This document shows positions 1 to 64,000 of a stretch of 64,000 nucleotides of DNA, piece after piece (the stretch's first letter is position 1; every line of letters starts with the position of its first letter). The notes below the pieces were generated by a model. The model was not told the DNA's origin. It saw only the letters and a list, made by a program, of their open reading frames with translations, and ran no database searches. The position numbers were made by a program, and so were the translations under genes. Source of the DNA: Microbulbifer elongatus (lineage in GTDB: Bacteria > Pseudomonadota > Gammaproteobacteria > Pseudomonadales > Cellvibrionaceae); assembly GCF_021165935.1 (NCBI RefSeq), contig NZ_CP088953.1, forward strand, positions 3,822,501 to 3,886,500, written 5' to 3'.

Positions 1-326
1 TCAACCTGTAAATCACCGCGACGGGTATACGCCTCACTTCCATCGCTGCTTTGTACCGCGAGCCAGGCATTACCCTGTAATGCGATATCCAGCTCGCGTC
101 CAGTGGCATTCACCGGACCCGAGCGAAAATCTGCTCCTGGTGTAGAAGCGACCACTGACGTCCGGGTAGCCAACAGCGCATCTCCCTGAACTGGCACCGC
201 GCGCAACGCATACAACTGCGCGCGAAAACCAGAAGTAGTGGCATTGGCCAGGTTATTGCTCACCACCGATTGCTGCTCCATACTCTGGCGAGCACCACTC
301 ATGGCGGTGTACAGAAGGCGATCCAT
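1..326 (-). CDS. flgF: FlgF, flagellar proximal rod protein (partial)
   Basis: This is the N-terminal part (about 108 codons) of a flagellar rod protein; the C-terminus lies beyond the left edge. The product opens MDRLLYTAMSGARQSMEQQS and continues with SNNLANATTSGFRAQ, the rod/hook-family N-terminal motif that forms the axial coiled coil, in the version starting MD(R/H)xxYxAM that is typical of FlgF. It follows flgE by 26 bases on the same strand, as in the standard flgBCDEF order. FlgF would be exported by the flagellar type III system and assembled into the proximal rod. The ATG at 326 fits the family N-terminus. Confidence 0.93.
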   Translation of the reverse strand, partial: MDRLLYTAMSGARQSMEQQSVVSNNLANATTSGFRAQLYALRAVPVQGDALLATRTSVVASTPGADFRSGPVNATGRELDIALQGNAWLAVQSSDGSEAYTRRGDLQV

Positions 327-352
327 ATTCTTTCCCCTCTATACCAGAGACA

Positions 353-1543
353 TCAGCGCAGGTTCACCGCAGCCTGAAGCACTTCATCCTGCACTTTGAT
401 GGTCTGCGTATTCGCCTGATAATTGCGCTGAGCGACAATCAGGTCTACCAGTTCGCGGGTAAGATCCACATTGGAAGTTTCCACAGCGCCAGATTCCAGG
501 GTACCAAACTGGCCAACACCAGCCAGACCCAGCAGTGGTTGCCCGGAACTACCGGTTTCTACCCATACATTATCGCCATTGGGGGAAAGGCCTTCTGGAT
601 TACGAAAATTTGCCAAGGTAATTACCCCGAGCACCTGACTTTTCTCATTGGCGTAATTGCCCCGCAGGGTTCCATCATCGTCAAATGTTATCCCGACCAA
701 CGCACCTGCAGCATAGCCATTCTGATCGAGGGAATTCAGGGCGAAGTCATTGCCGAATTGAGTGGATCCATCAAAACGGATATCGAAATCCAGGACATCG
801 GCGCCGCCACCTGGTGCGAAACTATAGGTAGGAAACGTGCTTCCCGGTTCATTCAAACTGCCATTGTTGTCAAACACCAGTTGACCAACATTGGCAGAGT
901 CGGCGTTGCCATCCACTGCCACACGGACTTCCCAGACGTTATCTGCGGTCTTGGTGAAATAGGTCGTCATAGTGTGCTGAATTCCAAGTGAATCGTACAC
1001 AGTGCCGGTGTTGGCATAGGAATAGGTGCCGCTATCGGTGGTATCGAACGGAAAAGCCGTGCGGTCGACAGTATCGACTGTGGCGTCCAGATTCATAGAA
1101 ATATCCACACCAGAGGTCGGCGTTGCGTTCATGGCGTCGGCGGGAACCCGGAGCTCCACTGGCTGGCCACCGGTGCCCACTCCAGCAGGAAAGCCGGTCA
1201 AGCGCGCTCCCTGCGCATTCTGCAGATAACCATCTGCGGTGAGAGTAAGTTGTCCATTACGGGAGTAAACTACTTCACCGCCCTGGGTAAAGCGAAAGAA
1301 CCCGTTACCATTGATCCCGAGATCCAGGCTTCGCCCAGTGGCTTCCAATGTACCATTGGAAAAGTCCTGTAAGACTGCGGCCACACGGTTGCCCTGGCCA
1401 GCCAGTGCACCGGTGTATACATCAGCAAACTGAACACTGGACCCTTTAAACCCTACCGTCTGGGAGTTGGCAATATTGTTACCGACAACATCGAGATTGA
1501 CCGCTGCGGAGTTGAGTCCGCTCAATGCCTGTGAAAAACCCAT
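353..1543 (-). CDS. flgE: FlgE, flagellar hook protein
   Basis: The 396-residue hook subunit starts MGFSQALSGLNSAAVNLDVV and has the NNIANSQTVGFKGS rod/hook signature at about residues 22-36. It ends with the C-terminal axial motif (SNVDLTRELVDLIVAQRNYQ, then TIKVQDEVLQAAVNLR). The length is close to E. coli FlgE (about 400). The product polymerises into the hook between rod and filament after export by the FlhA/FlhB machinery encoded later in this window. It lies 42 bases downstream of flgD in the same operon. The central hook domains are Gly/Asp-rich, as usual. Confidence 0.97.
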   Translation of the reverse strand: MGFSQALSGLNSAAVNLDVVGNNIANSQTVGFKGSSVQFADVYTGALAGQGNRVAAVLQDFSNGTLEATGRSLDLGINGNGFFRFTQGGEVVYSRNGQLTLTADGYLQNAQGARLTGFPAGVGTGGQPVELRVPADAMNATPTSGVDISMNLDATVDTVDRTAFPFDTTDSGTYSYANTGTVYDSLGIQHTMTTYFTKTADNVWEVRVAVDGNADSANVGQLVFDNNGSLNEPGSTFPTYSFAPGGGADVLDFDIRFDGSTQFGNDFALNSLDQNGYAAGALVGITFDDDGTLRGNYANEKSQVLGVITLANFRNPEGLSPNGDNVWVETGSSGQPLLGLAGVGQFGTLESGAVETSNVDLTRELVDLIVAQRNYQANTQTIKVQDEVLQAAVNLR

Positions 1544-1585
1544 AATCAGTACCTGTTATTCTAAAAGTTGATGACGCGTTACCGC

Positions 1586-2260
1586 TCAGAGAATCTGGCG
1601 AATCTCATCTAGACTCACCGGGTCGGTGATACCACCGAGATCCAGTTTCGGAGCGCCCTGAGCGTCGAGGTTGACACCACTCACCAGGGCGTAATTCAAA
1701 GCACGGGCGACAAGAGATTCGCCATTGGCAGTCGCGCTGGCGGATACATGATAGGAACCTGCTGGTGCCGCTGTTCCCTCGTTGGTCATACCATCCCAGG
1801 TGAATGATTCCACCCCGGCCTCAAGCGAGAAAGGTTCGAAGGTACGTACCACTTCACCAGCCGCATTGCGAATGATGATATGCACTTCATCTGCCGCACT
1901 AGGGATTTCGATACCAAAAGGCGTGGTTGCCCCCTCCTCACCCACCAGCACACGATCACCTTCCACCAGTACGCCCTTGCCGATCATATCCGCGGCCTGC
2001 AACATCTGACTGGTATCCAACTGCCCATTAATACCCGCCAGGGTCTCGTTGAGACTTTCGATACCACTGACCGTGTTGATCTGGGCCAACTGGGATGTCA
2101 TCTCGGCATTCTCCATCGGATTCATTGGATCCTGATTCTGGAGTTGCGCCACAAGTAACGTCATAAAACTAGACTGCATGTCCGCAGCCCCACTACTGGA
2201 ACCAGCTGTCGCGTTCAATGCACTACGCACACCGCTATCAATAACATTTTCCACGGCCAT
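1586..2260 (-). CDS. flgD: FlgD, hook cap / hook assembly scaffold protein
   Basis: The 224-residue protein has the conserved N-terminal FlgD segment FMTLLVAQLQNQDPMNPMEN (about residues 32-51), followed by EMTSQLAQINTVSGIE. The rest is the beta-rich FlgD Ig/Tudor-like region (TTPFGIEIP, FTWDGMTNEGTAAPAGSY). FlgD caps the growing hook and is discarded when the hook is complete. The ATG at 2260 overlaps the flgC stop by one base, which implies translational coupling. Confidence 0.96.
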   Translation of the reverse strand: MAVENVIDSGVRSALNATAGSSSGAADMQSSFMTLLVAQLQNQDPMNPMENAEMTSQLAQINTVSGIESLNETLAGINGQLDTSQMLQAADMIGKGVLVEGDRVLVGEEGATTPFGIEIPSAADEVHIIIRNAAGEVVRTFEPFSLEAGVESFTWDGMTNEGTAAPAGSYHVSASATANGESLVARALNYALVSGVNLDAQGAPKLDLGGITDPVSLDEIRQIL

Positions 2261-2661
2261 TAATTTTCTCCCAACGTGAGCGTTTTCAGCATCAGCTGCT
2301 TGCTGGTGTTCATCACTTCCACATTCGCCTGATAGGAGCGAGACGCGGCAATCATGTCGACCATTTCATTGACCGGCTCCACATTCGGCAAACTGACGTA
2401 ACCTGCCTCATCAGCCAGGGGGTGGTCCGGGCGATACTCCTGACGCAGCGGCGCTGAGTCTTCTACCAACCCGCGCACACGCACCCCACCAATGCCACCA
2501 TTCTCTTGCTGACGCGCGGCAAAAATCAGGTGCTTTGCGCGGTAAGCTTCTCCATTTGGCCCTGCAACGCTGTCCGCATTGGCAAGATTACTCGCAGTCA
2601 CATTCATGCGCTGCCCTTGCGCCGCCATCGCGGATCCTGATATCTCAAAAATAGAAAACAT
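2260..2661 (-). CDS. flgC: FlgC, flagellar proximal rod protein
   Basis: The start was set at the ATG at 2661 (MFSIFEISGSAMAAQGQRM), because an AAGGAG ribosome site lies about ten bases upstream and the family begins there; an in-frame start 48 bases further upstream would add a non-homologous tail. The resulting 133 residues match the usual FlgC length. Visible motifs are NVTASNLANADSVAGPNGEAYRAK near the N-terminus and EMVDMIAASRSYQANVEVMN at the C-terminus. It forms the rod with FlgB, FlgF and FlgG. Confidence 0.96.
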   Translation of the reverse strand: MFSIFEISGSAMAAQGQRMNVTASNLANADSVAGPNGEAYRAKHLIFAARQQENGGIGGVRVRGLVEDSAPLRQEYRPDHPLADEAGYVSLPNVEPVNEMVDMIAASRSYQANVEVMNTSKQLMLKTLTLGEN

Positions 2662-2726
2662 CGAAACGCTACACTCCTTCGAATTTATTAGGTATTGCTC
2701 TGATCGCACTGATCATCTGGTTTCAT

Positions 2727-3161
2727 CTATTCCGGTTGCATTGCCGACTTGAGCCCACGAATACGACTATTGAGCAGTGTGAGGGCAGCCTGATAACGCA
2801 CCGCATTGTCGGTAAACCGACTGCGCTCCTGATCCATACTCACCGTATTTCCATCCAGACTCGGCTGATCCGGCACCCGGTAAAGCATACTGGGCCCGCT
2901 GTTAATGCCCCCTTGTGTCGCGATGTGATTCGATGAAGTCATCGTCAGTGCCAGAGTATTACCCTCACGACTGATATTCCGACCCCCGATCTCCGCGCCA
3001 GCCGTGGCCTGAGCCAATGCACGGGAGAAGTTGAAATCTCGCGCCTTGTAATTCGGGGTGTCCGCATTGGCAATATTGTTAGCCAACACCTGTTGCCGCC
3101 GGTCGCGCAGACTTAGCGCTTCGCTGTCGAATTTGAGCGCTGCGGAAAGCCGATCAATCAT
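2727..3161 (-). CDS. flgB: FlgB, flagellar proximal rod protein
   Basis: The 144-residue protein has the FlgB signature LANNIANADTPNYKARDFNF at about residues 26-45 and a C-terminal axial helix (VRYQAALTLLNSRIRGLKSAM). It is the first gene of the flgBCDEF operon and is divergent from flgA, which is the E. coli arrangement. The ATG at 3161 is preceded by GGGAG seven bases upstream. The promoter must lie in the 3162-3338 interval, where a palindrome with AAATAG half-sites is visible. Confidence 0.96.
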   Translation of the reverse strand: MIDRLSAALKFDSEALSLRDRRQQVLANNIANADTPNYKARDFNFSRALAQATAGAEIGGRNISREGNTLALTMTSSNHIATQGGINSGPSMLYRVPDQPSLDGNTVSMDQERSRFTDNAVRYQAALTLLNSRIRGLKSAMQPE

Positions 3162-3225
3162 ACAGGTTCTCCCGGTTTTACCTTTTCAAGATAAAGACTA
3201 CAGATAGAGCCGACTACGCAAAACT

Positions 3226-3255
3226 GAAAATAGGCGGCGCTTTTTCCTCTATTTC
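3226..3255. promoter_or_regulatory. Candidate palindromic operator between flgA and flgB
   Basis: An inverted repeat reads GAAAATAG on the plus strand at 3226-3233 and CTATTTC at 3249-3255, so AAATAG-type half-sites face each other across 15 bases. E. coli FlhD4C2 sites in the equivalent flgA-flgB region also contain AAATAG-like half-sites. Identity as an FlhDC-type box is inference; no flhDC gene is present in the window. Confidence 0.3.
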
Positions 3256-3338
3256 TCCCCTTCAGAAAAGTGGATGCTAAATACAATATGCCGTAATTCG
3301 CGACCCACCGCTTTGCACTGAGTAAACAGGTCATCGTC

Positions 3339-4037
3339 ATGCATCGTGCGCTTTCCATCACTCTGACACTGCTCACAGTCATCCCCCTCCTTAGTGAAGC
3401 AAAAACAACACATGACGAACAAAAACCGGAAACGATGGCTCACCGGCTTCTCGCCGAGAGAACTACGCATCTCGGCGAGCGAGTGGAAATACAAGTACAG
3501 AAGGGTGCCCGCCACTGGGACCAATGCCACGCTCTTAGCGCGTTCCTGCCAGAAAACAGCACGGTACAGTGGGGCCGTATGACGGTAGGTATACGCTGCC
3601 TGAATGCACCACACACTCGCTATCTTCAAGCGCTGATCCGCGCTTTCGGACACTACTGGGTACCCAGGGAAAATCTACCAGCAGGTACTGAGCTTACAGC
3701 CGCAATGCTTAAGCGCGTCGAGGGCGAACTCAGCGCACTCCCACGGGGAGCGCTGCGCGAGCGTTCGCAGATTATTGGCAAGATAGCCAGTCGACCTTTG
3801 CGCTCAAGCAAAGTATTACAACGCCACCAACTGAAATCGCGACCGCTGGTAAGCCGCCGCCAACCGGTAACGCTGGTCGCTTCGGGACAGGGCTTTCATA
3901 TTGCGCGCGAAGGACTGGCAATGGATGAGGGTACCCAGGGAGAAAAGGTGAGAGTTCGACTGCATAACCGCAAAATTCTCTCTGGCTATGTAACCGGCCC
4001 GTCACTGGTTGATATCCATCCACCTACAGGGCAATAG
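3339..4037 (+). CDS. flgA: FlgA, periplasmic P-ring assembly chaperone
   Basis: The 232-residue secreted protein has a signal peptide (MHRALSITLTLLTVIPLLSEA). Its C-terminal half has FlgA/SAF-domain features: LPAGTELTAAMLKRVEG, then SRPLRSSKVLQRHQLKSRPLVSRRQPVTLVASG, and VRVRLHNRKILSGYVTGPSLV near the end. FlgA helps FlgI form the P ring. It is divergent from flgB and followed by flgM and flgN. The Shine-Dalgarno before ATG 3339 is weak (AGG about nine bases upstream). Confidence 0.93.
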   Translation: MHRALSITLTLLTVIPLLSEAKTTHDEQKPETMAHRLLAERTTHLGERVEIQVQKGARHWDQCHALSAFLPENSTVQWGRMTVGIRCLNAPHTRYLQALIRAFGHYWVPRENLPAGTELTAAMLKRVEGELSALPRGALRERSQIIGKIASRPLRSSKVLQRHQLKSRPLVSRRQPVTLVASGQGFHIAREGLAMDEGTQGEKVRVRLHNRKILSGYVTGPSLVDIHPPTGQ

Positions 4038-4107
4038 CTCCCGCCAAACGGGTTGCATCGAGCGGCCACCTCCGACCAAAGATGCGACATACGTCACAAA
4101 AATATAT

Positions 4108-4134
4108 TCAAGTCGGACCTGCAAGCGCCGATAT
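4108..4134 (+). promoter_or_regulatory. Sigma-28 (FliA) promoter of flgMN
   Basis: A -35 TCAAGTCG (4108-4115), 11 bases, then -10 GCCGATAT (4127-4134) fits the FliA consensus TAAAGTTT-N11-GCCGATAA, with seven of eight -10 positions matching. It lies about 30 bases before the flgM start. A class 3 promoter for flgM is known in enterics, where it supplies anti-sigma for feedback. Confidence 0.8.
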
Positions 4135-4163
4135 AGCGTAGGAAGAACAACGGAGACCGCCGC

Positions 4164-4448
4164 GTGAAAATCCAGAACATTACCCAACTGACGCCCGCCA
4201 ACACTCCTCGCGAGAAGCCGGCAAGCGCACCGGTGGAGTCTGCAGCGAACCCCGGCGCCGCCGGGACACTCAAGAACGTTAGTCAGCTACACCAACCAGC
4301 TGCAGATAGTAGCCAGGATATTGACACACTGCGGGTGGAAGAGCTTCGTGAAGCGATCGCGTCGGGTACGTTTGAAATTCGCGTAGAACGAATCGCCGAA
4401 GGTTTGATCGCCAGTCTGCGGGAGCAGGAAGGCTTGGAAGAGCCGTGA
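4164..4448 (+). CDS. flgM: FlgM, anti-sigma-28 factor
   Basis: The 94-residue protein has the FlgM layout: a disordered Pro/Ala-rich N-terminal half (residues 1-45) and a helical C-terminal FliA-binding half (DTLRVEELREAIASGTFEIRVERIAEGLIAS). It would hold FliA (6882-7580) inactive until hook completion allows FlgM export. The start is GTG at 4164 with GGAG eight bases upstream. The TGA stop overlaps the flgN GTG start. A sigma-28 promoter precedes it, so it is probably under FliA feedback. Confidence 0.95.
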   Translation: MKIQNITQLTPANTPREKPASAPVESAANPGAAGTLKNVSQLHQPAADSSQDIDTLRVEELREAIASGTFEIRVERIAEGLIASLREQEGLEEP

Positions 4449-4894
4449 ACCTGCATCAATTTCTTCAACAATACCGGCTGAGCGTAGAGCAACTAAAACA
4501 ACTACTGTTTGAGGAACGAGCTCAGCTCAGCGCGGGAACGGTGGATGGGCAGAAATTGACCGATATCGCCGAGCGCAAGCGCGACAGCCTACAAAGATTA
4601 AACCGCTATGAGCAGAAACGGCGCCAGACCTTACAACAGTTAGGCTATACGAATAGCCGCAAAGGCGACGAACTGGCCGCACGTGACGCCGGCTGCCTTA
4701 GTTTCTGGCAAGAGCTCATCGCGCTCACTGGTGAAGCCGAGCGGCTCAACCGGGCAAACGGTACCGTGATCGCGCTCCGTGCCGCGAGTAATCAACGTTT
4801 ACTGAATGCTTTACAGGAAGCTGCTGGAAAGGGGCTTTACGGCCCAGACGGCCGCGCTCGCAATCAGAATAGTAAGGTTAGCTCGCGCGTATAA
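4445..4894 (+). CDS. flgN: FlgN, export chaperone for hook-associated proteins
   Basis: The 149-residue, mostly helical, Gln/Arg/Leu-rich protein sits directly after flgM and starts at a GTG that overlaps the flgM stop. The size, the coiled-coil character (LHQFLQQYRLSVEQLKQLLFEERAQL) and the invariant flgM-flgN pairing identify it as FlgN, the cytosolic chaperone for FlgK and FlgL. Sequence conservation in this family is low, so position contributes much of the confidence. Confidence 0.88.
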   Translation: MNLHQFLQQYRLSVEQLKQLLFEERAQLSAGTVDGQKLTDIAERKRDSLQRLNRYEQKRRQTLQQLGYTNSRKGDELAARDAGCLSFWQELIALTGEAERLNRANGTVIALRAASNQRLLNALQEAAGKGLYGPDGRARNQNSKVSSRV

Positions 4895-4900
4895 GCGTTT

Positions 4901-4927
4901 TAGAGAGAATATTCACCCTGCCGATTC
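4901..4927 (+). promoter_or_regulatory. Candidate sigma-28 promoter of the EAL-HDOD gene
   Basis: The -35 is TAGAGAGA (4901-4908), followed by an 11-base spacer and -10 GCCGATTC (4920-4927). The -10 keeps six of eight consensus bases; the -35 is weaker. It begins seven bases after the flgN stop and 80 bases before the next start. Confidence 0.55.
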
Positions 4928-4980
4928 TCACGCCATAATTACTGCCCCCGCCTCCCAATCTAGACTCAGGAGTCCTCAAC

Positions 4981-6225
4981 GTGACATCACTTGCTCAAGC
5001 AATCAGTGACGACACTCTGGATGTTTTACTGGCCTGCCGGCCAGTATTCACCCGCAACCACGATGTCGCTGCATTTGAATTACTACTACAGAGCGAAACA
5101 GCCCGAAAAGGTGCCACTCTCAGAGAGATTGAGGCCAGTAGCCCGATCATAATGGGTAACTACAATCAAGTTTATCAACGGGGCCAAACAAAGAGCGTAC
5201 CTGGCTTTCTGAAAGTAACAGACGACGTCATTTTTGCACCCGGCTTGCCGACATTGTCTCAACAGCACTACATACTGGAAGTGGCCGAGGATGTGCTTCT
5301 GACTTCCGAGCGGGTAGAGCGCCTTAAGGAAATGGCCAAACGAGGCTACCGCATAGCATTATCCAGCTATGACCCGGATGACGTAGAGCTGGACGCTCTG
5401 CTGGATGTAGTCCATATCGTCAAGCTGGATACAGATCAAATGAGCGATACACAACTGCGTACCGCTATAACGAAGCTCCGCACTCATGGAGTAGAAACGC
5501 TTGCGGACAATCTGAAAACCAGAGAACGCTTCGCTACCTGTGTAAAACTGGGCTTCACTTACTACCAGGGCGACTTTCTCAGTGTTCCTTCTCCGGTAAA
5601 AGGTAAAAAGATAAGTGGCAACAAAGCACTACTGCTTGAGCTTCTGAATGAACTGCAAAACCCAACCGCTTCTCCAGTGCGACTGGAAGAAATCGCATTG
5701 CAGGATGCCAAACTCACGTACCGCATTCTTAAACTGGTTAATTCTGCGGCGGTCAGTTTGCACCGGGAAGTCCGGTCGATCTCTCAAGCAATCGGTTTGC
5801 TGGGAATGAAAGAAATTCAGCGCTGGGCAAGCCTGTTCCTGATCGAAGGCGAGCAAGGTAAACCTGAAGAACTGACTCGCAAGATGCTGATTCGTGGACG
5901 CATGTGTGAAGTGCTCGCCGAAATATGTGGCAATGGGAACGCTAGTGACAACTTTATTGTCGGTCTGCTTTCACTCCTGGACGCGATGATGGACATTGCC
6001 ATGGAAGAGCTGATGCAGCAAGTACCACTCAGCCAAGGTGTGAAAGATGCTTTACTACACCGAAACGGTAATTTGGGGAATATTTTGAATGAAGTCGAGC
6101 TTTACGAACAAGGCCGATTCTCAGAACTTTCGCTAATAGCAAGCCAGCCGATCTATGAAACCGCGTATCGCCATAGTGTTTCCTGGGCGAGACAGGCTCA
6201 ACAAGCCCTGAACGGGGACCTTTAA
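4981..6225 (+). CDS. Degenerate EAL plus HDOD domain signalling protein
   Basis: The 414-residue cytosolic protein has an N-terminal EAL-like domain (about 10-205) and a C-terminal HDOD domain (about 215-410, LLLELLNELQNPTASPVRLEEIALQDAKLTYRILKLVNSA). The EAL motif is replaced by FELLLQ in RPVFTRNHDVAAFELLLQ, and the acidic metal ligands of active phosphodiesterases are not evident, so it is probably not a c-di-GMP hydrolase. YuxH-like EAL-HDOD proteins act as signalling adaptors. It starts at GTG 4981 with AGGAG upstream. The candidate FliA promoter before it suggests a role tied to motility. The specific partner is unknown. Confidence 0.82.
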   Translation: MTSLAQAISDDTLDVLLACRPVFTRNHDVAAFELLLQSETARKGATLREIEASSPIIMGNYNQVYQRGQTKSVPGFLKVTDDVIFAPGLPTLSQQHYILEVAEDVLLTSERVERLKEMAKRGYRIALSSYDPDDVELDALLDVVHIVKLDTDQMSDTQLRTAITKLRTHGVETLADNLKTRERFATCVKLGFTYYQGDFLSVPSPVKGKKISGNKALLLELLNELQNPTASPVRLEEIALQDAKLTYRILKLVNSAAVSLHREVRSISQAIGLLGMKEIQRWASLFLIEGEQGKPEELTRKMLIRGRMCEVLAEICGNGNASDNFIVGLLSLLDAMMDIAMEELMQQVPLSQGVKDALLHRNGNLGNILNEVELYEQGRFSELSLIASQPIYETAYRHSVSWARQAQQALNGDL

Positions 6226-6280
6226 GCGGGTACATAATGCAAAGCGCTTAATAAATTACGCTCTCACAGGGGCACATCAG

Positions 6281-6313
6281 GCCCGACGAAGGTCCCACTT
6301 CGCCGGGCTTTTC
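6281..6313 (+). terminator. Rho-independent terminator after the EAL-HDOD gene
   Basis: GCCCGACGAAG and CTTCGCCGGGC form an 11-base stem with one mismatch around a six-base loop, followed by TTTTC. It closes the transcription unit that ends at 6225. Confidence 0.8.
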
Positions 6314-6320
6314 TATACTC

Positions 6321-6347
6321 TAAAGCTTTTCCAAGCATGGCCGATGA
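6321..6347 (+). promoter_or_regulatory. Strong sigma-28 promoter of the TonB-domain gene
   Basis: The -35 TAAAGCTT (6321-6328), 11 bases, and -10 GCCGATGA (6340-6347) match the FliA consensus at seven of eight positions in each element. It starts eight bases after the upstream terminator and about 80 bases before ATG 6427, so the downstream gene has its own class 3 promoter. Confidence 0.82.
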
Positions 6348-6426
6348 TACTCATAGCGGGAGCAACTACCCTCCTGTATCGCAAACTCACAGTCAGTACC
6401 GAAACGCTAACTACCGGAAAACAGCC

Positions 6427-6813
6427 ATGAAAGCTTTACATTTTGCATTGGCTCTGCCACTACTGGCAGCGAGCCTGTCTGTAGACGCCGCACCTCGCCT
6501 GAGTGGCGTCAAACAACAAGGCGATGTCGAGAGTTATTCCGATGCTCTGAACCGCCACACCGTCAAAAATATTCGATACCCATCTCGCGCTCAACAACGC
6601 GGTTGGGAGGGTGAAGTTGTTCTTAAGATCGTCGTCGATAAAAAAGGTGAGGTACAGGATATTCAGGTTATCGAAGAGTCCAGTTATTCCAGCCTGAACC
6701 GGGAAGCACTTCGCAGCGTCGAGCGCGCAAATCCATATCCTCAGATACCATCACATCTCGGTGTGGAAACGTTTAGTTTTACTGTACCGATCCGTTTCTC
6801 TCTTGGCAGTTGA
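6427..6813 (+). CDS. Small periplasmic TonB C-terminal domain protein
   Basis: The start was set at ATG 6427, which begins a signal peptide (MKALHFALALPLLAASLSVDA). An in-frame start at 6337 would lie inside the -35/-10 of the promoter. The 128-residue product is almost entirely a TonB C-terminal domain: IRYPSRAQQRGWEGEVVLKI, VVDKKGEVQDIQVIEESSYSSLNREAL, then NPYPQIP. There is no Pro-rich spacer and no ExbB/D partner nearby, so it is unlikely to be a classical energy transducer. The strong FliA promoter and the position between flagellar genes suggest a motility or envelope role, as with the TonB-like TonB3 needed for twitching in Pseudomonas. The function is otherwise unknown. Confidence 0.8.
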   Translation: MKALHFALALPLLAASLSVDAAPRLSGVKQQGDVESYSDALNRHTVKNIRYPSRAQQRGWEGEVVLKIVVDKKGEVQDIQVIEESSYSSLNREALRSVERANPYPQIPSHLGVETFSFTVPIRFSLGS

Positions 6814-6832
6814 TTTACGATTGCGCTTATTC

Positions 6833-6859
6833 GACGGCGGTTCCTCCGACGTCTTTTTT
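6833..6859 (+). terminator. Rho-independent terminator after the TonB-domain gene
   Basis: GACGGCGG and CCGACGTC pair over eight positions with one mismatch around TTCCT, followed by six T. It separates this gene from the convergent fliA. Confidence 0.7.
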
Positions 6860-6881
6860 ACTTACGGAACATTCCTACGGC

Positions 6882-7580
6882 TTACTCAACGAGTCGCGCT
6901 CGCAGACGCTTGATTGCCTGGCTGTGCAACTGGCATACCCTTGACTCAGTCACTCCGAGAACAGCCCCTATTTCCTTCAGGTTTAGATCTTCTTGATAGT
7001 ACAGTGCCATCAGCAATTTTTCTCGCTCAGGGAGCTTCTCAATCGCGTTGAGTAGGTCACGTTTACGCTCGCCTTCCAACAGTGCGGCGAAGGGTGTTGC
7101 TGGGGAGCCCGCACCCGCCTCTGGCTCTCCGCTTTCAGCAACTATCTCTTCGAAGGGTAAAAGGTGCCCGCAATTTGTGTCCTGTAAGAGCTGATGGTAC
7201 TCATCGGCGGACATACCCATTGCCGAGGATATTTCCCGTTCATCCGCAGCGCGGCCAAGGCGCTGTTCAAGCTTCTGGAGCTGCTGATCAAGCAGTCGTG
7301 CGTTGCGGCGGACACTGCGAGGAAGCCAATCGCGGGTACGCAGCTCATCAATCATTGCGCCGCGCACACGCTGGTTAGCGAAAGTAGAAAAGCTGGCTCC
7401 GGCATTGGGATCAAACCGCTGCAAGGCGTCGAGCAACCCAACCATACCAGCCTGAATCAAGTCATCCAGGTCAACTCCAGCGGGCAGTTTCACCTGGAGT
7501 GACAAAGCCTGACGCCTCACTGCAGGAAGATGCTCTTCCAGTAGCGCATCACGATTGATCGTTCCCTGTGCTGTATACAT
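6882..7580 (-). CDS. fliA: FliA, flagellar sigma-28 factor
   Basis: The 232-residue sigma factor has region 2 (VDLDDLIQAGMVGLLDALQRFDP, FSTFANQRVRGAMIDELR, DWLPRSVRR), region 3, and region 4 (KLPEREKLLMALYYQEDLNLKEIGAVLGVTESRVCQLHSQA). The start was set at ATG 7580 (MYTAQG), which has GGGAG seven bases upstream and matches the family; a longer frame begins 84 bases earlier. It lies downstream of flhA on the same strand, where enterics carry flhE. It would transcribe the sigma-28 sites found in this window and is opposed by FlgM. Confidence 0.97.
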   Translation of the reverse strand: MYTAQGTINRDALLEEHLPAVRRQALSLQVKLPAGVDLDDLIQAGMVGLLDALQRFDPNAGASFSTFANQRVRGAMIDELRTRDWLPRSVRRNARLLDQQLQKLEQRLGRAADEREISSAMGMSADEYHQLLQDTNCGHLLPFEEIVAESGEPEAGAGSPATPFAALLEGERKRDLLNAIEKLPEREKLLMALYYQEDLNLKEIGAVLGVTESRVCQLHSQAIKRLRARLVE

Positions 7581-7674
7581 TGCAACTCCCCAGCCACCTT
7601 TTAGATTGTGATGATGGCCCAACAGATTCTTTTTATAGCTGCCGGAGCCAATATCATTATTCACTCGAGGGGAA

Positions 7675-7695
7675 ATTCCTATTCAGGGAATAGAA
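7675..7695. promoter_or_regulatory. Short palindrome upstream of fliA
   Basis: The flhA-fliA gap contains an imperfect inverted repeat with TTCCTATTC and GAATAGAA arms close together (about 7675-7691). Its AATAG halves resemble the palindrome in the flgA-flgB region. A shared flagellar regulator site is possible but unproven. Confidence 0.2.
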
Positions 7696-7727
7696 GTCGT
7701 TGCGTATGTCTTTTCAAGCCTTAAGTA

Positions 7728-9821
7728 TCATGCGGGTGCCCCGGATCGGTCACCAATCAGGTTTGTAATTTTCACCATACGATCATCGGGAATTTCAGCT
7801 AATGAAAGCACCGCCATCCGCCTCAAGCGACGGCGCAGGAAATGTGCTAGCAATGGTCGCAGATTATGATTTACAACAAGCACTGGAGGATCTCCGGCGG
7901 TTTCCTGACGCTCGATGGCAGCGGCGGCCTGAGACATCAACGTATCAGCAAGCCCCGGTTCCAGAGCACCACCGCTTTCCAAAGCTTGAGATAGCACCTG
8001 TTCCAGCTGGCTATCCAAGCCCATAACTCTGAGCTCACTGTTACCGGGAAACCACTGGTGAGCAAGCACTCGCCCCAGGGCAAGACGTACTCTCGCGGTC
8101 AGCTCAGGGACATCGAGATTCTGTTCACCCTGATCCGCAAGCACGTCGAGAATACTACGCATATCACGAATGGGGACTTCTTCATCGAGCAGGTTCTGTA
8201 AAATTCGCTGCAGGGTTGTGAGGGATACGGTTTTCGGCACTACCTCTTCCACCAGGCTCTTACTGTCGCCTGACAGCTTGTCCAGCAGCTGTTGAACTTC
8301 TTGACGGCCAAGCATTTCTGCACAATGCCGATGCAGCAGGTGGTTGAAGTGTGTCGCCACGACGGTGCCGGCATCCACTACTGTGAAACCATATACCTGC
8401 GCCTGCTCGCGCTGATCTTGCTCAATCCATACCGCGGGCAAACCAAACGCCGGTTCCTCTGTGACCGTTCCTTTAAGCTCACCACTAACTTGTCCCGGGT
8501 TGATTGCCAGCCACTTACCCGGATGCGCCTCACCTCTGCCAACTTCAGCGCCTTTCAGGTTGATCACGTAGGTGTTCGACGATAATTCCAGGTCGTCACG
8601 AATATGTACAACAGGGGGTAGAAACCCAATGTCCTTGGCAAATTTTTTACGCACACTTTTAATTCGCCCGAGAAGCTCTCCCTGTTGGCGTTGATCTACC
8701 AACGGTATCAATCGATGGCCAACTTCCAGACCAAGAGTGTCAATAAGCTCCACATCGTCCCAACTGGCTTCTGGCGCTTCCGGCTCGATATCGGGTTCTG
8801 AATGCATCTGTTCCTTCACCATCTCCTCGTCTTTTCGCCGCCCCATCCACCAGGCAATACCTGCAAGAGCCGCAGTAAAAAGTAGGAACACCAGGTTAGG
8901 CATACCGGGAACCAGCCCCAGCAATCCCATCACCCCCGCAGCGAGATACAGCACCCGGGGGTTGGTGAGCAACTGCTCTATCATCTGCTGGCCAACATCC
9001 TGATCGGTGTTGACCCGCGATACGGTGACACCCGCGGCCGTAGAAATGACCAGCGCAGGAATCTGGGCAACCAGCCCGTCGCCGATGGTGAGCAAAGTGT
9101 ATGTGCGGGCGGCCTCTCCAAACGAAAGGTCGTGCTGCATGGTACCGATCAACAGACCGCCGATCACATTCACTGCCATAATGACCAAACCGGCAACTGC
9201 ATCCCCGCGTACAAACTTACTCGCCCCGTCCATGGACCCGTAAAAGTCCGCTTCCTGCGCCACCTCTGTGCGCCGCGTACGCGCTTCTTCCTCGCCAATC
9301 AGGCCCGCGTTCAGGTCCGCATCGATTGCCATCTGTTTTCCGGGCATCGCATCAAGCATAAAGCGTGCACCTACTTCCGCAATCCGCCCAGCACCCTTGG
9401 TAATCACCATAAAGTTGATTACAACAAGAATCAGAAATACAACCAGCCCCACGGCAAAGTTACCACCCACCAGAAACTGGCCAAAAGCTTCGATCACCTT
9501 GCCCGCGGCAGCCCCCCCGGTGTGCCCCTCCATCAATACAACGCGTGTCGATGCAACATTAAGTGCGAGACGCAAAAGCGTGGTAAATAGCAGCACTGCG
9601 GGAAAAGCCGCAAAATCCAGCGCGCGCAAGGTAAACATGCTTACCAGCAACACCATCAGGGACAGCGCAATGTTGAAGGTAAAAAACATGTCCAGCGCAA
9701 AGGGCGGTAGCGGCAGGATCAGCATCGACATGATCAGCAGGATCAACACCGGGCCAGCCAGGACTCTGCCCGCTGGCAGCGAAAATTGGTTGCTGCCAAA
9801 ATAGGAACTCATGGGTTTCAC
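7728..9821 (-). CDS. flhA: FlhA, flagellar type III export gate protein
   Basis: The 697-residue inner membrane protein has about eight membrane segments in the first 330 residues, the FHIPEP-family core (LRLALNVASTRVVLMEG, then FMVITKGAGRIAEVGARFML) and a C-terminal cytosolic domain that docks export substrates and chaperones. It forms the nonameric export gate with FlhB and FliPQR. Its ATG overlaps the flhB stop by four bases. The length is the same as E. coli FlhA (692). Confidence 0.97.
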   Translation of the reverse strand: MKPMSSYFGSNQFSLPAGRVLAGPVLILLIMSMLILPLPPFALDMFFTFNIALSLMVLLVSMFTLRALDFAAFPAVLLFTTLLRLALNVASTRVVLMEGHTGGAAAGKVIEAFGQFLVGGNFAVGLVVFLILVVINFMVITKGAGRIAEVGARFMLDAMPGKQMAIDADLNAGLIGEEEARTRRTEVAQEADFYGSMDGASKFVRGDAVAGLVIMAVNVIGGLLIGTMQHDLSFGEAARTYTLLTIGDGLVAQIPALVISTAAGVTVSRVNTDQDVGQQMIEQLLTNPRVLYLAAGVMGLLGLVPGMPNLVFLLFTAALAGIAWWMGRRKDEEMVKEQMHSEPDIEPEAPEASWDDVELIDTLGLEVGHRLIPLVDQRQQGELLGRIKSVRKKFAKDIGFLPPVVHIRDDLELSSNTYVINLKGAEVGRGEAHPGKWLAINPGQVSGELKGTVTEEPAFGLPAVWIEQDQREQAQVYGFTVVDAGTVVATHFNHLLHRHCAEMLGRQEVQQLLDKLSGDSKSLVEEVVPKTVSLTTLQRILQNLLDEEVPIRDMRSILDVLADQGEQNLDVPELTARVRLALGRVLAHQWFPGNSELRVMGLDSQLEQVLSQALESGGALEPGLADTLMSQAAAAIERQETAGDPPVLVVNHNLRPLLAHFLRRRLRRMAVLSLAEIPDDRMVKITNLIGDRSGAPA

Positions 9822-10954
9822 GGATCTACCTCTAACTCTTCAGGTACCGGGAACTGCTCCGGCGTTACGGGTGGGGCTTCGCCCTGCTGTTTAGCGCGGC
9901 GCAACTGCATGGCCCAGGCGAGCACTTCAGCTACCGCGGTATACAGGGGGGCGGGAATCTCGTGCTCGAGATCAACATGGCGGTACAGGGACCGTGCCAG
10001 CGGTGGCGCTTCGAGACGCGGAATACCGTACTCGTCTCCCAAGGCGCGTATACGCGCGGCAACCGCTTCCACACCTTTCGCGACTACCCGCGGTGCAGTC
10101 ATGCGGCTTTCATCGTAGCGCAGTGCGACTGCGTACCGGGTGGGGTTGGTGATGATCACATCCGCTTCCGGAACCTGAGTCATCATCCGGTTGCGGGCCA
10201 TGGTCTGCTGTTGCTGTCGAATTCGTGCTTTAAGCTGAGGGTCGCCCTCGCTCTCCTTGAACTCACGGCGCACTTCTTCTTTGCTCATGCGCAGTTTCTT
10301 GGCGTGACTCCAGAGCTGATAGGGCGCATCAATTGCCACCACCAGAATCAAAGAAAATGCCATTAACCCGCAGGCTTCCGCAGCCAGGCGCAGGGCGGAC
10401 GCCATGGCCCGTTCGGTTCCCAGATCCATCAGTGCGAGAAATTCACCGCGTCGGTCAAACAAAAACAGTGCGAGCACAGTGCCCACAAGTACAGATTTTG
10501 CGATGGCCTTGCCAAGTTCTGCCAATGCCTGGGAGGAAAACTGCCGTTTGAGTCCCTTGACCGGGTTAAGTTTGGAAAGCTGTGGTTTGAGAGATTTGGC
10601 GGAGATCAGGAAACCGCCCAAGAGGTTAGGTGCAAACAGAGCCACCGCAGCGAATAGCGCGAATAGCGGAACCAGAGCCAACAGGCTGTGGGCGGTGAGA
10701 TGCGCACTGGTACTGACCATGACCGCGGGGTCAAATGCCCGCTGCCGGTCAAACAGGAAGGATTGCTCCATCATCAGTCCCAGCTGCGCGAATAGTGTCG
10801 GACCCAGCGCCCACAGGCCACCGAGGCCAGTGCACAGTAGCATGACCGTTGCAAGCTCTCTGGAGCGCGCCACCTGACCGTCCTCACGGGCCTTCTCAAG
10901 GCGCCGGGGAGTGGCGGCTTCTGTTTTGTCCTGATCCTGGCTATCGTCAGCCAT
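9818..10954 (-). CDS. flhB: FlhB, export substrate-specificity switch protein
   Basis: The 378-residue protein has four membrane segments (about residues 30-215), the cytosolic linker KLRMSKEEVRREFKESEGDP and the autocleavage region ADVIITNPTRYAVALRYDES. The normal NPTH is NPTR here (His to Arg), while the Asn-Pro at the cleavage bond is kept. FlhB cleavage switches export from rod/hook to filament substrates. flhB is separated from cheZ by a 128-base gap with a hairpin, so it may have its own promoter, as in E. coli. Confidence 0.96.
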   Translation of the reverse strand: MADDSQDQDKTEAATPRRLEKAREDGQVARSRELATVMLLCTGLGGLWALGPTLFAQLGLMMEQSFLFDRQRAFDPAVMVSTSAHLTAHSLLALVPLFALFAAVALFAPNLLGGFLISAKSLKPQLSKLNPVKGLKRQFSSQALAELGKAIAKSVLVGTVLALFLFDRRGEFLALMDLGTERAMASALRLAAEACGLMAFSLILVVAIDAPYQLWSHAKKLRMSKEEVRREFKESEGDPQLKARIRQQQQTMARNRMMTQVPEADVIITNPTRYAVALRYDESRMTAPRVVAKGVEAVAARIRALGDEYGIPRLEAPPLARSLYRHVDLEHEIPAPLYTAVAEVLAWAMQLRRAKQQGEAPPVTPEQFPVPEELEVDP

Positions 10955-11035
10955 CTCGGCATCCGGTGGTTATCGGGTGCCGGCCATTGTCGGCCAATAG
11001 GGAGACCACTAAAGGCCTAAAAAGGGGAACAACAA

Positions 11036-11058
11036 GGCGCTATTTCAGCGTAGCGCCC
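11036..11058 (-). terminator. Hairpin between cheZ and flhB
   Basis: GGCGCTA and TAGCGCC form a perfect seven-base stem. In the transcript direction it is followed by a short T-rich tail (TTGTTGTT). It may attenuate readthrough from the che operon into flhBA-fliA. Confidence 0.45.
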
Positions 11059-11082
11059 TCTACCCGAGATCGAGATGGGTAC

Positions 11083-11775
11083 TCAGAAACCCAGCTCTTC
11101 CAACAGGTCATCCACCTGGTCCTGACTGCTGACAACGTCTTCGGCTTCAGCGTTGATCTGGGGGCCATTAACCAGAGACGACTCCTCCCTACGCTGGTTA
11201 TCTGCGGCGGATCCGTCTTCAAGGCGACGCCGGAAAGCCTCCCGCTCATCGCCTTCCGGCACACTTTCCAAGAGTACCTGCAGTAACTGACGTTCGACTT
11301 CCTGAATGACTTCCATCATCTTCTTGATGACCTGACCTGTCAGGTCCTGGAAGTCCTGGGCCATCATTATTTCCAACAGTTCTTTGTTGGTCTCACGAGC
11401 CATGGTGGGTACGGCCGAGAGATAGTCTCGGGTTTCCCGAACCAACTCACGCGCCTCATCCAGCTCCTTGGGGTTTTCAAACCAGGACTGCCACTGCTGG
11501 TCCAGTGCCTGAGCGCGCGACTCGATTTCATTTTGCAGGGGCTGTGCGCGATCAACACAGTTAAGCGCACGTTCCGCAGCCTGTTCGGTCATAGAAGCGA
11601 CATAATCAAGCCGTGCACGGGCATCCGGTATAGCCTTGGCTGCTTTCTCGACTTCTTTATCGAGGCCCAATTCGCGCATGCTGTCACGTAGCATTCTCGT
11701 CAACTGGCCGATTCGAACCACCAGCTCGTCGCTTTGCGCATTGTCGAAGCTGACTGGCTTTAACTCAGTATTCAC
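11083..11775 (-). CDS. cheZ: CheZ, CheY-phosphate phosphatase
   Basis: The start was set at GTG 11775 ([14 protein letters not shown]), which has GGAG eight bases upstream; a longer frame would overlap cheY. The 230-residue helical protein has the CheZ catalytic helix ([23 protein letters not shown], with the D-x-x-x-Q pair) and a C-terminal CheY-binding helix ([12 protein letters not shown]). It removes phosphate from CheY. It directly follows cheY, as in E. coli. Confidence 0.95.
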
Positions 11776-11815
11776 GATCACTTCTCCTTCCCGGAAGAAG
11801 CGGGTATCAGCGCGC

Positions 11816-12202
11816 TCATTTTCCCAGCTTCTCAAAAATTTTAGTCAGCTTTTCTTCCAGCGTCGCCGCAGTGAACGGTTTGACGATGTAGCCATTGGCA
11901 CCGGCCTGAGCCGCCGCGACAATATTTTCCTTTTTTGCCTCCGCCGTAACCATCAAGACCGGTAGAGACTTGGTAGCCTCGTTCGCACGAATATCTTTGA
12001 GCATGTCCAGACCATTGAGGTTTGGCATATTCCAGTCGGAAACCACGAATTCGAAGCCACCGCCGTTCACCTTCGCGAGCCCTTCCTGACCATCTTCTGC
12101 TTCGTCCACATTATTGAAGCCAAGTTCCTTGAGCAGGCTGCGAATGATTCGCCGCATGGTGGGGAAGTCGTCCACCACCAGAATCTTCATGTTCTTGTCC
12201 AT
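11816..12202 (-). CDS. cheY: CheY, chemotaxis response regulator
   Basis: The 128-residue receiver domain is very close to E. coli Che[38 protein letters not shown] with the phospho-acceptor Asp, [18 protein letters not shown] with the Thr switch, and [22 protein letters not shown] with Lys. The start was set at ATG 12202 with GGAGA nine bases upstream; the GTG nine bases earlier is too close to that site. Phospho-CheY binds the motor switch FliM. It lies between an MCP gene and cheZ. Confidence 0.97.
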
Positions 12203-12250
12203 TGACTGCACTCTCCGTCTTAACGCTTTCGCAAACCTTTCAGATCAAAG

Positions 12251-14014
12251 TTAAAATTCTTCCCATTCATCTTCACCGGCTGTCGCCAGCTCATGGGCAC
12301 CCTTCTCTGGAACTGGGCTTTTCTTCAGATCACCCGATTCCTGTGTATCCGCCGCTTCTGTCGACGCCATGCGAGTCCCCTTTTCTTTGGTAGCAGAGAT
12401 TGCCTCTGGATTGGCCGCTAAAGATAAAAATCCGCTTTCATCTTCAGATTCACTGGTGAGTCGGAAAATGGCCACAGCTTCTTCCAATCGCTGTGCTTGT
12501 GACTCCAGGGATGCCGCTGCAGCAGATGCCTTTTCGACGAGTGTTGCGTTCTGCTGTGTGGACTCATCCATTTGGCTCACGGCACGGCTGACCTGTTCAA
12601 TTCCGCTGCTCTGCTCCTGAGAGGCCGCTGATATTTCGTCCATGATATCGGTAACGCGCTTAACCGCATCTACGACTTCTTTCATGGTATCGCCTGCCTG
12701 ATTCACAAGGGACGCGCCCTGCTCTACTTCCAGTACTGAATTCTCGATCAGCGATTTAATCTGACGTGCAGCATCGGCGCTGTTACCGGCCAAATTACGT
12801 ACCTCTCCGGCCACCACCGCAAATCCGCGCCCCTGCTCACCGGCGCGTGCGGCCTCTACAGAGGCATTCAGCGCGAGAATATTCGTTTGGAAGGCAATGG
12901 AGTCGATCATGCCGGTAATTTCCGCGACCTTACGGGAGCTTTCGGTAATTCCTTGCATTTTGCTGGATACTTGCTGCATTACATCGCCACCACGAATGGC
13001 TGTACCCGATGCATCATTGGCAAGGCCGCTGGCCTGACGCGCATTATCCGCATTCTGTTTCACGGTAGCCGTCAACTCTTCCATGCTAGTGGCAGTTTCT
13101 TCCAATGATGCTGCCTGTTGTTCAGTGCGTGCAGACAAGTCGATATTGCCGCGAGCAATTTCCGACGACCCACTGTAAATGGACGTGCTGCCGGTACGCA
13201 CCTGAGTCACAATGCGACTCAGACTACGCTGTACTTCACGCATGGCGTTGAACAGCTGGCCGATTTCATTGCCACCGTGATCACTGATGGGACGAGAGAG
13301 ATCGGCTTGCGCGATACTCTGAAGGTTTTCCATCGCCTCACCCAGTGGTCGCACCACGATATTGCGCAGTAACAGGTAGATCAGCGCCAGAGTAACGGCA
13401 ATGAACGCAATGACGATGATACCGATTATGCCGTAGTGGCGGGTGGTATCCCTGTACCCCTGCATGATTGCTTCGCTCTGTACACCGGCCTGGTCCAGTA
13501 ACGACAGCAATGCCACATTGAGATCATCACTGAATACACTGATATCTTCCTTGCGCTCGTTGTAACTTTCCAGGTCTGGTTTTTCCTGAACCAGAAGCTG
13601 GTACTCCGCATCCAGTTCATTGAGCATTTCGGTAAACACAAGAGAAAGCTCCGCAAACGCTTCTCTTTCTTCTTCCGTCATTTCAATACTCGAAAGCCGG
13701 TCAAACTCTGAATGCGTCTGCTTAAGGGTTTCACCTACGCCCTTCAAGTACGTTTTCGCACTCAGGTTGCGTCCGTGCTCCAGCTCACCAGCAGCAAGAT
13801 TCATTTCAATCATGCTTTTATTCAGAGTTGAATACGCGCGAAATACGTCGTGCATCACCTGGACATTAACCCGGTGAAGTGTACGAATAGAATCATCACC
13901 AACCTGGTTAGTAGCCATTCGAAGGGCAACCAATGTGCCCATCAACAGGGTGCAACACAGCAGTACCCCGGCCACTACCGTGTTGATATTGAGGTTTCTG
14001 ATCAGTTTCATCAT
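12251..14014 (-). CDS. Methyl-accepting chemotaxis protein, Tar/Tsr type
   Basis: The 587-residue transducer has TM1 (about 11-32), a periplasmic four-helix-bundle ligand domain (35-190), TM2 (195-216), a HAMP domain (217-270) and a signalling hairpin with the tip sequence [33 protein letters not shown]. It ends EDEWEEF, a C-terminal pentapeptide of the NWETF type that tethers CheR and CheB, so it is probably a high-abundance receptor. The ligand is unknown. The gene lies between cheB and cheY, where E. coli has no receptor. Confidence 0.94.
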
Positions 14015-14069
14015 GGCCGGCGTTTCTCCTCGTCGGTAATCCTGGAACTAAGTTTCATTTCGTACTTTG

Positions 14070-15125
14070 CTAAACACGCTGTGCGTGCCCAGATGCGGCT
14101 GCCAACGAAAGCATCTGCTCGGCAATGCGGTCCAAAGCCACTACGTTTTGAGCCCCTCCGATGGCGATTGCCTCCCTCGGCATACCAAACACCAGAGATG
14201 TGGATTCGTCCTGAGCAAGTGTGGCAGCGCCTGCCTCTCGCATGGCCAGCAGCCCAGCGGCACCATCCCGGCCCATACCAGTCAGCAACGCACCAATGGC
14301 GTTGCGACCGGCCAATTCCGCGGCCGACTCAAATAGAACATCGACCGAGGGGCGATGCCGGTTGACTGCCGGACCAGCATCCAACACCACCAAATAGTTG
14401 GCACCGCTTCGCCCCAATCTCAGATGCTGGTCCCCAGGAGCGATATACGCGTGCCCGGGCAGGACACGCTCTCCGTGTACCGCTTCTTTCACCTGTATCC
14501 GGCACAAGCGATTCAGCCGCTCGGCAAACGAGCGTGTAAACCCGCTGGGCATATGTTGAGCGATTAGAATCGCCGGGCTGTTGGCCGGTAATGGCTCAAG
14601 TACGCGACGAATCGCTTCCGGGCCGCCGGTGGAAGCGCCAATAATCATGAGCTTTTCACTCGAAACCATCACCGATTCCAGCGCGGGCTGAGGCTCCTTC
14701 TTTCGCACCATCTGACGGGCCGGCTGCGCGCGCACTGCTGCGCGGATTTTTTCAGCAATCTGCTGACCGTACACCAAAAGCCCGCTGCGAATCCCAAGCT
14801 GTGGCTTGGCGACAAAATCCACTGCTCCAAGCTCCAGTGCGCGCAGGGTAATTTCAGAGCCGGACCTGGTGAGCGATGAGACCATCACTACCGGCATCGG
14901 GCGCAGACGCATCAGCCGCTCAAGAAAATCCAGCCCATCCATCCGTGGCATTTCCACATCCAATGTGAGCACATCCGGATTCAGGCGTTTAATCAGGTCC
15001 CGTGCTACCAGCGGATCGGGCGCAACCGCAACCACTTCCATATCGGTTTGGCCATCTATAATTTCGCGCATAAGCCCGCGAATAAGTGCCGAGTCGTCGA
15101 CACAGAGCACTTTTATTTTTTCCAT
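14070..15125 (-). CDS. cheB: CheB, receptor methylesterase/glutamine deamidase
   Basis: The 351-residue protein has an N-terminal receiver ([18 protein letters not shown], acceptor Asp in [12 protein letters not shown]) and a C-terminal methylesterase domain with the catalytic Ser ([18 protein letters not shown]), His ([11 protein letters not shown]) and Asp ([13 protein letters not shown]). Phospho-CheB demethylates receptors during adaptation. A 197-base gap separates it from cheR, unusual for this pair, and that gap carries a sigma-28 promoter. Confidence 0.97.
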
Positions 15126-15234
15126 GGGTAACGTCTGCTCTCCCGCTTTCGCTACAGCGCTATCTTTTACACGGACCTTGCATGCTGACGGGAACCGCAG
15201 CCATGAGATCGGGTATTAACTGAACCTGTAGTAT

Positions 15235-15261
15235 TCATCGGCCGCTGCTCACAGGGCTTTA
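15235..15261 (-). promoter_or_regulatory. Sigma-28 promoter upstream of cheB
   Basis: Read on the minus strand, the -35 TAAAGCCC (15254-15261), 11 bases and -10 GCCGATGA (15235-15242) match the FliA consensus closely, with the TAAA box intact and seven of eight -10 bases. It lies about 110 bases before the cheB start and would drive cheB-MCP-cheY-cheZ separately from the motA promoter. Confidence 0.8.
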
Positions 15262-15322
15262 GGGAGGGAGAGAAGGTTTTTCCTCTGGCGCTATACCATC
15301 GTCTAGCGGCTGCCGTGGGAGA

Positions 15323-16168
15323 TCAGGCGAGCGTATAGACAGTCTGCCCACGAAGACGGAAGCTCTGAGTAATATTTGTAAAATTCTCAGAGTGACCGAC
15401 AAACAACAATCCGTCCTTCTTCAGTAACCGCGCAAAGCGCTCAAGTAGCCGGGTGTGGGTATCCCGGTCAAAGTAAATCATTACGTTGCGACAGAAGATC
15501 GCGTCAAAACGCCCCTGTACCGGCCAGTGCTGGCCAATCAGATTTAGCCGCTCAAAGCGAACCTGCCGGGCCAATTCCGGGCGCACGCGAACGTATCCGC
15601 TGCGCCGGCCACTCCCCTTGAGGAAACAGCGCCGCATGCGCTCATCAGACACTTGCCGTCGTACCTGTTCCAGCGAATAGATCCCACTGCGTGCCCGTGC
15701 CAGTGCTTCGCTATCAATATCCGAGGCAAATATTTCGAGCTTTGCCAGTGTTGGGAGAGCTTCCCCCAGTGCCATGGCGATGGAATAGGGCTCTTCACCC
15801 GTCGAAGCACCGGCGCTCCAGATCCTGACCGGATCCCGCCGGTCTTTTATATGTGAAACCAACAAATCAAAATGGTGGGACTCCCGGAAAAATGCAGTGA
15901 GATTGGTGGTCAGTGCGTTGACAAATTCCTGCCACGCCTCCTGTTCCGAACCATCAATCAGCCACTTGAGATAATCACTGAAACGCCGCAGACCGCGATT
16001 ACGGACACAGCGCCCAAGGCGGCTGTACACCATATCCCGTTTATGCTCAGCGAGGACGATACCAGCCCGCTCGGCAATCAGCGCGCGAATACGCTGGAAA
16101 TCCCGGTCAGTGAATTCCAGCTCTCGCTGATTGGCTGGCTCAACTGCTACCTGGTTCACACCGGTCAA
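15323..16168 (-). CDS. cheR: CheR, receptor methyltransferase
   Basis: The 281-residue protein has an N-terminal helical domain (LEFTDRDFQRIRALIAERAGIVLAEHKRDMVYSRLGRCVR) and a SAM-binding methyltransferase domain (RIWSAGASTGEEPYSIAMAL, FASDIDSEAL, FDAIFCRNVMIYFD, GLLFVGHSENF). It methylates receptor glutamates. The frame opens with TTG at 16168, overlapping the upstream receptor stop; the GTG at 16159 is an equally possible start. Confidence 0.96.
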   Translation of the reverse strand: MTGVNQVAVEPANQRELEFTDRDFQRIRALIAERAGIVLAEHKRDMVYSRLGRCVRNRGLRRFSDYLKWLIDGSEQEAWQEFVNALTTNLTAFFRESHHFDLLVSHIKDRRDPVRIWSAGASTGEEPYSIAMALGEALPTLAKLEIFASDIDSEALARARSGIYSLEQVRRQVSDERMRRCFLKGSGRRSGYVRVRPELARQVRFERLNLIGQHWPVQGRFDAIFCRNVMIYFDRDTHTRLLERFARLLKKDGLLFVGHSENFTNITQSFRLRGQTVYTLA

Positions 16169-17838
16169 CCTGCGCTCGCCTGGCTTTCCGCAGGTATATT
16201 CACAGCAGGTTGCTCACAAAGACGACCGGCGGCTTTAGTAGACGCCAATCCCGGGGATTTTTTCTCCGAGACAGAATTGTCCAGAGAAAATACGGTCACA
16301 GCCTGGGAGAGACGCGCCATACGTACCTGTAGTGCTGCTGAAGATTCGGCGATCGCCCGCACCTTGTCCGCATTCTGCTTGGTAACTTCATCCATTTGTG
16401 CAACAGCCAGATTGATGTGGCCAATACCAGTACTCTGTTCCGCAGAGGCCGTGGAGATTTCTCGCATGATGTCACTCACGCGGGTTACTGATTCCACGAC
16501 GTCAGCAATCGACGAACCCGCCTGCCTTACCAGCTCGGCGCCGCCGTTAACCTCCCGATTCGAACCGTCGATCAGTCCGCGAATTTCCTTGGCAGCGTCG
16601 GCCGAGCGCCCGGCGAGATTCCGCACCTCCTGTGCGACTACGGCGAAGCCTCGGCCGTGCTCGCCGGCACGAGCAGCTTCCACCGACGCGTTGAGCGCGA
16701 GAATATTGGTCTGAAAGGCGATGCCATCAATGGTCTCGATGATCGCCGCCATCTGCTTGGAGCTCTGGGTTATACGCTGCATGGTTTCCACGACCTGCCC
16801 CATGATTTCGCCACTCACTTTCACCTCTCGGGACGCGCGCTCCGCAAGACCAAATGCCTGCTGTGCATTGTCCGCATTCTGGCCTACGGTGATGGTGATT
16901 TCTTCCATACTGGAGGCCGTCTGCTGCAGCGATGCCGCCTGCTGATGGGTACGCGATGCCAGATCATCGTTGCCGTCCGCAATCGTACGCGCGGAGGGTA
17001 CGGAAACCGCGACGCTCGCGCTTACCTCACTCACAATATCGTGGAGGCTCCGGTGCATGACGGTAAGGGCATGTGCAAGAGGCGACATTTCACCATTCGC
17101 TCCAGTGGGGGCCTGTGTACCCAGGTTCCCGGCGGCAATCTGCAAAATAAACTTCTGCATGTCCTGCACCGGACGCAGAACGCTGCGCGCCAGGGAAACG
17201 GTAAGCCCCGCCAATAGCGTAAACCCGGCAACCGCCCCAATAAGGGGCGTATTTGCTCCATACAGGGAGGTTGCAGACAGAGCTCCAAGTAAAAGTGAAA
17301 TTCCGGACAGTCCCGCCAGGGCACCCAGGCGAATTTTGAGAGAGGCTCTTGTGGCGCGCTGCCACCAGCCTTTCGGACCGCGGTGCAGCAGTTCGCCACG
17401 GCACAGTGTCAAGTTACCGCCGCGGCCTTCACGCAGGTCCTGATACCAGGATTCTGCCTGTTCAATCTCTCGTCGCTCCGCCCTGAGACGCACGGATACA
17501 TACCCGGTGACCTGCCCGGCATCCATAACCGGCGTGACATGCGCACGCACCCAGTAAAAACCGCCATCCTTTCGGCGGTTTTTTACCAGCCCGATCCAGA
17601 CCTCTCCTTTGCGGATGGTCTGCCACAGGTTGGCAAAAGCCTGCGGCGGCATATCCGGGTGGCGAACAATATTGTGATTTGCTCCGATCAACTCATCCTG
17701 TGAATACCCGCTTACCTCCACGAAGGCGGAGTTTGCATACACAATCCGTCCACGCAAGTCGGTTCGGGAGATCAGAAAATCTTTTTCGCGCAGGGCGTAT
17801 TCCCGGTTGGTTACCGGCTGGTTGTTTTTCATGGACAT
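16165..17838 (-). CDS. aer: Aer-like PAS-domain chemoreceptor
   Basis: The 557-residue receptor has an N-terminal cytosolic PAS domain (about 15-125; DLRGRIVYANSAFVEVSGYS, NIVRHPDMPPQAFANLWQTI, WVRAHVTPV). Two adjoining hydrophobic stretches follow (about 170-215), then HAMP, and a signalling domain with [20 protein letters not shown]. There is no periplasmic domain. This matches Aer, which binds FAD in PAS and reports redox/oxygen state. It ends without a CheR tether. It sits in the receptor slot of the motA-cheW operon (tar/tap in E. coli) and abuts cheW. Confidence 0.9.
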   Translation of the reverse strand: MSMKNNQPVTNREYALREKDFLISRTDLRGRIVYANSAFVEVSGYSQDELIGANHNIVRHPDMPPQAFANLWQTIRKGEVWIGLVKNRRKDGGFYWVRAHVTPVMDAGQVTGYVSVRLRAERREIEQAESWYQDLREGRGGNLTLCRGELLHRGPKGWWQRATRASLKIRLGALAGLSGISLLLGALSATSLYGANTPLIGAVAGFTLLAGLTVSLARSVLRPVQDMQKFILQIAAGNLGTQAPTGANGEMSPLAHALTVMHRSLHDIVSEVSASVAVSVPSARTIADGNDDLASRTHQQAASLQQTASSMEEITITVGQNADNAQQAFGLAERASREVKVSGEIMGQVVETMQRITQSSKQMAAIIETIDGIAFQTNILALNASVEAARAGEHGRGFAVVAQEVRNLAGRSADAAKEIRGLIDGSNREVNGGAELVRQAGSSIADVVESVTRVSDIMREISTASAEQSTGIGHINLAVAQMDEVTKQNADKVRAIAESSAALQVRMARLSQAVTVFSLDNSVSEKKSPGLASTKAAGRLCEQPAVNIPAESQASAG

Positions 17839-18336
17839 TTACTCTCCGGCTTCAGCAACCAGCGCCATTTCGCGGCTGGTCAGTAGCTTTTCAATATCCA
17901 CAAGAACCAGCATGCGGTGCTCGAGGTTACCCAACCCGCTGATGTAATCCAGCGGCAGGCTGACACCAAATTCCGGAGCAGGTTTGATCTGCTCATCGCT
18001 GAGGGTCATTACGTCAGATACCCGGTCTACTACGATCCCCACCACGCGTTCGGCAATATTCACCACAATCACAACGGTTTGGTCATCATATACTGCGTCA
18101 GAAAGGCGAAACTTGATGCGCAGATCAACAATGGGAACGATTACCCCGCGCAGATTGGATACGCCCTTGATGAAGTCCGGCGCATTGGCAATCCGAGTGA
18201 CATTGTCATAACCGCGAATCTCCTGAACTTTCAGGATATCGATGGCGTACTCCTCTTCGCCCAGGGAGAACACCAGAAATTCCCGATCCCTGGCCAGTGC
18301 CGTGGATGTTTTCTCAGCTACGCCAACATAACTCAT
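17839..18336 (-). CDS. cheW: CheW, receptor-kinase coupling protein
   Basis: The 165-residue CheW-fold protein has [43 protein letters not shown] and [19 protein letters not shown], the standard family motifs. It links receptors to CheA. Its ATG overlaps the cheA stop, and the gene ends where the Aer-like receptor begins, so these are translated from one message. Confidence 0.97.
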
Positions 18337-20501
18337 GCGTTTACTCCCTCTACATTGGATACTGTCCGCTGGGCCGGTTGAGCGGTGGCGGATCGGGTCG
18401 AATTTGTGTGGCCGGACTCAAGAGTGGACGGGTGCGAGGACTGGGGTATGGAGTGGAAAGCCCCCTCGGTTTTCTTACTCTGATGCAGACGATGCAGGTC
18501 AGCGATATCCAGGATGAGCGATACACTGCCATCGCCCAGAATGGTGGCCGCAGAAATACCGGGGACCTTGCGGTAGTTGGTTTCCAGGTTTTTTACAACC
18601 ACCTGCTGCTGACCGATCAGCTCATCCACCAGCAGTGCATAGCGGCGACCCTGACCGTGCACGATCACCGCGATCGCCTCTGTGGGGTCAGTAACAGCGC
18701 CGATCACGTCCAGTGCGGCATGCACAGAAAGTAGCGGTAGATAGTCATCGCGCACTTTCAACAGAAGGTCCTCTCCCGCCATGGGATAAAGATCCTCACT
18801 GCGGGGCTGTAGTGATTCGATGACACCACTCACTGGCAGTACAAAGGTTTCACTGCCTACACGAACGGACATGCCATCGAGGATCGCCAGTGTCAGCGGC
18901 AGGACAATGCGTGTGGTGGTACCATTGCCGGGCCGGGAATCGATCTCCACATGCCCGCCCATGGCTTCGATATTGCGCTTCACCACATCCATACCGACGC
19001 CGCGCCCGGAAACATCACTGACTTCCGCCGCAGTGGAAAACCCCGGGGCGAAAATTAACTGCCAGACATCCTCGTCGCTCATGCTTTCTGAAATAGAGAG
19101 CCCGTTAGCGGCGGCCTTGGCGAGAATTTTTTCGCGATTGAGACCGCCGCCGTCGTCGCTGACTTCAATCAGGATATTGCCACCCTGATGTTGCGCAGAG
19201 AGTAACAGGTTACCGGTGCGTGACTTCCCAGCGGCTTCCCGCTGTTCGGGCGACTCAATACCATGGTCGAGGCTATTGCGCACCAGATGCGTCAACGGAT
19301 CGATAATGCGCTCGGTCAGCCCTTTGTCCAGCTCGGTGGACTTACCCTCGGTGATCAGTTCAATTTCTTTACCAAGTTTTCCGGCAAGGTCGCGCACCAG
19401 GCGAGGAAAGCGGCTGAACACGTAGTCCATCGGCACCATGCGCACCGACATTACGGCTTCCTGCAGATCCCGCGCGGTGCGCGACAACAGACTTAGGCCA
19501 CTGCTGAGTTTACTATCGCGGTCACTGCCAGAATCCTCCACTACCTGATCGAGCATCGACTGGGTAATAACCAGCTCACCGACCAGGTTGATGATCTGGT
19601 CTACTTTGGAAACCGGTACCCGGATGGATGCACTCTCGCCGCCCCCCGCTGTTTTTGTCGCGGGCTTGCGAGCCGCTGGCGGTGTTACAGACTGTTCTTG
19701 TCTCGCCGCGCCTGGTTTTTCCGGTTCTTTAAGAACGGAATCTGGCACAGGGTTTGGTGTCTTTTCCTCGGGCCCGACAGCAGCCAGCGGAGCGATTTCC
19801 AACTGGTCCGGCTCGGTCACGAAGCACAGTACCGCTTCGATATCATCGATACCGAGTGACGAAACGAGCACAACTTCATAGCGATTTTCATCACCCGATT
19901 CGTTTTCCACACTGCCCAGGTGTGCCAGCTCTTCGATCAACAGACGGCGATCTTTCTCTGCGACCTTGAGCAGCGCAACCTGATAGCGACCGGTATCCGC
20001 TGGGACTGCAGTCTCGGCTTGCGCCGGTGTCTTGGCGGCCTCTATGGCCGCATCTTCGGAGCCGGTTTTAGCAGCTACTGTGGTTTCAGCTGCACCTTCT
20101 ACATCTTCGCCAATCTCTTCCAGCGCAAGCTGTCGCAACACCTGACAAATGTATTCCAGAGCTTCCGGGTCCGGTTCGACACTCTGGCGATAGGCATCCA
20201 GTTGGTCATTCAGCATGTCTTTGGTTTCCAGAAATACGTCGATGAGATCGCGGCGCAAGGTGAGCTGCCCACAGCGCGCGTGGTCAAGAAGGTTTTCCAG
20301 CAGATGGGTCGTGCGCTGCAGAGCTTCGAACCCGAATGTACCGGCACCACCCTTGATAGAGTGCGCCGCGCGAAAAATTGCATTCAGCTGCTCCGGGTCC
20401 GGAGCATCCACATCGAGCTCAAGCAGGTGCTGCTCCATTTCTGTGAGCAGCTCGCCCGCCTCCTCAAAAAACGTGTCGTAAAAGTCTGTAATATCCATCA
20501 T
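18333..20501 (-). CDS. cheA: CheA, chemotaxis sensor histidine kinase
   Basis: The 722-residue kinase has an N-terminal HPt domain (phosphorylated His in [17 protein letters not shown], about residue 47), a CheY/CheB-binding P2-like region, and a dimerisation domain ([20 protein letters not shown]). The ATP-binding domain has [28 protein letters not shown] and [19 protein letters not shown] CheW-like regulatory domain is C-terminal. The last 60 or so residues are a low-complexity Ser/Thr-rich tail beyond the usual end. It overlaps motB and cheW by four bases each. Confidence 0.97.
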
Positions 20502-21370
20502 CGCTCCTGCAGGGCATGCAGTGGCTCGGCTCTACCACCCGCGCGGATACGCAGTGCGGCATCCGCGCTCAAAACCAGCAGACTGATCCGTCGATTCACC
20601 GCGTCGCCCGGGTGACTGCCAGGAATGGGATTTCGATCGCCCATGCCAATAACCCGCAACATCTTTTCACTATTGAGCCCGCCAGCAACCAGTTCACGGC
20701 GACAGGCGTTCGCCCGATCTGCGGATAGCTCCCAGTTGCTATACCCGGTATCTCCCGCGGCATAGTTCAGGCTATCGGTGTGGCCGCTGATACTCACGGC
20801 GTTCGGTAACTCGTTCAGCAATGGGGCCATCGCGCGAATCAACTTGCGCATATGCGATTCCAGGCGATCACTGCCGAGCTGGAACATGGAGCGTTGCTCG
20901 GTATCTAACATCTGTATACGCAGCCCTTCCGGCGTCATTTCGAAACGAACCTGATCGCGCAGTTCCCACAGCTCAGAATCGCGCTGAATGACACTCTCGA
21001 TCCGGAACCGCAGCTCCATTAATGTGCGGCGCACGTCATCCGGCAACCGTTGACTGCGCAGATCCACGTGGGCGCGCTCACCACTGACATGTGCGGGGTC
21101 GGCCCCTCCGCCCGGGATGACGCTGGTGCTAGCGCTTTTGCGATCGCCTTTACTCAGAGCCACCGCGAGCGGCGTGCGGAAATATTCCGCCAGCCCCTGC
21201 AATTCTTGCGGTGACGCATTGGACACGATCCACATCACCAGAAACAGCGCCATCAAGGCGGTCATCAGGTCAGCAAGAGCGATTTTCCAGGCACCGCCAT
21301 GATGAGCGGCATGCACTTTACGTGAACGTCGTACGACTATCCGCCGCTCACCTTTCGCTAGACTATTCAT
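20498..21370 (-). CDS. motB: MotB, flagellar stator protein
   Basis: The 290-residue protein has one N-terminal membrane helix with the proton-carrying Asp (IALADLMTALMALFLVMWIV) and a periplasmic OmpA-like peptidoglycan-binding domain (SISGHTDSLNY, SNWELSADRANACRRELVAGGL, VIGMGDRNPI). With MotA it forms the proton-driven stator. The Leu/Met-rich helix looks MotB-like rather than PomB-like, so proton drive is favoured, though this is inference. The ATG overlaps the motA stop. Confidence 0.96.
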   Translation of the reverse strand: MNSLAKGERRIVVRRSRKVHAAHHGGAWKIALADLMTALMALFLVMWIVSNASPQELQGLAEYFRTPLAVALSKGDRKSASTSVIPGGGADPAHVSGERAHVDLRSQRLPDDVRRTLMELRFRIESVIQRDSELWELRDQVRFEMTPEGLRIQMLDTEQRSMFQLGSDRLESHMRKLIRAMAPLLNELPNAVSISGHTDSLNYAAGDTGYSNWELSADRANACRRELVAGGLNSEKMLRVIGMGDRNPIPGSHPGDAVNRRISLLVLSADAALRIRAGGRAEPLHALQER

Positions 21371-22230
21371 GCCGCGTTGAGGGTTGGCCGGACATGGTCT
21401 TCCAGTTCGCCAAACGAGGGGCGATCACTGGTATCAAGCGTCTTGCGACCGAACTCTACCGCCAGCTGCGGGGCGTAACCATTCAGGTTGGCAAGTAGTG
21501 TTACCCGGACACACTGAAGCACCTTTACCGCTTCCTGTACCTGCCGCTCAATACGACTGGCAAGGGGATTAACGAATCCGTAGGCGAGAAGAATTCCCAC
21601 AAAGGTGCCCACTAGCGCATGTGCCACCATGAGGCCAATCTCACCCGCTGCGGCATCAGCCGACGCAAGCGCTTTAACCACCCCCAAAACTGCGGCAACG
21701 ATACCGAAAGCAGGCAAAGCGTCACCCACCTTCAGTAGCGCGTCGGCCGGTACCCGAGCCTCGTGTTCGAAGGCTTCGATCTCATGGGTCATAAGCTCAT
21801 CCAACTCCAGCGGATCCATACTCCCACTCACCATCAGCCGCAAATAATCCGTAGTGAAACTCATGATCATGGGGTCCCGGGCAACACGGGGGAACTCACC
21901 AAATATCTCGCTCTCCTGTGGCGCTTCGATATCCTTCTCAATGCCAATTGCGCCATCGCGACGCATCTTCCATAGCAATTTGTACTGCAGGGCCATGAGA
22001 TCCATGTAAATGGACTTGTCATACTTCGCGGAACGTTTGAGGCGAGAGAGGCTACGCACGGTACTGCGGATTGCCTTGCCATTGTTCGACGCAAGAAAAG
22101 AACCCAGAGCCGCGCCACCTATTATCAAGAACTCCATCGGTTGATAGAGGGGCCCCAAATGACCGCCAGACATGGCAAAGCCGCCAAATACAGAGACGAT
22201 AACGACAATAAACCCGATGAACACCAGCAC
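21367..22230 (-). CDS. motA: MotA, flagellar stator protein
   Basis: The 287-residue protein has four membrane segments. The N-terminal segment (LVFIGFIVVIVSVFGGFAMS) aligns with E. coli MotA from its first residue, so GTG 22230 was chosen; AGGGGGG lies seven bases upstream. The cytosolic loop has charged residues around DPLELDELMTHEIEAFEHEA, and TM3-TM4 contain GDALPAFGIVAAVLGVVKAL and LMVAHALVGTFVGILLAYGF. It heads the mot-che-flh operon behind a sigma-28 promoter. Confidence 0.96.
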   Translation of the reverse strand: MLVFIGFIVVIVSVFGGFAMSGGHLGPLYQPMEFLIIGGAALGSFLASNNGKAIRSTVRSLSRLKRSAKYDKSIYMDLMALQYKLLWKMRRDGAIGIEKDIEAPQESEIFGEFPRVARDPMIMSFTTDYLRLMVSGSMDPLELDELMTHEIEAFEHEARVPADALLKVGDALPAFGIVAAVLGVVKALASADAAAGEIGLMVAHALVGTFVGILLAYGFVNPLASRIERQVQEAVKVLQCVRVTLLANLNGYAPQLAVEFGRKTLDTSDRPSFGELEDHVRPTLNAA

Positions 22231-22266
22231 AAAAAATCCCCCCTGCCTCACAAGCCATGTGGAAAG

Positions 22267-22293
22267 CTATCGGCATCTCTACGCCAATCTTGA
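22267..22293 (-). promoter_or_regulatory. Sigma-28 promoter of the motA-cheW operon
   Basis: On the minus strand the -35 TCAAGATT (22286-22293), 11 bases and -10 GCCGATAG (22267-22274) match the FliA consensus. It lies 37 bases before the motA start, the position of the class 3 mocha promoter in E. coli. The rest of the 22294-22496 gap shows nothing I can identify. Confidence 0.82.
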
Positions 22294-22496
22294 GGCGCGA
22301 ATTGAGGAGCTGTAGAAAAAACCGTCATGCTACCGACGCCATTGTTGACGCGCACTGGTTGCAAGGTGCTGTGCAGGAACTATTTTCATTAGGTATGCAT
22401 CCTCTTTCACGGCGCTAACCCGACAGTTACCAGGCCCACCTATAAGGATGCGTGGAAGGAAGTACTCGAATAACCTTATCCCGGAAGCACGCAACC

Positions 22497-23189
22497 ATGC
22501 TGATCGCGCATTTAGGCGACAAAATACACCACCCGGAAAACACCCTTGCGGCCTTCGAGGCTGCGCATGGTCTTGGCGCCTGTGCAATTGCCACGGAAGT
22601 GCAGTTCAGCAAGGATCAGACCCCCTGGTGTTGTGCCGGTGACGGGCTTGAGATTCCACAGGCAGCAATTTCAGCCCCACTGCGCAGACTGAAAGACAAG
22701 GATCTGCGAACGTTGCCGCTCAGTAACTTTCAGCAACTGGTGGACTGGGCCGGTCGCCATCGCCATCTTGAATGGTTTGTGGAGTTGAGCCCGGATACCC
22801 TCACACTGACAGCACCCGAGAAGGCGATTCAGCGTCTGCTGGACGAGATTCCAGGCTCCACCGACAACTTTGTCCTGCTCACTTCCGATCTGCGCAGCCT
22901 GCGCCTGGCGCGCAATATGGGGTTCGACCTGGTGGCCTTGCGGGTACCCAATGTATCCCGCTGCCTGTCCGCGGATGTGGTGACACTGGCGCCCGATTAT
23001 CTGCTGATTGACCAGTCGACGGTGGACTGTCAGGAACTCCCACCGGGGCCCTGGCAGTGGGTGGTACATGAGATCAATACCACCCAGGGCGCCGTGCACT
23101 GGCGCCACCGCGGTGCCCACCACATACTTACCGGCAACCTCCCCTTACTCATGCGCTCGCGAGAGGCAAGCAATGTCTACGGAATATGA
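22497..23189 (+). CDS. GDPD-fold protein lacking key catalytic residues
   Basis: The 230-residue protein resembles glycerophosphodiester phosphodiesterases: LIAHLGDKIHHPENTLAAFEAA at the N-terminus, GLGACAIATEVQFSKDQTPW next, then DLVALRVPNVSRCLSADVV and PDYLLIDQS. Active enzymes have AHRG, IELDV and a second catalytic His in an IHD motif. Here these are AHLG, IATEV and CAGD, so several catalytic and metal-binding residues are missing. ATG 22497 was preferred over a GTG at 22452 because homology begins there. The end overlaps the next gene by 17 bases, so the two are coupled. Confidence 0.7.
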   Translation: MLIAHLGDKIHHPENTLAAFEAAHGLGACAIATEVQFSKDQTPWCCAGDGLEIPQAAISAPLRRLKDKDLRTLPLSNFQQLVDWAGRHRHLEWFVELSPDTLTLTAPEKAIQRLLDEIPGSTDNFVLLTSDLRSLRLARNMGFDLVALRVPNVSRCLSADVVTLAPDYLLIDQSTVDCQELPPGPWQWVVHEINTTQGAVHWRHRGAHHILTGNLPLLMRSREASNVYGI

Positions 23190-24381
23190 TGTTCTTGTTG
23201 TTGGTGCGGGTATTCAGGGTGCCGGGGTCGCCGAGGCACTGACTGCGGCAGGGTATCGGGTAGCCATCCTGGAGCAGGAATCGGTTGCTTACGGTACCTC
23301 GTCGCGCTCGTCCAAGCTGATCCATGGCGGGCTGCGCTATCTCGAGAGCGGACAGATTTCTCTGGTTCGGGAATGCCTGAAAGAGCGGCGCTGGCTGCTC
23401 AATCACAAGCCGGATCTGGTACATATGGTGCCCTTTCTGATTCCGGTATATCGCCACAGTCGCCGCGCGCCCTGGAAAATTCGTGTGGGGCTGTCGCTGT
23501 ATGCATTGCTGGCGGGCCTGTTCTCTTCCCAGTCCCGTTTCCGCAAGGTCGACATTCACGACTACGAGGCCCTGTGTGGCCTGAACAGTGATAACCTCAT
23601 TGCGGTGTATCGTTACTTCGATGCGCAAACCGACGACGCTGCGCTCACTCAGGAAGTCATCCGCACTGCGGTACGCGGCGGGGCCGAACTGATCTGTCCG
23701 GGTAGCCTGGTTGGTGCAGAGGTGACCGACCGCTTTGTGCGTGCGGACTACTTCCATCAGGGGCAATTAAATACCCTGCATTGCCGGGCGCTGGTGAACT
23801 GCACCGGCCCCTGGATCGACGACACCAACAGCAAGTGCTCCCCCGGCGCGAAGCTGCCACCACTGGAGCTGGTGGCGGGTACGCATATCCAGGTGCCGCT
23901 GAAACTGGCCAACAAAATTTTTTATGTGGAAGCGGAAGACGGACGCGCCGTATTCGTGATGCCCTGGCAGGGTGAAACACTGGTGGGAACCACCGAGCGC
24001 CCTTACCACGGCGATCCGTCCGAGCTGACGCCCACGCTGGAAGAGAAAGCCTATCTGCTGCGTACCCTGAAGCAGTACTTCCCGGAGACCCGGCCACTGC
24101 AGTTGAGCGAATTGAGCGACAGCTTTGCCGGCCTGCGGGTCTTGCCGCACGCCAACAAAAACCCTTTCTCGCGTAGCCGCGAGACCATGATCTGCTGCGA
24201 CAACGACAAGCTGCCGCGCATTGTGGCAGTCGCCGGGGGCAAACTCACCAGCTACCGTGCCACCGCGCGCAGTGTGCTGAAGAAACTGCGACCGCAACTG
24301 GAAGCCCGCCGCCCATGGCCCCAGGCCGCTGCCGCCTCGGCAGAGAGCAATCAGGAAGGCGCGAAAGAGCGCAACCTGTGA
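23173..24381 (+). CDS. Glycerol-3-phosphate dehydrogenase-like FAD oxidoreductase
   Basis: The 402-residue flavoprotein has the dinucleotide motif YDVLVVGAGIQGAGVAEALT, the GlpD-type TSSRSSKLIHGGLRYLESGQ, and a C-terminal FAD segment (FAGLRVLPHANKNPF, then VAVAGGKLTSYRATAR). It lacks the C-terminal DAO_C domain of GlpD (about 500 residues) and ends in an Ala-rich tail. It probably oxidises glycerol-3-phosphate or a similar substrate to feed the quinone pool. ATG 23173 was chosen for the signature; the longer upstream frame is a shadow of the preceding gene. Confidence 0.82.
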   Translation: MSTEYDVLVVGAGIQGAGVAEALTAAGYRVAILEQESVAYGTSSRSSKLIHGGLRYLESGQISLVRECLKERRWLLNHKPDLVHMVPFLIPVYRHSRRAPWKIRVGLSLYALLAGLFSSQSRFRKVDIHDYEALCGLNSDNLIAVYRYFDAQTDDAALTQEVIRTAVRGGAELICPGSLVGAEVTDRFVRADYFHQGQLNTLHCRALVNCTGPWIDDTNSKCSPGAKLPPLELVAGTHIQVPLKLANKIFYVEAEDGRAVFVMPWQGETLVGTTERPYHGDPSELTPTLEEKAYLLRTLKQYFPETRPLQLSELSDSFAGLRVLPHANKNPFSRSRETMICCDNDKLPRIVAVAGGKLTSYRATARSVLKKLRPQLEARRPWPQAAAASAESNQEGAKERNL

Positions 24382-24468
24382 GCCCAGGCTCTACCTTGCC
24401 ACCGAATGCGCAGGGTTGAGCCCGCCCCTGTTATACTGCGGGCCGTTTTTCCGCCTGATTTGCTGTTT

Positions 24469-25527
24469 ATGTCCGACATCCCATCTGCCAATACTCCGGT
24501 CCTCCCATCCGCCGGGAAACCAGATCCCAATACCCGCTCCACCTCTGGCAGTGCCACGCCGGTGTCACACCGCTTCTGCACCGCGCCGCTGATGGACTGG
24601 AGCGACCGGCATTGCCGCTACTTCTGGCGTCTGTTCAGCAAGCACGCACTGCTCTATACGGAGATGGTGACCACCGGCGCGATTCTGTTTGGCGACAAGC
24701 ACAGCCACCTGGATTTCAATGTGGAAGAGCAGCCGGTAGCGCTGCAGCTGGGAGGCAGCGACCCGGAGGATCTGGCGCGCTGTACCGAGATCGCTGAGCA
24801 ATGGGGCTACAGTGAAGTAAACCTGAACTGTGGCTGCCCCAGCGACCGAGTCAAGAAGGGGCGCTTTGGCGCCTGCCTGATGGCAGAACCGGATCTTGTT
24901 GCAGAGTGCCTGGGGGCGATGCGCAGTGCGGTTTCGATTCCGGTGACGGTGAAACACCGCATTGGCATCGACGATATGGAAGATTATCCAGGGCTCACGC
25001 GTTTTGTGGAGGCCCAGGCGAAGGCCGGTATTACCACGTTTATTGTGCATGCACGCAAGGCCTGGCTGAACGGGCTGAGCCCGAAAGAGAATCGCGAGGT
25101 ACCACCACTCAAGTATGAGATGGTGCATCGGCTGAAGCGGGACTACCCGGAGCTGGAAATTGTCCTCAACGGCGGCATCAATTCCATCGAAGAGTGTGAG
25201 ATGCATCTACAGCAACTGGACGGTGTTATGCTCGGGCGCGCCGCCTACCAGACACCGACGCTGCTGGCGGACGTGGACGCCACCCTGTTTGGTGGGGACG
25301 CGGGGCCAACACCCGCGCAAGTGGTACGGCAGATGTTGCCGTATATTGAGCACGAGATGACCAGGGGCCAGAGTCTCAAGCATATTACCCGACACATGAT
25401 GGGACTCTTTCAGGGTGTTCCCGGGGCGCGCCGGTATCGCCGTCATCTGAGTGAGCACGCACATACCGCCGGCGCTGGGCCGGAAGTGCTGGAACAGGCA
25501 CTGGCCATGGTCACCGACGCCGCTTGA
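24469..25527 (+). CDS. dusA: tRNA-dihydrouridine synthase DusA
   Basis: The 352-residue FMN enzyme has FCTAPLMDWSDRHCRYFWRL, the catalytic Cys in EVNLNCGCPSDRVKKGRFGA, VTVKHRIGIDD, and the DusA-specific FIVHARKAWLNGLSPKENRE. The FMN phosphate site is VLNGGINSIEE and VMLGRAAYQTP. It reduces uridine to dihydrouridine in the tRNA D-loop (U20/U20a). ATG 24469 was chosen; the N-terminal 30 residues before the barrel are a Pro/Ser-rich extension. Transaldolase follows 43 bases on. Confidence 0.93.
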   Translation: MSDIPSANTPVLPSAGKPDPNTRSTSGSATPVSHRFCTAPLMDWSDRHCRYFWRLFSKHALLYTEMVTTGAILFGDKHSHLDFNVEEQPVALQLGGSDPEDLARCTEIAEQWGYSEVNLNCGCPSDRVKKGRFGACLMAEPDLVAECLGAMRSAVSIPVTVKHRIGIDDMEDYPGLTRFVEAQAKAGITTFIVHARKAWLNGLSPKENREVPPLKYEMVHRLKRDYPELEIVLNGGINSIEECEMHLQQLDGVMLGRAAYQTPTLLADVDATLFGGDAGPTPAQVVRQMLPYIEHEMTRGQSLKHITRHMMGLFQGVPGARRYRRHLSEHAHTAGAGPEVLEQALAMVTDAA

Positions 25528-25570
25528 TACAACAGAGAATTTTACTTTCTTAAAATAAGGATGTGGGGAA

Positions 25571-26515
25571 ATGAACAAACTGGAACAATTGAAACAGCGC
25601 AGCCTGGTGGTCGCCGATACCGGCGATATCGAGGCAATTCGCCGCTACCAACCGCAGGATGCCACCACAAACCCCTCCCTGCTGTACAAAGCCGCACAGC
25701 TGCCGCAATACCAGCAGCACCTGAAAGACGCCCTGGCGTGGGCGGAGAAAAGTGGCGGTGACGTGATTGCGCAGGCCTCGATGAAACTCGCGGTTTCCAT
25801 CGGCAAAGAGATTCTGCAGATCGTGCCCGGTGTGGTCTCCACGGAAGTGGACGCGCGCCTGTCGTTTGATACCCGCGCCAGTGTGGAGTATGCCCGCAAG
25901 CTGATTGCCCTGTACGAACAGGATGGTGTGGCCCGCGAGCGCGTTCTGATCAAGCTCGCCTCCACCTGGGAAGGTATCGCCGCCGCATCCGTGCTGGAGC
26001 GCGAGGGCATTCACTGCAACCTGACCCTGCTGTTCAGCCAGTGCCAGGCGGTTGCCTGTGCGGAGGCCGGTGTGACACTGATTTCGCCGTTTGTGGGGCG
26101 TATTCTCGACTGGTACAAAGCCAGTACCGGACGCGATGACTACACCGCCGCAGATGACCCCGGCGTGCTTTCTGTCACCCGTATTTATGAGTACTACAAA
26201 TCTCGCGGCTACCCCACCATCGTGATGGGCGCCAGCTTCCGCAATACCGGTGAAATCGAAGCGCTGGCGGGCTGCGACAAGCTCACCATAAGCCCCCAGC
26301 TGCTGCAGGAGCTACAGGATGATGACGGTGAGCTGGCAGAGGGCCTGGGCGGCGAGACCACGGCGCAGTCCAAGCCGGAGGCACCGCTGTCGGAAGCCGA
26401 GTTCCGCTATCAGTTGAATGCCGACGCCATGGCCACAGAAAAGCTCGCGGAGGGCATCCGTAATTTCGTCGCGGACCAGCTGAAGCTGGAGCAACTGCTA
26501 CAGGACGCGCGCTGA
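25571..26515 (+). CDS. tal: Transaldolase (TalB type)
   Basis: The 314-residue pentose-phosphate enzyme has [34 protein letters not shown], the Schiff-base Lys in [33 protein letters not shown] and [12 protein letters not shown]. It transfers a dihydroxyacetone unit between sedoheptulose-7-phosphate and glyceraldehyde-3-phosphate. GGGGA precedes ATG 25571. The dusA-tal-STAS-response regulator-mlaA neighbourhood resembles one I recall in Pseudomonas. Confidence 0.96.
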
Positions 26516-26539
26516 TATCCACCTGGAAAGAGCAAAATC

Positions 26540-27010
26540 ATGCTGCAACACATTCGCAAACTGTTCGATCAAATTGGCCGCGGCGAAAGCGTGGAGGTAC
26601 GCCCCGAAAAGGACGTGCGTATGATCAGCGCAGCGCTGATGGCGGAGATCGCCACAGCGGACCAGAAGATCGACGACCGCGAGCGCAGCACCCTGCTGCA
26701 GTTGCTGATGAGCCACTACCAGCTGGACCAGGAAACCGCGCAGGCGATGGTGGAACGGGCGCTCAGCGAGCGCAACGAGGCCACCTCCCTGTACGAGTTT
26801 ACCCAGACGGTGAACGATCACTTCAGCGAGCGGGACAAATACCTGCTGGTCAAGCAGATGTGGCAGGTAGCCTTTGCAGATGGGGAAATTGACGCATTTG
26901 AAGAGCACCTGATCCGGCGGGTGGCAGAACTGATCTATCTACCCCATGGCCTGTTTACCCGCGCTCGCGCGGAAGCGCGGGATACCGATCTACCCGATAG
27001 GGATCAGTGA
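26540..27010 (+). CDS. TerB-like tellurite resistance family protein
   Basis: The 156-residue, all-helical, acidic protein has two TerB-like repeats: MISAALMAEIATADQKIDDRERSTLLQLL and YLLVKQMWQVAFADGEIDAFEEHLIRRVAELI. The conserved acidic (A)D-x-x-I/ID motifs are metal-binding in family members. The molecular role is not known. It lies 24 bases after tal. Its stop overlaps the stop of the convergent STAS gene by seven bases. Confidence 0.85.
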   Translation: MLQHIRKLFDQIGRGESVEVRPEKDVRMISAALMAEIATADQKIDDRERSTLLQLLMSHYQLDQETAQAMVERALSERNEATSLYEFTQTVNDHFSERDKYLLVKQMWQVAFADGEIDAFEEHLIRRVAELIYLPHGLFTRARAEARDTDLPDRDQ

Positions 27011-27657
27011 TTGACCAGCGACTTGTGACTGTGACGGGAGTGACCGCCTGACGCGTGGTTGTGGGAGGCACGGCCATGTGAATGGTGATTACCGGCGTGG
27101 GCATTGCGCCCGGTCTCACGGTCCTCCGGTTCACTCTCCGACACGCGATTGGAGGTTTCCGCCTTGCCACCACCCTGCTCACTTTCCAGTGCATGCACCA
27201 GATCGCGGAACGTATCGGCGTTTTCCTTGTTCATGCTCATTAGCACCCGGTGCGCTTCCAGTACCATCTCACGGGCACTCTGCTCATCGGGGGCGTCGCA
27301 TTTCAGAGGAGCGGGCTCGGCCTGGTAGGCATCGGCCTCACTGGAGAAGTCCATCAGGTCATCGAACCCCATGGAGTCCAGCAGGTGCAGCAGGCCGCGG
27401 TCATCGCACAGCACCAGCGGCTTGCCGCCATCAGACGCTTCGCTGCGGAAGGCGATCTTGGCCATTAGACCCAGGGTCGTGCTGTCGACACCGTCGGTGT
27501 CGTGCATATCGAACACCACACTGCGAAAGTCGCTTTGCGAAAACATCCTGTCGATAAAACTATCGAAAGACGTACACAGGTTGAGGCGTACATCACCCAC
27601 CAGCTTGACAACATAAATGCCCTGGTGGTCACCAACCATTATCTGCCCGGACTGCAT
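27004..27657 (-). CDS. STAS-domain protein with His-rich tail (anti-sigma antagonist-like)
   Basis: The 217-residue protein has an N-terminal STAS domain (about 1-105; IYVVKLVGDVRLNLCTSFDS, VVFDMHDTDGVDSTTLGLMA). The Ser in GVDSTTLG is in the usual phosphorylation position. After a helical region it ends in a tail with about nine His within 34 residues (NHHSHGRASHNHASGGHSRH), which could bind metal. ATG 27657 has GAGG six bases upstream. The response regulator-PP2C gene upstream on the same strand is a plausible phosphatase partner, as in STAS/PP2C switches. Confidence 0.85.
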   Translation of the reverse strand: MQSGQIMVGDHQGIYVVKLVGDVRLNLCTSFDSFIDRMFSQSDFRSVVFDMHDTDGVDSTTLGLMAKIAFRSEASDGGKPLVLCDDRGLLHLLDSMGFDDLMDFSSEADAYQAEPAPLKCDAPDEQSAREMVLEAHRVLMSMNKENADTFRDLVHALESEQGGGKAETSNRVSESEPEDRETGRNAHAGNHHSHGRASHNHASGGHSRHSHKSLVNH

Positions 27658-27943
27658 AGTTGACCTCAATCACACCCTGCCCTTTTCCCGAGCGCGGATG
27701 CGAGATGGTTAAATTGCGGCTTGTGACCGCAGCACGCTTCCATGTGCATACCTTTGCATATCGGCCCTGAACTGGTGCCTTAGTGGTGCACCCGATGGAA
27801 CGATTGCCCTAAAGTGGGCGGAGCTTACTCCTGCCCGACAGCGCTGACAAGACCACTGTGGTACTGGTGGGTCTTGCGGACAGTATGCAGCAATTTTCGG
27901 GCCTACTGGTGACTGGCTGGCCACCTGTTCGTCAGCAGAGAGG

Positions 27944-29203
27944 TCAGTCTGCCGCCAGATCTTGCCGCAGTGTGAGAATAGTAATGTCGTCGGGGAAGGA
28001 CTCGGCGGTATCCACCTTGAGTGCGGCACACAGGCTGTCGAGATCACCGCGGCTGCGATCAATCATCTGCAGTAGCTGCGCTTCTTTCTGCAGCAGATCG
28101 CCGTCCAGTAATTCGAGCACGCCATCGGAGCAGGTGACCAGCCGCCAGCTGGAGGGAAGCGTGCAGTGGCGCACCTCCCAGCCTCCGCGATGGAACAGCC
28201 CCAGGGGCCGTCCTTTACCGGCGAGCCAGTGGGCGCCCTCGCTGGTGACCAGGGCGGGCATTGGCACCTGGCCGGCGACCGCGTAATGCAGCTGCCGTGC
28301 GCGGCTGTCCACCACCCCCACAAACATACTGGCATGCTTGTCGAGACTGGTGCCAATCAACTCCGCATTGATCATCTCCAGAATATCGGTGAGATCCTTG
28401 TCGATGGTGTTGAGCTGGCTGAACAGTGGGCGCTCGCGCAGCAGATGCATGATGCTGTGCTTGATCAGCGCGGTGACCAGTGCCGAGGAAACACCATGAC
28501 CGGAGACATCCACCAGGTAGAAGCCCACAAAGCGCTCGCCAAACAGACCGTAGTCGATGAAGTCCCCACTGAGGTATAGGGACGGTTGCAGGCGGTAGGC
28601 GGCTTCGATTCCCGCCGGGTAATGGTAGGGGCTGCGTGGCAGCAAGTGTTGCTGCAACTGGCGGCCCGCTTCGTGATCCCGCTGCAGTAACTCGATATGT
28701 TCGTGCAGCTCCTGGTTGCGCGCTTCCAGTTGCTCCCGATAGGCGCGGTTTTCCCGCGCCAGATCCTGAGCTTCGGTCACCCGGGTAATGGCGTGGGTAA
28801 TGACGTCTTCATCGGCAACGGGCTTGAGCAGGTAATCACTCGCTCCCAGACGCAGGGCCTGCACCACGTCGCTGACCTCGCTGTTGGAGGCAAGCACCAC
28901 CACCGGGGTTTCCTCGCACATGGCCTTTACCTTGCGCAGTACTTCCAGCCCGCCCATGTCGGGAAGGTGCAGATCCGTTACCACCAGATCGTGACCGGCA
29001 GGATCAAAGCAGCCGATGGCCTCTACCCCGTTATCCACCAGGGTAACAGTGTATCCGAGCTTGGTCAGCGCTTTTTGGACCTGCTCCCGGCAAGGTTGAT
29101 CGGACTCGATCAGGAGCAGGCTGTGACGCCCACCGGCGCTCTTGCTGGCACCGGCAGTGTCATCGGAGGAGGGGGCTTTGGCCGTGTCAGAAATCGTATT
29201 CAT
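27944..29203 (-). CDS. Response regulator with PP2C (SpoIIE/RsbU-like) phosphatase output
   Basis: The 419-residue protein has a receiver domain (about 20-135; SLLLIESDQPCREQ, acceptor Asp in LVVTDLHLPDMGGLEVL, switch Ser in VVVLASNSEV, Lys in YLLKPVADED), a coiled-coil linker, and a PP2C-type Ser phosphatase domain (LSGDFIDYG, YLVDVSGHGVSSALVTALI, VTCSDGVLELL, FPDDITILTL) with its metal Asp residues intact. The likely substrate is the STAS protein encoded next (27004-27657). ATG 29203 overlaps the mlaA stop by 17 bases. Confidence 0.9.
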   Translation of the reverse strand: MNTISDTAKAPSSDDTAGASKSAGGRHSLLLIESDQPCREQVQKALTKLGYTVTLVDNGVEAIGCFDPAGHDLVVTDLHLPDMGGLEVLRKVKAMCEETPVVVLASNSEVSDVVQALRLGASDYLLKPVADEDVITHAITRVTEAQDLARENRAYREQLEARNQELHEHIELLQRDHEAGRQLQQHLLPRSPYHYPAGIEAAYRLQPSLYLSGDFIDYGLFGERFVGFYLVDVSGHGVSSALVTALIKHSIMHLLRERPLFSQLNTIDKDLTDILEMINAELIGTSLDKHASMFVGVVDSRARQLHYAVAGQVPMPALVTSEGAHWLAGKGRPLGLFHRGGWEVRHCTLPSSWRLVTCSDGVLELLDGDLLQKEAQLLQMIDRSRGDLDSLCAALKVDTAESFPDDITILTLRQDLAAD

Positions 29204-30137
29204 CCAGATCGCCGCCGAAATCGTCTTCCTGCTCGCCATCGTTGATCAGGAACTCCCGGCGCTGCAGGTAAGCGTCGCGCATGAGCACATAGCGGTCGCG
29301 ATCCCCCTGTAGCAGCGACTCCGCCTGCAGCAGGCTCGCGCGGGACTGAATGACATCCACCATTTTAATGGTGTATTCCAACGAATTGGGGTCCACGTAG
29401 TAGGTTAGCGGGTTGGTATACCACATTACGATGTCACCGGGGACATCGCGCACGGTAAACGGCCCCAAAAACGGCACTACCACATAAGGGCCAGAGGGCA
29501 CGCCCCAGACGGCGAGCGTCTGTCCGAAGTCTTCACCGTCACTGCGTTCCAGCCCCATATGCTGGGCCACATCAAACAAGCCGCCAATACCCACGGTGGT
29601 ATTGATCAGGAAACGGCCGGTGTCGTTGCCGGCCTGCTTCCACTTCCATTGCAGCACGTCGTTCAACACATTGTTGAGCTCGTGCACGTTGGAAAAAAAG
29701 TTGGAGATGCCGGTCTGCATGAAGATCGGCGTAATCTGACGGTAACTGGTGGCGGCAGGCTTCAGAAACCAGCGATCTGCAGTGTCATTGAGGCGGAACA
29801 TGGCGCGGTTGAACCCTTCCCAGGGATCGCGCTGTTCCGGCTCTTCGGCACTGGCGAATTCATCCGCCGGATCAAAACCGTATTCATCTTCCAGCGCCGA
29901 ACCAAAACCATCGTCGTCGGTATCCTCGCCACCGCTGGCGGTATCCGCGCCGGATTCTGCAAAAGGATCCGCATCCGAGCTACCGTCTGCTGGTGTCGGA
30001 GACTGGGGAGCAGAGGTGGCCGCCGGGGTGTCATTGGGGATTTCGGCAAATGGGTCCGATGCATCCTGCGCCAGAGCCAGTGGAGCCGAAAGAAAAGTGG
30101 CCAATACCAAGGTATTGAGTGTGGTGCGCTCAAGCAA
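29187..30137 (-). CDS. mlaA: MlaA/VacJ, outer-membrane phospholipid removal protein
   Basis: The MlaA domain (about residues 110-305) is clear: DPWEGFNRAMFRLNDTADRW, FFSNVHELNNVLNDVLQWK, FLINTTVGIGGLFDVA, DFGQTLAVWGV and YVVVPFLGPFTVRDVPGD. TTG 30137 was chosen because GAGGAG lies seven bases upstream and it opens a signal peptide (LERTTLNTLVLATFLSAPLALA); no ATG fits. Oddly, there is no lipobox Cys, although MlaA is normally a lipoprotein. A roughly 80-residue Asp/Glu/Pro/Ser linker separates signal and domain, and the C-terminus is Asp-rich. With MlaBCDEF it would return misplaced phospholipid to the inner membrane. Confidence 0.9.
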   Translation of the reverse strand: MLERTTLNTLVLATFLSAPLALAQDASDPFAEIPNDTPAATSAPQSPTPADGSSDADPFAESGADTASGGEDTDDDGFGSALEDEYGFDPADEFASAEEPEQRDPWEGFNRAMFRLNDTADRWFLKPAATSYRQITPIFMQTGISNFFSNVHELNNVLNDVLQWKWKQAGNDTGRFLINTTVGIGGLFDVAQHMGLERSDGEDFGQTLAVWGVPSGPYVVVPFLGPFTVRDVPGDIVMWYTNPLTYYVDPNSLEYTIKMVDVIQSRASLLQAESLLQGDRDRYVLMRDAYLQRREFLINDGEQEDDFGGDLDEYDF

Positions 30138-30224
30138 ATCCCTGCTCCTCGCAAAAAAATGACGTTTCTTCAAACCAGAATCTTTTGTGTACGTTTGCAC
30201 GATATTAACACTGGCTGTATTGCC

Positions 30225-30251
30225 AGCATAGCAGCTGGCAGTTTTGGCCAA
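30225..30251 (-). promoter_or_regulatory. Possible sigma-70 promoter of mlaA
   Basis: On the minus strand TTGGCC (30246-30251), 15 bases and TATGCT (30225-30230), with an extended TG before the -10. It lies about 90 bases before the TTG start of mlaA. The spacer is short, so this is tentative. Confidence 0.3.
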
Positions 30252-30298
30252 TGGCGTTGAGAGAGCACGCACTCTTTATGGGTGCGCCGCTACTGAAT

Positions 30299-31132
30299 TC
30301 AATGGGGATCGAGGGGCTGGAATCCGGCAACAATATCCAGTTGATGCATTTTCTGCAGCAGCTCTGTACCAAACCCCAATAATTGCCGGGGCTCCGGATG
30401 TTGCATATCGGTCGCCAGCTGGAGAATCAAATCCCGCGCGCTGGCCAGTTTTTCCTCCTGCGCCTGCTCCATCAACTGCAACAGGTGCAGGGTTGCCGGG
30501 TTGGTCGCCATAAACCGCACATCGTCGCTGCGGTTGCGGTACACCACCAGGCAGGTTATTTCCGCCCCGGGTTCAGTGGGCTGAAAGGCCGGACCAAGTT
30601 CGTGCACCGGAAATTGATAGCTGAGCCCCCACGCCAGGGGGGATACCAGCGGGGCCATATCCAGTGCCGATTCCGCCGAGTCGAAACCACATAACCCCTG
30701 CGGGAACGCCTCCGGGCTCACGTCCAGTGCCAGCTCCACCCATTCGTAATGCGCCAGCTCCAGGGTGAAAGGCGGATCCTGTGTACTGTGCGGGTTCTGC
30801 CCCCGCTCGTTCTGCAAGTAATTCAGGAACTCTTCGCTGATCTGCAGAAAGTAGGGGCTGTGGGAGCAATGATGCTGTACAAAATCCCGAACCATGGCGT
30901 GCCAGTGATCATCGGCGATGATGCTGCGCAATACCGGAAAGCCACTGGCTATAAACGATTCGATGTTGTTGTAAATCAGGTCGCGGTATATCCCCATACG
31001 GCGATCTTCGATCTCCGCCGGCGCCGCCACCTGATCCGGCGCACGCAGATGCGCGGCGAAATACTGCTGCATTAACTGGAAGCCGGCTTTTGGCACCGGC
31101 TCCGCCTTGTCGTCCATGGGATCATCGCGCAT
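30299..31132 (-). CDS. hvfC: HvfC/BufC-like DUF2063 partner of the MNIO enzyme
   Basis: The 277-residue protein has an N-terminal DUF2063 domain ([17 protein letters not shown], then [28 protein letters not shown]) and a C-terminal alpha/beta domain. HvfC-type proteins deliver the precursor peptide to the DUF692 enzyme and are needed for modification in characterised systems. ATG 31132 has GGGGAG seven bases upstream, and the gene overlaps hvfB by 11 bases, so the two are coupled. It is the last gene of the hvfABC operon; no DoxX (HvfD-like) gene follows. Confidence 0.9.
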
Positions 31133-32006
31133 TGAGCAGCTCCCCGGAATTTCCCGCGTTTTCCACAGGACCCACACCAGAGCTGGCGGCGCACTGGTAC
31201 TGACGCACCCGCTCCACTTCCAGGCAGAGCTCCGGTAACGGGGGAATATTGAAATCCCGCTCCAGCAACGTGGGCATTGGGCCGAATACGGCGTAGGCTT
31301 TCTGCAGCAGATCCCAGACCGGATCGATTACCGGCGCGCCGTGGGTATCCACTTTGAGATCGTCGGCCTCGTCATAATGGCCCGCGACATGCACGTAGCG
31401 GATACGCTCCGCCGGCAGGCCGCGCAAAAATGTTTCCGCGTCGTAGCGGTGGTTGATGGCGTTAACGTAAATATTATTGACGTCCAGCAACAGATCGCAG
31501 TCCGCCTCCTGCAGTACGGCGTTAATAAAAGCCAGTTCGCTCATTTCCTGGCCCGGCGCCGCGTAGTAGGAAACATTTTCCATGGCGATGCGCTGCTCGA
31601 GAATATCCTGCACACGGCGTATCCTGTTCGCGACATAGTGCACGGCTTCTTCGGTGAACGGGATTGGCAATAAATCGTACAGATGTCCGTGATCGGAGCA
31701 GTAACTCAGGTGTTCGCTGTAACAGCGAATATTGTGGGTGTGGATAAATGCTTTGATGGATCGTACCAGGGCCTCGTCCAACGGCGCTGGCGCACCGATA
31801 GAAAGGGAAAGACCATGAGTGACGAACGGGAAACGCTCGGTGATTTCGCGAAACCAGCGGCCGTAGCGGCCGCCGACGCCGATCCAGTTTTCCGGTGCGA
31901 CTTCGAGAAAGTCCACCACAGCCGGGTCCAGGGTTTCGCCCATCATCGAGCGTCGCAGCCCAAGGCCTGCGCCCTGGACCGGATATTGCCGTTGTCGATT
32001 ACTCAT
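31122..32006 (-). CDS. hvfB: HvfB/BufB-like DUF692 multinuclear iron oxidase (MNIO)
   Basis: The 294-residue TIM-barrel enzyme of the DUF692 family has conserved metal and active-site motifs in order: [73 protein letters not shown] and [11 protein letters not shown]. Family members oxidise Cys residues in peptide precursors to copper-binding heterocycles. The substrate is probably the Cys-repeat peptide encoded 28 bases upstream (32035-32355). Confidence 0.95.
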
Positions 32007-32034
32007 GGTCTTGAGGAGAAGAGTACCGACTTAT

Positions 32035-32355
32035 TCAGCCGCCGCACTTACCTTCGCCACATTTACCCTCTTTCTTTTTACCTTCACCACATTTGCCTTC
32101 GCCGCATTTACCCTCTTTCTTTTTGCCCTCGCCGCACTTGCCTTCGCCGCATTTACCTTCTTTCTTTTTACCTTCACCGCATTTACCCTCGCCGCATTTA
32201 CCTTCCTGTGGTTTGTCCTGGGCCATTTTGAGGTTGTAGCCGGCAGACAGCTCGGTGGCGGTGAACGGATTGGCCGCAGTGGAAGTACTGAGGGTGGCGG
32301 AAGCGATAAAGGCAGCACCAACGGCGGCTGCAATCGGCAGGTTCTTCTTGTTCAT
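32035..32355 (-). CDS. hvfA: HvfA/BufA-like Cys-repeat RiPP precursor (bufferin)
   Basis: The 106-residue precursor has a Sec signal peptide (MNKKNLPIAAAVGAAFIASA, cleavage probably near TAAN) and a short spacer. Its C-terminal half is three 15-residue units EGKCGEGKCGEGKKK plus a partial fourth, giving eight Cys. The only Cys are in EGKCG motifs, the type modified by DUF692/DUF2063 enzymes in Haemophilus HvfA and in bufferins that bind copper in the periplasm. ATG 32355 has GGAG seven bases upstream. It is the first gene of the operon with hvfB and hvfC. Confidence 0.93.
   Translation of the reverse strand: MNKKNLPIAAAVGAAFIASATLSTSTAANPFTATELSAGYNLKMAQDKPQEGKCGEGKCGEGKKKEGKCGEGKCGEGKKKEGKCGEGKCGEGKKKEGKCGEGKCGG
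32038..32205 (-). repeat. Coding tandem repeat, 45-bp units, in hvfA
   Basis: Three complete 45-base units and a 33-base partial unit encode EGKCGEGKCGEGKKK. The units are nearly identical at DNA level (synonymous changes only), so copy number may vary by slippage or recombination. Confidence 0.9.
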
Positions 32356-32420
32356 GGTAGATCTCCAGTTGGAAAAGTTAAGGCTCTTCACGCTTACGGC
32401 GTGTACACCGCCGCTCCCGG

Positions 32421-32426
32421 ATTATA
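32421..32426 (-). promoter_or_regulatory. Candidate -10 element upstream of hvfA
   Basis: A perfect TATAAT on the minus strand lies 66 bases before the hvfA start. No good -35 is seen at 16-19 bases, which would fit an activator-dependent (for example metal-responsive) promoter. The rest of 32427-32638 shows nothing identifiable. Confidence 0.35.
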
Positions 32427-32638
32427 GTGACTTGAGAGCGCAATGCCGTGCCTGTCAGACCAGTGGTTCAACTTTCAGGTTCAATGCCAATAGACGAAAA
32501 CCCCGAAACTGTGAACCAGGCCCACCGCCCGAATGTGTGCGGCTGAGGACTAGTCGCCCGGGCCGCGGAGTTCTTACACCCGCAGGTTCTTTTTTTTGTA
32601 CAGCGCTGTCAGAAGTGTGTCACGGTTCACAGGACCTT

Positions 32639-35600
32639 CTATTTCTGGATCTCGGACCAGATTTTACGCAGGCGCTTGATGGATACCGGCATCAGTGTCT
32701 TGAGCGTCTGCGCAAACAGAGAGACGCGAAATTCTTCCAGTAGCCAGCGATATTGCAGCAGGGCCGCATTTCCGGACAGGAGAAGAGGATCCCGCTTACT
32801 GGCGTAATCCGCGAACGGCTCCCGGGCCTCCTCAAATTGCGCGCTGAGTTTGCGGTCCCGGTTGGGATCCAGCGCGGCCTTCTCCAGTCGCAGTTCGATA
32901 CCTTTCAGGTAACGCCCGTACTGACGCAGCCACTCCAGCGGTGTGTGAAACAGGAAGCCGCGATAGAACAGACCGCTAATCTGTTGATTGATATCTCCCA
33001 CCGCCATGGCCACGGCGAGATTCTTCTGCTGCTTGATTTTCTTGCGCAGCGGCACCAGCTGGGCCAATGCCTTGACCAGCAGATCGCCCATTTCCTGGGC
33101 TACGGCGATCAGTTGCTCGCGGTTTTCCAGGGCCGCGAGAAAGTCCTGCTCGCTGCGTGGCCAGTTCTCCTCTTGCCAGAAACACTCGCGCACCGCTGCC
33201 ATCAGAATATCGTCTGCCACCTCCTCCCGGCGGCCGAGATCCACGGCGCTCAGCCCTAGCTCTTTGCCTTTGAGGAGTTCCTTGCGCAGATATTTCACCG
33301 GCTCCGGTAAATGCAGCAGCGCCAGGCGGCAGATACCGGCGCGGGTATAGCTGGTGGCTTCATCCGGGTTGTCCAGCAACTTCAGATCGACGCTATCTTT
33401 GTTGGCAATCAGTGCCGGATAGGCGCGCACCTTGAGCCCGCCCTGATCGAGCTGGTGGGTGTGGGGCAGCTCGCCAAAGTCCCACTGGGTGATGCACTCG
33501 CGCTCGAAGTCGTCACCGGCACTGGCCAGCTCCTGCTGCACGCGATCCCGGTAACGGGCCTGCAGCGCTGCAAGGTCCCGCCCCTGATCCAGCAGGCGGC
33601 CGTTTTCATCCAGCACCTGGATATTGAAACGGTAAAAGTCCTCCACGCCCTGTTCGGCGGAAATCCAGGCGGCCTCCGGCAGATCCTGGGCAGTCTGGCG
33701 TTTCAGCTCGTGGGCCAGCACCTGCCATAAAGGCGTATTGTCCGGCTGCATGCGCGGCAGCGCCTTATCCACAGCCGCGGGCACCGGCACGAAATACTTG
33801 CGGTACTGCTTGGGCAGGTTTTTCACCAGCGCGATGCACTTGTCCCGCAAAATGCCCGGCACCACCCACTGCAGGCGCGCGGCGGGCACCTGATGCAGAG
33901 CGCCAACCGGCACCTGAATGCTCACGCCGTCTTCTACACTGCCCGGCTCAAAGTGATAACTCAGCGGATACTCGATGCCGCCACTGGTGAGGGAATCCGG
34001 AAACTGGGCCTCGCCCACGTGGCCGGCGTCCTGCTGCATCATCCACTCGCGGGGGATAAACAACAGCCTCGGGTCTTTCTGTTCGGCCTGCTTGCGCCAC
34101 TTTTCAAAGCCCGCCAGGTTCACAATATCTTCGGGGACACGCTCGTCGAAGAAACGGAACACCACCTCGTCGTCCACCACGATATCCCGGCGGCGGGACT
34201 TGGCTTCCAGATCTTCCAGCTCTTCCAGCAGGTTCTTGTAGTGCTGGAAAAACTTGCCCTTGCCACGGTAGCGCTGTTCCACCAGCGCCTCGCGGATAAA
34301 GACTTCCCGCGCGGTGACCGGGTCCAGTTTGCCGAAGTGGATACGCTGCTTGTCCACCAATACCAGGCCGTACAGAGTGACCTTTTCAAACGCCATCACC
34401 GCGCCGGAGCGCGGGTTGTAGTGGGGCTCGAAATAATTGCGTTTGACCAGGTGCTCGGAGCAGCCCAGTACCCAGTCCGGTTCGATCTTGCCCACGGTGT
34501 GGGCAAACAGGCGGCTGGTTTCCAGCAGTTGCGCCGCCACCAGCCAGCGCGGAGGCTTTTTGAATTGTCCGGAACCGGGAAACACATGGAAACGGCGGTT
34601 GCGACAGCCGAGGAACTCCTTGTTCTCATCGCGCACGCCGATATTACCCAGCAGGCCGGGCAGAATCGCCTTGTGCACACTGGCGTAATCCGCCGGTTCC
34701 GGGTTCATTTTCAGATCCAGATCGCGAATGGCGATGCGCAGCTGGTGGTGGATGTCTCGCCACTCTCGCAGGCGCACCCAAGACAGATAGTTCTTTTGGC
34801 ACCACTTGCGCAGCTGGTTCTGGCTCAGTTCCTGGCGCTGGGCTTCAAAGCCGTCCCACAGATTCACCAGGGTCAGGAAATCCGACTGCTCGTGCTGCCA
34901 CTGCTTGTGCTTCTCGTCCGCCGCCTGACGTTTTTCTGCCGGGCGCTCGCGCGGATCCTGTACCGCCAGTGCACTGACGATAATCAATAGTTCACGCAGC
35001 GCTTTGGTGGGGCCGGACTCCAGCAGCATACGCCCGAGGCGCGGGTCCAGAGGCAGGCGCGACAGGGCGCGCCCCATTTTCGTGACACTACCTTTGCCGT
35101 CGACCGCTTTCAGTTCCTGCAGCAGGTTGTAACCGTCATTGATCAGGCGCTGGTCCGGCGGATCCACAAACGGGAAATCGCGGATATCGCCAATACGCAA
35201 CTGCAGCATCTGCAGAATCACGGCGGCCAGGTTGGTGCGCAGGATTTCCGCGTCGGTAAATTCCGGGCGCTGGATAAAGTCCGATTCTTCGTAAAGCCGG
35301 ATACACACACCGGCACTGACCCGGCCACAGCGGCCGGCGCGCTGGTTGGCACTGGCCTGGGAAATGGCCTCTACCGGCAACCGCTGGATTTTGCTGCGAT
35401 AGCTGTAGCGGCTGATACGCGCGGTGCCGGGGTCGATCACATAGCGGATCCCCGGCACGGTAATGGAGGTTTCCGCCACGTTGGTGGCCAGTACAATCCG
35501 GCGGCCCTTGTGCGGGGCGAACACCTTGCTCTGTTCGGCCAGGCTAAGGCGCGCATAGAGCGGCAGCACATCGATATGGGGCAACTGGGCGTCCCGCAGG

Positions 35601-36562
35601 GCCTTGGCGCACTCGCGGATTTCCCGCTCGCCGCTCATAAACACCAGAATATCGCCGCCGCGCCGGGGGGAGGATTTTTCCTCGTGTAACAGCTCTTCTA
35701 CGGCGCCGATAATCTGTTCATTGAGATCGGCATCGCTGTCTGCCGGTGGCCGGTAATGAATATCCACCGGATAGGTACGGCCGGAGACTTCGATGATCGG
35801 GGCATTGTCGAAATGCTTGGAAAACTTCTCCAGGTCGATGGTGGCGGAGGTAATGATGAGTTTCAGGTCCGGGCGTTTGGGCAGGACGGTTTTCAGGTAG
35901 CCCAGCAGAAAGTCGATGTTGAGGCTGCGTTCGTGGGCCTCGTCGATAATCAGGGTGTCGTAGCTGTTGAGCAGCGGGTCGCGCTGGATCTCCGCCAGCA
36001 GGATACCGTCGGTCATCAGCTTGATATGGGTGTGCTCGGTGCTCTGGTCGGTAAAACGCACCTGGTAGCCTACCGAGTCACCCAGGGGCTGGCCGAGTTC
36101 CTCGGCAATGCGGTTGGCCACGGTGCGCGCGGCGATCCGGCGCGGCTGGGTGTGGCCGATCTGGCCGAAGATACCGCGGCCCAGTTCCAGGCAGATTTTC
36201 GGCAACTGGGTGGTTTTACCGGAGCCGGTCTCACCGGCCACCACCACCACCTGGTTGGCCGCAATCAGTTCGGCAATCTCTTCCCGTCGCGCCACCACCG
36301 GCAGGCCTTCCGGCCACTCCACCCTGGGCAGTTTCTGCCTGCGTGCCTCCGCCAGAGCCACGGACTCTGCGATCTGGCGCTGCACCTGCCCCAGCATCCG
36401 ATCCGCCGGCTTGCCCTCTTTCAGCCGCCGGCGCGTATTGCTCAGGCTGCGCTTCAGGCGATAGCGGTCCCGCCCCATACACTGGGGGAGCAACTGCTCA
36501 CACTGCTTGAGCGTGGCCTGCGGGTCGAGAGGAACGGGGCTGCTGGGAGATTCGGGACGCAT
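32639..36562 (-). CDS. hrpA: HrpA, DEAH-box ATP-dependent RNA helicase
   Basis: The 1307-residue helicase matches the roughly 1300 residues of E. coli HrpA. Motifs in order: Walker A VVVAGETGSGKTTQLPKI, motif Ia HTQPRRIAARTVA, DEAH box LIIDEAHERSLNIDFL, motif III ITSATIDLEKF, motif V NVAETSITVPGIRYVID, and motif VI QRAGRCGR. The HA2/OB region and the large HrpA-specific C-terminal DUF3418 region follow. HrpA resolves stalled or collided ribosomes. It is monocistronic and divergent from the POT transporter gene. Confidence 0.97.
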   Translation of the reverse strand: MRPESPSSPVPLDPQATLKQCEQLLPQCMGRDRYRLKRSLSNTRRRLKEGKPADRMLGQVQRQIAESVALAEARRQKLPRVEWPEGLPVVARREEIAELIAANQVVVVAGETGSGKTTQLPKICLELGRGIFGQIGHTQPRRIAARTVANRIAEELGQPLGDSVGYQVRFTDQSTEHTHIKLMTDGILLAEIQRDPLLNSYDTLIIDEAHERSLNIDFLLGYLKTVLPKRPDLKLIITSATIDLEKFSKHFDNAPIIEVSGRTYPVDIHYRPPADSDADLNEQIIGAVEELLHEEKSSPRRGGDILVFMSGEREIRECAKALRDAQLPHIDVLPLYARLSLAEQSKVFAPHKGRRIVLATNVAETSITVPGIRYVIDPGTARISRYSYRSKIQRLPVEAISQASANQRAGRCGRVSAGVCIRLYEESDFIQRPEFTDAEILRTNLAAVILQMLQLRIGDIRDFPFVDPPDQRLINDGYNLLQELKAVDGKGSVTKMGRALSRLPLDPRLGRMLLESGPTKALRELLIIVSALAVQDPRERPAEKRQAADEKHKQWQHEQSDFLTLVNLWDGFEAQRQELSQNQLRKWCQKNYLSWVRLREWRDIHHQLRIAIRDLDLKMNPEPADYASVHKAILPGLLGNIGVRDENKEFLGCRNRRFHVFPGSGQFKKPPRWLVAAQLLETSRLFAHTVGKIEPDWVLGCSEHLVKRNYFEPHYNPRSGAVMAFEKVTLYGLVLVDKQRIHFGKLDPVTAREVFIREALVEQRYRGKGKFFQHYKNLLEELEDLEAKSRRRDIVVDDEVVFRFFDERVPEDIVNLAGFEKWRKQAEQKDPRLLFIPREWMMQQDAGHVGEAQFPDSLTSGGIEYPLSYHFEPGSVEDGVSIQVPVGALHQVPAARLQWVVPGILRDKCIALVKNLPKQYRKYFVPVPAAVDKALPRMQPDNTPLWQVLAHELKRQTAQDLPEAAWISAEQGVEDFYRFNIQVLDENGRLLDQGRDLAALQARYRDRVQQELASAGDDFERECITQWDFGELPHTHQLDQGGLKVRAYPALIANKDSVDLKLLDNPDEATSYTRAGICRLALLHLPEPVKYLRKELLKGKELGLSAVDLGRREEVADDILMAAVRECFWQEENWPRSEQDFLAALENREQLIAVAQEMGDLLVKALAQLVPLRKKIKQQKNLAVAMAVGDINQQISGLFYRGFLFHTPLEWLRQYGRYLKGIELRLEKAALDPNRDRKLSAQFEEAREPFADYASKRDPLLLSGNAALLQYRWLLEEFRVSLFAQTLKTLMPVSIKRLRKIWSEIQK

Positions 36563-36734
36563 GAAACCGCTTATTTGAATGACTGGAGATTCGGACTTGC
36601 CGTGTAAGGGCCGAAATTATACCTGCTGTGGACGGGCAAGACCTGTCCCTAAACTTGCCCCCGGCGCGCCCCGTCTATACTCAGGGCAATGGCGCCTATT
36701 GCAACCCCGCGCCCCGTGTTTTCCTGGAGTCTCC

Positions 36735-38216
36735 ATGCAAGACCTTAAACCAAGACCCCCCGCCTCTGCCGGGGAGATGATGGGACACCCCAAGGGGCTG
36801 TTTCTGCTGTTCGGCACCGAGATGTGGGAGCGCCTCAGCTACTACGGCATGCGCGGCATCTTCGTGTTCTATCTCACCTCCGCCGCGGCCGCGGCGGCCT
36901 TTGGCTGGGAGGCGCTGTCGGACACCGAGCTGCAGTCCAAGGCGCTGAGCTATCTGGGCACCTACGCCATGCTGGTGTACCTGACGCCGATCCTCGGCGG
37001 CTGGATGGCGGACAACATCTGGGGGCAGCGGCGTTGCATCATGTTTGGCGGTGTGCTGATGATGCTGGGGCAGTTTGCCCTGGGCTTCCCGCACAAGTGG
37101 ATGCCCGAAGGTACGCAGATCTACGGCCTGTGGATTGGTCTCGCGCTGATGATTATCGGCAACGGCTTCTTCAAACCGAATATTTCCACCATGGTGGGGG
37201 ATCTCTACGACGAGGGTGACAAGCGCCGGGATACGGCTTTCACCATTTTCTATATGGGGATCAACCTGGGCTCGATTCTCGGCTATCTGGTGATCGGCTG
37301 GATCGGTGAGAAGGTGGATTACCAGCTGGCATTTGTGGTGGCGGGCCTGGGGATGCTGTTGGGTCTGATTCTGCAGGCCACCCAGTCAGACAAGCTGCTG
37401 GGGGAAATCGGGAACCGGCCGTCGGCAAAGCTGGGACTGAAACCCAACCTGAGCGGTGAGGAGAAAAAGCGTCCACTGACCGTGGAAGAGCGGGACCGCA
37501 TCAAGGTGATTCTGATTCTCGGCCTGTTCACGGTGATTTTCTGGGCCGGTTTTGAGCAGGCGGCGGGTTCTATGAACCTGTTTGCCAAGTACAACACGGA
37601 TCTGCACATTTTCGGCTTCGAGATTCCGGCCAGCTGGCTGCAGATGGTGAACCCGCTGTTTATCATCATTCTTGCGCCCATTGTGGCGAGTATCTGGGTC
37701 GGGCTGGGTGACCGGGAGCCGACGTCGCCGGGGAAGTTCAGTCTGGGTCTGATTTTCCTGGGCCTGGGTTTCCTGTCCATGGTGGGTGCGGCGATGCAGA
37801 TTGGCGACTCAGAGACGGCCAAGGCGAGCCCCTGGTGGTTGGTGGTGGCGTATATTTTCCACACCATTGGTGAGTTGTGCCTGTCGCCCATTGGTCTGTC
37901 GATGGTGACCAAACTTGCGCCCTTGCGGTATTTAAGCGTGATGATGGGTTTGTGGTTTGCGTTTATTGGTATTGCGAACAAGGGCGCGGCGGAGATTGGC
38001 AAGCTGGTGGGTGAATCGGGCCCACTGGCGACCTTTGGTGGTGTGGCGGCAGCGGCGATTATTGCCGGGCTGATATTGTTCTTTATCCGCGAGAAGCTGG
38101 TGGACTGGATGCACGGCGCGGAGGAAGAGCACACGGTGGTCAAAGACACTACCCGGGAAGAGATTGGCATCACCGCCGATCACGATGTGGCGCCTCAGAA
38201 GAAGTTTGGGGAGTAG
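36735..38216 (+). CDS. POT/PTR family proton-dependent oligopeptide transporter
   Basis: The 493-residue, 12-14-helix transporter has the POT signature: the ExxER-type motif GTEMWERLSYYGMRGIFVF in TM1, and GNGFFKPNISTMVGDLY and FTIFYMGINLGSILGYL (PTR2 signatures). It couples proton influx to di/tripeptide uptake. ATG 36735 has GGAG five bases upstream; the frame continues upstream without homology. A paralogue lies at 59176-60714 (same HPKGL...EMWER...SYYGMR start). It is convergent with the coxE gene across the palindromic repeats. Confidence 0.93.
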   Translation: MQDLKPRPPASAGEMMGHPKGLFLLFGTEMWERLSYYGMRGIFVFYLTSAAAAAAFGWEALSDTELQSKALSYLGTYAMLVYLTPILGGWMADNIWGQRRCIMFGGVLMMLGQFALGFPHKWMPEGTQIYGLWIGLALMIIGNGFFKPNISTMVGDLYDEGDKRRDTAFTIFYMGINLGSILGYLVIGWIGEKVDYQLAFVVAGLGMLLGLILQATQSDKLLGEIGNRPSAKLGLKPNLSGEEKKRPLTVEERDRIKVILILGLFTVIFWAGFEQAAGSMNLFAKYNTDLHIFGFEIPASWLQMVNPLFIIILAPIVASIWVGLGDREPTSPGKFSLGLIFLGLGFLSMVGAAMQIGDSETAKASPWWLVVAYIFHTIGELCLSPIGLSMVTKLAPLRYLSVMMGLWFAFIGIANKGAAEIGKLVGESGPLATFGGVAAAAIIAGLILFFIREKLVDWMHGAEEEHTVVKDTTREEIGITADHDVAPQKKFGE

Positions 38217-38228
38217 CTTTTAAACCCC

Positions 38229-38348
38229 GGTGGCGGTAGCGCTACCGGGTACAGCCTTGTGAAACACGCCGTAAACCCATCCCTGGGGGCTCTTCCGCGA
38301 GGTCCCTCTCGCGGAAGGTTTCACAAGGCTGTACCCGGCATCGCCACC
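38229..38348. repeat. Large palindromic intergenic repeat, copy A
   Basis: The 120-base element has outer arms that mirror each other (ACCGGGTACAGCCTTGTGAA near 38243-38262 against TTCACAAGGCTGTACCCGG near 38320-38338). An inner hairpin (CTTCCGCGAG / CTCGCGGAAG) and a core AACCCATCC.TGGGG sit between them. It shares the core and inner hairpin with copy C in the opposite orientation. It lies in the 333-base gap between the convergent POT and coxE genes. Confidence 0.8.
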
Positions 38349-38404
38349 TTCAATTTCAACGAATCTACTTCGATCCAAATTTCTCGAAGCTCAATACGAT
38401 GATG

Positions 38405-38536
38405 CGAAGGCAAGGTGCCGGGTACGGGTTTTCAGGAGCGTCGCAAACAGGATGTTTGCGCCGCAGCGCCCAGGGATGGGTTCACAGGGGGGCGCCTAGC
38501 TCGGTCCTGAAAACCCGCACCCGGTGCCTTGCTGCC
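38405..38536. repeat. Large palindromic intergenic repeat, copy B
   Basis: The arms GCAAGGTGCCGGGTACGGGT (about 38410-38429) and the complement of ACCCGCACCCGGTGCCTTGC (about 38513-38532) pair with few mismatches. Inside are a CGCAAAC/GTTTGCG hairpin and the core CAGGGATGGGTTCAC shared with copies A and C. It lies 13 bases from the coxE stop and could act as its terminator. Confidence 0.75.
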
Positions 38537-38549
38537 ACCGTAGAAATTC

Positions 38550-39731
38550 CTAGCGTCCCTTCACCAAGTATGCGATGGCCCTATCCAGCCCCTCAATGGT
38601 CATGGGGTACATATGTCCATCCACCAACTTCTGAGTCATGCCGGTGCTGGCGGTGTATTGCCAGTACTCTTCGGCGGTTGGATTGAGCCAGACCAGCTTT
38701 TCGTAAGTATTGGTAACCCGCTGCATCCAGGCCGCGCCGGGCTCTTCGTTCATGTGTTCGACACTGCCAAAGCGACTGGTAATCTCATAGGGGGCCATGG
38801 CGGCGTCGCCGACGAAAATCACCTTGTAGTCTTTGCCGTACGTGCGCAGCACTTCCACCAGTGGCGTTGCTTCGGAGTAGCGGCGGTGGTTGTCTTTCCA
38901 CACGTGTTCATAGATGAAGTTGTGGAAATAGAAGTATTCGAGATGTTTGAACTCGCTGCGGCATGCTGAGAACAGTTCTTCGCACTGTTTGACGTACGGA
39001 TCCATGGAGCCGCCCACGTCAAAAAAGATCAGCACTTTTACCGCGTTATGCCGCTCCGGCACCATTTTGATATCCAGTAACCCGGCGTTGCGGGCGGTGG
39101 AGCGGATGGTGTCGTTAAGGTCCAGCTCCTCCGCGGCACCAGAGCGGGCGAACTTCCGCAGTTTACGCAGCGCGACCTGGATATTGCGGGTTCCCAGACT
39201 GACGCTGTCGTCGAGATTGCGATACTGACGCTTTTCCCACACCTTGGAGGCGGACTTGTTGCGGCTCTGGCCACCAACCCGAATACCGCCGGGATGATAG
39301 CCGCTGTTGCCAAACGGGCTGGTGCCACCGGTACCGATCCACTTGTTGCCGCCACTGTGCTTTTTCTTCTGTTCCTCAAGACGCCTTTTAAACTCCTCCA
39401 GCATCTTTTCCAGCCCACCCATGGACTCGATTTTCGCCTTCTCTTCCTCGCTCAGCTGCTTCATAAACTCCGCGCGCAGCCAGTCCTCGGGGATCATCTG
39501 CTCCAGAATATCGTCGAGGGTTTCCAGGTCTTTGAAATAAGCGGCGAAGGCGCGGTCGAATTTGTCGAAGTGCTTTTCGTCTTTCACCAGACAGGTGCGG
39601 GCGAGAAAATAAAACTCGTCGAGGTTGGCGTACACCAGGCGCTGCTGCAGAGCTTCCAGCAACGAGAGCAGCTCGGTGATGGATACCGGGAGCTGGTGGC
39701 GGCGGAGGTTCAGGAAAAATCCGACTAGCAT
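38550..39731 (-). CDS. CoxE-like VWA-domain protein
   Basis: The 393-residue cytosolic protein has an N-terminal helical part, a charged KKKHSGG/Gly-rich linker (about 125-165) and a C-terminal von Willebrand A domain (VKVLIFFDVGGSMDPYVKQC, then KVIFVGDAAMAPYEI). The MIDAS motif reads D-x-G-G-S instead of D-x-S-x-S. MoxR ATPase/VWA pairs act as metal-insertion or maturation chaperones; the client here is unknown. It lies downstream of moxR on the same strand, with repeat C between them. Confidence 0.88.
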   Translation of the reverse strand: MLVGFFLNLRRHQLPVSITELLSLLEALQQRLVYANLDEFYFLARTCLVKDEKHFDKFDRAFAAYFKDLETLDDILEQMIPEDWLRAEFMKQLSEEEKAKIESMGGLEKMLEEFKRRLEEQKKKHSGGNKWIGTGGTSPFGNSGYHPGGIRVGGQSRNKSASKVWEKRQYRNLDDSVSLGTRNIQVALRKLRKFARSGAAEELDLNDTIRSTARNAGLLDIKMVPERHNAVKVLIFFDVGGSMDPYVKQCEELFSACRSEFKHLEYFYFHNFIYEHVWKDNHRRYSEATPLVEVLRTYGKDYKVIFVGDAAMAPYEITSRFGSVEHMNEEPGAAWMQRVTNTYEKLVWLNPTAEEYWQYTASTGMTQKLVDGHMYPMTIEGLDRAIAYLVKGR

Positions 39732-39767
39732 AGCGAAGGTTCGACGTTATTCAGCAGTTGGGGAGAA

Positions 39768-39917
39768 GGCGTCGATACCGGGTGCACCTTTGTGAAACCT
39801 TCCGCGAGAGGGGCCGAAGGCGCCGTGAAGGCTTGGAACGGCCGGGCCACCTCGCGGAAGAGTCCCCATGGATGGGTTCACGACGTGTTTCGCAAAGGTG
39901 CACCCGGTAGCGGCGCC
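39768..39917. repeat. Large palindromic intergenic repeat, copy C
   Basis: The 150-base element has 31-base arms with three mismatches (CCGGGTGCACCTTTGTGAAA on the left, TTTCGCAAAGGTGCACCCGG on the right). The inner CTTCCGCGAG / CTCGCGGAAG hairpin and the CCATGGATGGGTTCACG core are, in reverse orientation, those of copy A. It occupies the moxR-coxE gap and is probably transcribed. Confidence 0.8.
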
Positions 39918-39933
39918 GCCACATAACCAGGAC

Positions 39934-40779
39934 TTAGCGCCCTTCCCTCCGCGCCATAAACGCAAGACGCTCAAGCATATGCACGTCCTGCTCATTCTTC
40001 AGTAGCGCCCCATACAATGGAGGAATCGCAGAGGACCCATCGCGATTTTTCAGCACGTCTTCGGAAATATCGTCTGCCATCAACAGCTTCAGCCAGTCGA
40101 TCAGCTCCGATGTGGAAGGTTTTTTCTTCAGCCCCGGGACTTCACGGATCTGGAAGAAAACATCCATCGCCTCGGCCACCAGCTGCTGCTTGATATCCGG
40201 GTAATGCACATCCACGATCTTCTGCATGGTCGCCCGGTCCGGGAAGCTGATGTAATGGAAAAAGCAGCGGCGCAAAAACGCATCCGGCAACTCTTTCTCG
40301 TTGTTCGAAGTAATGATCACAATCGGACGGTGTTTAGCAGTGATCGTCTCACCAGTCTCGTACACATAGAACTGCATACGGTCGATTTCCACCAGCAGGT
40401 CGTTGGGAAATTCGATATCGGCCTTGTCGATCTCATCAATCAGCAGAACCACACGCTCGTCCGCCGCAAAGGCCTCCCAGAGTTTGCCTTTTTTGATGTA
40501 GTTGCCGATATCGTGCACCCGATCCACCCCCAATTGGGAGTCCCGCAGGCGCGATACCGCATCGTACTCGTACAGGCCCTGCTGGGCTTTGGTGGTGGAT
40601 TTGATATGCCACTGGATCAGTTTCAGCCCCAGGCTGCTCGCCACCTCTTCCGCCAGCAGGGTCTTACCGGTACCCGGCTCTCCCTTGATCAACAGCGGTC
40701 GCTGCAGGGTAACTGCGGCATCCACCGCCATTTGCAGGTCATCAGTGGCTACGTAACTGTCGGTACCGGTGAACTTCAT
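39934..40779 (-). CDS. MoxR-family AAA+ ATPase
   Basis: The 281-residue ATPase has Walker A (LLIKGEPGTGKTLLAEEVAS), Walker B (RVVLLIDEIDKADIEFPNDLL), sensor 1 (IVIITSNNEKELPDAFLRRCFFHYI) and a C-terminal lid. It would work with the VWA protein encoded downstream to remodel or load a target complex. ATG 40779 has GGAG five bases upstream and matches the family start; a 21-codon longer frame exists. Confidence 0.92.
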   Translation of the reverse strand: MKFTGTDSYVATDDLQMAVDAAVTLQRPLLIKGEPGTGKTLLAEEVASSLGLKLIQWHIKSTTKAQQGLYEYDAVSRLRDSQLGVDRVHDIGNYIKKGKLWEAFAADERVVLLIDEIDKADIEFPNDLLVEIDRMQFYVYETGETITAKHRPIVIITSNNEKELPDAFLRRCFFHYISFPDRATMQKIVDVHYPDIKQQLVAEAMDVFFQIREVPGLKKKPSTSELIDWLKLLMADDISEDVLKNRDGSSAIPPLYGALLKNEQDVHMLERLAFMARREGR

Positions 40780-40916
40780 GAATGCTCCGAATGCCAGAAT
40801 ATCGCAGACGAACATGGTAAAGGATGGCCGGGTGGTGGCCAAAGGCGGAATCGGTCAGATTGGATGACGGCAGCGGCCCGGTTTACACCGGGCCGGGCGC
40901 GCCCTATAAAGACGGA

Positions 40917-41612
40917 TCAGTCAGAAAGTGATTGCGCGGGCTGCGACCGGCGGCGGCGTACCACCTGGCGCCCCTTATCGGTGATATACCAGCGGATACC
41001 CAGGTGGCTGTGGATCTTGCCCACCATTTCCAGCACCAGCAGGCTGTTCAGGGCGCGGGCTACGGAGTTGGTCTCCATATTGCCTTCCTGCACCATCCCG
41101 GCCAGAGAGCGGAACACACAGTCGCCATTGTTCAGCAGGCTCAGTACATGCAGGGCGTTGTCATCCAGCTTGCGGATCTGATTGAAATCGAGGGTCGGTC
41201 CCTGATCCGGATCGCCTTCGATCTCGTGCTCCAGCAGCGGCATCATTTCCAGCTGCATGGCGCGGATTTCCTGCTCCAGATTCTCTACCCGGGCGCGGGC
41301 GATACTGGCGTCCCGCAGCTGACGGCGAGCGGCGTTGAATACGAACATACGCGAAGCGATGGCCGCGAGCAGGCAGTAACCGGTGAAAATGAGTAGCCGC
41401 GAGGGGTCGCCCTGAATCTCGATCAGCAGGTCACTCTGGGTGAACTTGAGAAAAATGGGCACCATCAACGCGCCACACAAGCCCATGATGAGGCACCGCG
41501 CCAGGCCTGCCGGGTCTTCTTCAGTGAACAGCATCTGGTAGTAGTTGACCAGGCCCCCGAGAATACCGGAGACCAGCATGACCGCGGTCAAAATCAGCAG
41601 GTGATCGAGCAT
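40917..41612 (-). CDS. Unknown membrane protein with C-terminal winged-helix-like domain
   Basis: The 231-residue protein has an N-terminal part with about three hydrophobic segments (LLILTAVMLVSGILGGLVNY, CLIMGLCGALMVPIFL, LLIFTGYCLLAAIASRMFVF) and a coiled-coil stretch (ARVENLEQEIRAMQLEM). Its C-terminal domain (HVLSLLNNGDCVFRSLAGM to IRWYITDKGRQVV) resembles a winged helix-turn-helix. It may resemble proteins annotated as YEATS-associated helix-containing, but I cannot confirm this. No function is assigned. Confidence 0.7.
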   Translation of the reverse strand: MLDHLLILTAVMLVSGILGGLVNYYQMLFTEEDPAGLARCLIMGLCGALMVPIFLKFTQSDLLIEIQGDPSRLLIFTGYCLLAAIASRMFVFNAARRQLRDASIARARVENLEQEIRAMQLEMMPLLEHEIEGDPDQGPTLDFNQIRKLDDNALHVLSLLNNGDCVFRSLAGMVQEGNMETNSVARALNSLLVLEMVGKIHSHLGIRWYITDKGRQVVRRRRSQPAQSLSD

Positions 41613-41833
41613 CCCTGTCCCTTCATTCCATGCACAGCAAACGCCACGGCAGGCACTTATTGTGTTTGTTGATCATTTGCGCACAGCTGGTGTGAGCAGC
41701 TGTATTGCGACGGGCTTAATTAGATATAGCAGTTTGCGGGGCGGCGCGATGAAGCGGAACGAGCGGAAAGTAGCGAATGGCGCCAGTAACCGCTTGGGAG
41801 GCTATCTGGCGCAGGTAGATGGGATATGAACGA

Positions 41834-42199
41834 TCAGTACTGGTCACTCTCTGTCATGGGGCGTTCCTTGCGCCGGCGCATCATCAGCATGACGATACCG
41901 ACAATCAGCATGACCGCAAACGCACCTGCTGCGGCAAATACCAGACTGGCGGACACTTCCGGTGTGGCGCCCTCTTCCTCAAACAGGGTCTGATAGACAA
42001 ACAGTGGCAGTACCGGCACCAGCGGGCCATCCACTTCACCGCCGCGGGCCGGAATCAGCAGAACCGAAGCGCCCACGAGCAGCAACAGGTTGCGCACCCA
42101 GGACCACCCCCAGTTCCGCATAAACCACCAGCCTGCCGCCAGCAATACCACGACACCCGCGACGTAAATCGCCCAGGCCAGCTTGAACTCTTCTGCCAT
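41834..42199 (-). CDS. Small three-helix membrane protein of unknown function
   Basis: The 121-residue protein has three predicted membrane segments (AWAIYVAGVVVLLAAGWWFM, WVRNLLLLVGASVLLIPA, LVFAAAGAFAVMLIVGIVML), an acidic loop between the second and third, and a basic cytosolic RRRKER tail. It is the last gene of the rnd-ycgL-ycgN set, 35 bases after ycgN. No family is recognised with certainty. The 221-base gap after it (41613-41833) shows no clear signal. Confidence 0.75.
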   Translation of the reverse strand: MAEEFKLAWAIYVAGVVVLLAAGWWFMRNWGWSWVRNLLLLVGASVLLIPARGGEVDGPLVPVLPLFVYQTLFEEEGATPEVSASLVFAAAGAFAVMLIVGIVMLMMRRRKERPMTESDQY

Positions 42200-42234
42200 T
42201 TGAATGCTCTTTATCTCTCTACAATAGTTAAGCG

Positions 42235-42693
42235 TCAGCCCTGCTCATCGCCGGACCAGACCACAATATGTTCTTCATAGTCATCCAGGTGCACTTCTGT
42301 TTCACTGATGACCTGCCCCCGCACCGAGATACCCGCGCTGTGTACCGACTCCGGGTTGCCACTCACCAGCGGATGCCATTCGGGCAGGGTCCCTCCGGCG
42401 GCGAGGATACGGTAGGCACAGGTGGCCGGCAGCCAGGTAAAATCCCGCGCGCCCTGCGGGGTCAACTGAATACAGTCCGGCACATGCTGTTTGCGATTGG
42501 GGTAATCCTTGCACTGACAGCTTTGGGTATCCAGTAATTTACAGGCTATACAGGTCGTCGCGACTTCTCCGCTGTCTTCATCTTCCAGCCGGTGCAGACA
42601 GCAGCGGCCACAACCGTCGCACAGGGATTCCCACTCTTGTGGGGTCATCTCCTGCAGGGTTTTTCTCTGCCAGAAAGGCCGCTGACTAACCAT
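42235..42693 (-). CDS. ycgN: YcgN family (UPF0260) cysteine-cluster protein
   Basis: The 152-residue protein has the YkgJ-type Cys cluster: CDGCGRCCLHRLED, TTCIACKLLD and CQCKDYPNRKQHVPDC. It probably binds Zn or an iron-sulfur cluster; the function is not established. MTPQEWESLCDGC near the N-terminus is typical of the family. It is 24 bases from ycgL in the same operon. Confidence 0.94.
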   Translation of the reverse strand: MVSQRPFWQRKTLQEMTPQEWESLCDGCGRCCLHRLEDEDSGEVATTCIACKLLDTQSCQCKDYPNRKQHVPDCIQLTPQGARDFTWLPATCAYRILAAGGTLPEWHPLVSGNPESVHSAGISVRGQVISETEVHLDDYEEHIVVWSGDEQG

Positions 42694-42717
42694 AGAATCT
42701 AACCACAGGAATACCGA

Positions 42718-43011
42718 TCAGCCGCGCGAAAGCTTGCTGTTCTGCGCGGCGATGGCCCGCATCTCGTCGTCCACTACCGGAGGCATCTGCAGATAATAGC
42801 CCTGATCCTGCAGCGCGTGGATGACCTTGTCCACATCCGCACGCGCCAGTTTGCGCTCTGCGGTAATCAGCAGCGTGGTGACGTGCACCGGCTTGCCAAA
42901 CAGTTCCTGTAGCTTTTCCGGTACCCGCTCCAGGCCCTCCTGCTTGGGAACGTACAAATACATTTCGTCATGCCGCGGGCTGCGGTAGATATCACAGATT
43001 CGTTTGCTCAT
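42718..43011 (-). CDS. ycgL: YcgL domain protein
   Basis: The 97-residue protein has the family motifs [57 protein letters not shown]. It is a small conserved gammaproteobacterial protein with no proven activity. The ATG overlaps the rnd stop by four bases; rnd-ycgL pairing is common. Confidence 0.95.
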
Positions 43012-44150
43012 CGTTTCAATTCTTTCAGTTCCTGCAGTAGCGGCTCACCCACTACCGCGCGACGCCATCCGCCGAGGCGCCCTTCCAATTCCGGTTGCCG
43101 CGCCAGGACCAGCACTTCCAGCTCTTTCTTGCGCACCAGGATTTCCGGTGGCAGTCCTGCCGCCTCGGCGAGTTCGTTGACTTTTTTACGCAAGAGTTTG
43201 AGCACTTCCCCCTGTTCACGGTTCAGGGGTTGGGGAAGCCGCGCCGGCGGGTCTTCCCGCTCAGCGGCACCAGCGATAATTCCCAGCAGCGTGTCCCCAT
43301 ACCGTCGCAGGGTTTTGCCTTCCAGGCCAGGCTGCGCCAGGGTGGCCAGATACTTTGGCATATTCTGCGCAAGCGCCAGACACACGTTTTCTTTCAGCAG
43401 GTGGTTGCGCGGCATATTGCGCGCCCGCGCTTCCCGTTCGCGCCAGGCGCACAGATCCTGCAGCACGGCGAGCTGATTGGGGCGCAGACGCCAGGCACCT
43501 TTGACCTTGAGGTAATACTGCTCCGGCGGCTCGGGCCGCCGGGCGGCTTCCACCATCGCGGCACAGTCTTCCCGCAACCAGTCGAGACGCCCCTGCTCGC
43601 GCAGTTGTTTGAGCTGAATGCCGTAAACAAAAGGCAGCCAGGCCACATCCAGTGCGGCGTAGTTCTTTTGCGAATCACTGAGCGGACGCTGCAGCCAGTC
43701 AGAGCGGGTTTCACTTTTCGGCAGGTCGATCTGCAATAACTGACTGACAGTGGCCGCATAGCCCAGACCCGCCCCTAAACCCGTGATCGCTGCGGCGATC
43801 TGGGTGTCGAATATGGGGTCGGGGATGGCGCCGAGTAGCCGGTCCAGGGTTTCCAGATCTTCACTGCAGGAGTGCATGATTTTTACCACGCGGGTGTCCT
43901 GTAGTAATTCCTTCAGCGGCTCCAGGTTTTCAATCGCGAGGTTGTCGATCAGGTAGCAGTGCTTGCCATCCCCGACCTGCACCAGAGCCGGTTGCGGATA
44001 GAAGGTGCGACTGCGCATAAACTCCGTATCCAGCGCCACCGCACTCTGGGTACGCCAGCGACTGCAGAGCTCAGCCAGTTGTGCGTCGCTATCCACCCAG
44101 ATGGGCGTGGTGTCGACAAGTTGCTTTTCCGAAGTATTGATAGAACTCAC
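43008..44150 (-). CDS. rnd: Ribonuclease D
   Basis: The 380-residue DEDD 3'-5' exonuclease has Exo [23 protein letters not shown], Exo [20 protein letters not shown], and Exo [17 protein letters not shown] with the catalytic Asp and Tyr. An HRDC domain follows ([28 protein letters not shown]). It trims tRNA and other stable RNA 3' ends. It starts three bases after the recR stop. Confidence 0.96.
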
Positions 44151-44153
44151 CTT

Positions 44154-44768
44154 TTACAGCACCGTGCGACTGTTGAATGCGTGGGCCAGAGTGCCGCCGT
44201 CGATGTATTCCAGCTCCCCGCCAATGGGAACGCCGTGGGCGATACGACTGACTGCCACGCCCTTGGCACGAGCGCGTTCAGCAATAAATTGCGCGGTCGC
44301 TTCGCCTTCCACGGTGGGATTTGTGGCAACGATCAATTCGCGGATCCCACTGCCTTCCTGTTCGTCGCCTTTCTCAGACAAGCGCTCGCCCAGTACATCC
44401 AACCCGATATCTGCTGGACCAACGCCATCGATGGGCGACAGGTGACCGTGCAATACAAAGTACAGGCCGTGGTAATTACCGGCCTGTTCAATAGCGAGCA
44501 CATCAGCCGGGGTTTCCACCACACACAGCATGGAATGATCGCGTCGGGTGTTACTACACAGCGCGCACACCTCCTGTTCGGTGAGGGTGCGGCAGCGGCT
44601 GCACCGACCGACCTTTTCCACCGCCTGCTGCAGCGTCGTGGCGAGCAGACCTGCGGCATCGCGGTCTTTCTCCAGCAGATACATGGCCATGCGCTGGGCC
44701 GACTTGGGGCCGACGCCCGGCAGGCAGCGCAGTGCGCGAATCAGGTCTTCAATCAGAGGACTGAACAT
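44154..44768 (-). CDS. recR: RecR, recombination mediator
   Basis: The 204-residue protein has an N-terminal HhH ([24 protein letters not shown]), a C4 zinc finger ([16 protein letters not shown]), a Toprim domain ([28 protein letters not shown]) and the C-terminal Walker-like [15 protein letters not shown]. With RecO it loads RecA on gapped DNA. The dnaX-ybaB-recR order is widely conserved, but here a terminator separates ybaB from recR. Confidence 0.97.
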
Positions 44769-44785
44769 AGTTTGCGTTCAAATAT

Positions 44786-44807
44786 AAAAAGGGCCCATGC
44801 AGGGCCC
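44786..44807 (-). terminator. Rho-independent terminator after ybaB
   Basis: On the minus strand GGGCCC-TGCAT-GGGCCC followed by TTTTT. It lies between the ybaB stop and the recR start, so recR may depend on readthrough or its own promoter. Confidence 0.75.
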
Positions 44808-44854
44808 CGAAAATTGTTGGGGACAGGTACAACCAGCCTGTTGCTGTGGGCCGC

Positions 44855-45205
44855 TCAACCGAACGGGAACTTGAAGCCCTCCGGCAGGTTCATACCTGCA
44901 CCCAGGTTACCCATCTGCTCCTTCTGTACTTTCTGCGCGGCCTCTTCCACACGGCGCACGGTATCATTGACGGCCGCTGCAAGGAGGTCTTCCAGCATTT
45001 CCTTGTCTTCACCCAGCAGGCTCGCGTCGATATTCACATCCACCACATCGTGACGGCCGTTCATGGTGACCTTGATCATACCGGCACCGGACTCACCGAT
45101 AACCCGCAGATCCGCCAGTTCCTGCTGCACTTTTTCCATGCGTTCCTGCATGTCGGCCTGCATCTTCTGGGCCTGCTGCATCAAATCGCCGAAACCTTTC
45201 ATCAT
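44855..45205 (-). CDS. ybaB: YbaB/EbfC family nucleoid-associated protein
   Basis: The 116-residue protein begins [20 protein letters not shown] and continues [20 protein letters not shown], the family coiled coil, then [19 protein letters not shown]. It binds DNA as a dimer. AGGT lies seven bases before the first ATG. It is 86 bases downstream of dnaX. Confidence 0.95.
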
Positions 45206-45291
45206 GGCAATTACCTGTATTTCTGATTGAGTCTACTTTCGTCTGAATTTCGATTACGGGGCGTCGCCGCAGCGACAGGCCCGGGCTTACT

Positions 45292-47496
45292 TCACCCGAG
45301 GTACTCGACCGAATCAGGCACCAACTGAGCGCCCAGTTCACTTTGCAGTTCCTGCACTACCGGGTCCTTGTTCAGTGAGTCCCTGGCAGACAGTAACTGG
45401 GCTTCACGGGTTGCCGCGATCAGCTGCGCCGGTGTCCCGCCATACACTTCGCCCACCTGAATCTGAACGGTCACCGGTTGACCGAAAAAATCGCCCAGTA
45501 CATCGGCCAGGCGCCGCTGATGACCGTCGTCATACAGGCTGCTGCGAGTCTGATCCAGGGTGAAAGAAAGTATATTGTCCTGCCGGCCCAGTAACTCCAG
45601 GTTGGAAGCAATGGAGTGCAGGATACCGGTCACCCCCATTTGTGGATACATTGCCGGCCAGCTACCCGGCGTCAGGGCTTCCAGGCGCGCCGCAGGCGCC
45701 GCTGCCGCCTGTGCTGGCGTAGGTGTGTGTGAAGGCGTATGTGTAGGAGCCGGTGCCGGTGATGCAGGTTCAGCGTTCTGCGGCGGTGGCGCCGCTTGCA
45801 CCTGAGCCACCTGCTGGCGCAGCTGCTCACGCACGGCGGCACGGTCGACCTGAGCCATCGCCGCTGCTGCCGGGTGCTCGGGCTCCAGTGACGGCTCGAG
45901 CTGCGGCGCCGGGTGCGCCTCTGTTTCTAACGGGGGTTGCGACTGAGGCTGAAGCGCGGACTGCGGCTCAGGGTCCTGCGCAGTTCCGCCTGCCGGTGCG
46001 GTTTGCACTGGCGCCGACGGCGTCTCCGCAGCAAGCGGCGCCGCCGGACCCGCTACCCGGGGCTCGGAAACGGATTCAGGGGCGGGCTTTTTTGCCGTAT
46101 CTGCCCCCGCCTCCCCGGTTTGCAACGGCGAATGCGGTTCATCGTCCCAGGGCGGCGCATCGTTTACCGGTGGCGCGGACTGTCCGCCTGGCTCGGGCGG
46201 GGCCTCTGCTGCAGCGTGCGGCTGCGCCACAGCCGGTTGCGGTGATGATGCCGGTGCAGAAATCTGCGGCTGGGATTCAACTGGGGCATCTGCGGCCGCC
46301 GCTGAGGGCTGCGGTTCGGCACCCTGCGCGACCGGAACGGGTCGCTCGGTGGGCGTCGCCGTCGCCTGCGCGGACGCACCGGCCAGTGGCGCGGTGGGGA
46401 TTTGCGCAACCCCTTGCGGCTTGAACGCGAGCATCCGCAGCAGCGCCATTTCAAAGCCACCGCGGGGGTCCGGCGCCAACGGCAGGTCCCGGCGCGCCAG
46501 CAGGGCCATCTGATAAAACAGCTGGACGTTTTCTCCGGCCATGGTCGCCGCGTGATGCTGGAGCAACTGGGCATCGCCAAGGGCGTTGTCGATGGACTCC
46601 GGCAGCACCTGGGCGATGGCGATACGGTGCAGGATCGAGGCGAGTTCCGCCAGCGCGGCACTGTAGTCCGGCGCCTGTTCAGAAAGCGCACTTACCGCAT
46701 CGAACAGTGCCGCGGGGTTCTCTTCGGCCAGTGCCTGCACCAGCTTCCACACCAGAGTGCTGTCCAGGGTACCCAGCATGGCACGCACTTCTGCTTCGCT
46801 GATCTTGCCACCACCAAAGGCGATGGCCTGATCGGTGAGGCTCATGGCATCCCGCATGCTGCCGTCGGCGGCGCGGCCAAGGTGCCACAACGCCTGCTCT
46901 TCGAACGGCACCAGCTCCTTCTCCAGCACGAAGCGCAGATGCTCGACCACCCGCTCCGGGCTCATATTTTTAAGGTTGAACTGCAGGCAGCGGGACAGCA
47001 CGGTCACAGGCAGCTTCTGTGGGTCGGTGGTGGCCAGCAGGAATTTTACGTGGGGCGGCGGCTCTTCCAGGGTTTTCAGCAGCGCGTTGAACGAGCTGTT
47101 GGAGAGCATGTGTACCTCGTCGATCAGGTAGACCTTGTAGCGGCCCCGCGTGGGCGCGTACTGCACGTTTTCCAGCAGCTCGCGGGTGTCCTCCACCTTG
47201 GTGCGGGAGGCGGCATCCACTTCAATCAGATCGACAAAGCGGCCGTCGGCGATTTCTGTACATACAGAACACTGACCACAGGGTTCCGAGCTGACGCCGG
47301 TCTCACAGTTCAGGCACTTGGCGAGAATTCGCGCTATGGTGGTTTTACCCACACCGCGAGTACCGGCAAACAGGTAGGCGTGGTGCAGACGGTTGTTGTC
47401 CAGGGCGTTGATCAGCGCCTGGAGCACGTGCTCCTGCCCGACCATTTCCCGGAACAGCCGCGGCCGCCACTTACGCGCCAGTACTTGATAACTCAT
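45292..47496 (-). CDS. dnaX: DnaX, DNA polymerase III tau/gamma subunit
   Basis: The full-length (tau) product is 734 residues from ATG 47496 (GGAG upstream; MSYQVLARKWRP). The AAA+ clamp loader domain has LFAGTRGVGKTTIARILAKC, a zinc module (CLNCETGVSSEPCGQCSVC), YLIDEVHMLSNSSFNALLK and LLATTDPQKLPVTVLSRC. A long Pro/Ala/Gln/Glu-rich linker (about 385-600) leads to the C-terminal domain that binds polymerase alpha. A slippery A AAA AAG at codons 469-470 would give a gamma form of 473 residues ending at TGA 46076-46078. The longer frame upstream to 47706 has no homology. Confidence 0.96.
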   Translation of the reverse strand: MSYQVLARKWRPRLFREMVGQEHVLQALINALDNNRLHHAYLFAGTRGVGKTTIARILAKCLNCETGVSSEPCGQCSVCTEIADGRFVDLIEVDAASRTKVEDTRELLENVQYAPTRGRYKVYLIDEVHMLSNSSFNALLKTLEEPPPHVKFLLATTDPQKLPVTVLSRCLQFNLKNMSPERVVEHLRFVLEKELVPFEEQALWHLGRAADGSMRDAMSLTDQAIAFGGGKISEAEVRAMLGTLDSTLVWKLVQALAEENPAALFDAVSALSEQAPDYSAALAELASILHRIAIAQVLPESIDNALGDAQLLQHHAATMAGENVQLFYQMALLARRDLPLAPDPRGGFEMALLRMLAFKPQGVAQIPTAPLAGASAQATATPTERPVPVAQGAEPQPSAAAADAPVESQPQISAPASSPQPAVAQPHAAAEAPPEPGGQSAPPVNDAPPWDDEPHSPLQTGEAGADTAKKPAPESVSEPRVAGPAAPLAAETPSAPVQTAPAGGTAQDPEPQSALQPQSQPPLETEAHPAPQLEPSLEPEHPAAAAMAQVDRAAVREQLRQQVAQVQAAPPPQNAEPASPAPAPTHTPSHTPTPAQAAAAPAARLEALTPGSWPAMYPQMGVTGILHSIASNLELLGRQDNILSFTLDQTRSSLYDDGHQRRLADVLGDFFGQPVTVQIQVGEVYGGTPAQLIAATREAQLLSARDSLNKDPVVQELQSELGAQLVPDSVEYLG
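46076..46093 (-). promoter_or_regulatory. Programmed -1 frameshift site in dnaX
   Basis: The heptamer A AAA AAG (46087-46093, minus strand) is in the same phase as in E. coli dnaX (GCA AAA AAG). After a -1 slip the ribosome reads GCC CGC CCC then TGA (46076-46078), giving gamma. A GGGGAGG segment lies about 16 bases upstream and GC-rich, hairpin-prone sequence follows. Confidence 0.85.
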
Positions 47497-47816
47497 TCGT
47501 TCTCCGCAGTGGCAACGGCCATAGAAGGTGCCACGATGTGATGATTGGTCACGGACCAGACACGGCTGGCCCGTCGCAAAACTCGAAAAGTCGGCCATTA
47601 TACCGGCATCGCTGCTCAGGAGTAGAGATCCGCCAGCGGTCATGAAATTCCACCTTCCACCCCGAGTAGGCACGATGTTTGAAGACCAGTTGACAGGTTC
47701 AGTCATCTTATCGTGTCAAAACGACCACTCGTCGATTGCTGTGCAGCTGTGTTATAACTGGCAGTGCCCGCCTTATAACAAACACAACGAGCGCAGTACG
47801 GGGACCCCAGCAAGCA
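47497..47816. other. Intergenic region, dnaX / ECF sigma divergent leaders
   Basis: This 320-base gap has no gene. On the plus strand an extended -10, TGTTATAAC (47750-47758), could serve the ECF sigma gene. TTATAAC recurs at 47773-47779, making an imperfect repeat around a possible start site. Nothing else is clear. Confidence 0.4.
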
Positions 47817-48347
47817 ATGAGTAGAGCCCGGAAGTCACTTCTGGAAAAGCTGTTTGCCGACCATGGCCAGGCACTGGTGCGCTTTATTACACGCATCGTG
47901 CGCAGCACCGAAGACGCAGAGGATATTGCCCAGCATGCCTACCTGCGCCTGCAGAAACTCAGCGACGAAAAAGATCTCGAGAACCCCAGGGCTTACCTGT
48001 TTCAGATCGCCAATAACCTGGCGGTGGATCAACTGCGCCGCGGCAAGCTCCACATCGAATATGTCAGCCAGCAATTGCCCCCAGAAGGCGCCACTCCCGG
48101 GGATGACGATCACGGTTACCACCAGTCCCCGGAGCGCGTCCTCGCGGCCCGCCAGCAGCTGCAAGCCATCCACCAGGCCATGGACAGCCTGCCACTGAAG
48201 TGTCGCCAGGCGTTTCTGTTACACCGCAGCCGCGGTCTCTCCTACGCTGAAATCGCCCACGAAATGAACATCTCTGTCAGCAGTGTCGAGAAATACATCC
48301 TGCAGGCACTCAAAGTCTGCCGCCAGAAGGTCGGCGCTCCCGCATAG
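47817..48347 (+). CDS. FecI-like ECF sigma-70 factor
   Basis: The 176-residue sigma factor has region 2 (LVRFITRIVRSTEDAEDIAQHAYLRLQKL, NPRAYLFQIANNLAVDQLRR) and region 4 (MDSLPLKCRQAFLLHRSRGLSYAEIAHEMNISVSSVEKYILQAL). It belongs to the FecI type, which pairs with a FecR membrane anti-sigma and a TonB-dependent transducer; both are encoded next. ATG 47817 gives the family N-terminus. An unusually long 448-base gap separates it from fecR. Confidence 0.92.
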   Translation: MSRARKSLLEKLFADHGQALVRFITRIVRSTEDAEDIAQHAYLRLQKLSDEKDLENPRAYLFQIANNLAVDQLRRGKLHIEYVSQQLPPEGATPGDDDHGYHQSPERVLAARQQLQAIHQAMDSLPLKCRQAFLLHRSRGLSYAEIAHEMNISVSSVEKYILQALKVCRQKVGAPA

Positions 48348-48795
48348 CGCCGTACCATCCGGCGCCCTTTCTTATTGCGGCCACATTGCCAGCCCCTTAG
48401 ACCGGTCCGCTCACCGCATAAACCTCGCGCTCAGACGCACCGCTATTGCGAGATCAATGACCTTTGAACAAGCTTGGCGCACGGGTGACCCCAGGTGCAC
48501 CGCAGTGCAGCAAAAAACCTGAAAAAGTATTGAGGGGGGAGGGCAGTCGCTCGTCTTATTTGTAAGTGGCGGCATCCGTACAAAAAAGAACGGAAACCAC
48601 ATAGATAATGTGCTAAATTTTGCAAACTTTTATTGCATAAATTGCGCAGGATGAACAGAGCGTTGATTTGAACGCCCCCAGGCAGCACCATATTGGTGCA
48701 AGAGGGCGAGAGTGGTTATGGAGATTAACCATTGCCTCAAATGACAACTCTGACAGGCAGCTCGATAGGTTATTGGAAAACAAGGTATTAGTGCG
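48348..48795. other. Long gap between ECF sigma and fecR
   Basis: No convincing gene is seen in these 448 bases. It holds an A-rich run, then TGAGGG (48531-48536), 15 bases and CGTCTTA (48552-48558), which looks like an ECF-type promoter (CGTC in the -10). About 240 bases of AT-rich leader lead to fecR. FecI and FecR genes usually abut, so this gap is atypical. Confidence 0.5.
48531..48558 (+). promoter_or_regulatory. Candidate ECF sigma-dependent promoter of fecR and the receptor
   Basis: TGAGGG, 15 bases, CGTCTTA. The CGTC -10 core is typical of many ECF promoters. Autoregulation by the FecI-like sigma upstream is inferred. Confidence 0.35.
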
Positions 48796-49863
48796 GTGAA
48801 CCCTCAGGCAGTACAAGAAGTACCCATGGAAGACAGGCTCGATCAGGCGTGTGCCTGGATCGCGCGCCTGCGTTCCGACGCGATCAGCGATGCTGACCGC
48901 CGCGCTTTTGCCAGCTGGATGTCCGGCTCACCCGCCAACCGCCAGGCCTTTGACGAGATGACCGAGCTGTGGGGCGATCTTGGGGCCCTGTCGCACATGC
49001 CGCTGGATGAGCTCTACCCGGAAAGTGTTCCCAGCAGCAACTCCCGTGCAGGGTCCCAGCCAACTCCCCCCTCCTCTACTACCCGCTCAGACAGCACCGT
49101 GAGTACCGGGTGGAATCTGCCCCAGTGGTTACTTGGTGGCAGTGCCGTGGCTGCCTGCCTGGCCGTCGCACTGTGGGTCGGCAATGAGTGGCTGCAACAG
49201 ACGCCGGTGCAGCAACAGATTTATGCCACCGCCGTAGGTGAAACTCGCACCCTGTCCCTCGCCGATGGCTCGCAGGTACAGCTGAATACGAATTCCGAGC
49301 TGATCGTCAACTTCAGCCGCGATGAGCGCCGCACCCAACTGCTGCGCGGTGAGGCTTTTTTTGATGTGGCCCGCCAGACGTCCCGCCCGTTTACTGTAGC
49401 GGCCGGCGAAGCCAATATTCGCGTACTGGGGACTCAGTTCAATGTTGAGCGCAATCCCGACAACACCCGGGTTTCCGTCACCGGCGGCACCGTGGCAGTG
49501 AGCGAAGCCCGTACGGCCAGTGGCCTGCAGCCGGAAAGTGTCAAACTGACCCGCAACCAGAAAGTCAGCGTTTCCAACAGCGGGCTTTCCGAGGTCGGCC
49601 GCACTTCGGCCGATGAGGCCCTGGACTGGACCCGTGGCCAACTGGTATTTGATCGCACCCCTCTCGACGAAGCCCTTGAGGAGCTGAACCGCTACCTGAA
49701 GGTACCCGCCGCTGCCGCGCCCAACGTGGGCGAACAGACCCTGTCCGGCACTTTCGAACTGACTGACCCCGAGAGCACCCTTGCAGCCATCGCTGCGGCA
49801 CTCGACCTGGACCAGGATCAGAGCGACCCCAACCTGACTCTCTTGTCACCCAAGCGTAACTGA
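48796..49863 (+). CDS. FecR-like anti-sigma factor
   Basis: The 355-residue protein has an N-terminal cytosolic DUF4880 domain (ACAWIARLRSDAISDADRRAFASWMSGSPANRQAFDEM), one membrane helix (WLLGGSAVAACLAVALWVG, about 112-131) and a periplasmic FecR domain (VGETRTLSLADGSQVQLNTNSEL, GEAFFDVARQTSRPFTVAAG). A C-terminal secretin/STN-like segment (FDRTPLDEALEELNRYL) follows. It would relay the receptor signal to the ECF sigma. GTG 48796 is the outer start; ATG 48826 (MEDRLDQAC) is possible. Confidence 0.93.
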   Translation: MNPQAVQEVPMEDRLDQACAWIARLRSDAISDADRRAFASWMSGSPANRQAFDEMTELWGDLGALSHMPLDELYPESVPSSNSRAGSQPTPPSSTTRSDSTVSTGWNLPQWLLGGSAVAACLAVALWVGNEWLQQTPVQQQIYATAVGETRTLSLADGSQVQLNTNSELIVNFSRDERRTQLLRGEAFFDVARQTSRPFTVAAGEANIRVLGTQFNVERNPDNTRVSVTGGTVAVSEARTASGLQPESVKLTRNQKVSVSNSGLSEVGRTSADEALDWTRGQLVFDRTPLDEALEELNRYLKVPAAAAPNVGEQTLSGTFELTDPESTLAAIAAALDLDQDQSDPNLTLLSPKRN

Positions 49864-49988
49864 GATATAACTCTCGCCCGGGGAAACCGTACTTTTTTTA
49901 GCCAAAAGCTGACCGGTTGCCCAAACCACAACACGAATGAAATGAAGGCTGTGTTCACCGGTTGCTGATCGTACCGGACACGGGTGGG

Positions 49989-52895
49989 ATGAGAGTATTG
50001 AACAACCGGCACTGGGCAACACTGTCTCTGACAGGGCTGATGCTACTCGCTCAGAGTAGCCTTGCCGCCTGCCCGAAAACCGGTGTGCAGGCACCGGCCG
50101 GTAGCCTCGCGCGGGCATTGATTTCCCTCGGTCGCCAGTGCCGGATATCCCTGGTGGTTCAGGCCGACAGCGCCGCGTCTATTCAGATTCCCGCACTGCA
50201 TCTGGAAACGCCCGATGGCAGTATCACTCCCGCCTTGCACCAGCTGCTGGAAAGGACGGATCTCACCTTCACCCATACCGGCACCAACGCCGTCGCCATC
50301 ATGGCGAAGAAGGAAGAAAGTACCGAACAACAAATCGCGGATAAATCGCTACTACTGGAAGACGAGGTCATCGTCACCGGTCGCAGCCTGACGGGGAGTC
50401 ACCTGCGTCATCTGAAACTCGACAGCTACGCTCCAATCGACGTACTGGCGCAGCCGGAGCTCGAGATCACCGGTGCGCAGACCATTTCAGAGCTGCTGAA
50501 GTTTTTACCAGCCGTCTCCGGCAATTCAACCAGCACCTCGGTCACCAATGGTGGCAATGGTACTGCTACCGTCACCCTGCGCGGCCTGCCGGCCAGTAAT
50601 ACGCTGGTGCTGATCAATGGTCGGCGCATCGTCAGCAACGGCTTTGGCGGTGAAGCAGCGGATCTGAACACCATTCCGTTGTCGGCTGTCGATCGTATCG
50701 AAGTGCTCAAAGATGGCGCTTCCGCGGTATATGGCTCCGATGCCATTGCCGGCGTGGTCAACATTATCTTGCGCAGAGAATTCGACGGGCTGTCGGTGAA
50801 TACCTACTACGGCCAGGCCGAGCGTGGCGATCAGGACACCAGCTCCTACAGTGTCACCTGGGGCGCGGGCAATGAGGACACCCATTTGATGTTCAGCCTG
50901 GCTGACTACCGCCAGGGGGGCATTCTTAGCCGCGACCGCGACCTCTCTGCCTCCGCAGACAACCGCCCACGGGGTGGCACCGATCTGCGCTCATCAGCCT
51001 CTCCCCAGGGATTTATTGCCCTGGCCGATGAAGTAGTGACCAATACCGAGGATGGCTACGCCCCGTGGACACCGGAAGATCTGTATAACTTCCGCGAATA
51101 TACGTCCGCACGGGTTCCCTCGGAGCGTCAATCCCTGTACCTCGCTCTGAACCACCGCCTGAGCGGAGATACCCAGGGATTTGCAGAGCTTATGACGGTG
51201 CGCACCCGTTCCGAGGCCAAGCTCGCTCCCACCCCGGTATTTACCCGCTTTGACAATGGCGACCTGACCATCAGCAGCGACAACATCTACAACCCGTTTG
51301 GCGAGGACATCTCCGATGTGCGCAAGCGAGTGCTGGAGCTCGGGCCGCGCGTTCAGTACAACGGCACCGATACCTATCGCCTGAATACAGGCTTTAAAGG
51401 CCTGATGGATGACTGGCAGTGGGAGCTGACCGCGGCCACCCACTACACCCGTGCGCGCGAGAAACTCTCCAACCTGATTGATCCGAACCACCTCTCCCTC
51501 GGCCTCAAGGGCCCGGATATCTGCTCAGAAAATACCGACTGCACACCAATCAACCTGCTTGGGCAAAGCGGCAGTATCGATCAGGATCAGCTGGATTATA
51601 TTCGCAGTGCCAATTATGTAGATGGCGCCAGCCGCATGACCTCAGTAACCTACATTGCCGACGGTCCATTAGGGCAAAACACCGCCGGTGATATCCTTGC
51701 CGCAGCCGGTGTCGAACTGCGCAGAGAAGCCATCGATTTTACCTCCACAGACGCCAATGGTTTTTCGCTCATCGGTGGTGTCGCCTCCGGCGCCGCACAG
51801 GGCAGCCGGCTGATCGGCGAAGCCTTTGCAGAAATTTCCCTGCCGCTCAGGACTGAACAACTTTGGCTCGACGGTGCAATTCGCTACTCCGATTACAGCG
51901 ATTTCGGCAATACCGCCAACCCCAAACTCGCCCTGCGCTGGCGCCCCCTGCCGAGCGTACTGGTCCGCGCCAGCTACGCAACCGGGTTCAAGGCACCGAC
52001 CCTGGTCGATATGAACCAGACCGGCTACCAGAGCCAGGAGTTTCTGTTCGACCCCTGCACCAACAGCGACGCCACAAGCCTGCCCGGCTGCAGCGGACGC
52101 GCCGACCAGGCACGCATTCAATACCTCACCGAGTTCGGGGGCAATCCGGACCTGCAACCGGAAACCTCCGACAACCGCTCCCTCGGTATTGTCTGGACGC
52201 CCGGGGATTTCACCGGTTTTCACGCCAGCCTGGATCTGTACGACATCCGTCAAAATGACGTCATTGACACCAGCCCGCAATACCTGATCAACGAAAATGC
52301 CACCAATGGTATCTTCGCCGATCGCGTGCAGCGGGATGAGCGCGGTGATATTACCCGCGTGATTGCAACGCGCCTCAATATCGGTGCCCGCGAAGTACGT
52401 GGCGTAGACGCCACTCTGCGCTACCAGCACCAGTCGAAGGAGTTCGGACTGATTCGCTGGTCCATGAACAGCAGCCATATGGCCCGCTACCTGAATCAGC
52501 TGGCACCAGGCAGCCCCGTGGAAGATCTCGCCGGCACCTTTGCCGATCCCGCCAGCGGCGGCGCCGGCTCGCTACCGAAATGGAAAGCAAACACCGGTTT
52601 GTACTGGCAACGCGGCCGCTGGGAAAGTGGCTACACAATCCACTTTGTCAGCGAGCTGGAAGAAGCCTTTACTCTGGATGATGCCAACGTATCACGCAAA
52701 ATCCCCAGCTGGGCCACCCACGACGTGCAGCTGGCATATGCGGTACCAACCGGGTTTCGCGTTGCGATCGGCATCGACAACCTGATGGACAAGGCTCCGC
52801 CCTTTGCAGCGTCGGCGTTTAACGATAATTTCGATGCGCGCACCTACGAGCTGACCGGCCGCTACTGGTACACCACCTTCAGCTTCAACATGTAA
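49989..52895 (+). CDS. TonB-dependent receptor with N-terminal STN signalling domain
   Basis: The receptor is about 968 residues long, with a signal peptide (LSLTGLMLLAQSSLA), an STN domain (about 30-105; AGSLARALISLGRQCRISLVV, LLERTDLTF), a TonB box-like EDEVIVTGR, a plug (LLKFLPAVSGNSTS, VTLRGLPASNTLVLINGRR, VEVLKDGASAVYGSDAIAGVVNI) and a 22-strand barrel ending TGRYWYTTFSFNM with a terminal aromatic signature. It would sense and import a ligand and signal through FecR to the ECF sigma. The ligand is unknown. The start is uncertain (TTG 49962 is also possible). Confidence 0.92.
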   Translation: MRVLNNRHWATLSLTGLMLLAQSSLAACPKTGVQAPAGSLARALISLGRQCRISLVVQADSAASIQIPALHLETPDGSITPALHQLLERTDLTFTHTGTNAVAIMAKKEESTEQQIADKSLLLEDEVIVTGRSLTGSHLRHLKLDSYAPIDVLAQPELEITGAQTISELLKFLPAVSGNSTSTSVTNGGNGTATVTLRGLPASNTLVLINGRRIVSNGFGGEAADLNTIPLSAVDRIEVLKDGASAVYGSDAIAGVVNIILRREFDGLSVNTYYGQAERGDQDTSSYSVTWGAGNEDTHLMFSLADYRQGGILSRDRDLSASADNRPRGGTDLRSSASPQGFIALADEVVTNTEDGYAPWTPEDLYNFREYTSARVPSERQSLYLALNHRLSGDTQGFAELMTVRTRSEAKLAPTPVFTRFDNGDLTISSDNIYNPFGEDISDVRKRVLELGPRVQYNGTDTYRLNTGFKGLMDDWQWELTAATHYTRAREKLSNLIDPNHLSLGLKGPDICSENTDCTPINLLGQSGSIDQDQLDYIRSANYVDGASRMTSVTYIADGPLGQNTAGDILAAAGVELRREAIDFTSTDANGFSLIGGVASGAAQGSRLIGEAFAEISLPLRTEQLWLDGAIRYSDYSDFGNTANPKLALRWRPLPSVLVRASYATGFKAPTLVDMNQTGYQSQEFLFDPCTNSDATSLPGCSGRADQARIQYLTEFGGNPDLQPETSDNRSLGIVWTPGDFTGFHASLDLYDIRQNDVIDTSPQYLINENATNGIFADRVQRDERGDITRVIATRLNIGAREVRGVDATLRYQHQSKEFGLIRWSMNSSHMARYLNQLAPGSPVEDLAGTFADPASGGAGSLPKWKANTGLYWQRGRWESGYTIHFVSELEEAFTLDDANVSRKIPSWATHDVQLAYAVPTGFRVAIGIDNLMDKAPPFAASAFNDNFDARTYELTGRYWYTTFSFNM

Positions 52896-53249
52896 AGCAG
52901 CGCGTGCCAATCGATTTCACACCCGGCCCAATTTACCTCTATTCTGTTCCCTGAACATATCCCACTCGATTTCACCGAGTACTCAATCTCCTCTGTTACC
53001 CGCGGTTCTCAAGGCACATCGCACCACTGCCTTTTTAGACCCCGCGCACACACTGTTCGTTTTTTGCACCACTTTTGACGTCACAATTGGCGCAAATGTA
53101 CCAAAGGCGCAATTTCATTCACGAAAAACCTTGAACTTGAAAAAATTGTTCTAGGGTTGTTAGCAAGCCTCTTGTTGATAGATGTTTGTAGTTGTCAGGA
53201 AGGGCATGGCCAATTCGGCGAACATCACCGGTATCAGGAGAGGTATACC
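52896..53249. other. Intergenic region upstream of the second receptor
   Basis: This 354-base gap has no gene. An imperfect palindrome AATTGGCGC (53085-53093) and GCGCAATT (53107-53114) is a possible operator. A TTGAAC-containing A/T-rich stretch follows at about 53131-53155 and could be a promoter. AGGAGAGG precedes ATG 53250. Confidence 0.35.
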
Positions 53250-56025
53250 ATGGACAAAACCCGTCTTTCTCGGGCAATCAAGGGCGCGATCGCGGCTGCC
53301 GCCGTTACATCCAGCTTTTCTACCGTTTCTCTTGCGCAGGATGTGCAGCAAGAAGTAGAAGAAATTGTTGTCACCGGTTCACGCATCCAGCGTGCGACAG
53401 ACGCCAATAGCGCCACGCCAATCAGTGTGTTTGATGCAGCCCAACTTGAGCAGTCAGGTCAGACAACGCTGGAAGACTTCCTGCAAAACATTCCTTCAAT
53501 GACTGGTGGCCAATTGGGTTCATCGGTCAACAACGGCAGCGGCGGTCTCGCCACGGTTTCTCTGCGCGGCCTCGGCTCTTCGCGCACCCTGATTCTGATG
53601 AATGGACGCCGCCTCAGTTCCTCTGGCGGTGCCACCGGTGTGGTTGACCTCAACACCATTCCGACCTCAGTGATCGAACGTGTAGAAATCCTGCGCGATG
53701 GTGCTTCCACGATTTACGGCTCGGACGCTATCGCCGGTGTAATCAACATCATCACCAAAAAAGGTTTTGAAGGCGCCGAGCTGACCTTCGATTACGGCGC
53801 CTCTACCCACGGCGACGGTGACGAGTACCTGGCGGCGATGACCATCGGTACCGGCAACGACAAAGGCCACGTGATGCTGAACGCGCAATACACCAAGCGC
53901 GAAGATATCTGGCAGGGTGATCGTCGGTTCTCTGAGTGCCCGCTGGGTGAGTCTGGTGGCAATGTCGTTTGTGGCGGTAGTCCTACTACCACGCCAGCGC
54001 GCTTCTCACCGACTGAAGACGATCGACAGCTGATCGTAGATCCGGTTACCGGTGTTGTGCGTAATTTCAACTCCACCACAGACGGGTACAACTATGCCGC
54101 GGCCAGCTACCTGACCACACCGCAAGAAGTGGCCTCCATTTATGGGTACGGAACCTACGAACTTTACGACTGGAAAGACGTAACTGACGTGCGAGCTTTC
54201 AGTGAGCTTTCCTACGTGAACCGCCGCTCAGACCAACTATTAGCTGCGGAAGGTACCTTCTGGGGACCGGAAGTCCCCGTTACCAACCCCTACAACCCGA
54301 TAGGCGAACCAGTGAATATTGGTCGTCGCTTGGAAGAGACCGGTGGTCGCGCTTTCAGTCAAGACCTTAGCACCTGGCGCGGTGTTGTCGGTCTTGAAGG
54401 GGAATTCTGTAACGAGTGGACCTGGGACCTGTCCTACAATTACTCCCGCTGGGTCGACACCCAGATTGACCGGGGGCGCGGTAATACCGTGCGCTTCGAG
54501 AACCTGCTGGACCCCGTTGCCTGTGCGGCCGACCCCGACTGTGCTGCTGCCGTAGGTGCGACTGGTGTAACCGCCTGGAACCCCTTCGCGGCCGGTACTC
54601 TGACCGAAGAAATGCAGAACTATGCGCTGGTGACCAATTCTCCGGTTGAACGCTCTTCACTGCGCAGCTTTCAAGCCAACCTGGTAGGTGACTTTGGCGA
54701 ATGGGCCCTCACCGGTGAAGCACCCGCATGGGCCATCGGCTATGAAAACCGTGCAGAGCGTACCGAGATCATACCGGATGGTGCGGCTGAAATTGGCCAG
54801 ATCTACTTCGTAAACGGCGATGCCTGGGGCGGCAACTATAGCGTGGATGAGTTTTACGGCGAGGTGCGCGTACCTGTACTGGAAGGTCGTCCCTGGGCAG
54901 AAATCCTCGCTTTCGAGGCATCTTTCCGCTACTCCGACTACAGCACCATTGGCGATGACACCACCTTCGGCGCAGTTGTTGAATACGCACCACTGGATGA
55001 GCTCCGTTTCCGCGGCACCTATTCCGAAGGGTTCCGAGCTCCAGGTCTGGATGATCTCTACCTGACCCCGACGGTGTCCGCCGAGACCTATTCGGACCCC
55101 TGTAATGGCTGGGACAGCAGCTTCAACGCCAATGTCCAGGCCAACTGTGCTGCGGACGGTATCGCCCCGGGAACCGCAATCGTTTCCCCGCAAGCCACCG
55201 GTCTGTTTGGCGGCAACCCGGATCTGGAGGCCGAGAAGTCTGAGAGCTGGACACTGGGTATGTGTGTGGACACCATCCTGGACTGACAACATGGGTTTCA
55301 CCGTTGATTACTTCAACATCAACATCGATGACGCGATTGGCACTCTGACCACCAACACTATTGTACAAGGTTGTTATGAGAGCCCCGGGTTCAGTTCACC
55401 GCTGTGTGACCTGATCACCGGTGCCGCAGCGGTAGGCAGTAGCCCATCACCTACCAGCCCATATCGCGCGAACGACAATACCATTGCCGGGCAGCTATTG
55501 AATAGCCAGAACGTGTCCACCTTTGAGACCTCCGGTGTCGACCTGGGCTTCGACTACAGCATGGATGCGGGCCCCGGTGTAGTGAGCGTGAACCTGTCTG
55601 CGACTTATCTGCACGAGTGGAAATACCGCGGCAGCGCAGAGGATCCGACCATTGATCTGGCGGGTTACTTCGGAGCCGACCCGGTAACCACGGCGATCGT
55701 GGCCTTCCCCGAGTGGAAGTTCTACGGAACCTTGGGCTATGAATACGACTGCTGGAGTGCATTCACCACCGTGCGGATGCTGGGTGAAGTCGATGACTTC
55801 GATCCATCACCTGCGGCTCTCGCAACCCATATTGATACCACCTGGTATCAAGATGTGAACTTCAACTACTTCCGCTGGGAAAATGTCACCCTGACCGGTG
55901 GTATCCGCAACATGTGGAATCAGCAGCCTCCCTATGTCACCAACTACGATGACATGAACACCCTGATGAGAAGCTATGACACCGTCGGCCGCTTCTTCTA
56001 CGGAAGTGTGACGCTGCAGTTTTAA
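53250..56025 (+). pseudogene. TonB-dependent receptor, frameshifted
   Basis: The first frame (53250-55286) encodes a signal peptide (AIAAAAVTSSFSTVSLAQD), TonB box (EEIVVTGSRI), plug (LEDFLQNIPSMTGGQ, VSLRGLGSSRTLILMNGRR, VEILRDGASTIYGSDAIAGV) and much of the barrel, to NPDLEAEKSESWTLGMCVD, then stops. The barrel continues in the +1 frame from about 55265 (VWTPSWTDNMGFTVDYFNIN) to a proper C-terminus (YDTVGRFFYGSVTLQF, stop 56025). One extra base near GTATGTGTGTGG (55258-55269) explains the break. With it removed, a receptor of about 924 residues results. It could be a true pseudogene, a phase-variable site or a sequencing error. Confidence 0.85.
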
Positions 56026-56044
56026 ACCTTTAAAACCTCTCTTG

Positions 56045-56074
56045 AAAGCCCTGCCTCGCGCAGGGCTTTTTTTT
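56045..56074 (+). terminator. Rho-independent terminator after the second receptor
   Basis: AGCCCTGC-CTCGC-GCAGGGCT followed by eight T, 22 bases after the receptor stop. Confidence 0.85.
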
Positions 56075-56202
56075 GCCAGCTACTGTACCTGCCCCGAATT
56101 CAACGTCCCGCCGCGAAGTTTTTGGACGATCGTCTTCAATAAAAGCAAGCTCAATATGACTAACGTGACTTTTGTTCTCGTGTGCAGTTTTTTTATTTTT
56201 TT

Positions 56203-56232
56203 TTGAGGGAACTTATTCCCAGTCCGTTAAAT
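56203..56232 (+). promoter_or_regulatory. Possible sigma-70 promoter of the third receptor
   Basis: TTGAGG (56203-56208), 18 bases, TTAAAT (56227-56232), about 100 bases before ATG 56331. It follows a T-rich tract. Tentative. Confidence 0.35.
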
Positions 56233-56244
56233 ACACGTTGGGAA

Positions 56245-56274
56245 GGAAATGACCGCTTGGGGGTAGTCATTTCC
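56245..56274 (+). promoter_or_regulatory. Perfect hairpin in the leader of the third receptor
   Basis: GGAAATGAC and GTCATTTCC form a perfect nine-base stem with a 12-base loop, 56 bases before the start codon. No T run follows, so it is not a terminator. It may be an operator or a 5' stabilising structure. Confidence 0.5.
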
Positions 56275-56330
56275 GCACACGCCAAACCTGGCAACACACT
56301 AAAAATCCAACGATCAAGAGAGGATTTAGA

Positions 56331-58073
56331 ATGAAAAAGAACCTCCTGTCCGTAGCCGTAGCCGCTACGATCATGGTTCCAGCCCTGCCTGCGTTCGCAC
56401 AAGAAGATGCTACGATGGTGGAAGAGGTAGTGGTTACCGGTTCTCGCATTAAGCGCACTAACTTTGACGAAGCGGCGCAAGTAGTAAGCATGGATCGTGC
56501 AGACATCGATGCTCTCGGCAACCTGATGATCGCCGATACCCTGCGCAACACTCCGCTGAACTCTTTGGGTTCTTTTAACGAGCGCTCCGGTAGCTCCGCC
56601 CAGTCCAACGCTACTGTTGACCTGCGTGGTCTCGGCTCTCAACGCAGCCTTGTCATGATCAACGGACGCCGTATGCCGGGCTCCCCGAACTTGGGTGCCG
56701 CATCCATCAACTTGAATATGATCCCGATGGCGGCTGTTGAGCGTATTGACATTCTGGCTGACGGCGCTTCTGCCGTGTACGGTTCAGACGCAGTAGCTGG
56801 CGTTGTCAACCTGATGATGCGCGAGAACTTCGAAGGCATTGAATTCACCACTCGCCGTGGTGATCGTGCTAACGACGACGGAATCGAAGAGTCTTTCAGT
56901 TTTGTAACCGGCCTTTCAAGCGACCGCGGCAACATCACCTTCTCCGCTGAGTACAATCATCGCGACCCAATTTTTGACGGTGATCGTGAATACACTTCTG
57001 CTTGGATTCGCGACAATGGTGACGGTCGGCTTGATGCCTACCTAGATACCGATGGCTACTCTTACTACGGTAAGACCATCGAGATTTACGATCCGAATAC
57101 AGAGTATTACAGCATCGAAGCCGCCACCAGCTGCGCTGATGACTCCACGTTTATGGAAACTGGAGCTGCGGCCTTTGGTGAACCTGATGGCACTCTGTGT
57201 ACTTACCCGTATGCAAATATTTCTGCCAACAAAGCAGAACTGAGTCGCATCAATACCTTCCTGAGCGCAAACTACGAAATTTCCGACAACGTCGAGTTCT
57301 ACGCGAATGCGCTCTTCTCGAAAGTTGAATCGTTTGGTCGCTACGCACCGCCTGCGGCTGCATGGTCTGACATGCCAGCTGACTATGCGGACGTTCCCTT
57401 CGATGTCGATGCCCTTTTGGCCGATGGCTCTATCACTGACGACTACGAGATCACGGGCTACTACCGCTGGACCAACATCGGCCCGCGTGACAATAACGTT
57501 ACTGACACTCAGTACGACTTCACTTTGGGCTTCCGCGGCGACCTGCCGAACGGCATGAGCTATGAGACTTATGCACAGAAAGGACGCTACGAGGTTAAAG
57601 AGTTCGGTTCATACTACCTCTCCTATCCAGGTCTGGACTATGTCTTGAACAATGGCATTGACCCATTCTCGGATGAAGGTGCGGCCGCCATGCGCGCCCT
57701 AACCTCTCAGAACAACTTCACCGATCAAACCAAAGTTTACGGTCACCTCCAGTTCGATGGTGGCGACTGGTTTGGTGCAGGCGAGACCATCGTGCTGACC
57801 GGCGCGGAAGCATATACAGTTTCGTATGCTAACCAGTATGACAACGCCTCCGAGGCTGGCTTGGTGGGAGGCAGCTCCGGCAACTCGGCTGCAGGGGAAC
57901 GTGATGTCGCCGCAGTGTTTGCTGAAGCGATTATCCCAGTCATGGATCAAATGGAAGTAAATGCTGCTGTTCGTTACGATAACTACAGTGACTTCGGTTC
58001 CAATGTTGCTCCCTCCCTGTCTGCGAGCTACAACCTGACCGACTCCCTGACTCTGCGGGCCTTCTCGGCGTAG
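56331..58073 (+). pseudogene. TonB-dependent receptor truncated in the barrel
   Basis: The frame encodes a signal peptide (LLSVAVAATIMVPALPAFAQ), TonB box (VEEVVVTGSRIKR), plug (VDLRGLGSQRSLVMINGRR, VERIDILADGASAVYGSDAVAGVVNL) and about two thirds of a receptor, ending at VRYDNYSDFGSNVAPSLSAS then LTLRAFSA and a stop (580 residues). The neighbouring receptor continues at this exact point with SEGFRAPGL and 300 or so more residues, including the final strand needed for outer-membrane insertion. The sequence after the break belongs to the convergent lipoprotein gene. It is probably non-functional. Confidence 0.85.
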
Positions 58074-58990
58074 TGGTCGGCGAGGTCAAACTTTTCCTGT
58101 TTGCGATACAGGCGCTCCAGGTTGCTTATGGCAATGGTGTGATTACTCTTCAGCTGCAGCGCCTGCTGATAACTCTGCTCTGCGGCGCCATACGCCCGGT
58201 TGCGACTGTAAAGTGCCCCGAGGTTTGCCCACAGATCCGCATCTCCTGGCCTCAGGTCCAACGCCTTACGCAAATAGCGAAACGCATCGACCATTTGCGC
58301 CTGCTGCATCAGCTCGAGACCGCGATTGCTGTAATACTGAGCGAATGCCTCGGTGTCCGACAGCCTGCGCTGGTCGTAGATGGGGTCGTAGGCCTCGAGA
58401 TTGAAATCCACCACGCGGCGGCCCCGGGGGCTCTCGCTCACCATATTGATATGGCGGTACACCACAAAGGTCTGCGACTCCTCATGCCCCCATACCGGTG
58501 GCACTTCCACCTGATTGAAGTAGGCATCCGCCCCCAGTTCCCGCGCCATGGCCACCATCATCACGGTAAAGGCCATACAGTTGCCCACCTGCTCGCGGTA
58601 TGTGTCACTGGCGGTCAATGTCTGATCTGCCTGATACTGGACGGTGAAGTCGCGATTCTCGAAGCCTTGCAGCAGCGCAGCCAGACGCTGCTGGGGACTG
58701 GCCTGCGGGGCGACACGAGCGAGGTACCTGCGCATTTCCAGAGAGAGACCGAGAATATCGTCTTCCGGCAACGCCATTCGCGGTACCGGCTGCTCAAACA
58801 GCGCCTGACCTGAGAGCAGCCAGCCCACATCTGCCGGGGCTGGGGGATCGACCGGGTTGCTGGCGCAGCCGGCCAGTAGAACCGCGGCAATCGCCGTACA
58901 GGCAGCGACCCGCCTGGGCTGGAAACGCGGGCGGTTCGCGGAATGTGACCGTTTGATTTCTGGCAGTCCAGAATTTTCCGGGGTTTTCAT
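58028..58990 (-). CDS. Transglutaminase-like/TPR lipoprotein
   Basis: The 320-residue lipoprotein has a lipobox (AAVLLAGCAS, lipidated Cys about residue 41). A transglutaminase-like domain follows (catalytic Cys in EQVGNCMAFTVMMVAMAREL, His in FVVYRHINMVS, acid in RRVVDFNLEAYD). Two to three TPR units are C-terminal (AFRYLRKALDLRPGDADLWANLG, GAAEQSYQQALQLKSNHTIAISNLE, KFDLADHYAEKA). The last residues (about RRVRESVRL) lie in DNA that also encodes the truncated receptor, so the native C-terminus may have been replaced. ATG 58990 has GGGGAG seven bases upstream. Confidence 0.82.
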   Translation of the reverse strand: MKTPENSGLPEIKRSHSANRPRFQPRRVAACTAIAAVLLAGCASNPVDPPAPADVGWLLSGQALFEQPVPRMALPEDDILGLSLEMRRYLARVAPQASPQQRLAALLQGFENRDFTVQYQADQTLTASDTYREQVGNCMAFTVMMVAMARELGADAYFNQVEVPPVWGHEESQTFVVYRHINMVSESPRGRRVVDFNLEAYDPIYDQRRLSDTEAFAQYYSNRGLELMQQAQMVDAFRYLRKALDLRPGDADLWANLGALYSRNRAYGAAEQSYQQALQLKSNHTIAISNLERLYRKQEKFDLADHYAEKARRVRESVRL

Positions 58991-59175
58991 GGTTATTCTC
59001 CCCATAACGTGTTCTGAATCTCTGATTTTCCACAATTCCTGTCGCGTAGGAATACCTTTCGCAGGTTCATTTCCTGTTTCACCTGTAACCATTCGCCAGT
59101 TTCCGGGACCGCTGTTACACTCGGAAAGGTCTCAATTAAAGCTATAACGAGCAAATAACAATCGGAACAACTGAT

Positions 59176-60714
59176 ATGTCGTCACAGCCACAACAAAACA
59201 GCGATGGCTTTTTTGGCCATCCCAAGGGGCTTTCCACCCTCTTCTTTACCGAGATGTGGGAGCGGATGAGTTACTACGGCATGCGGGCTCTGCTGGTCCT
59301 GTTTATGACCGCCAGCCTGCAGCAGGAAGGCCTGGCCTTTACCTTTGCCGCCGCTACCGCCATCTACGGCCTCTACACCGGCGCGGTGTACTTTCTCGGC
59401 CTCCCCGGTGGCTGGATTGCGGACCGCCTGCTCGGCGGGCAGCGCACCGTCTGGTACGGCGGCATCATCATCATGTGCGGCCATATCGTGCTCGCCATTC
59501 CCAGCGAACACACCTTCTTTATTGGCCTGATACTGGTTGCCACCGGCACTGGCCTGCTCAAGCCCAATATCAGCGCACTGGTTGGCCACCTCTACGCCGA
59601 CGACGATGTGCGTCGCGACAGTGGCTATGCCCTGTATCACATGGGTATCAATATTGGCTCCGTGCTGGGCTACATGATCTGTGGCTACTTCGGTGAGAAA
59701 GTCGGTTGGCACTGGGGCTTTGGTGCCGCTGCGGTAGGTATGGCAATTGGCCTGGTTCAGTACCGCAAGACCATCGGTAACCTGGGCGATGCGAGCCTGA
59801 AGCCGGAGCACCCGATGACACCAGCGGGCGAAAAGAAAGCCTGGAGCACCATCTGGGCGATCGTTGGTACCGTCGTGGTGATTACCGCCCTGACCATGAG
59901 CGGCGTGATCGCTTTTGACCCGGTTGCCGTAGCCAAGTACGTGGCCATTGCCTTTACCGTCATCTTCTTCGCCTACTACGCCTACATCTATTTTGGCGGC
60001 AAGCTGACCCAGGCCGAGAAGAAGCGCATGTGGGCCCTGTTCCTGGTGTGTGTGGCTTCCGCCTGTTTCTGGTCCGGATTCGAACAGGCGGGCTCCTCCC
60101 TGAACCTGTTTGGTCGTGACTTTACCGACCGCATGATCGGGTCCTTCGAGATTCCGGCATCCTGGTTCCAGAATGTGAACCCGATGTTCATCATCATTCT
60201 GTCTCCCTTCTTCGCCGCCCTGTGGATCAACCTGGGCAAGCGCATGATCTCGCCATCCTATGGCATGAAGTGCGCCATCGGCCTGATCATTATGGCCACC
60301 GGCTTTATCGTGATGTTCTTCGCCGCCCAGCAAGCCGCGGCAGGCCTGAAAGTCGCGCCGATGTGGCTGGTAACCACTTACTTCCTGCACACGGTGGGTG
60401 AACTGTGCCTGAGCCCGGTGGCCCTGAGTGCAGTGAGCAAGCTGTCGCCGCGTCGCTTTGCTGGCCAGATGATGGGTGTGTTCGTACTCACCTACTCCAT
60501 CGGTAACATTATTGCCGGCCTGTTGGCGGGTAACCTCGATCCGAACAATGTTTCCGAGCTGCCGAACCTGTACCTGCAGATCGCCATCTTCAGCATTGGT
60601 ATCGGTGCCGTGATTGCGCTGATCAGCCTCAAGTCCAAGTCCTGGGAAGGTCAGGGTGAAGAGCACATCGAAGCAATTGAGCCGGCCGAGGCGCCTGCGA
60701 AGACGGTTGGATAA
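59176..60714 (+). CDS. POT/PTR family proton-dependent oligopeptide transporter
   Basis: The 512-residue transporter has the POT motifs FFTEMWERMSYYGMRALLVLF, GTGLLKPNISALVGHLY and YALYHMGINIGSVLGYM, with about 14 hydrophobic segments and a central amphipathic insertion. It takes up di/tripeptides with protons. It is related to the transporter at 36735-38216 but clearly a different copy. It is divergent from the lipoprotein gene; the Shine-Dalgarno before ATG 59176 is weak (GGAA about 10 bases upstream). Confidence 0.93.
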   Translation: MSSQPQQNSDGFFGHPKGLSTLFFTEMWERMSYYGMRALLVLFMTASLQQEGLAFTFAAATAIYGLYTGAVYFLGLPGGWIADRLLGGQRTVWYGGIIIMCGHIVLAIPSEHTFFIGLILVATGTGLLKPNISALVGHLYADDDVRRDSGYALYHMGINIGSVLGYMICGYFGEKVGWHWGFGAAAVGMAIGLVQYRKTIGNLGDASLKPEHPMTPAGEKKAWSTIWAIVGTVVVITALTMSGVIAFDPVAVAKYVAIAFTVIFFAYYAYIYFGGKLTQAEKKRMWALFLVCVASACFWSGFEQAGSSLNLFGRDFTDRMIGSFEIPASWFQNVNPMFIIILSPFFAALWINLGKRMISPSYGMKCAIGLIIMATGFIVMFFAAQQAAAGLKVAPMWLVTTYFLHTVGELCLSPVALSAVSKLSPRRFAGQMMGVFVLTYSIGNIIAGLLAGNLDPNNVSELPNLYLQIAIFSIGIGAVIALISLKSKSWEGQGEEHIEAIEPAEAPAKTVG

Positions 60715-60734
60715 TCGGCTTAGCCCGAACGGAA

Positions 60735-60770
60735 AAGGCCGCTGCGGGAAACCGCAGCGGCCTTTTTTTT
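60735..60770 (+). terminator. Rho-independent terminator after the POT transporter
   Basis: AAGGCCGCTGCGG, GAAA loop, CCGCAGCGGCCTT, then a run of T to 60770: a perfect 13-base stem. Confidence 0.92.
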
Positions 60771-60817
60771 GTGGTGGGTGAACCACCCTGTGGGAGGCTG
60801 CCTTACAGGGCCCGTTA

Positions 60818-61642
60818 TTAGCTGGCGACCACTGCGTAGTTCAGCCAGATAAAGCGGGCACCGATAAAGAATAACAGCCCGGCAAAGCAGTTCTTCAGTA
60901 ACTGCGGAGACAGCTTGTGGGCCAGCAGGGCACCGAAGCGCGCAAACCAGGTGCTGGCGAGTACGATACCGAGAAACGCGGGCCAGTAGATATAACCACC
61001 GCTCCACTCCGGTAATTGCGGGTTATTCCAGCCCTGCACCGCAAAACTGAGCGCACCGGCAATGGCGATGGGCAGGCCGCAGGCGGCTGACGTCGCCACC
61101 GCACGCTGCATGACCACATGACAGCGGGACAGGAAGGGCACCGTCAGTGAGCCCCCACCAATCCCGAAGATGGCGGAAACCCAGCCGATAAAACCACCGG
61201 CAATGGACAAACCCACTTTTCCCGGCACCTTTTCACCATTGGTGGGCAGCGGCCCCTTGCGCAGTCCATCCAACCACATCTTGAGTGCAATACCGACCGC
61301 AAACAGCCCGATCAGCAGCTGCAGCCAGGCGCCGCTCAACCAGTCTGCGGTCACGCCTCCAATCCAGGAGCCGAGCAGAATACCCGGCGCCATGGCGGCG
61401 AAAATGGCCCAATCCACCGCGCGTTTACCGTGATGAGTGCGCACTGAGCTGATGGAGGTAATGATGATGGTCGCGAGCGACGTGCCGACGGCCATATGGG
61501 TGAGAATCTCGGGGGCGATCCCCTGGGCAGTAAATACCAGCACCAGCGCCGGCACGATAATCAGGCCTCCGCCCACGCCGAACAGGCCGGCAATGGTCCC
61601 TGCACCCATCCCCACCAACAGGTAAATCAATAACACTTCCAC
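60818..61642 (-). CDS. TSUP (TauE/SafE) family sulfite/sulfonate permease-like protein
   Basis: The 274-residue protein has eight or so membrane helices in two homologous halves, each with a Gly-rich motif (GAGTIAGLFGVGGGLIIVPAL at the N-terminus; GWVSAIFGIGGGSLTVPFL in the middle). This is the DUF81/TauE pattern. Family members export sulfite, sulfoacetate or similar anions; the substrate here is unknown. The start is GTG 61642 with GGGAG six bases upstream. Confidence 0.9.
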   Translation of the reverse strand: MEVLLIYLLVGMGAGTIAGLFGVGGGLIIVPALVLVFTAQGIAPEILTHMAVGTSLATIIITSISSVRTHHGKRAVDWAIFAAMAPGILLGSWIGGVTADWLSGAWLQLLIGLFAVGIALKMWLDGLRKGPLPTNGEKVPGKVGLSIAGGFIGWVSAIFGIGGGSLTVPFLSRCHVVMQRAVATSAACGLPIAIAGALSFAVQGWNNPQLPEWSGGYIYWPAFLGIVLASTWFARFGALLAHKLSPQLLKNCFAGLLFFIGARFIWLNYAVVAS

Positions 61643-61679
61643 TGCGCACTCCCGTCCCGTATTTCAATTTTCTACCAGC

Positions 61680-61710
61680 AAAAAAAACGGCGGCATATAG
61701 CCACCGTTTT
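61680..61710 (-). terminator. Rho-independent terminator after pnp
   Basis: On the minus strand AAAACGGTGGC, TATAT loop, GCCGCCGTTTT and a run of eight T; one G-U pair in the stem. Confidence 0.9.
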
Positions 61711-61747
61711 CCGTCGCTTGCAAGCAAGCGTGCCAAACCGGGAGGAA

Positions 61748-63865
61748 TTACTCCTCGCCAGTGGCCTCATCCGCCTGCTCGGCTTCTTCGGCTTTGGCTT
61801 CCTTGATGGACAGCTTGATGCGGCCGCGCTGGTCTACGTCCAGCACCTTCACTTTGACCATCTGGCCTTCGCTCAGATAGTCGGTGACCGCATTGACGCG
61901 CTCTTCGGCGATCTGGGAGATATGCACCAAGCCGTCTTTGCCCGGCAGGAAGTTTACGAATGCGCCGAAGTCGACGATACGTACCACCTTACCTTCGTAG
62001 ATGGCTCCGATCTCGGCTTCCGCGGTGATTTCCTCGATACGAGTAACTGCCGCTTCCAGGCTCTGGCCGTCTTCACCGAATACCTTCACGGAACCATCGT
62101 CTTCGATGTCGATGGAGGCACCGGTTTCTTCGGTGATGGAGCGGATGGTCGCGCCGCCTTTACCGATCACGTCGCGGATTTTATCCGGATGGATCTTCAG
62201 GGTGGCGTAACGGGGGGCGTTTTCATTCACTACGGAACGGGACTCGCCGATTACCTTGTTCATTTCCGCCAGGATATGCAGGCGCGCATGCAAGGCCTGC
62301 TCCAGGGCAGTTTCCATGATCTCTTCGGTGATACCTTCGATCTTGATGTCCATCTGCAGCGCAGTTACACCAGAAGCGGTACCGGCTACCTTGAAGTCCA
62401 TGTCGCCCAGATGGTCTTCGTCACCCAGGATATCGGTCAGAACCGCGAAGCCTTCGTCTTCCTTCACCAGGCCCATCGCGATACCGGCAACCGGCGCTTT
62501 CAGCGGTACACCTGCGTCCATCAGTGCCAGGCTGGAACCACACACGGAAGCCATGGAGCTGGAGCCGTTGGATTCTGTGATCTCGGAAACCACTCGCAGT
62601 GTGTAGGGGAATTCTTCCGGGTTCGGCAGAACAGCCGCGATACCGCGGCGGGCCAGACGACCGTGGCCGATTTCACGACGGCCGGTCGCACCCACACGAC
62701 CTGCTTCACCTACAGAGTAGGGAGGGAAGTTGTAGTGCAGCATAAAGTAGTCTTTACGCTCGCCTTCCAGGGCGTCGATGATCTGTGCATCGCGGGTAGC
62801 GCCAAGAGTGGAAACCACCAGTGCCTGAGTTTCACCGCGGGTGAACAGCGCAGAGCCGTGAGACTTCGGCAGTACGCCGACTTCTACGGAGATCGGGCGA
62901 ACGGTTTTGGTGTCGCGACCGTCGATACGGGGCTCACCGCGCACCACGGCGCCGCGTACGGTTTTCTTCTCCAGCTTGCCGAAGTAGCTTTTCACTGTGC
63001 CGGCATCCAGCTCTTCGGTGGACAGGGCTTCGGCCGCTTCGTTGCGCAGCTCGCCCAGACGGGCGGTGCGCTGCTGCTTGTCGGTGATCTTGTAGGCTTC
63101 TGCCACTTTCTCACCGAACTGCGCTTCCAGCGCGGATTTCAGATCTTCGTTGACCGCTTCAGCCTGCCAGTCCCAGGTGGGCTTGCCAGCTTCGGCTTTC
63201 AGCTCGGCGCAGACTTTAACAACGGCCTGCATTTCCTGGTGGGCGAACAGTACCGCGCCCAGCATGATGTCTTCCGGCAGCTCGGCGGCTTCGGATTCCA
63301 CCATCAGAACCGCGTCTTTGGTACCAGCCACAACCATGTCCAGCTCGGACTCTTTCAGAGCCGCGTAGCCCGGGTTCAGGATGTAGCCATCTTTTTCGGT
63401 GTAACCCACACGCGCGGCGCCAATCGGGCCAGCGAAAGGAATACCAGATACGGACAGTGCCGCGGAGGTGCCGATCATGCCGGCGATATCCGGATCTACG
63501 TCTTTTTCCGCAGACAGTACGGTAATCATCACCTGTACTTCGTTCATAAAGCCGTTCGGGAACAGCGGGCGGATCGGACGGTCGATCAGACGGGAGGTCA
63601 GAGTTTCTTTCTCGGACGGGCGGCCTTCACGCTTGAAGAAGCCACCGGGAATCTTGCCGGCCGCGTAGGCCTTTTCTACATAGTGTACGGACAGCGGGAA
63701 GAAGCTCTGGTCTGGCTTGGCTTCTTTGGCACCGACAACGGTACACAACACAACGGTTTCACCCATGGTGACCAGCGCTGCACCAGTGGCCTGACGTGCG
63801 ATACGGCCAGTTTCAATGGTGACTTGCTGATTTCCGTACTGGAATGTTTTGGTTACTGGATTCAC
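61748..63865 (-). CDS. pnp: Polynucleotide phosphorylase (PNPase)
   Basis: The 705-residue enzyme has two RNase PH-like domains ([43 protein letters not shown]; then [72 protein letters not shown]). A KH domain ([20 protein letters not shown]) and an S1 domain ([33 protein letters not shown]) follow. It degrades RNA 3'-5' by phosphorolysis in the degradosome. The start was set at GTG 63865 with AGGAAAG six bases upstream; the ATG 42 bases earlier is not in the family. rpsO is probably just beyond the right edge. Confidence 0.97.
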
Positions 63866-63888
63866 TAGTTTCTTTCCTGTTTCCTTAC

Positions 63889-63912
63889 GGCTGCTGGCCC
63901 ATTCCAACAGCC
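63889..63912 (-). promoter_or_regulatory. Hairpin in the pnp leader
   Basis: On the minus strand GGCTGTTGG, six-base loop, CCAGCAGCC: a nine-base stem with one G-U pair, 24 bases before the pnp start. In E. coli a leader stem upstream of pnp is cut by RNase III for PNPase autoregulation; equivalence here is inference. Confidence 0.5.
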
Positions 63913-64000
63913 CCTACAGTTGTTCGCCTGCACCGCAGACGAATGTGCCGAGCCTGTGTTTGCCGGCCCGACATTCCCGAAACAAACATCGCGTTTCGGA

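Follow-up and report, generated by a model that had tools for sequence, protein, structure and literature searches.

A putative sigma-28 (FliA) promoter at a gene for a stand-alone TonB-type domain in flagellated Microbulbifer

A TonB domain is the part through which a proton-driven machine delivers its output, and the flagellar sigma factor FliA, for which the E. coli consensus is TAAA-N15-GCCGATAA, acts once the hook is finished and FlgM has been exported. We describe here a gene of Microbulbifer elongatus that encodes a TonB domain cut free of the energy machine, under an apparent late-flagellar sigma promoter. The C-terminal domain of its product is common to energy-transducing TonB (PF03544 / TIGR01352) both by sequence and by predicted fold, but the protein here has a signal peptide with no evident anchor and no Pro-rich spacer, and the gene has no linked ExbD and is preceded by a FliA-type promoter. 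The Chalcone_3-linker-TonB_C protein of Microbulbifer has a signal peptide and a TonB domain homologous to those of the flagellar form, although the latter lacks the chalcone-isomerase-like domain and the linker and occurs only in the flagellated genomes of the genus. With the FliA class 3 genes of FlhDC systems (fliC, fliD, flgM, motAB and che) the gene shares promoter class, cluster and the presence of FlhC, and we know of no flagellar or chemotaxis component that its product matches. Periplasmic motor accessories of the MotY and FlgT type are likewise small, secreted and tied to flagellation, but no domain was found in common with them. The best explanation that we can offer, and one that we hold tentatively, is a class 3 gene for a motorless periplasmic docking adaptor, derived from the Chalcone_3-TonB protein and with a TraF_2-like client. 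The promoter, its conservation, the co-occurrence with flagella, the fold and the ancestry are supported by computation; dependence on FliA in vivo, secretion, the mode of docking and the client we infer.

The window, by which we mean the whole 64,000-nt stretch analyzed (contig NZ_CP088953.1, positions 3,822,501 to 3,886,500), places the gene between flagellar genes, as the original prediction had it, with flgA, flgM, flgN and an EAL-HDOD gene upstream and fliA downstream on the opposite strand (Table 1). The small secreted TonB-domain protein that had been proposed is also recognizable. A Pfam profile search with the 128-aa product matches TonB_C at residues 48-126 (E 2.6e-19) and no domain besides TonB_C/TonB_2; the N-terminus (MKALHFALALPLLAASLSVDA followed by APRL) looks by eye like a cleavable signal peptide and has no lipobox cysteine, and the ~25 residues that separate it from TonB_C are not Pro-rich, in keeping with the claimed absence of a spacer. 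A cleavable-type signal peptide is likewise read by eye in the other copies compared, with no evident membrane anchor. The further claim that neither ExbB nor ExbD is encoded nearby was examined for ExbD and holds for it; ExbD has nine matches in the genome, the nearest ~90 kb off and beyond the window. A partner of the ExbB/ExbD type may be encoded in trans. With no evident anchor, no spacer and no linked ExbD, a free domain would presumably be unable to transduce energy in the usual manner, and energization of the envelope by this protein is unlikely. The EAL domain of the protein encoded at 4981-6225 appears to be degenerate, only the C-terminal half of the profile matching, and a weak FliA-like site with three mismatches lies at 4901-4927, near this gene.

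Table 1. Positions of the features discussed; coordinates refer to the window unless a separate locus is named
Feature	Coordinates	Strand	Details
FliA-type site before flgM	4108..4134	+	TCAAG-N14-GCCGATAT, 2 mismatches
flgM (anti-sigma-28)	4164..4448	+	profile match
EAL-HDOD gene	4981..6225	+	between flgN and the TonB-like gene; HDOD 9.9e-17, partial EAL 8.4e-8
Terminator-like hairpin, U-rich tail	6279..6310	+	between the EAL-HDOD gene and the promoter; -19.6 kcal/mol, z -4.3
FliA (sigma-28) type promoter	6321..6347	+	TAAAG-N14-GCCGATGA (= TAAA-N15-GCCGATGA), 79 nt before ATG
TonB-like gene	6427..6813	+	128 aa: signal peptide (~1-21, by eye), short linker, TonB_C 48-126
fliA	6882..7580	-	start at conserved MYTAQG; convergent with the TonB-like gene; NF005413, 301 bits
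FliA-type site before cheB (cheB by eye)	15235..15261	-	TAAAG-N14-GCCGATGA, 1 mismatch
FliA-type site before motA (motA by eye)	22267..22293	-	TCAAG-N14-GCCGATAG, 2 mismatches
Chalcone_3-linker-TonB_C gene, window genome	L002, within 1492-3045	-	56% identity over residues 36-126
TraF_2 gene, G017 (M. litoralis)	L074 5418-6584		same direction as the TonB-like gene
TraF_2 gene, G005	L157		directly downstream of the TonB-like gene

The near-consensus sigma-28 promoter of the original prediction is present at 6321-6347, with one mismatch in 12 positions to the E. coli-type FliA consensus. The terminator placed before it stands in part: a hairpin at 6279-6310 is followed by a U-rich tail (UUUUCUAU, the first two U of which are paired in the fold), but a terminator pattern scan found none. 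A similar hairpin can be seen by eye in the upstream sequence of G024. A longer reading frame from an ATG at 6337 was considered and rejected; it overlaps the promoter, six of the eight other copies have no in-frame upstream start, and the upstream in-frame starts present in G059 and G005 are unrelated ones.

Conservation of the promoter in orthologous loci had been set beforehand as a test, and all nine orthologous copies keep it, with 0-1 mismatch of 12 and at a distance of 66-106 nt before the start. TAAA, the G that follows and GCCGAT are 100% identical in the nine copies, so that 11 motif columns are invariant, and the final two positions of the -10 element differ among copies (conservation 0.49). 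The rest of the spacer (0.35), the 20 bases before the motif (0.31) and the 20 bases after it (0.38) are near random. We read an invariant motif amid such flanks as the likely footprint of a sigma-28 promoter in use. The two strands of the 4.2 Mb genome together contain 11 instances of the strict pattern TAAAG-N14-GCCGAT (six for the reversed control), and the chance of finding one in a given 150-bp stretch is therefore ~2e-4. Strict sites average 11.1 in the eight flagellated Microbulbifer genomes against 6.05 in the remaining 40 (p 7e-5 in a one-sided Mann-Whitney test that takes no account of relatedness), with 8-20 per flagellated genome and as many as 12 in some flagella-less ones; sites with at most two mismatches number 356 genome-wide, barely above the 290 of the reversed control. 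The retention of the promoter in 9/9 copies strongly supports the claim of a FliA class 3 gene, and we judge it highly likely that FliA drives it.

The protein is also under purifying selection, with dN/dS (pN/pS where synonymous sites were saturated) of 0.03-0.30 in the eight pairs compared. This bears on the notion that the gene is a passenger, a duplicated fragment that captured a FliA promoter and persists with no role related to the flagellum. Such an origin would fit a gene that is confined to the genus, to judge from the names available, that is linked with the cluster, and that is tandemly duplicated in one genome, G020, but the purifying selection is strong and the promoter has been kept exactly while synonymous sites saturate, and we regard a passenger as very unlikely.

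Within the genus, FliA scores above the curated cut-off in 8 of 48 genomes, and a full-length stand-alone homologue is found in exactly these eight; the gene beside fliA that the original prediction proposed to look for in relatives is thus found in all of the FliA-bearing genomes, within ~2 kb of fliA. The remaining 40 genomes have no stand-alone homologue at E <= 1e-20. The nine copies in eight genomes reflect a tandem pair in G020 (L042), each member of which has its own FliA site. Two such TonB-like proteins are present in the database for strain SA54 (P0008, P0014). An apparent stand-alone copy in the flagella-less G062 was rejected: the short frame is the last part of a Chalcone_3-TonB gene that is broken across two reading frames (L109). 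In the Chalcone_3-TonB marker tree, which covers 37 of the 48 genomes and leaves out 11, the flagellated eight are scattered, requiring seven label changes, a number as low being reached in 245 of 500 shuffles, and the well-supported branches force at least four changes. The TonB-like gene appears from this to accompany flagella across several gains or losses. It lies inside the flagellar cluster, and linkage could therefore account for part of its joint loss with flagella, although the promoter footprint is independent of any linkage between gene and cluster. We also note that the description of strain HZ11 (PMC11678492) presents it as flagellate-free and nonmotile, whereas its genome (G024) carries fliA, flhC and the TonB-like gene, so carriage of the cluster does not guarantee that flagella will be seen in laboratory culture. 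PMC12472934 describes M. thermotolerans and M. elongatus as motile and reports its own new species to be motile without flagella.

Outside the genus the picture is different. An order-wide sample of 145 genomes includes 100 with FliA, 98 of these outside Microbulbifer, and there is no close copy of the gene in any of the 98, which agrees with the claim that it is not among the standard flagellar genes. In a profile search of the same draw size, no match from beyond the genus scored above 96.8 bits, against 237.9 and 229.8 for the two genus copies. A global protein search returned 37 proteins at E <= 1e-8, and the first 26 are stand-alone (E <= 9.3e-46, 118-160 aa), the next one falling to E 2.5e-24; 12 of the 26 carry a source name, in every case Microbulbifer, and 14 are nameless. 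Since flagellated relatives have no close copy, the gene looks like a lineage-specific addition, and the protein cannot be a general part of the motor. A related proposal, made by analogy with MotY and FlgT, is that the protein is a peptidoglycan-binding or motor-stabilizing factor that would bind the wall, a ring or a stator component around the motor. The promoter is of class 3, as it is for motA, and MotY_N has no match in the eight flagellated genomes (control genomes gave none either), both of which would suit such a factor; against it, Pfam recognizes only TonB_C/TonB_2 in the protein, and flagellated genomes outside the genus do without a close copy. We consider a motor or wall factor unlikely. 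An independent flagellar capture elsewhere in the order was also considered for proteins of 179-224 aa with a signal peptide and TonB_C in G133, G161 and G187, three genomes of one other family, and was rejected, no flagellar gene being recognized by eye in these loci of ~3.3 kb. All other matches from outside the genus sit in open frames at least 232 aa long. The stand-alone TonB_C proteins of G133 and G187 (L185, L187; 179 and 224 aa) adjoin a lytic-transglycosylase-like gene. In the literature searched, whose reach excluded most subscription journals, no TonB-domain member of a FliA regulon came to light, and a Marinobacter TonB-domain gene is placed in an ExbB/ExbD operon and is not flagellar (PMC8233155).

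The ancestry of the gene is to be sought within Microbulbifer. Matches to the query at E <= 1e-20 are present in 46 of the 48 genomes of the genus, and at ~2e-19 in the other two (G011 and G019); apart from the nine copies, they form the ends of larger frames (~390-520 aa; 224 in G062). In the window genome the paralogue joins a Chalcone_3 domain to TonB_C through a Pro-, Ala- and Glu-rich linker. A transposase-like gene (IS4-type by eye; L002 115-1446) directly adjoins it. A domain tree was built with the nine locus copies and 14 of the 26 database clusters, to which were added 37 Chalcone_3-TonB rows and 20 of the 24 outside loci. In it the 23 flagellar-form domains make up one clade (100/99), sister to the 37 Chalcone_3-TonB domains of the genus, whose own support is 96/54. 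The signal peptides agree with this: in 21 of 23 the score against the Chalcone_3-TonB set exceeds that against every one of the 45 control signal peptides, and P0024 and P0027 fail. The simplest history would be duplication followed by loss of the middle, that is, of the Chalcone_3 domain and linker. Six residues (W60, R96, S97, N102, I107 and G112) are conserved at 0.87-1.0 in the flagellar clade and differ from the usual residue of the paralogue, and these point to a changed contact surface.

The same comparison is relevant to a third alternative, a TonB antagonist, in which the free domain would compete with energized TonB, or with the Chalcone_3-TonB paralogue, for outer-membrane clients and so damp nutrient uptake during swimming. 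Periplasmic fragments of TonB can inhibit TonB-dependent uptake in E. coli, and the protein here has the fold of energized TonB, invariant Y51, P52, R54 and A55, and no evident anchor. However, its nearest relative is the Chalcone_3-TonB protein rather than an energy-transducing TonB, and the six clade-specific residues suggest a client of its own, and we think an antagonist improbable.

The docking-adaptor explanation, to which we return, finds its best candidate client in an outer-membrane barrel of the TraF_2 type. In two genomes a TraF_2 gene lies in the same direction, 18 nt (G017) and 16 nt (G005, worked out by hand) after the TonB-like gene, and the FliA site nearest to each pair is the one before the TonB-like gene; the two genes probably form an operon there. 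This arrangement lends some indirect support to the outer-membrane partner suggested in the original prediction. TraF_2 is present in 8/8 flagellated and 5/40 other genomes of the genus, a comparison confounded by relatedness, and in six of the eight flagellated genomes it is unlinked, with no convincing FliA site upstream. The two operonic TraF_2 copies share 69% identity, against 46-49% with the unlinked G000 copy, and the TraF_2 tree, which includes a shortened row (G065), is poorly resolved. Sites of the form TCACG-N14-GCCGATAA (G000 and G024) and TAATG-N14-GCCGATAA (G066) were rejected as FliA promoters for unlinked TraF_2, because they share most of the spacer with the flagella-less G018 and G025 and their conservation is thus not of the FliA type. 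The TraF_2 barrel may be taken as a lead to the client, and not as proof.

In the adaptor explanation, the chalcone-isomerase-like domain and linker would have been lost in the Microbulbifer lineage, with the signal peptide and docking domain kept. FliA would transcribe the gene alongside fliC, fliD, flgM, motA and cheB after completion of the hook and export of FlgM, and the product would be exported by Sec and cleaved to give a free periplasmic TonB C-terminal domain. An edge strand of this domain could pair with a short stretch of a client in the outer membrane or periplasm, TraF_2 being the best candidate, and in flagellated cells the protein would dock there, acting as a motorless adaptor. 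The fullest version, in which a motorless TonB domain has been recruited to the late flagellar regulon and docks a TraF_2-type barrel only in motile cells, we put forward as a rather doubtful one; if true, such an adaptor ties flagellar assembly to outer-membrane function. More generally, an envelope component of the TonB type seems to belong to the motile state of flagellated Microbulbifer, and if the protein does bind a client, a dedicated change of the envelope is part of being motile in these marine bacteria, one that to our knowledge figures in no flagellar parts list. The gene is small, single in most genomes and easy to delete.

The wider regulatory setting is of a familiar kind. FliA, FlgM and FlhC are all present in the window genome, and since FlhC is found in 8/8 flagellated genomes, the usual order of FlhDC, FliA and class 3 genes is plausible; we take it as very probable that the TonB-like gene truly belongs to class 3 of an FlhDC-FliA system. 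In its first 23 kb the window contains seven sites with at most two mismatches, four before genes (flgM, the TonB-like gene, cheB and motA) and three not, and two-mismatch sites of the FliA type are also found within genes. Left of the window, fliD and fliC (by eye) are likewise preceded by FliA-class sites, with 1-2 mismatches. The flgM site recurs in relatives, being recognized from the encoded protein in G066 and HZ11 and from its position in G017 and M. harenosus, the cheB site in G059 and G020, and the motA site in G017. A further FliA-like site with two mismatches (GTCGATAT) is located at G000:C1:3798237-3798263 on the minus strand, near flhC (3798392-3798907).
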